Positions 1-20,196 of a stretch of 20,196 nucleotides of DNA are shown piece by piece. This DNA is from a virus. The notes beneath the pieces were generated by a model, which searched no databases, had not been told where the DNA came from, and worked only from the letters and a program-made list of their open reading frames with translations. The number at the start of each line of letters is the position of its first letter. Position 1 is the first letter of the stretch. The translations under genes were made by a program, and so were the position numbers. The stretch lies in IMG/VR virus record IMGVR_UViG_3300038369_000234, positions 1-20,196 of that record. The stretch is one strand, 5' to 3'.

Positions 1-528
1 AGTGGTACAACTACAACTGTTAACTCAACTACTGTTTCTATTGCAGACCCAGTTTTCGAAATTGGTGACGATAGTTCAGATGACAACCTAGATAGAGGTA
101 TTAAATTTAAGTACAACTCATCAGGTGCAAAAGTTGGTTTCTTCGGTTTCGATGATTCAACAGGAAAGTTCGTAGCACTAGGAGCTGCAACAGACTCATC
201 TTCAACTTTCTCAGGTACAGCACTTGATGCAGTATTTGGTGGAATCGAAGGTACTGGTCTTGCACTTTCAGGATCAATCACAAGCATAGACGGGTCTGCT
301 CCAACAGCAGGTCAAATCCTAATTGGTCACGGTTCAAACGGTGACTTTGCAAAAGGAACTCTAACTGCTGGTGAAGGTATCGATGTGACTAACGCAGATG
401 GAAGTATCACAATAGCTGGTGAAGATGCAACTACAACTAATAAAGGTATTGCAAGTTTTGCTTCTGCAAACTTCACTGTATCAAGTGGTGCCGTTACAAT
501 CACAGGCATAGATGGTGGAACATTTTAA
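1..528 (+). CDS. Tail-fibre-like virion protein, 3' fragment
   Basis: This is the C-terminal 175 residues of a gene whose 5' end lies outside the window; frame 1 is open from base 1 to a TAA. It is rich in Gly, Ser, Thr, Ala and Asp. It carries two modules I know from marine T4-like phage fibre and structural proteins: one around residues 8-60 (containing [15 protein letters not shown] and [13 protein letters not shown]) and one near the end containing [20 protein letters not shown]. These modules are usually in elongated, probably trimeric beta-rich fibres or virion decorations; the exact attachment site is unknown. The protein ends in IDGGTF, the same ending as the 77-aa protein at 1920-2153. 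A good Shine-Dalgarno for the next gene follows after 26 bases. The family call is from motif recognition only; receptor specificity cannot be told. Confidence 0.75.
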
Positions 529-554
529 TTAATCATCTATAGGAGGAGATACCG

Positions 555-1379
555 ATGGCAACAGAGATTAAATTTAAAAGGAGTTCGACACAGAACGATC
601 TTCCCGCAGTAAGTGATCTTGCCCTAGGTGAGATTGCAATTAATACCTATCATGGTCGTGTTTACACGGAGAAAAATGATGGGTCGGCTGCAATTGTGGA
701 AGTCGGATCAGTCCCAGCTTCTCTAACAATCAATGATGCAATCACATTTCCAACAAGTGATGGTTCAAATGGACAAGCCTTAACTACAGACGGCTCAGGA
801 AACTTAAGTTTCTCAACCGTAGGTGGTACAGGTTTATCAGTTTTCACATATTCAATTACAGGTAATACAACTGCTATTACAGGTAATGATGATAACTCAA
901 ATTCTTTAACCTACACAGCAGGAAAAGAACAAGTTTATCTAAATGGTGTGAAACTAATTGCTGGTGGTACAGATTATACGACCACTAACTCCACAACTAT
1001 CACTCTCGCTGCAAATGCGATAAGTGGTGATGTCGTTCAGGTTCTTGCATATACAAGTGCAGACTTGGTACAAGGATACTATACGGCTTCAACATTTTCT
1101 GCAACAACGGCTGACCAAGTGTTATCTGCAAATGGCATTGCAAATAAAGCAATCAAATATGTCATTTGTGCAACTCACGCTTCTGCTGGAACACACGCTG
1201 CAGAGGTTTTATTAATCAACAATGGTTCTAACTCATACTTCGTCCAGTACGGTGATGTGTTTAGTTCCAGTTCGTTATTCTCGTTGAATTCAGATATTAA
1301 CTCAGGTAATATGAGACTTCTCGTAACACCAGTTAATACGAATACAACGATTGATACTTTCCAAATAAGACATTCATAG
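555..1379 (+). CDS. Fibre/decoration protein with Mtd-like N-terminal domain
   Basis: 274 aa; the ATG is preceded by a strong ribosome site (AGGAGGAG, 541-548). Three parts can be seen. Residues 1-50 (KRSSTQNDLP, then LALGEIAIN and GRVYTEKNDGS) match the short beta domain at the N terminus of the major tropism determinant and many marine phage structural proteins. Residues 115-168 (GKEQVYLNGVKL, GTDYTT, SGDVVQVLAY) are a common phage fibre beta module. Residues 181-274 are homologous by eye to the C-terminal two thirds of the next protein (1391-1801): shared features are KYV/RYIV, an E-LLI/E-IMLI strand, QYG, a DI-SG segment, a VRL-type strand and TP. It is likely a virion surface protein. 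No signal peptide or membrane segment is evident. Function at the level of receptor or location is inference. Confidence 0.72.
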   Translation: MATEIKFKRSSTQNDLPAVSDLALGEIAINTYHGRVYTEKNDGSAAIVEVGSVPASLTINDAITFPTSDGSNGQALTTDGSGNLSFSTVGGTGLSVFTYSITGNTTAITGNDDNSNSLTYTAGKEQVYLNGVKLIAGGTDYTTTNSTTITLAANAISGDVVQVLAYTSADLVQGYYTASTFSATTADQVLSANGIANKAIKYVICATHASAGTHAAEVLLINNGSNSYFVQYGDVFSSSSLFSLNSDINSGNMRLLVTPVNTNTTIDTFQIRHS

Positions 1380-1390
1380 GAGGATGAGTA

Positions 1391-1801
1391 ATGGCTATAA
1401 GTAAATCATTTAAACTTGCAGAACTGATCCGACATATCGAATATGATTCGACAGACGATGTAATCAAAACAAGTAAAAAGACAGAGGATAAAAACAAAAA
1501 GAGAGGTTCAGAAACAAAAACTTCTACAGATGTATTTAATCTCGATACTTTTGCACATGCAACCTACAGGGCTGCAAGATATATCGTTGCAATGTCTAAA
1601 GGAACAGATTTCCATTCAACGGAAATCATGTTGATTCATGATGGAACTACGGTTTCATTAACTCAATATGGTGTTTTGCAAGATGCAACACTTGCCACAT
1701 TTGATGCAGACATCAGTGGTGCAAATGTTAGACTTAGATGCACACCAGCTTCGGCAGACTCGACAGTAATCAAGTTTGACCGAACATTGGTTGATGCATA
1801 G
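1391..1801 (+). CDS. Small virion structural protein sharing the C-terminal domain of its upstream neighbour
   Basis: 136 aa; the ATG lies 11 bases after the upstream stop and follows AGGAGG (1379-1384). Residues 1-46 are hydrophilic and Lys/Thr/Asp rich (TSKKTEDKNKKRGSETKT) and look disordered or like a linker. Residues 47-136 form a compact beta-rich domain paralogous to residues 181-274 of the preceding gene, with RAARYIVAM, STEIMLIHDG, TQYG, FDADISGANVRLRCTP and a final hydrophobic strand. I have seen this domain in cyanophage-type structural proteins, but no biochemical role is known to me. It is the last gene before a strong terminator, so it closes a transcription unit. It may be a free-standing decoration or fibre-tip domain; that is inference. 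Confidence 0.68.
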   Translation: MAISKSFKLAELIRHIEYDSTDDVIKTSKKTEDKNKKRGSETKTSTDVFNLDTFAHATYRAARYIVAMSKGTDFHSTEIMLIHDGTTVSLTQYGVLQDATLATFDADISGANVRLRCTPASADSTVIKFDRTLVDA

Positions 1802-1820
1802 GAGAAACTAAACTCGAATT

Positions 1821-1850
1821 AAAGGGGGTGTATGCCCCCTTTTCTTTTTC
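1821..1850 (+). terminator. Rho-independent terminator
   Basis: A perfect 8-bp stem (AAAGGGGG at 1821-1828 and CCCCCTTT at 1835-1842) closes a 6-base loop, TGTATG, and is followed by a T-rich tract to 1850. It sits 20 bases after the stop of the 136-aa gene and before a late promoter, separating two transcription units. It is the only convincing terminator I see in the window. Confidence 0.9.
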
Positions 1851-1868
1851 TTTTGGACACTCCAGTCT

Positions 1869-1876
1869 TATAAATA
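1869..1876 (+). promoter_or_regulatory. T4-type late promoter (TATAAATA)
   Basis: An exact match to the T4 late promoter -10 element, just after the terminator. By the T4 spacing (element at about -13 to -6), transcription would start near 1882, leaving a leader of about 38 bases with a CGGAGA ribosome site before the ATG at 1920. It would drive the 77-aa and 759-aa fibre genes and probably the repeat proteins downstream. In T4 this element is read by host RNA polymerase with gp55/gp33 and the gp45 clamp. Confidence 0.85.
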
Positions 1877-1919
1877 ATCCTATACATTCTTAAACTTTTA
1901 TTTTAGGACACGGAGAAAC

Positions 1920-2153
1920 ATGGCAGATACAAAGAATTTTAGAGTAGAGCATGGAATAAACATTGGAACTACCGAAGTCGTAAATTCAAGTGGGAAGGTA
2001 CAAGCCTCAGCAGTATCTACATTAGACTCAGACGACATTACGGAGGGTTCGTCTAATACCTACTTCACGACAACAAGGGTTAACAACCATCTTGCAGATG
2101 CTTCCTCGGCAAAAACTATTAATAATGCCACAATTGACGGAGGAACCTTTTAA
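1920..2153 (+). CDS. Mini tail-fibre-like protein (77 aa)
   Basis: 77 aa, ATG with GGAG at about -9 and its own late promoter. Residues 1-28 (MADTKNFRVEHGINIGTTEV, then VNSSG) are paralogous to the first 28 residues of the following 759-aa fibre, and this block is a frequent N terminus of marine T4-like fibre proteins, probably an attachment segment. Residues 35-58 (LDSDDITEGSSNTYFTTTRV) match a module at residues 506-528 of the same 759-aa protein. The last residues, IDGGTF, match the end of the fragment at 1-528. So the gene is a head and a tail with the middle missing. Its TAA overlaps the next ATG (TAATG), implying translational coupling. It may be a genuine short fibre or adaptor, or a remnant of a deleted fibre gene; the intact promoter and ribosome site favour expression. 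Confidence 0.65.
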   Translation: MADTKNFRVEHGINIGTTEVVNSSGKVQASAVSTLDSDDITEGSSNTYFTTTRVNNHLADASSAKTINNATIDGGTF

Positions 2154-4432
2154 TGGCAGCCCAAAACTTTAAAATCAAAAACGGATTGACGGTAGGAACA
2201 ACCGAAGTTATTGATAGCTCAGGAGACTTAACGAGTGCAGCTTTTGGAACTGCAGCTCTTGAGGCAATCGATGACCAAGTAAATACACTCTTAACAGCAG
2301 GAACAGGAATGTCATTATCATATGATGACTCTGCTGGAACACTTACAATTAACGGACAAGTTGGTGATATCATTGGTGTCACCGCGGGAGACGGACTTTC
2401 AGGTGGAGGAACAAGTGGAACAGTATCACTTGCCGTAGACCTAAACGAATTAACAGCTGCATCAGTAGATATTGCAAACGATAGTATTGCAATTATAGAT
2501 GCATCAGACAACAGTTCTAAAAAAGAATCATTAGCAGACATTGCAACTGCAATGGCTGGAACAGGTATTACTGCAACTAACGGTGTTCTTTCTACAACAG
2601 TAGGTGATATTACATCGGTTGTTGCTGGAACAAACTTAAGTGGTGGTGGAACATCAGGAGATGTCACACTTAATGCAGAACAAAAATTAAACAATACAAC
2701 TGCACCATATTACCATAATGTAGTGGTGACAGTTAGTGGTGGTAAGTTCTTATTTGATGGACAGACTTCATCTCAAGAATTAAGACTTATGCCTTCTATA
2801 GTATACAGATTCGATCAATCAGACAGTTCAAACTCAAACCATCCATTAAGATTTTCTGAGACAGATGGTGGTTCAGAAATGTCAGATGGTTACACAATTT
2901 ATAACAAAGTAGGTACACCAGGCTCAAGTGGTGCATATACAGAAGTTGCATTTGACCAAGAAGCACCTCAAGTTATGTACTTCTACTGTTCAAATCACAG
3001 TGGAATGGGTAACTCAGTTGCACTTGGAAGTGGAGACATAGCAGGAGTTACTGCTGGAGACGGTCTCTCAGGTGGTGGTACATCAGGAACAGTAACACTA
3101 TCACTAAACAGTTCAGTAGCAGGAGATGGTCTTGCACATTCAAGTGGTGTATTATCTCTAGACTTAAATGAATTAACTGCAGCCACAGTCGATGTAGCTG
3201 CAGACAGTGTTCCAATTATTGACGGTACTGCAACTAGAAAAGAAAGTATTGCAGATATAGTAACTGCAGTTGCTGGAGATGGTTTATCTGCATCCAGTGG
3301 TGTTCTTGCAGTTGGTGTCGATGATAGTTCAATAGAAACAAATTCCGATGCATTAAGAGTTAAAGCATCAGGTGTTACAAATGCAATGTTGGCTGGATCA
3401 ATTGCAAATGCAAAACTAGCAAACAGTGCAGTTACAGTCACAGCGGGTGACGGTTTATCAGGTGGTGGATCAGTATCACTTGGTGGTTCCGTATCTCTTG
3501 CAGTTGGTGTAGATGACAGTTCAATAGAAACAGACTCAGATCAATTACAAGTTAAAGCAGGTGGTATCACAAATGCAATGTTAGCTGGTTCAATCACAAA
3601 TGCAAAATTAGCTAATTCAACTATTACAATCGCAGGAGCTTCTACTGCATTAGGTGGAACTGTACTTGCAGACACCGATGCGTTATCAGAAGGTTCTTCA
3701 AACTTATATTATACAAACGAAAGAGTTGACGATAGAGTTGCAGCTCTCATAGTTGGTGGTTCAAATATCACTGCAACTTATGATGATGCAGCGGGAACAT
3801 TAACACTTGCTGGTTCGGCTGCATATGCAGATGCCGATGCAAGACAAGCGATATCAGTCACAGATAATGGTGGAGATGGATCACTTGCATACAATAACTC
3901 TACAGGTGTTATTACATATAACGGCCCAAATGCATCAGAGGTGAGAACTCATTTCTCAGGTGGAACTGGTGTTACTATCAGTTCAGGTGAAGTTGCTATC
4001 GGTCAGGCAGTTGCAACAAACAGTAATGTTCAGTTTGCAAACTTAACACTTTCAGGTAACTTAACAGTTAATGGAACAACAACTACAGTATCATCAACAA
4101 ACTCTGTAATTGCAGATGCATTGATAGAATTAGGAAATGGAACATCAGGTTCACCTTCTAACGATGCTGGTTTTGTAATTGAAAGAGGAAGTTCTGACAA
4201 TGTATTTATTGGTTGGGACGAGAGTGCAGATGCAGTCACATTCGGTACAGGTTCATTTACAGGTGCATCAACAGGTAACTTAACTATCACACCGAGTGCA
4301 GTAAATACAGGTGCATTAACAATAACAAACGCAACAAATAGTGGTGGTACAGCAAGAAATGTATATCAATCGACTTCTGCTCCGACAGGATCAGATGGTG
4401 CGGTTGGTGACTTATGGATTTTATACTCATAA
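2153..4432 (+). CDS. Large modular tail fibre with cupredoxin-like insert
   Basis: 759 aa; ATG overlaps the upstream stop, with GGAGGA (2139-2144) as ribosome site. Residues 1-30 are the fibre N-terminal block. Most of the rest is Gly/Ser/Thr/Ala repeats: AGDGLSGGGTSGT-type units at about 78, 158, 301 and 431; two copies of DLNELTAA modules (96 and 337); two copies of a GVDDSSIET to NAKLANS module (388-427 and 452-491); SEGSSNLYYTNERVDDRV at 511-528; and NVQFANLTLSGNLTVNGTTT at 625-644. Residues 184-290 are different: a beta-domain with His230 (NHPLRF) and CSNHSGM at 279-285, resembling a type 1 copper site. The last 20 residues (SAPTGSDGAVGDLWILYS) are a common fibre terminus. Inferred role: long surface fibre, probably trimeric, for host recognition. 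The repeats could recombine with neighbours, consistent with the mosaic look. Confidence 0.78.
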   Translation: MAAQNFKIKNGLTVGTTEVIDSSGDLTSAAFGTAALEAIDDQVNTLLTAGTGMSLSYDDSAGTLTINGQVGDIIGVTAGDGLSGGGTSGTVSLAVDLNELTAASVDIANDSIAIIDASDNSSKKESLADIATAMAGTGITATNGVLSTTVGDITSVVAGTNLSGGGTSGDVTLNAEQKLNNTTAPYYHNVVVTVSGGKFLFDGQTSSQELRLMPSIVYRFDQSDSSNSNHPLRFSETDGGSEMSDGYTIYNKVGTPGSSGAYTEVAFDQEAPQVMYFYCSNHSGMGNSVALGSGDIAGVTAGDGLSGGGTSGTVTLSLNSSVAGDGLAHSSGVLSLDLNELTAATVDVAADSVPIIDGTATRKESIADIVTAVAGDGLSASSGVLAVGVDDSSIETNSDALRVKASGVTNAMLAGSIANAKLANSAVTVTAGDGLSGGGSVSLGGSVSLAVGVDDSSIETDSDQLQVKAGGITNAMLAGSITNAKLANSTITIAGASTALGGTVLADTDALSEGSSNLYYTNERVDDRVAALIVGGSNITATYDDAAGTLTLAGSAAYADADARQAISVTDNGGDGSLAYNNSTGVITYNGPNASEVRTHFSGGTGVTISSGEVAIGQAVATNSNVQFANLTLSGNLTVNGTTTTVSSTNSVIADALIELGNGTSGSPSNDAGFVIERGSSDNVFIGWDESADAVTFGTGSFTGASTGNLTITPSAVNTGALTITNATNSGGTARNVYQSTSAPTGSDGAVGDLWILYS
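2702..3022 (+). other. Cupredoxin-like domain inside the fibre gene
   Basis: This in-frame segment (residues 184-290) interrupts two copies of the AGDGLSGGGTSGT repeat region. It has hydrophobic strands (NVVVTVSGGKFLFDG, PSIVYRF), then NHPLRF with His230, and APQVMYFYCSNHSGMG with Cys279, His282 and Met285. The C-x2-H-x2-M spacing is that of amicyanin, and a preceding His about 50 residues upstream fits the fourth ligand of a type 1 copper centre. The ligands are seen directly; the fold and copper binding are inferred. Confidence 0.6.
3314..3625 (+). repeat. Duplicated 40-residue fibre module
   Basis: Residues 388-427 (3314-3433) and 452-491 (3506-3625) of the 759-aa fibre are near copies: both start GVDDSSIET, share SD-L-VKA-G-TNAMLAGSI, and end NAKLANS. 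The start-to-start distance is 64 residues. The DNA copies differ at synonymous sites, so the duplication is not recent. Confidence 0.8.
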
Positions 4433-4450
4433 TTGAGTTAGTGAGGATAT

Positions 4451-5377
4451 ATGGCGTCAGGTTCACAGAAGGTTAAAACCCCTACTGGGTGGAATGCAAC
4501 CCAAGGTGCTTGGGTTAAAACAGCTTCATCCACATGGAAGGCAGTTGACCAAATTTACATAAAGACAGGCCCTGCAACATGGAATAATGCGTCAGGTCAA
4601 GAGGCAACGCAAATTCCATATCCTTACATTGCAAATGCTCAGAACCCTGTAATTAGACAAACAATTGTATCATATCCTTATATTGCAAATGCACAGGAAC
4701 CTAATATAAGGAATAGACAAAATCCTTACCCATACATTGCAAATGGACAGGAACCGAATATAAGAGATGCAAGGCAACCTGCTACATATCAACACAGGTC
4801 ACCTTTTACATACGATCATAGAAGTCCTACGACATATAGTTTCAGGTCTCCATCTACTTATCAGAATCCAGTGTCAGCACAGGAACCAAACATAAGAGAT
4901 GCAAGGCAGCCTGGAACTTATCAGTTTAGGTCTCCGTCTACCTATCAGTTTAGGTCTCCATCGACTTATGACCATAGGTCACCTTTTACATATAGAAGTC
5001 CAGTATCAGCACAGGAACCTAATATCAGGAGTTCTCAACAACCAAATATCAGGTCTGCTCAAGAGCCTAATATCAGAAACAATCAGGCACCGTTCACTTA
5101 TAATTATAGGTCACCATTTACATATAGAAACCCTGTAAATGCTCGACAGCCTAATATAAGAAGTTTCCAGTCACCGTTTACATATCCTGCTAACGCAAGA
5201 CAACCAGCAACCTATCAGGCACCTGCGAGGCAACCTTTTATTGCACAGGGAAGAAACCCGTTTACATATCAGGCACCTGCTAGACAACCTAATAATGCAT
5301 CTTATCAGTCACCTTATCAATATCAGGCAAGGGTGCCAGTTCAGTTGCCAGGCGGAGGGTCTCCACAGATTAAATAA
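4451..5377 (+). CDS. Pro/Tyr/Asn/Arg octapeptide-repeat protein with Trp-rich head
   Basis: 308 aa; ATG follows GTGAGGA (4441-4447), 18 bases after the fibre stop. Residues 1-48 form a small head with regularly spaced Trp and Lys (TGW, AWVKTASSTW, YIKTGPATW), a pattern met in phage fibre or baseplate-associated proteins. Residues 56-300 are low-complexity: octads with consensus x-x-[RQ]-[SQEN]-P-[FSN]-[TI]-[YR], such as DHRSPFTY, QFRSPSTY, SSQQPNIR and SAQEPNIR, with periodic 4-residue insertions of the RNPV or RSPV kind. All 37 prolines in 56-300 are at even residue numbers. The repeat has no Cys, Met, Trp or Lys and almost no Leu. It ends PGGGSPQIK. I do not recognise a named family. An extended beta-type or fibrous virion component is the likely role, judged from location and composition only. 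Confidence 0.72.
   Translation: MASGSQKVKTPTGWNATQGAWVKTASSTWKAVDQIYIKTGPATWNNASGQEATQIPYPYIANAQNPVIRQTIVSYPYIANAQEPNIRNRQNPYPYIANGQEPNIRDARQPATYQHRSPFTYDHRSPTTYSFRSPSTYQNPVSAQEPNIRDARQPGTYQFRSPSTYQFRSPSTYDHRSPFTYRSPVSAQEPNIRSSQQPNIRSAQEPNIRNNQAPFTYNYRSPFTYRNPVNARQPNIRSFQSPFTYPANARQPATYQAPARQPFIAQGRNPFTYQAPARQPNNASYQSPYQYQARVPVQLPGGGSPQIK
4616..5350 (+). repeat. Degenerate 24-bp (octapeptide) repeat array, first copy
   Basis: This encodes residues 56-300 of the 308-aa protein. Proline codons recur every 24 bp in runs, with 18+18 bp steps at RNPV-type junctions and a few 12-bp steps near the end. Units diverge at synonymous sites (for example AGGTCACC versus AGAAGTCC for R-S-P), so protein sequence rather than DNA sequence seems conserved. 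The period is a multiple of three, which explains the long open shadow frames here. Confidence 0.85.
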
Positions 5378-5379
5378 TT

Positions 5380-6174
5380 ATGCCACAAGCACCGTACATA
5401 GGACAAGCAAGACAACCAGTTCCGTTCACATTTCAGAACCCGTTTACATATCCTGCGAACGCGAGGCAGCCGTTTACTTATAACGCACAGAATCCGTTTA
5501 CTTATCCTGCGAACTATCAGAATCCGTTCACATATCAGACACCAGCTCGACAACCGAACACATATAACTACAGGTCACCGTTTACATATAGGAATCCTGT
5601 AAATGGTCGAGAGCCTAATATTAGGAATGCAAGGCAACCTTCTACTTATAACTATAGGTCACCGTTTACTTACAACTACAGATCACCTTTTACTTACAAC
5701 TATAGATCACCGTTTACCTATAGAAATCCAGTATCAGCACAGGAACCTAACATTAGAAATAATCAACAGCCTACGATTAAGAATAATCAACAGCCTACGA
5801 TTAAGAACAACCAAACACCATTCACATATGCCTATAGATCACCATTCACCTATAGAAATCCAGTGAATGCACAGGAACCTAATATTAGAAACCAACAAGA
5901 ACCTAATATTAGAGACGCACAACAACCTAATATAAGAGACAATCAGACTCCGTTTACCTACGATCATAGATCACCGTTTACATATGCAAGACAAGGACAG
6001 ACACCTGATACCTATTCATATAGAAGTCCATCAACATATCAGGTGATTGCAAATACGCAGAACCCATATAATCATAGAAGTCCTTCTACATATGCAAGAC
6101 AGGGAAGAACTCCTGAACCTAGATGGGATGGTGCAGCTCAACAACAGTGGCCAGGGACTCCAATCACCTCATAA
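5380..6174 (+). CDS. Second Pro/Tyr/Asn/Arg octapeptide-repeat protein, no head domain
   Basis: 264 aa, in a different frame and 2 bases after the stop of the 308-aa paralogue. It lacks the Trp-rich head and enters the repeat almost at once (QAPYIGQARQP). Repeat units include NYRSPFTY (three in a row at 91-114 counting the YRSPFTYN register), NNQQPTIK twice, DAQQPNIR and NQQEPNIR, with RNPV spacers. All 36 prolines from residue 5 to 247 fall on odd positions. The tail (TPEPRWDGAAQQQWPGTPITS, from 244) departs from the repeat. There is no proper Shine-Dalgarno near the ATG; a GGAGGG lies 21 bases upstream, so translation probably depends on coupling to the upstream gene. It may be a partner subunit of the 308-aa protein or a tandem duplicate that lost its head. 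No known family recognised. Confidence 0.7.
   Translation: MPQAPYIGQARQPVPFTFQNPFTYPANARQPFTYNAQNPFTYPANYQNPFTYQTPARQPNTYNYRSPFTYRNPVNGREPNIRNARQPSTYNYRSPFTYNYRSPFTYNYRSPFTYRNPVSAQEPNIRNNQQPTIKNNQQPTIKNNQTPFTYAYRSPFTYRNPVNAQEPNIRNQQEPNIRDAQQPNIRDNQTPFTYDHRSPFTYARQGQTPDTYSYRSPSTYQVIANTQNPYNHRSPSTYARQGRTPEPRWDGAAQQQWPGTPITS
5392..6120 (+). repeat. Degenerate 24-bp (octapeptide) repeat array, second copy
   Basis: This encodes residues 5-247 of the 264-aa protein. Proline steps are 12, 18 and 24 bp at the start, then regular blocks of four 24-bp steps followed by two 18-bp steps (prolines 79-155), loosening after residue 199. Near-identical neighbouring units occur, for example the two NNQQPTIK copies at about 5761-5808, which suggests recent local duplication. 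Confidence 0.85.
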
Positions 6175-6182
6175 TTTAACCC

Positions 6183-6190
6183 ACTAAATA
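6183..6190 (+). promoter_or_regulatory. Possible late promoter (ACTAAATA), leaderless spacing
   Basis: The core TAAATA matches the T4-type late element but the first two bases do not. It ends exactly 5 bases before the ATG at 6196, the same spacing as at 10665 and 19397, so the predicted +1 is the A of the start codon. No Shine-Dalgarno is present in the 21 bases between the previous stop and this ATG. Confidence 0.5.
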
Positions 6191-6195
6191 CAAGT

Positions 6196-7797
6196 ATGTT
6201 AGATAATATTAACACACTTGAAAAAGCACGCAATCATAACTTTAGAATGACCTTAGAGGAAGCTACTAAAGATTCTTCTAGACCAGGCTTCAAATTTGGA
6301 CATAAGGCATACAATCTTGGTACAATAGATTTTATGAGACCCGATACAGAAGGCTCTAAAAACTTTAGAGAAGTTCTAAATTATATTGTTAGACAATTAC
6401 CACCAATCAGAATAGTCCCTTGGAAGTATATTAAACCAAAGATAGATGCAAAAGAAATACAAACTTTTGGTCAATTACATCACAATGCAATACAGTATCA
6501 AAGATATTTACATCATGGGTGGACTGCACCTTTAAGACCTAATCATCCTTTAGGTGGTGGTTCAATGGACTTCATGAACTATGATGATGAATATCAAAAA
6601 ATATCAACTGTTAGTGACCATCCCGATTGTAATGAGCTAGAAGATCATGAAGAAAATTCTGTAAACTCAGTATACTATCACGCTGCCAAAGGTCATTGGT
6701 TGGTAAACAATATTCAAAAGGAAGGATTGAGACATCCAATACAAGGTCATACAAACTTAGGGGGAGGTGGATTCAAATATAAATTATCTATACATCCAGG
6801 CTCTATTAGATGTAAAGTATTTGAAACAATGGATGAACCTGAATTTCAAACTATAGTAACTGATTATGCAGATTGTTTCCCTGAATGTAAAGCATTGAGT
6901 GGTGATGAGATAATAAGCTTTTGGGAAGAACTGGGTATGGGTAGTGAATCAAAACATAATAATTTATCTGCAATATGGGTAGACGATGGAAAGTTAGAAT
7001 TCTCATTGTCATCTGTAGCTGGTTTAAATTTTAGAGAAGAAGTTTTTGAATTCAATAAAAAGGTTACGAAGTTAACTAAGAAAAAACCAGTTAACATTTA
7101 CTTAGGTTATGATTCAAATCATTCAGACTTATTTGATGTTGCAGAAAAATCTATACATGATAGTATTGAGATTATAAAATCAGGTGGAGTTGCAGAAGAA
7201 TACTTCAATGATTATAAAGTGGAAGTTAAGAAACTTGACATCAATGCAATTTCGGAATATACTAGAGAATATGCAAATCAATCTACTGAGTTTACTTACA
7301 GTAGATTCTTAATTCCATATCTAGAAAATTATGAGGGATTCAGCTTCTTCATAGATGATGACTACATATGGAAACATAATCCTATGAGTTTGTTCTACTT
7401 CTTAGACCCTGATAATGCTGTTGCATGTGTTCAGTATGATTTCAAACATCATGATGAAAACAAAATGGGCGGTGAGAAAAATGTATCATATCCTATGAAG
7501 TTATGGTCTAGTATGATGATATTTAACAACGGTCACGAAGATTGTAGAAAACTTACACCCGAAGTAGTTAATAACGAGAGTGGAATGTTTTTACATCAAT
7601 TCAAATGGACAGATAAGATAAGTAAGATTCCTCACAATAAAATTTGTACTGAGGGATACGATGATTCTTTTAACGAGACTCATCATGCAATCCATTATAC
7701 AAGGGGTGGGCCTTGGATAAAGGGTATGGATTATTCCCACATAAATATGTTAGACTTATATGAAAAACATAAAAGAGGATTGCCAAACAGCACCTAA
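6196..7797 (+). CDS. GT8-like glycosyltransferase with extra N-terminal domain
   Basis: 533 aa in two parts. Residues 298-515 look like a GT-A glycosyltransferase of the GT8-like kind: NIYLGYDS (300-307) as first strand and nucleotide-sugar loop, STEFTYSRFLIPYL (363-376), FFIDDDYIW (384-392) with the DxD metal motif at Asp387-389, KLWSSMMIFNN (435-445), LTPEVVN (453-459) and HYTRGGPW (500-507). Such enzymes move a sugar from a nucleotide sugar to an acceptor in the cytoplasm. Residues 40-235 are a separate domain; AAKGHWLVNNIQKEGLRHPI and YKLSIHPGSIRCKVFE resemble ParB-like folds, but this is weak. The gene follows the two repeat proteins and lacks a Shine-Dalgarno. The acceptor (repeat proteins, fibres or host surface) is unknown. 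Glycosyltransferase call firm by motif, N-terminal domain uncertain. Confidence 0.72.
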   Translation: MLDNINTLEKARNHNFRMTLEEATKDSSRPGFKFGHKAYNLGTIDFMRPDTEGSKNFREVLNYIVRQLPPIRIVPWKYIKPKIDAKEIQTFGQLHHNAIQYQRYLHHGWTAPLRPNHPLGGGSMDFMNYDDEYQKISTVSDHPDCNELEDHEENSVNSVYYHAAKGHWLVNNIQKEGLRHPIQGHTNLGGGGFKYKLSIHPGSIRCKVFETMDEPEFQTIVTDYADCFPECKALSGDEIISFWEELGMGSESKHNNLSAIWVDDGKLEFSLSSVAGLNFREEVFEFNKKVTKLTKKKPVNIYLGYDSNHSDLFDVAEKSIHDSIEIIKSGGVAEEYFNDYKVEVKKLDINAISEYTREYANQSTEFTYSRFLIPYLENYEGFSFFIDDDYIWKHNPMSLFYFLDPDNAVACVQYDFKHHDENKMGGEKNVSYPMKLWSSMMIFNNGHEDCRKLTPEVVNNESGMFLHQFKWTDKISKIPHNKICTEGYDDSFNETHHAIHYTRGGPWIKGMDYSHINMLDLYEKHKRGLPNST

Positions 7798-7808
7798 TAT
7801 GTTATAAT
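7780..7808 (+). promoter_or_regulatory. Possible sigma70-type promoter
   Basis: TTGCCA (7780-7785, five of six to consensus), a 17-base spacer, then TATAAT (7803-7808, perfect). Transcription would start near 7815, only about 3 bases before the ATG at 7818, so this would give an almost leaderless mRNA. In AT-rich DNA such matches can arise by chance, and the -35 lies within the 3' end of the glycosyltransferase gene. Confidence 0.35.
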
Positions 7809-7817
7809 GGAGATATT

Positions 7818-8372
7818 ATGAATGCATTAATTTATTGTGAAAACGGAAACCTTTGGATCAGAAAACCAAATGGTTTAGAATGGGAACATAAAAATGTAGA
7901 CAGACCTGAGTTAGGTTTCGAATACGAAGTTCTTATCTATGATGATATAGAATGTAAAGTCGAAAAATGGAATGACGAAGTAAGTTTAGATCAACAAGAT
8001 AGATTACCTCTATCTGAAACTGAGAAGGATGCAGTTGAAGCTTATATCAGTAATGCAGAACCTCCTCATGGTGTCAGTTTAAACCAACAATATGTTGGTC
8101 GAATCAATGAAGTAGTTCAAAACAATCAACATCAACAAGCCGAGAAGTATGGATTTGATAATATGGTTGAAGTTCTACTGGCTGCAAGAGAAGGATCAGC
8201 ACATCCACATAGATCGGATGCAAGAAGAGCTTTAGAATACTTCGATGCAATAGCAAATGTTGCAGAAGGATTGTATAAAGAAATTTCAATTACAAGAGAA
8301 GATACTCTAAAACCTTTAGAAGATTATTTACTAACACTTCCACCACCTTCATCAGGCCCTGGCATGGGTTAA
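7818..8372 (+). CDS. Unknown protein, possibly tail-fibre assembly-like
   Basis: 184 aa; ATG with GGAG at 7809-7812, 20 bases after the glycosyltransferase stop. Residues 1-55 contain several beta strands and an acidic patch (YEVLIYDDIECKVEKWNDEV). Residues 95-165 are probably helical, with YGFDNMVEVLLAAREGSAHP and SDARRALEYFDAIANVAEGLYKEI; an ARR-ALEYFDAI-type helix near the C terminus recalls small phage proteins encoded beside fibres, including DUF4376-type and fibre-chaperone-like proteins. The C-terminal tail is Pro/Gly/Ser rich (LPPPSSGPGMG). No signal peptide or membrane segment. I do not recognise a definite family; a chaperone or accessory role for the fibre genes is a guess from position. 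Confidence 0.6.
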   Translation: MNALIYCENGNLWIRKPNGLEWEHKNVDRPELGFEYEVLIYDDIECKVEKWNDEVSLDQQDRLPLSETEKDAVEAYISNAEPPHGVSLNQQYVGRINEVVQNNQHQQAEKYGFDNMVEVLLAAREGSAHPHRSDARRALEYFDAIANVAEGLYKEISITREDTLKPLEDYLLTLPPPSSGPGMG

Positions 8373-8373
8373 A

Positions 8374-9081
8374 ATGGATATCAATGTTATACACATTGAT
8401 GAGCCTTTCCATATCAAGGAAATGCCTCTAGGTAACAATGTTTATGTTTTAGATGATTATCTTGAAGATGCTGTATTTCATGCAGTGAATCGAGACATGA
8501 CTCATTGTGCTTGGCAAAAAACAAATCAAGTAAATGGTAATCCCAATGATGGAAGAGGTGGTTTACCTAATCATCAGTTATGGGGATGTAATTTCTTTTC
8601 AAAGCCTGATATGAGGGATGGTCATTTGAATGGAATGAATGGTTATCCTAATTATCTAATTAGATACCTTGATAGAAAAATAAGAACAGACTTTGGATTT
8701 GATTGGGTTAGATTTCAATACGCTGGTGGTAACTCACAAACCCATGGACAACATGGAACTTGTCATTCAGATTGTGATGCTAATGATGAATGGAATCTTT
8801 CCTTTCTGTATTATCCTAACACATTTTGGAATCCAAACTGGGGTGGTAAATTAAGATTTTATAGTGAGATAATTCACGGTGGAATTTTAGAATTTATGGA
8901 TGAGTACGAAACTGGTACAGTTGATTTTGTACCAAATAGACTATTGATGTTTGATGGAAGATTACCACATGGTGCAGAAGCACCACATGAATCTGCAAGA
9001 TACATAGATAGGAAGTCTATTGTAATTAGAGGTGACGAGATAGTTTTAAAAGACGAGAGAGATAAGTATGCCGACTATTGA
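8374..9081 (+). CDS. 2OG-Fe(II) oxygenase, putative
   Basis: 235 aa, starting one base after the previous stop; no clear Shine-Dalgarno, so likely coupled. The double-stranded beta-helix motifs of Fe(II)/2-oxoglutarate dioxygenases are present: His131-Ser-Asp133 (CHSDCD) followed by EWNLSFLYYPN and WGGKLRFYSE, then a distal His199 (DGRLPHGAEAP) and a basic residue for 2-oxoglutarate, Arg209 or Arg213 (SARYIDRKSIVIR). Length and layout fit prolyl-hydroxylase-like phage oxygenases, which are common in T4-like cyanophages. Reaction: oxidative decarboxylation of 2-oxoglutarate to succinate with hydroxylation or demethylation of a substrate. The substrate is unknown; protein, nucleobase or small molecule are all possible. 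The next gene overlaps its end by 14 bases. Confidence 0.75.
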   Translation: MDINVIHIDEPFHIKEMPLGNNVYVLDDYLEDAVFHAVNRDMTHCAWQKTNQVNGNPNDGRGGLPNHQLWGCNFFSKPDMRDGHLNGMNGYPNYLIRYLDRKIRTDFGFDWVRFQYAGGNSQTHGQHGTCHSDCDANDEWNLSFLYYPNTFWNPNWGGKLRFYSEIIHGGILEFMDEYETGTVDFVPNRLLMFDGRLPHGAEAPHESARYIDRKSIVIRGDEIVLKDERDKYADY

Positions 9082-9985
9082 GTTTAGAACATTTAATAAA
9101 GAATCATATGCAAAGCTTAGACCAGTTGCAGCTAGAGAGATGCAACCTGAATGGTGGAAGAAACAAAAGGTTCGTGTAGATCATAGAGGAAGAATGGCTC
9201 AAACTATTCGTTCTTGTCCTTCTATGCAAGATTGGTTAACTATGGGATACTATATTCTTGCAACAGAAGAAATACATGTAATGAATGGGCCTGATTGGGA
9301 ATGGCCTGATGAAGGAGAAAAATTTTCAACTTCTCCAACTGCAAATCATTATTCACAATCACATCCTTCAGCACAACTACAAGATTCTGTAGAATATATG
9401 GGTGCCCAAGGCCCAGTGAAAGATGCATTTAAAATAACTTCAAACTGGAACATGATTACACCCGAAGGTTATTCAGTTCTCTTTCTTGATCCATTTATGT
9501 TCTCTAATAAATACTTTGCATGTTGGCAAGGTGTGATTGATTCTGATCGTTTCAATATCAATATGGATAATGCACAAATTATTTTTTATCCAAAAGTTAA
9601 TCATTCTTTTACAATAGAAGCGGGAACACCGCTTGTACAAATCTTTCCTTTCAAGAGGGAAGAATGGGCATCTACATATTATTATCAAGATGCAGAAGCA
9701 TGGCATTCACAACATGCAATACATCCTGATAGTATGCAAAAATGGCAAAGGGAGTTAAAACTGGTGGACGAAGATACTGGACTACCAAATGACCAATTAA
9801 ATATAGGTGGATACAGGAGTGGTAAGATTTGGAAACCCAAATCAAGACTCTATGGTAAACCTACAGATGGTGGAGAAGCACCACCACCTGAATGTCCAGC
9901 TCACCAAAGCTTTAAAGATAAGCAGCGTGAGTTGACTGATTTGAATTGGGATGGTTCGGAGTCAGAAAAAATAGATAGAGAATAG
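9068..9985 (+). CDS. Conserved marine-phage protein of unknown function
   Basis: 305 aa, overlapping the oxygenase by 14 bases. I recognise the pattern from marine T4-like phages: KLRPVAAREMQPEWWKKQKV (16-35) with paired Trp, QTIRSCPSMQDWLTMGYYIL (45-64), SHPSAQ (98-103), WNMITPEGYSVLFLDPF, FACWQGVIDSDRFNINMDNAQIIFYP, and AGTPLVQIFPFKREEW (about 190-205). The central part should form a beta-barrel or cupin-like fold; the AGTPLVQIFPFKRE strand recalls dUTPase/dCTP-deaminase barrels only superficially. The C-terminal tail has ECPAHQSFKDKQ and is polar. It may belong to DUF6065, which I cannot confirm. Its position between two 2OG oxygenases, with overlap to one, suggests a shared pathway. No catalytic residues can be assigned. 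Confidence 0.62.
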   Translation: MPTIEFRTFNKESYAKLRPVAAREMQPEWWKKQKVRVDHRGRMAQTIRSCPSMQDWLTMGYYILATEEIHVMNGPDWEWPDEGEKFSTSPTANHYSQSHPSAQLQDSVEYMGAQGPVKDAFKITSNWNMITPEGYSVLFLDPFMFSNKYFACWQGVIDSDRFNINMDNAQIIFYPKVNHSFTIEAGTPLVQIFPFKREEWASTYYYQDAEAWHSQHAIHPDSMQKWQRELKLVDEDTGLPNDQLNIGGYRSGKIWKPKSRLYGKPTDGGEAPPPECPAHQSFKDKQRELTDLNWDGSESEKIDRE

Positions 9986-9988
9986 ATT

Positions 9989-10660
9989 ATGTCAGTTAGA
10001 TTATTGTTTCCTACTTACTTGTTCGAGTTTAATCTCGTAGAGGAAGGATTGGTAACAGAGGAATATCTTTTATCATTGAAAAATGATATGGATGCAGTGA
10101 GAAAAAAAGACCCAGTTGGTAGACAAGTATCTAACGCATATACAGGTTGGCAATCTCAAGATGGCTTTGAGCAACGACCCGCCTGGGCAAAACTCAACCG
10201 TGTAATCAAGGACAAATATAATCTTGATGTTCTCCCTTGGTTGCGTGTAGATACTTCTCAGGCAAGTGTAAGTTTAGGTAATATGTGGGGTAATATAAAT
10301 GACAAAGGTGCATGGAATAAACCTCACAGACATAATGGTTGTTGGTTAAGTGGTGCATTTTATGTACATGCAGACGGTGATGAGGGTAATTTTGTTGCAA
10401 TAAAAGAGGGTGCAGATGTAGTTAGTGACTTCCCACATAACAACAAACAGAGAGAAACCTTCGAGGTATCACCAGTCACAGGAACCCTTCTACTCTTCCC
10501 TAGCGGTCTTATACACATGGTTGAACCTAATCCAACCACTAAAGATCGATATAGTGTTGCATTCAATACAGTTACACACCGAATGGGTTCTGAAACCGAT
10601 ATACCTATAGATTATCATTGGAATAGATTTGACTTAGATGACCCTAAAGTAAGGGGTTAA
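9989..10660 (+). CDS. 2OG-Fe(II) oxygenase-like protein (2OG-FeII_Oxy_5 type)
   Basis: 223 aa, starting 3 bases after the previous stop. The order of motifs matches the PF13759-type oxygenases: MWGNINDKGAWNKPHRHNG (99-117) with His113 and His115, WLSGAFYVHADGDEGNFVAI (119-138), GTLLLFPSGLIHMVEPN (165-181) with His176, and a basic residue in DRYSVAFN (186-193), Arg187. Unlike the HxD oxygenase at 8374, the metal loop reads H-x-H, which I believe is typical for this family. Predicted activity is 2-oxoglutarate-dependent oxidation of an unknown substrate. The N-terminal segment SVRLLFPTYLFEF is also family-like. It ends the accessory block; a late promoter for the next gene begins 5 bases after the stop. 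Confidence 0.72.
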   Translation: MSVRLLFPTYLFEFNLVEEGLVTEEYLLSLKNDMDAVRKKDPVGRQVSNAYTGWQSQDGFEQRPAWAKLNRVIKDKYNLDVLPWLRVDTSQASVSLGNMWGNINDKGAWNKPHRHNGCWLSGAFYVHADGDEGNFVAIKEGADVVSDFPHNNKQRETFEVSPVTGTLLLFPSGLIHMVEPNPTTKDRYSVAFNTVTHRMGSETDIPIDYHWNRFDLDDPKVRG

Positions 10661-10664
10661 TTTA

Positions 10665-10672
10665 CATAAATA
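10665..10672 (+). promoter_or_regulatory. T4-type late promoter (CATAAATA), leaderless spacing
   Basis: Seven of eight bases match TATAAATA. It lies in the 17-base gap between two genes and ends 5 bases before the ATG at 10678, so by T4 spacing transcription would begin at the A of the start codon. The AAGGGG further upstream (10650-10655) is too far from the ATG to act as a normal ribosome site. Confidence 0.7.
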
Positions 10673-10677
10673 ATCGT

Positions 10678-10938
10678 ATGGAAATTACGATATCACCTTA
10701 CATAATATGGAACCTAATTATGACTGTAATCATAGTCCCACTTGGGTTTTTGATCCGTACAGTCCTATCAGAACAAAAAAGACTAGACATTCTTGTCAAT
10801 AAAACAAGAGAAGAAATCGCAAGAGATTACGCAACAAGAGAGCAGATCGAGGCCGATTTTGAGAGAGTTTTATCTTCGATTCAGAAGATAGATGAGAAAC
10901 TTGACCGTCTTCAGCATAAAACTTATTTCCAAGAATAG
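10678..10938 (+). CDS. Small membrane-anchored coiled-coil protein
   Basis: 86 aa. Residues 6-30 (SPYIIWNLIMTVIIVPLGFLI) are one hydrophobic membrane-spanning helix near the N terminus; residues 33-80 are a charged amphipathic helix (SEQKRLDILVNKTREEIARD, then EQIEADFERVLSSIQKIDEK) likely to form a coiled coil. Similar small proteins with a TREEIARDY motif occur in T4-like cyanophages, without a known role to me. The topology is probably N-out with a cytoplasmic coiled coil, by the positive residues (Arg27, Lys34, Arg35) after the helix. It could be lysis-related (holin or spanin-like) or a virion component; the sequence does not decide. It sits just before the neck gene block and has a late promoter that would give a leaderless message. 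Confidence 0.68.
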   Translation: MEITISPYIIWNLIMTVIIVPLGFLIRTVLSEQKRLDILVNKTREEIARDYATREQIEADFERVLSSIQKIDEKLDRLQHKTYFQE

Positions 10939-10944
10939 AAAAGG

Positions 10945-10952
10945 TATAAATA
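10945..10952 (+). promoter_or_regulatory. T4-type late promoter (TATAAATA) for gp13
   Basis: A perfect late element 7 bases after the preceding stop. Predicted start is near 10958, giving a 20-base leader with AAAGGA (10963-10968) about 9 bases before the gp13 ATG. Its last base overlaps the left arm of an inverted repeat around the ribosome site. It probably drives the neck-terminase genes 13 to 17. Confidence 0.85.
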
Positions 10953-10976
10953 GTAGTATACGAAAGGAATACTACT
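10952..10976 (+). promoter_or_regulatory. Hairpin enclosing the gp13 ribosome site
   Basis: AGTAGTAT (10952-10959) and ATACTACT (10969-10976) are perfectly complementary, with a 9-base loop ACGAAAGGA holding the Shine-Dalgarno. The ATG follows 1 base after the stem. Only transcripts that begin upstream contain the left arm; those from the late promoter (about 10958) would lack most of it. Confidence 0.6.
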
Positions 10977-10977
10977 T

Positions 10978-11793
10978 ATGGCAATACCAAACAGTAAAGC
11001 ATCATTAAAAGAATATGTTAAAAGAAAACTGGGAGCTCCAGTTTTAGATATCAATGTGGACGATGACCAGTTTGATGATAGACTGGATGAGGCCATTCAA
11101 TACTTCCAAGAGTACCATTATGACGGTTCTATCAGAGTTTATCTCAAGCACCAAATAACAGACGCAAAGAAAACTACGATGAGATCAGATGAAACATTCA
11201 CAGAGAATGTAGCTGGAACTCATGCGTATGATAATGAACAAGTAAAACAACAACAAAATTATATCGTTTTACCTGAGTTTGTATTAGCCGTAAATAGAAT
11301 CTTCCCTTTCAATGACAAACATAATTTAAACATGTTTGATTTAAGATATCAGTTAAGATTGAATGATCTTTATGATCTATCTGCAACAAATATATTATAC
11401 TACGAAATGGTACAACAACATATTACCATGATGGATAATATACTTGTTGGTCAAGTACCGATAAGATATAAACAACACATGAATAGATTGTATCTTGATA
11501 TGGATATCGAAGCTCTAAGTGGTAACGAATTCATAATCATAGAATGTCATAGAAAAATTGACCCAACAGACTTCACAGATATCTACAATGATATGTGGTT
11601 GAAAAGATATTCAACTGCATTAGTGAAGTATCAATGGGGAGAAAATCTATCCAAGTTTGAGGGGGTTGCATTGCCTGGCGGGGTGACTTTAAATGCATCA
11701 GAAATGAAAGCACAAGCACAAGAGGAGATAACAAAACTAGAAGAGGAGTCTCGATTGAATTACGAACTTCCCGTCATGGACTTAATGGGGTAA
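10978..11793 (+). CDS. 13: Neck protein gp13 (head completion)
   Basis: 271 aa (T4 gp13 is 309). The N terminus, SKASLKEYVKRKLGAPVLDI then NVDDDQFDDRLDEAIQYFQEYH, is a strong signature of T4-like marine gp13, followed by VRVYLKHQ-type and VLPEFVLAVNRIFPF segments and a central IEALSGNEFIIIECHRKIDP strand region. The C terminus ends in a helical, acidic tail (KAQAQEEITKLEEESRLNYE). In T4, gp13 and gp14 form the neck collar that seals the filled head and connects it to the tail. The position, first of the 13-14-15-16-17-18-19-20 series, supports the call. Start is fixed by AAAGGA and the late promoter. gp14 follows after 4 bases. Confidence 0.9.
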   Translation: MAIPNSKASLKEYVKRKLGAPVLDINVDDDQFDDRLDEAIQYFQEYHYDGSIRVYLKHQITDAKKTTMRSDETFTENVAGTHAYDNEQVKQQQNYIVLPEFVLAVNRIFPFNDKHNLNMFDLRYQLRLNDLYDLSATNILYYEMVQQHITMMDNILVGQVPIRYKQHMNRLYLDMDIEALSGNEFIIIECHRKIDPTDFTDIYNDMWLKRYSTALVKYQWGENLSKFEGVALPGGVTLNASEMKAQAQEEITKLEEESRLNYELPVMDLMG

Positions 11794-11797
11794 GTGA

Positions 11798-12658
11798 ATG
11801 CCTACAAATAATTATTTTAATCATGCTGTAAAGACAGAACAGCACCTCTATGAGGATTTGGTAGTAGAATCATTACGATTCTATGGACACGATGTCCTAT
11901 ATCTACCAAGACAAATTGTAGAGGAAGACAGTATATTGAATGACGATGTTCAGTCAAGATTCGGTGACGCCTATTCTGTCGAGATGTATTTAGAGAACAC
12001 TGAGGGTTTCGAAGGAGAAGGAGACCTTGTTTCTAAATTTGGTGTTCAAATTCAAGAGGAAGCAACATTTGTAATGTCTCTCAGAACATGGGAGAGATTT
12101 ATTTCTCTTGACTCAAATCTTGCAACATCACTTAGACCTAATGAAGGGGATATAATATATTTCCCTCTTACAGGTTCAATGTTTGAAATAAATTTTGTAG
12201 AAGATCAAGACCCTTTCTTCCAGTTAGGAAAAATGTTTGTCTTCAAGATGAGATGTTCACTCTTCTCATACGGTGGAGAAGATTTCGATACAGGAACATC
12301 TGCAGACTTGGTAGAAGCAGATTCAGCTTACACAATAGAACTAACTATGCAAACTGGTGCTGGAAACTATACTCATGGAGAGAATGTAACAACAGTAATC
12401 AACAGTGTTACAACGACAGTTGGAGAGGTTGTACTATGGCAACCACAATCTAGAAAACTTACAATTAAGGATAATACTAGAACACTACAAGTGGGTGATA
12501 CACTAACAGGTGCATCATCAAGTTGTGCAAGAGTGATAGCTGCAATTACAGATGTCATGACATTTGGTACAGACCATTCTGCACAGAATGTAGAGTTCGA
12601 AGCTAAAGATAATGATTACTTAGACTTTAGTGAAGTAAATCCGTTTGGTGAACCATAA
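11798..12658 (+). CDS. 14: Neck protein gp14
   Basis: 286 aa (T4 gp14 is 256). The N-terminal half is typical: NNYFNHAVKTEQHLYEDLVV, ESLRFYGHDVLYLPR, RFGDAYSVEMYLENTEGFEG then GDLVSKFGVQIQEEATFVMS and RTWERF. Residues 120-165 include GDIIYFPLTGSMFEINFVED and FFQLGKMFVFKMRCSLFSY. The C-terminal part (about 190-265) is an additional beta domain with HGENVTTVINS, GEVVLWQPQSRKLTIKDN and QVGDTLTGASSSCARVI, a module seen in other marine phage virion proteins, and accounts for the extra length. It acts with gp13 at the head-tail joint. Its stop overlaps the gp15 start (TAATG), so expression is coupled. Confidence 0.9.
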   Translation: MPTNNYFNHAVKTEQHLYEDLVVESLRFYGHDVLYLPRQIVEEDSILNDDVQSRFGDAYSVEMYLENTEGFEGEGDLVSKFGVQIQEEATFVMSLRTWERFISLDSNLATSLRPNEGDIIYFPLTGSMFEINFVEDQDPFFQLGKMFVFKMRCSLFSYGGEDFDTGTSADLVEADSAYTIELTMQTGAGNYTHGENVTTVINSVTTTVGEVVLWQPQSRKLTIKDNTRTLQVGDTLTGASSSCARVIAAITDVMTFGTDHSAQNVEFEAKDNDYLDFSEVNPFGEP

Positions 12659-13707
12659 TGTTTGGAACTTATTTTTACAACGAAACTATAAAGAGATCGA
12701 TTTCAGTTTTCGGTACATTGTTCAACAACATTGATATCAAGAAAATTAAAGCAGATGGGACTGTACTCACTCAACAGAAAGTACCCATATCCTATGGCCC
12801 GAAACAAAAGTTTCTACTAAGATTAACAGAAGATGCAAAACAAAGAGATGGTGCAGTAACTTCTATATCTCTACCTCGTATGGCTTTTGAAATGACTGGA
12901 TTAGAATATGATCCGAGTAGACAACAAAATAAAATTATAAGAACACAAAAGACTGTAATGGAAACGAGTGATGTTGGAAAAAGAGGATTCCAATATCAAC
13001 CATCACCTTACAATATTAACTTCTCTTTATCAATACTTGCAAAGAACGCTATCGATGCACTTCAAATAGTAGAACAAATAGTTCCTTACTTCCAACCTGA
13101 ATATACCGTTGCAATGAAAATGGTTGACAGTATGAGTGAGGTAAGAGATGTACCAGTCATACTTAACTCAATTGCAATGGAAGATATGTATGAAGGTTCG
13201 TTTGAAGAAAGAAGAGTTATAGAATACACATTAGAATTTACTATGAAGACATACTTCTTTGGCCCTGTTTATACTGGAGAGGTCATCAAGAATGTTATCG
13301 AAAGAGATTATATCAATACTGATCTAAAAGCTGGGTTTACTACAACTCAAATTAACAATTCAGGATTGGTCAAAGAGGTTAAACACTATGAACCAGCTTT
13401 CGGTGAAGTTGCAAATGCAGTTTCTAACTCTCAAGGAGTGACCTTTGCAACTGCAATAAATAGTAAGATAAGTGTTGGTGACGAAGTATTCGGAACCAAT
13501 TTAACAACGAATCCTACCGTTGAAAGTATTGCAAGTAATAAGCTGTCAATAGTATTGAATAATGCAATTACAATAAATGCAAATACTACATTGAAATTTG
13601 TTGGTTCAGTTGATCCATCAGATTCATTTGTAGTTGCAGAAACGGTAACTTTTTATGATGAAGGTGGGGGTAATACATATTCAGAAGACCTCGCTGGTGA
13701 TGCTTAG
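12658..13707 (+). CDS. 15: Tail sheath stabiliser gp15 with C-terminal beta extension
   Basis: 349 aa, clearly longer than T4 gp15 (272). MFGTYFYNETIKRSISVFGT, LFNNIDIKK, KVPISYGPKQKFLLRL, ISLPRMAFEMTGLEYD, RGFQYQPSPYNINFSLSILA and VIEYTLEFTMKTYFFGPVY (about 194-212) are the conserved gp15 core. gp15 caps the tail end and binds the last sheath and tube rings before joining to the neck. Residues from about 255 on (SQGVTFATAINSKISVGDEV, then FGTNLTTNPTVESIASNKLS) form an added beta module, with an acidic Gly-rich end (EGGGNTYSEDLAGDA). The start overlaps the gp14 stop by one base; there is no strong Shine-Dalgarno. The extension may decorate the neck; that is inference. Confidence 0.9.
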   Translation: MFGTYFYNETIKRSISVFGTLFNNIDIKKIKADGTVLTQQKVPISYGPKQKFLLRLTEDAKQRDGAVTSISLPRMAFEMTGLEYDPSRQQNKIIRTQKTVMETSDVGKRGFQYQPSPYNINFSLSILAKNAIDALQIVEQIVPYFQPEYTVAMKMVDSMSEVRDVPVILNSIAMEDMYEGSFEERRVIEYTLEFTMKTYFFGPVYTGEVIKNVIERDYINTDLKAGFTTTQINNSGLVKEVKHYEPAFGEVANAVSNSQGVTFATAINSKISVGDEVFGTNLTTNPTVESIASNKLSIVLNNAITINANTTLKFVGSVDPSDSFVVAETVTFYDEGGGNTYSEDLAGDA

Positions 13708-13709
13708 TT

Positions 13710-14123
13710 ATGACAAAAGAGATAGATCAAAAATTAGATAATCTTCTAGATATCAATACTGATATCAAACAAGAAACTAAATTAGTTAAAGTTCCTGATA
13801 GGGACAAGAATATCGAAACAGACTACAGGTATGCCCGTGAGAATTTATATGACCTCGTTGAGAGAGGACAAGATGCAATAGATGGCATACTAGAACTTTC
13901 CAAAGAAACCGAACACCCTAGAGCATATGAGGTTGCTGGTCAATTAATTAAAACTGTATCTGAGACTGCAGAAAAGTTGATAGATATACAGAAGAAATTA
14001 AAAGACCTAGAGAAGGAGGATAGTTCAGTCAGGACACAACATAATCATTTGTATGTAGGTTCAACAAGTGAGTTGCAAAAGTTCCTGAAAAAGGAGTCTA
14101 AAAAAGATGTTCGAAACGATTGA
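13710..14123 (+). CDS. 16: Small terminase subunit gp16
   Basis: 137 aa (T4 gp16 is 164). The protein is almost all helix. Residues 36-104 (TDYRYARENLYDLVERGQDA, then IDGILELSKETEHPRAYEVA and GQLIKTVSETAEKLIDIQKK) align with the T4 gp16 central oligomerisation domain, including the conserved H/R-xx-EV motif (PRAYEV). Small terminase forms a ring that recognises DNA and stimulates the ATPase of gp17. The N-terminal part is charged (DRDKNIETD) and the C terminus is polar (SELQKFLKKESKKDVRND). It starts 2 bases after the gp15 stop. In T4 gp16 is directly followed by gp17; here two accessory genes intervene, the first overlapping by 17 bases. Confidence 0.88.
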   Translation: MTKEIDQKLDNLLDINTDIKQETKLVKVPDRDKNIETDYRYARENLYDLVERGQDAIDGILELSKETEHPRAYEVAGQLIKTVSETAEKLIDIQKKLKDLEKEDSSVRTQHNHLYVGSTSELQKFLKKESKKDVRND

Positions 14124-14673
14124 AGAATATAAACCGTTACCTATACCCGAAGTAAAAGAAGGTGAAGCTTTTTGGTTACTTGCTTTGGGACATCTGACCC
14201 GTCATCAAACTGATTACTGGAAAGATATTGATAATGTAGAGGATTACAATCCATATGAAAACTGGTTAAGGGAACATGCAGCTGGTAAAACTGTATGTGA
14301 TCTAGGAGGTGGAACAGGTGTTCTACTTCATCTTGCAGAATATTACGGTGCTGAAAAATGCATTAGTATAGATAAGAACCAATGGGCTTGTGTATATACA
14401 AAAGGTATGTACCCACATTGGGATATTATACATCATGATTTTTTCAAAATGGGTAAGTGGCCTGAAGCAGACATATACCTACACAAAGGTATACCTGAGA
14501 TAGATGCATTGATAAACAAAACAAATATGTTAGAAGTCAATGGTAGAGTATTTCCACAGGAGTATATGGATGGTGATGGAGAAGAACAAGAGGGAATGAT
14601 CGATTATGTAAATAAACATGATAGAGCATTCAAAGAATTAATCCGATTAGGTTGGATGGAGAACTATGTATGA
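14107..14673 (+). CDS. SAM-dependent methyltransferase-like protein
   Basis: 188 aa, starting inside the last 17 bases of gene 16 behind a good AAGGAG (14091-14096). Residues 63-71 (VCDLGGGTG) are the glycine-rich motif I of Rossmann methyltransferases, with helix LLHLAEYYGAEKC and an acidic residue Asp89 (SIDKN) at the end of strand 2 for the SAM ribose. Strand 3 fits WDIIHHDFF (105-113). The C-terminal half is less conserved and short, so the substrate part is small; there is no visible NPPY motif, which argues against adenine-N6 or cytosine-N4 DNA methylation. Substrate and target are unknown. It lies in an insertion between genes 16 and 17, coupled by ATGA to the next gene. Confidence 0.65.
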   Translation: MFETIEEYKPLPIPEVKEGEAFWLLALGHLTRHQTDYWKDIDNVEDYNPYENWLREHAAGKTVCDLGGGTGVLLHLAEYYGAEKCISIDKNQWACVYTKGMYPHWDIIHHDFFKMGKWPEADIYLHKGIPEIDALINKTNMLEVNGRVFPQEYMDGDGEEQEGMIDYVNKHDRAFKELIRLGWMENYV

Positions 14674-15230
14674 GAAGATTAATAATTAGTAATTTTAGAG
14701 TTGGTAGTTGGTACTTACATGAAAAGATTGTAAACAACAAGTCAGGAGCTTGTGAAGGTTTAGGAGAAATATCATGTGACTTCTACGAGGATAGAACCAC
14801 AAAGGTCAATAATTGGTTGACAAAAACAAATGACATTGTAGGTAAATTTCATCCTATACAATGGGAAGGTGGAGATCATAGACAGGTAATTGAGTTTGCC
14901 GATGTAATCTTTTATTTACAAAGAGAAAACACTTTAGAACAAGTTGTTAGTTATGCAATTTCAATGATATCAGATGGGCCTAGACCAAATTCACTTGCAT
15001 CATCAAAAGCTAGAACAGCACGATTAGATGGATACGAGATCAACGATGATCTTTTAAATGCAAGTTATCAACGATTAAAAACTCAACATGATATGATACA
15101 AGATATTTACAATGAGTTTCCAAGTACAGTTTTGACACTGGAAACCGATTGTGCAAATGATCCGTATCCAAATAGGTATGAATACACGGGGTCTTGGACA
15201 CCGCCAGAAAATTTATGGTTAAACCAGTAA
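14670..15230 (+). CDS. Sulfotransferase-like protein
   Basis: 186 aa from the ATG at 14670, which overlaps the upstream TGA (ATGA) and follows GGAGAA (14658-14663); a TTG at 14652 is in frame but less likely. The N terminus, RLIISNFRVGSWYLHEKI, has the R-x-GS-type phosphate-binding loop (Arg10, Gly12, Ser13) expected for PAPS-dependent sulfotransferases of the Stf0 kind, and LQRENTLEQVVSYAIS (83-98) resembles the LxR-x5-QAVS motif of the 3'-phosphate site. The C-terminal part is helical (NASYQRLKTQHDMIQDIYNE). The length is short for a sulfotransferase. If active it would transfer sulfate to an unknown acceptor. Alternative: another P-loop-like kinase fold. Its last 16 bases overlap gene 17. 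Confidence 0.5.
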   Translation: MRRLIISNFRVGSWYLHEKIVNNKSGACEGLGEISCDFYEDRTTKVNNWLTKTNDIVGKFHPIQWEGGDHRQVIEFADVIFYLQRENTLEQVVSYAISMISDGPRPNSLASSKARTARLDGYEINDDLLNASYQRLKTQHDMIQDIYNEFPSTVLTLETDCANDPYPNRYEYTGSWTPPENLWLNQ

Positions 15231-16819
15231 ACGAAGGATATCTCGGTAACACTCTCATTAAGAGAGCTGGTGTCGAGACACAGTATACCGAGGAAGAACT
15301 GAATGAATACTTAAAGTGTTCTAAAGACCCAGTTCATTTCATCGAAAATTATACTCAGATCATATCCCTAGATGAGGGTATGGTTCCTTTTCAACTTCGT
15401 GGGTATCAAGAAAACCTGATAGAGTTTTACGATGAGAACAGATTTAACATAGTTCTTGCATCAAGACAGAGTGGTAAGTCAATCACATCATGTGCATACT
15501 TACTATGGTATCTATTATTTCATCCCGAAGTAACTGTAGCTGTTCTTGCTAACAAAGGTGCAATTGCAAGGGAGATGATTGCAAGAATCGTAACCATGTT
15601 AGAGTCTGTACCATTCTTTTTACAACCAGGCGTTAAGATTCTTAACAAAGGATCAATAGAATTTTCAAACGATTCAAAAGTAGTTGCAGCTGCAACATCT
15701 TCAAGTTCGATTCGTGGTATGTCAATCAACTTACTATATCTCGATGAGTTTGCATTCGTAGATGATGCAGATACATTCTATACTGCAACATATCCCGTTA
15801 TCACATCAGGTAAAGATTCAAAGGTTATTATAACCTCAACTGCAAACGGTGTAGGTAATATGTTCCATAGAATATACGAGTCTGCAGTACATGAACAGTC
15901 AGAATACAAGCACTTTATAATAAACTGGTACGATGTGCCGGGCCGAGATGAAGAATGGAAGGAGATGACCATAGCAAACACCTCAGAGGCCCAGTTTGAA
16001 CAAGAGTATGGTAACTCATTCTTAGGTACTGGTAACACATTAATTAACTCAGACACCTTATTAGGTATGAAAGCATGGGAACCTGAATGGAACAGGGATG
16101 GTGTCAACATATATAAGAAACCCAAAGAGGGACATGAATACATCTGTACGGTTGATGTTGCAAAAGGTAGAGGTATGGACTTCTCTACATTCACAGTATT
16201 TGATGTATCAACACAACCTTTCGAACAGGTTGCAACATATCGTGACAGTATGATAAGTCCCATGCTGTTTCCCGATATTATAAATAAGTATGTACGAGCT
16301 TACAACGAAGCATTAGTAATTATAGAAAATAATGCAGAGGGTGGAATGGTTGCAACTCAGTTGCACTATGATATTGAATATCCAAATGTCTTTGTACAAG
16401 GACAATTAAAAGCAGAGGATATTGGAGTAACCGTTAATAAAAAGATTAAACGGGTAGGATGTTCTACACTCAAAGAATTGTTAGAGGAAAAACGATTAAA
16501 TCTTGTAGATCGTGCAACGATAACAGAATTGATGACCTTTGTCACTAAGGGTAACTCATATGAGGCTGACAGAGGATATCATGATGACATGGTAATGAAT
16601 TTAGTATTATTCAGTTGGTTTATAACCACAGAATACTTCTATCATCTAACTGATAAACAAGTGAAAGACTTGTTATATGCAGAACAACAAAAGATGATCG
16701 AAGACGATATACTCCCAGCAGGGGTCTTTGGAGAAGTAAAACCCGAAGATTCTACCTTTGTAGACAGTGAGGGAACTCGCTGGTACTCAAAAGAGATGGG
16801 TAATGAAGTAAAATGGTAG
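15215..16819 (+). CDS. 17: Large terminase subunit gp17 (packaging ATPase-nuclease)
   Basis: 534 aa from ATG 15215 (T4 gp17 is 610); an upstream TTG at 15194 is rejected. The ATPase motifs are complete: Walker A SRQSGKS (83-89), Walker B LYLDE (Asp177, Glu178), and coupling motif TSTAN (207-211). The RNase H-like nuclease follows, with Asp314 (CTVDVAKGRG), Glu371 (LVIIENN) and Asp457/458 (GYHDDMV) as metal ligands. The enzyme docks at the portal, pumps DNA into the prohead and cuts concatemers. The N-terminal ECSKDP-type segment (here CSKDPVHFIENY) is typical of this branch. Genes 16 and 17 are split by a two-gene insertion. The gene overlaps the previous one by 16 bases, and no strong Shine-Dalgarno is seen. 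Confidence 0.95.
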   Translation: MVKPVNEGYLGNTLIKRAGVETQYTEEELNEYLKCSKDPVHFIENYTQIISLDEGMVPFQLRGYQENLIEFYDENRFNIVLASRQSGKSITSCAYLLWYLLFHPEVTVAVLANKGAIAREMIARIVTMLESVPFFLQPGVKILNKGSIEFSNDSKVVAAATSSSSIRGMSINLLYLDEFAFVDDADTFYTATYPVITSGKDSKVIITSTANGVGNMFHRIYESAVHEQSEYKHFIINWYDVPGRDEEWKEMTIANTSEAQFEQEYGNSFLGTGNTLINSDTLLGMKAWEPEWNRDGVNIYKKPKEGHEYICTVDVAKGRGMDFSTFTVFDVSTQPFEQVATYRDSMISPMLFPDIINKYVRAYNEALVIIENNAEGGMVATQLHYDIEYPNVFVQGQLKAEDIGVTVNKKIKRVGCSTLKELLEEKRLNLVDRATITELMTFVTKGNSYEADRGYHDDMVMNLVLFSWFITTEYFYHLTDKQVKDLLYAEQQKMIEDDILPAGVFGEVKPEDSTFVDSEGTRWYSKEMGNEVKW

Positions 16820-16839
16820 TTCTTTAGAAACTATAAAGT

Positions 16840-16847
16840 TATAAATA
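16840..16847 (+). promoter_or_regulatory. T4-type late promoter (TATAAATA) for gp18
   Basis: A perfect late element in the 66-base gap after gene 17. Predicted start is near 16853, giving a 33-base leader with AGGAGA (16876-16881) about 4-5 bases before the ATG. It would give high late expression of sheath and tube. Confidence 0.88.
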
Positions 16848-16885
16848 AAACAGTAAACAACTTTTTACATTAACAGGAGAAAAAT

Positions 16886-18859
16886 ATGGCATTTCAAGTA
16901 TCACCAGGCGTACAAGTCAAAGAAGTTGACTTGACAAATGTTGTGCCTGCAGTATCTTCTACAGTAGGAGCATTCGCAGGTTCATTTAGATGGGGCCCTG
17001 TTGATGAAGTAGTATCAGTTTCAGATAGCAAAGGTTTAGTAGATCATTTCTACACACCTGCCGATACAGACGCAGGTGCGGAGGATTTCTATTCTGCAGA
17101 GGCTTTCTTAAGATATGGTTCATCATTAAAAGTTGTTCGTGTTGCAAGTTCAACAGCCTATAATGCAAACAATGGTGGTGACACTGATGCAAGCATTAAG
17201 AATCTAGATGCATACCAGTCAGGTTTTGAAGACGGTGGTGCAGCTGGTACAATAGGTCAATGGGCTGCAAAATATCCAGGCGCAATTGGAAACTCACTAA
17301 AAGTTAGTGTTTGTGCATCTCCTGATGCATATTTCAATGACAATGTGACTACTCTAGATGCAGAAGAAGCTGCTGGTCAAACAGTAATTTCAGTTACATC
17401 TGAAGCAGGATTCCAAATCAGGGATATTGTTAGGTTCGGAACCGATACTCAAGAGTATCGTGTTACTGCAACAGCAACAGGAACAATTACCGTAGAAGCC
17501 CTCAATCAACCAGCTGGAACTGGTCTAGTTAGCACAGTTGCTAACTCAACACAAGTTCACAGATATTGGGAGTTTTATAATCAATTTGATAAAGCTCCAG
17601 GCACATCTGCATCTGCAACTGCAGCTTCAGGTAGTGCAGACGAAATTCATGTAGTAGTTGTAGACGAAGACGGAGTTATCTCAGGAAAACAACACGAAGT
17701 CCTAGAAACTTACGGATTTGTTTCATGTGCATCAGACGCGAAGAACGCAGAAGGTGCTTCAAATTACTACAAAAATGTAATTAACAATCAATCAGATTGG
17801 ATATGGTGGACTGGTCACAGTACATCAACTCACCCAGCTGCAAACAGTGTTCACACTCATGCATTATCAGGTTCTACTGCATTCGGTAGACCTTCTGCAC
17901 CAATTAGTAGTTCACTTGCAGACGGAGCTGATGGAGGTTTACCATCACCAGCAGTTAAATATGCTGGATATGTGGATAACTTCGGTGACGCAGAAACTCA
18001 GGATGTATCATTCTTAATCGTAGGTTCAACTAGAACTTCAAATGGTGACATTCTTGCAGATCACAATTCAATCGTAAATCAATTAATCCAAGTCGCAGAA
18101 AATCGTAAAGACTGTATGGTAATTGCTTCTCCAAGGAGAGCATCAGTTGTTAATGTTGCTTCTGAGTCAACTCAAAGTTCAAATGTTGTTGCAGACTACG
18201 CGTCAGTAACATCAAGTTCTTATGCAGTTCTAGATTCAGGTTGGGTATACCAATACGACAGATACAACGACAAATACTGTTGGGTGCCCGGCAACGGTCA
18301 TACAGCAGGTATCATGGCAAGGTCAGACTTATTGAGAGACCCATGGTTCTCACCAGCAGGATTCTCAAGAGGACAATACCTAGGAATTACAAAACTTGCT
18401 TTCAACCCATCACAAGGATCAAGAGATGATCTTTATCAAGCAAGAATTAATCCTATCGTAACCTTCCCAGGCCAAGGAACAGTTCTTTTCGGTGATAAAA
18501 CTGCACTAAGTACACCATCTGCATTCGATAGAATCAATGTCAGAAGGTTATTCATCGTATTAGAAAAGGCAATTGCAGTTGCAGCTAAATCACAACTCTT
18601 TGAATTCAATGATGCATTCACTAGAGCACAATTTAGAGCTGCAGTAGAACCTTTCCTAAGAGATGTTAAGAACAGAAGGGGTCTAGTAGACTTCTCAGTA
18701 TTATGTGATGAAACTAATAATACTGATTCAGTCATCGACAGAAACGAATTTGTTTGTTCAATATTCGTGAAACCTGCTAGAAGTATTAACTTTATCACTC
18801 TTAACTTCGTGGCTGCAAGGTCAGGGGTTGAGTTTGAAGAAATCTACGGAGCAGTTTAA
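16886..18859 (+). CDS. 18: Tail sheath protein gp18
   Basis: 657 aa, nearly the length of T4 gp18 (659). The N terminus, FQVSPGVQVKEVDLTNVVPA, and GAFAGSFRWGPVDEV, LRYGSSLKVVRVA (75-87) are standard T4-like sheath. Residues about 155-225 (TVISVTSEAGFQIRDIVRFG, TQEYRVTATATGTITVEALN) are an inserted beta-domain typical of marine T4-like sheaths, followed by HRYWEFYNQFDKAPGTS. The conserved C-terminal domain includes NPIVTFPGQGTVLFGDKTAL, FDRINVRRLFIVLEKAI, FNDAFTRAQFRAAVEPFLRD and NFVAARSGVEFEEIYGA. Subunits stack in rings around the tube and contract on infection. It has its own late promoter and AGGAGA site; gene 19 follows after 10 bases. Confidence 0.95.
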   Translation: MAFQVSPGVQVKEVDLTNVVPAVSSTVGAFAGSFRWGPVDEVVSVSDSKGLVDHFYTPADTDAGAEDFYSAEAFLRYGSSLKVVRVASSTAYNANNGGDTDASIKNLDAYQSGFEDGGAAGTIGQWAAKYPGAIGNSLKVSVCASPDAYFNDNVTTLDAEEAAGQTVISVTSEAGFQIRDIVRFGTDTQEYRVTATATGTITVEALNQPAGTGLVSTVANSTQVHRYWEFYNQFDKAPGTSASATAASGSADEIHVVVVDEDGVISGKQHEVLETYGFVSCASDAKNAEGASNYYKNVINNQSDWIWWTGHSTSTHPAANSVHTHALSGSTAFGRPSAPISSSLADGADGGLPSPAVKYAGYVDNFGDAETQDVSFLIVGSTRTSNGDILADHNSIVNQLIQVAENRKDCMVIASPRRASVVNVASESTQSSNVVADYASVTSSSYAVLDSGWVYQYDRYNDKYCWVPGNGHTAGIMARSDLLRDPWFSPAGFSRGQYLGITKLAFNPSQGSRDDLYQARINPIVTFPGQGTVLFGDKTALSTPSAFDRINVRRLFIVLEKAIAVAAKSQLFEFNDAFTRAQFRAAVEPFLRDVKNRRGLVDFSVLCDETNNTDSVIDRNEFVCSIFVKPARSINFITLNFVAARSGVEFEEIYGAV

Positions 18860-18869
18860 GGAGTAAAGA

Positions 18870-19367
18870 ATGGCAACAATAGACGAATTTAAAGCACAAC
18901 TGATTGGTGGTGGCCCAAGACCTAACCGATTCAGAGTCTTCATTCCTAGAAGTGGAAACCGTATTGAGTTCCTTTGTAAAGGAGCTGCAATTCCCGCTGC
19001 TACCCTAGGTGAGATTCCAGTAAACTTTAGGGGTCACATCCTAAAGTTAGCAGGAGATAGAACATTCGAAGATTGGTCAGTGACGATCATAAACGATAGT
19101 GAGTTTTCTGCAAGGTCTGCTCTAGAAGCATGGCAACAAGACATTCAGGAACTTGATTCAGGTGTAGGTATGGCATCTAATGACTACCTATTATCAAGAG
19201 CCTTTGTCGAACAATTAGGTAAAGACGACGCTGTCCTTGCGAGATATGAGTTCTTCAACATGTTTCCAAAGAACATTGCTGCTATCGAATTAAATTACGA
19301 AACAGTAGATGCATTGGAGGAATTCACAGTTGACTTCACATATTCTCACTGGGAAAGAGTCAAGTAA
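18870..19367 (+). CDS. 19: Tail tube protein gp19
   Basis: 165 aa (T4 gp19 is 163). RPNRFRVFIPRSGNRIEFLC, KGAAIPAATLGEIPVNFRGH, ILKLAGDRTFEDWSVTIIND (about 51-70), SARSALEAWQQDIQ and LNYETVDALEEFTVDFTYSHWE are the usual tube fold: a beta-barrel with an alpha element that stacks in hexameric rings. The sequence PVNFRGH and GDRTFEDW are hallmarks of T4-like tubes. The ATG follows AAGGAG (18858-18863), which overlaps the gp18 stop. It is co-transcribed with the sheath and forms the DNA channel of the tail. Confidence 0.95.
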   Translation: MATIDEFKAQLIGGGPRPNRFRVFIPRSGNRIEFLCKGAAIPAATLGEIPVNFRGHILKLAGDRTFEDWSVTIINDSEFSARSALEAWQQDIQELDSGVGMASNDYLLSRAFVEQLGKDDAVLARYEFFNMFPKNIAAIELNYETVDALEEFTVDFTYSHWERVK

Positions 19368-19396
19368 TAATAGTGAAATAGCCTCTAGAATAGGGG

Positions 19397-19404
19397 TATA
19401 AATA
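19397..19404 (+). promoter_or_regulatory. T4-type late promoter (TATAAATA), leaderless spacing
   Basis: A perfect late element in the 42-base gap between genes 19 and 20. It ends 5 bases before the gp20 ATG (19410), so by T4 spacing transcription starts at the start codon itself. AGGGG at 19392-19396 is 13 bases upstream of the ATG and inside the promoter, so it would be missing from late transcripts. Confidence 0.8.
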
Positions 19405-19409
19405 ATATT

Positions 19410-20196
19410 ATGGAATTATTCGGGTTCGAAATAACTCGTAAGAAAGACGAGTTAAGAGTCAAGGAGACACAAAACGCAAAGTCGTTTGTGCCTCCTGTTG
19501 ACGATGATGGCACCCCCGTTATACAACAACAGGCGGGGTACATATCTGGCGGAGCATATGGTGCATATGTCGATATGGAAGGTGGTATCAAGAATGAGTC
19601 TGAACTTATTCGAAGATACCGTGAAACATCATTAGTACCTGAATGTGACTCGGCTATAGAAGATATAGTCAATGAGTGTATTACTTCTGATATTACAGAT
19701 AGGATTGTTGCACTCGACCTCCGAGATGTCAAACTCTCGGACAGCATCAAGAACAAGATGCAAGACGAGTTTGCTCACATCTTATCCTTAATGAAGTTCA
19801 ATCAGAACTCTCATGAAATATTCAGAAAGTGGTATGTCGATGGAAGAATTTACTTCCATAAGGTCGTTGATAGCAAACGACCAAAGTTAGGTATTGTTGA
19901 TCTAAGAAACATTGATCCACTAAAGATCAAGAAGGTCAGGAATATCGAAAAGGGTAAAGACCCGAAGACTAAGATTGAACGAGTAGAGAAGATAGAAGAA
20001 TTCTACATGTTCAATGATAAAGGATTCGATAAGTCTAGTGCAACTGATGGTAATGTTGTAAAGATTGCTCCCGAAGCAATCTGTTTTACTACCAGTGGAC
20101 TATTAGATTACAGTAGAAATGTTGTAATCGGATACTTGCACAAAGCATTGAAAACTGCAAATCAGTTAGCAATGATGGAAGATGCACTTGTTATCT
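19410..20196 (+). CDS. 20: Portal vertex protein gp20, 5' part
   Basis: Partial: 262 codons are present and the gene continues beyond the window (T4 gp20 is 524 aa). MELFGFEITRKK begins near the position where other T4-like marine portals begin, followed by GAYGAYVDMEGGIKNESELI, RRYRETSLVPECDSAIEDIV (about residues 69-88), NECITSD, FNQNSHEIFRKWYVDGRIYF, LGIVDLRNIDPLKIKKVRNI and EEFYMFND, all hallmarks of gp20. The portal is a dodecamer at one capsid vertex, docking site of gp17 and later gp13. There is no in-frame ATG with a better ribosome site nearby, so the start at 19410 is the best choice despite the lack of a Shine-Dalgarno. Confidence 0.95.
   Translation, partial: MELFGFEITRKKDELRVKETQNAKSFVPPVDDDGTPVIQQQAGYISGGAYGAYVDMEGGIKNESELIRRYRETSLVPECDSAIEDIVNECITSDITDRIVALDLRDVKLSDSIKNKMQDEFAHILSLMKFNQNSHEIFRKWYVDGRIYFHKVVDSKRPKLGIVDLRNIDPLKIKKVRNIEKGKDPKTKIERVEKIEEFYMFNDKGFDKSSATDGNVVKIAPEAICFTTSGLLDYSRNVVIGYLHKALKTANQLAMMEDALVI

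Follow-up and report, generated by a model that had tools for sequence, protein, structure and literature searches.

Adjacent proline-parity proteins of an uncultured T4-like marine virus as candidate antiparallel partner chains of one fibre

Results

Two repeat-protein genes between the tail-fibre and neck genes

The DNA analysed here (the window), a fragment of 20,196 nt (20 kb), comes from an uncultured T4-like marine virus (IMGVR_UViG_3300038369_000234). It carries two adjacent genes for repeat proteins, A and B, the start codon of B lying 2 bases past the stop codon of A (Table 1). A PHROG search of the window found tail-fibre-like genes upstream. A and B sit between the last of these and the neck genes gp13, gp14 and gp15 (10978-13707), which are followed by the terminase (about 15200-16819), the sheath (at 16886) and the tube (at 18870). 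The same place, with the fibre gene before and gp13 after, was conserved in the A-B loci that had room for it.

Table 1. Features of the A-B locus in the window (all coordinates are those of the window).
Feature	Coordinates	Strand	Basis
Tail-fibre-like protein, directly 5' of A	2153..4432	+	PHROG tail fibre match, 8e-18; 40/40 A-B loci with room
Protein A, 308 aa	4451..5377	+	Open reading frame, proline parity, 27 aligned homologues
A, base domain, residues 1-36 (QKVKTPTGWNATQGAWVKTASSTWKAVDQIY)	4451..4558	+	Unpaired at i + j = 301; near-invariant columns in homologues
A, residues 37-300, putative strand antiparallel to the whole of B	4559..5350	+	33 coincident prolines at i + j = 301
A, Gly-rich tail GGGSPQIK, past the N-terminus of B	5351..5374	+	Tail lengths and sequences
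Protein B, 264 aa, putative partner strand	5380..6174	+	Open reading frame, parity, full-length pairing with A 300-37
533-aa protein, directly 3' of B	6196..7797	+	phrog_28018, unknown function; 50/50 loci
2OG-Fe(II) oxygenase, prolyl-4-hydroxylase-like group	8374..9081	+	PF13640, 9e-8; 49/49 loci
Second 2OG-Fe(II) oxygenase, different from the first	9989..10660	+	PF13759, 2.5e-19; 48/48 loci

Two further frames of the window call for comment. A 77-aa open frame at 1920-2153, kept in 37 of the 37 loci with room, shares its N-terminal motif with the 759-aa fibre protein, which overlaps it by 1 base. The terminase was called at 15194-16819 with a TTG start, overlapping the preceding frame; a better start would seem to be the ATG at about 15215 (MVKPVNEGYLG). 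The nearest terminase was that of Phage C48C1 (56%); no A- or B-type protein was present in the stretches of C48C1 and Melnitz examined. The gene psbA was looked for in 11 records with these genes, up to 153 kb, and found in none, so that there is no sign of a cyanophage.

Relatives in IMG/VR were numbered in hundreds (266 stretches for A, 95 for B). In sequence searches, A had no match over threshold in Pfam, PHROGs or PDB, and B had no PHROG match, no PDB match and one sub-threshold Pfam match. When A, its N-terminal part, B and two of the C proteins described below were compared by tblastn with about 50,000 annotated phage genomes, no credible match was obtained, though low-complexity masking may hide some; no relative was found in prokaryote genomes. 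HTVC008M, a T4-like pelagiphage, has annotated curli genes CsgF, CsgG and CsgB (L161:7562-9557), another filament system in a related phage.

Prolines keep to one parity

The first-pass annotation of this DNA had claimed that all prolines from residue 56 to 300 of A are on even residue numbers and all those from residue 5 to 247 of B on odd ones. A recount gave exactly these figures (37 of 37 and 36 of 36), and the spacings in both ranges were only 2, 4, 6, 8, 10 or 12, odd ones being absent as described. When the residues were shuffled (20,000 trials for each protein), at most 29 of the 37 prolines of A and 28 of the 36 of B fell on one parity, and the binomial chance is about 1e-11 for each protein. 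The parity of the prolines is real and chance is ruled out. The lack of Cys, Trp and Lys that had been attributed to A holds for its repeat region, residues 56-300. Most of the units that begin with proline are distinct (36 of 40 in A, 35 of 39 in B), and therefore the repeat region is not one copied repeat. A collagen-like fibre was considered and rejected, with only 11 Gly in the 308 aa of A and 6 in the 264 aa of B, a two-residue rhythm and no Gly-X-Y triplets.

The rule extends to homologues, where the annotation had proposed to look for it. In 148 non-redundant proteins, 94.9% of the proline spacings of 12 or less were even. Tyr, Phe and His were almost always on the parity opposite to proline (4407:135, 1950:146 and 1001:48, opposite versus same), and Ile mostly on the same parity (2296:417). 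Within the paired cores of A and B described below, prolines on the rule parity versus the other numbered 2829:0, and in a held-out set 978:0, which gives 3,807 against none in total.

A and B match in one antiparallel register

The proline spacings of A read backwards are those of B read forwards. With residue i of A placed opposite residue 301-i of B, 33 prolines coincide in the window pair, against 20 in the next antiparallel register and 22 in the best parallel one. Shuffling the units of B with their lengths kept (2,000 trials) gave a mean of 13.4 coincident prolines and a maximum of 22. Parallel pairing, and self-pairing of A or of B, were rejected because they scored lower than antiparallel A:B.

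One alternative is that each protein forms a self-trimer, a triple beta-helix of octapeptides like that of T4 gp5. The 8-residue units would suit such a structure, and residues 122-154 of B gave a weak Pfam match to Gp5_trimer_C (PF22178, E 0.36). However, the score of this match was 11.4 bits against a cut-off of 30.9, the uniform octapeptide VxGxxxxx is absent, and the units, which start with P, are of 8, 6, 4, 10 and 2 residues, those of 6, 4 and 10 being common. In addition, the best self-register of A brought 21 prolines together, well below the 33 of A:B. A trimer of this type is thus most improbable.

The annotation had also pictured a regular beta-type fibre or solenoid. Its idea of an extended beta-type strand with the prolines on one face is strongly supported by the two-residue rule and by the partner pairing, but its idea of two similar, stand-alone fibres or solenoids is not, since A and B are antiparallel partners that complement each other and agree in length. 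The unit lengths (8/6/4) match the partner chain only, which speaks against a solenoid built from one of the two chains by itself. We consider it very likely that the antiparallel partnership of A and B, overlooked in the annotation, is the cause of the parity.

The register was then compared across marine viral contigs, which gave 50 distinct A-B pairs. Written as the sum k of facing residue numbers, it exceeded the length of B by 36 in 35 pairs, by 37 in 8 and by 38 in 1, and in 43 of the 50 the last residue of B stands opposite residue 36 or 37 of A, the end of the A N-terminal domain. This offset is independent of the length of B, which ranges from 222 to 562 aa. As many of the loci are related, non-redundant sets and partner-swap controls were used. 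In 32 non-redundant pairs, each tried with 31 foreign partners, no foreign B fitted better than the natural one for any of the 32 A proteins; in the reverse swap no foreign A was better for 31 of the 32 B proteins, the exception being L031, with one better foreign A.

Insertions and deletions between close relatives obey the same relation. All 36 indels listed are of even length. Between L061 and L135, A differs by +30, +10 and -10 and B by -10, +10 and +30, at mirror places. Paired changes were also found for L044/L045 (+18 and +18), L140/L144 (+46 and +46) and L007/L008 (-88 and -88), the place of the indel being ambiguous within tandem repeats in the last two comparisons. The length match is broken by 44, 88 or 18 residues, in one gene only, in L013, L017, L018, L031 and L039; repeat collapse in metagenome assembly is a likely reason, and real strain variation may be an alternative one.

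Facing units are complementary

Units that face each other in this register are complementary rather than alike, as in PFTYxHRS:PNIRxAQE, PFTYRN:PVSAQE, PFTY:PARQ and PYPYIANAQE:PFTYARQGQT. The aromatic counts of facing 8-mers are inversely correlated (r = -0.86, n = 618). Enriched pairs on the proline face are P:P, R:I, T:Q and N:D/S, and on the other face F:Q/E, L:E, Y:A/G, H:R and S:N. Avoided pairs, observed versus expected, are R:R (0 versus 76), T:T (1 versus 80), H:Y (0 versus 48) and F:F (1 versus 43). Much of the complementarity is at the level of whole units. Within one unit class, covariation links position 2, the residue after proline, to position 8 straight across (z 28) and to position 6 on the same face (z 37), and most other positions of that class are without it.

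To score pairs independently of proline, a leave-one-out residue table without prolines was applied to the 32 non-redundant pairs. Against all shifts and all foreign partners, the own register with the own partner was best in 32 of 32, with a mean of 1.23 bits per pair. For 13 A-B pairs retrieved later and unlike the training set (the held-out pairs), the best register by this code was the length of B plus 36 or 37 in all 13.

Antiparallel complementarity shares the geometry of sense and antisense strands, so the mirror relation might be an artefact at the DNA level, B having arisen from the reverse complement of A or by inverted duplication. Codons of A compared with the reverse complement of the facing B codons were at chance, base identity being 0.27, 0.22 and 0.29 at the three codon positions, where 0.25 is expected. 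This origin is refuted for the window pair, and we give it practically no weight in general.

All data come from metagenomic contigs and the analysis is one of sequence only. On this footing, the A and B chains were shown to be length-matched and antiparallel in a single register, with proline opposite proline and complementary units.

A second pair, C:D

In many contigs with enough flank, a second set of genes lies upstream. It consists of C (MADEIYIN...QQPYQGQ), which is often followed immediately by D. The table trained on A:B gave a single best register in 19 of 19 C:D pairs, so the residue pairing preferences could be transferred from one pair system to the other. The best register was the length of D minus 29 to 37 in 18 of the 19 pairs and minus 14 in L126, which leaves D overhanging the start of C by 29-37 residues and, in L126, by 14. 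The C:D pairs nevertheless appear less regular than A:B: the code score is negative in L050, L051, L058, L059, L064 and L071, and weak, though best, in L050, L051 and the L058 group. The lengths of C:D (k 225-359) differ from those of A:B, and thus C:D would not be a co-extensive third and fourth strand. C:D would form a second, independent arm.

Where D is missing as a separate gene, the phage has a longer C with the C-terminal motif of D at its end. The same table gave a self-hairpin with end-k of 31-37 in L001, L003, L030, L031, L042 and L127 (weak in L127); it was less clear in L021, and L026 and L060 showed none clearly. In the nearest relatives of the window, C and D would be fused to one self-pairing chain. 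The fused chains at L001:2696-4159 and L003:2347-3939 are self-complementary, as if a hairpin version of the two-chain fibre. The base domain of A gave a weak match to the C-terminal domain of D (hhalign E 0.001, probability 21%), and the two may be homologous.

Base and tip

The two ends of the paired region are unlike. The C-terminus of B (RWDGxxxQQWPxTPIxS) is conserved and, in the register, adjoins the A base domain. At the other end, the position taken by the Gly-rich tail of A is occupied in about half of the homologues by a Hint/intein-like domain of 156-193 aa, which starts where B ends and is absent from the A of the window. Pfam matches in A homologues were to Intein_splicing, Vint and Hint (L034, Intein_splicing 2e-8; also L056, L042 and L029). 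In the A homologues at L034:497-1813, L029:6595-7950, L042:10001-11410, L056:4946-6373 and L136:8718-9980, such C-terminal domains lie exactly past the paired region, start with Cys-Phe and mostly end with His-Asn and a short tail.

Structure prediction

For the structure prediction that the annotation had proposed, A was run as an AlphaFold monomer. The pLDDT was 37, and short strands appeared in the base domain only (pLDDT 50-60). For a hairpin segment of L002 in which A reads through into B, the pLDDT was 43 and secondary structure was absent. These values speak neither for confident order nor for confident disorder. These runs used 27 (A) and 10 (hairpin) sequences, and in the hairpin model, from L002 and relatives, the stops between intact neighbours were read as Gly, as a modelling device only.

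The pLDDT below 50 across the repeats, together with a composition rich in Q/N/Y/R/P, could mean that both chains are disordered and that the regularity is one of repeat expansion in a low-complexity, Pro/Tyr-rich sticky protein. Disorder gives no reason to expect a single antiparallel register, mirrored indels, a code that carries over to C:D or a complete lack of wrong-parity prolines among 3,807, and we regard it as improbable to a high degree. The chains may well be disordered before pairing. AlphaFold gave no structure, and the two-residue rhythm and the absence of prolines from the inner parity fit a two-stranded antiparallel beta ribbon.

Discussion

A and B are, with high probability in our judgement, two halves of one fibre, and from the pattern of their residues we infer a long two-stranded antiparallel beta ribbon. 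Extended beta strands have a two-residue rhythm, and here such a rhythm is kept for hundreds of residues. When two strands pair antiparallel, the residues of one parity direct NH and CO to the partner chain and those of the other parity direct them outward; proline is without NH. Both chains would thus be extended beta strands hydrogen-bonded to each other, with all prolines at outward, non-hydrogen-bonded sites and an inner edge free of NH-less residues. The ribbon would zip shut, while its proline-studded outer edges resist growth into a sheet. This outward arrangement of the prolines would explain the parity rule, the equal lengths and the need for even indels. At about 0.33 nm per residue, the 264 residues would make a ribbon of about 88 nm, and in other phages its length would reach about 185 nm. 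Its base end would consist of the A N-terminal domain and the B C-terminus, both highly conserved, and its far end of the A C-terminus and the B N-terminus, with a variable tip that is Gly-rich or a Hint domain.

A possible, if doubtful, alternative is that A and B are antiparallel in register within a larger assembly, such as a stack of ribbons, a sheet of several chains or a double-stranded helical solenoid. Isolated two-stranded ribbons would rarely be stable, non-proline residues would leave NH and CO free on the outer edges, and a second ribbon could stack against the aromatic face. However, unit lengths match the partner only, and scores fall far in other registers and in parallel fits, so that any further neighbour must be independent of unit length.

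The conserved base, the variable tip and the place beside fibre genes suggest that the ribbon of A and B is an arm of the virion, and we suppose, with less assurance than for the ribbon itself, that it is probably a tail fibre or adhesin arm. The pair may instead be some other filament, extracellular or intracellular, made late in infection. Enzyme genes on the 3' side (the 2OG oxygenases and the glycosyltransferase-like protein) would accord with this; however, the pair always comes directly after a tail-fibre-like gene and before gp13 and gp14, and a conserved base with a variable tip is typical of fibres. A filament outside the virion therefore seems rather unlikely.

The neighbouring enzymes raise the question of modification. 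The 533-aa protein may be glycosyltransferase-like, a FIDDDYIW motif being the one basis of this assignment, and the first oxygenase is a possible modifier of fibre prolines by hydroxylation. Close homologues of the oxygenase are found in A-B phages wherever the flank is long enough, and remote homologues are not; a dedicated link between oxygenase and fibre is suggestive only. That the glycosyltransferase-like and prolyl-hydroxylase-like genes modify the arm may be the case, but is speculative.

Nothing comparable was found in the literature on two-chain beta fibres or parity repeats, and several known systems are partly similar. In the tandem beta-zipper, a disordered repeat chain becomes ordered by antiparallel strand addition along an array. 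The staphylococcal FnBPA repeats on fibronectin F1 modules resemble A:B in such antiparallel, in-register pairing, which for A:B is apparent from the sequences; however, their partner is a row of folded modules, while B is a repeat chain of the same kind as A, encoded side by side with it. The C-terminal triple-stranded beta-helix of T4 gp5 is likewise fibrous and octapeptide-based with a strict alternation of inside and outside, but it is a parallel homotrimer of VxG octapeptides, whereas A:B would be heteromeric and antiparallel with mixed units of 8, 6, 4 and 10. The T4-like tail fibres (phrog_30742 and its relatives, encoded nearby) share the neighbourhood and, as far as can be inferred, the order from base to variable end. 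They differ in being homotrimers, as known tail fibres are to our knowledge, and A and B lack PHROG matches. Antiparallel heterodimeric coiled coils also consist of two matched repeat chains with one register and residue pairing rules, but theirs are helical heptads, whereas A and B have a two-residue rhythm and a proline every 4-10 residues, which excludes helices. The domains that end many A homologues right past the paired region, but not the A of the window, are of the Hint/bacterial intein-like type (PF14890, PF14623, PF01079).

Taken together, we propose that A and B form a natural protein duplex with a transferable pairing code, in which separately encoded, extended chains would recognize each other antiparallel, in the manner of nucleic acid strands, along a length of more than 250 residues. 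At least two orthogonal duplexes (A:B and C:D) would serve the virus as arms, the prolines of which may be hydroxylated and the tips processed by Hint domains. We put the probability of this reading at roughly 0.7. If it is true, the fibre would have a heteromeric architecture unlike that of homotrimeric phage fibres, and nature would provide a case of two long proteins that find each other through a residue pairing code that can be read. The predictions are a 1:1 complex, a single register and defined edges, one outer and one inner. Self-assembling ribbons could be designed by such a rule, and a gene cluster without a name, present in hundreds of marine viral contigs, would acquire a function.
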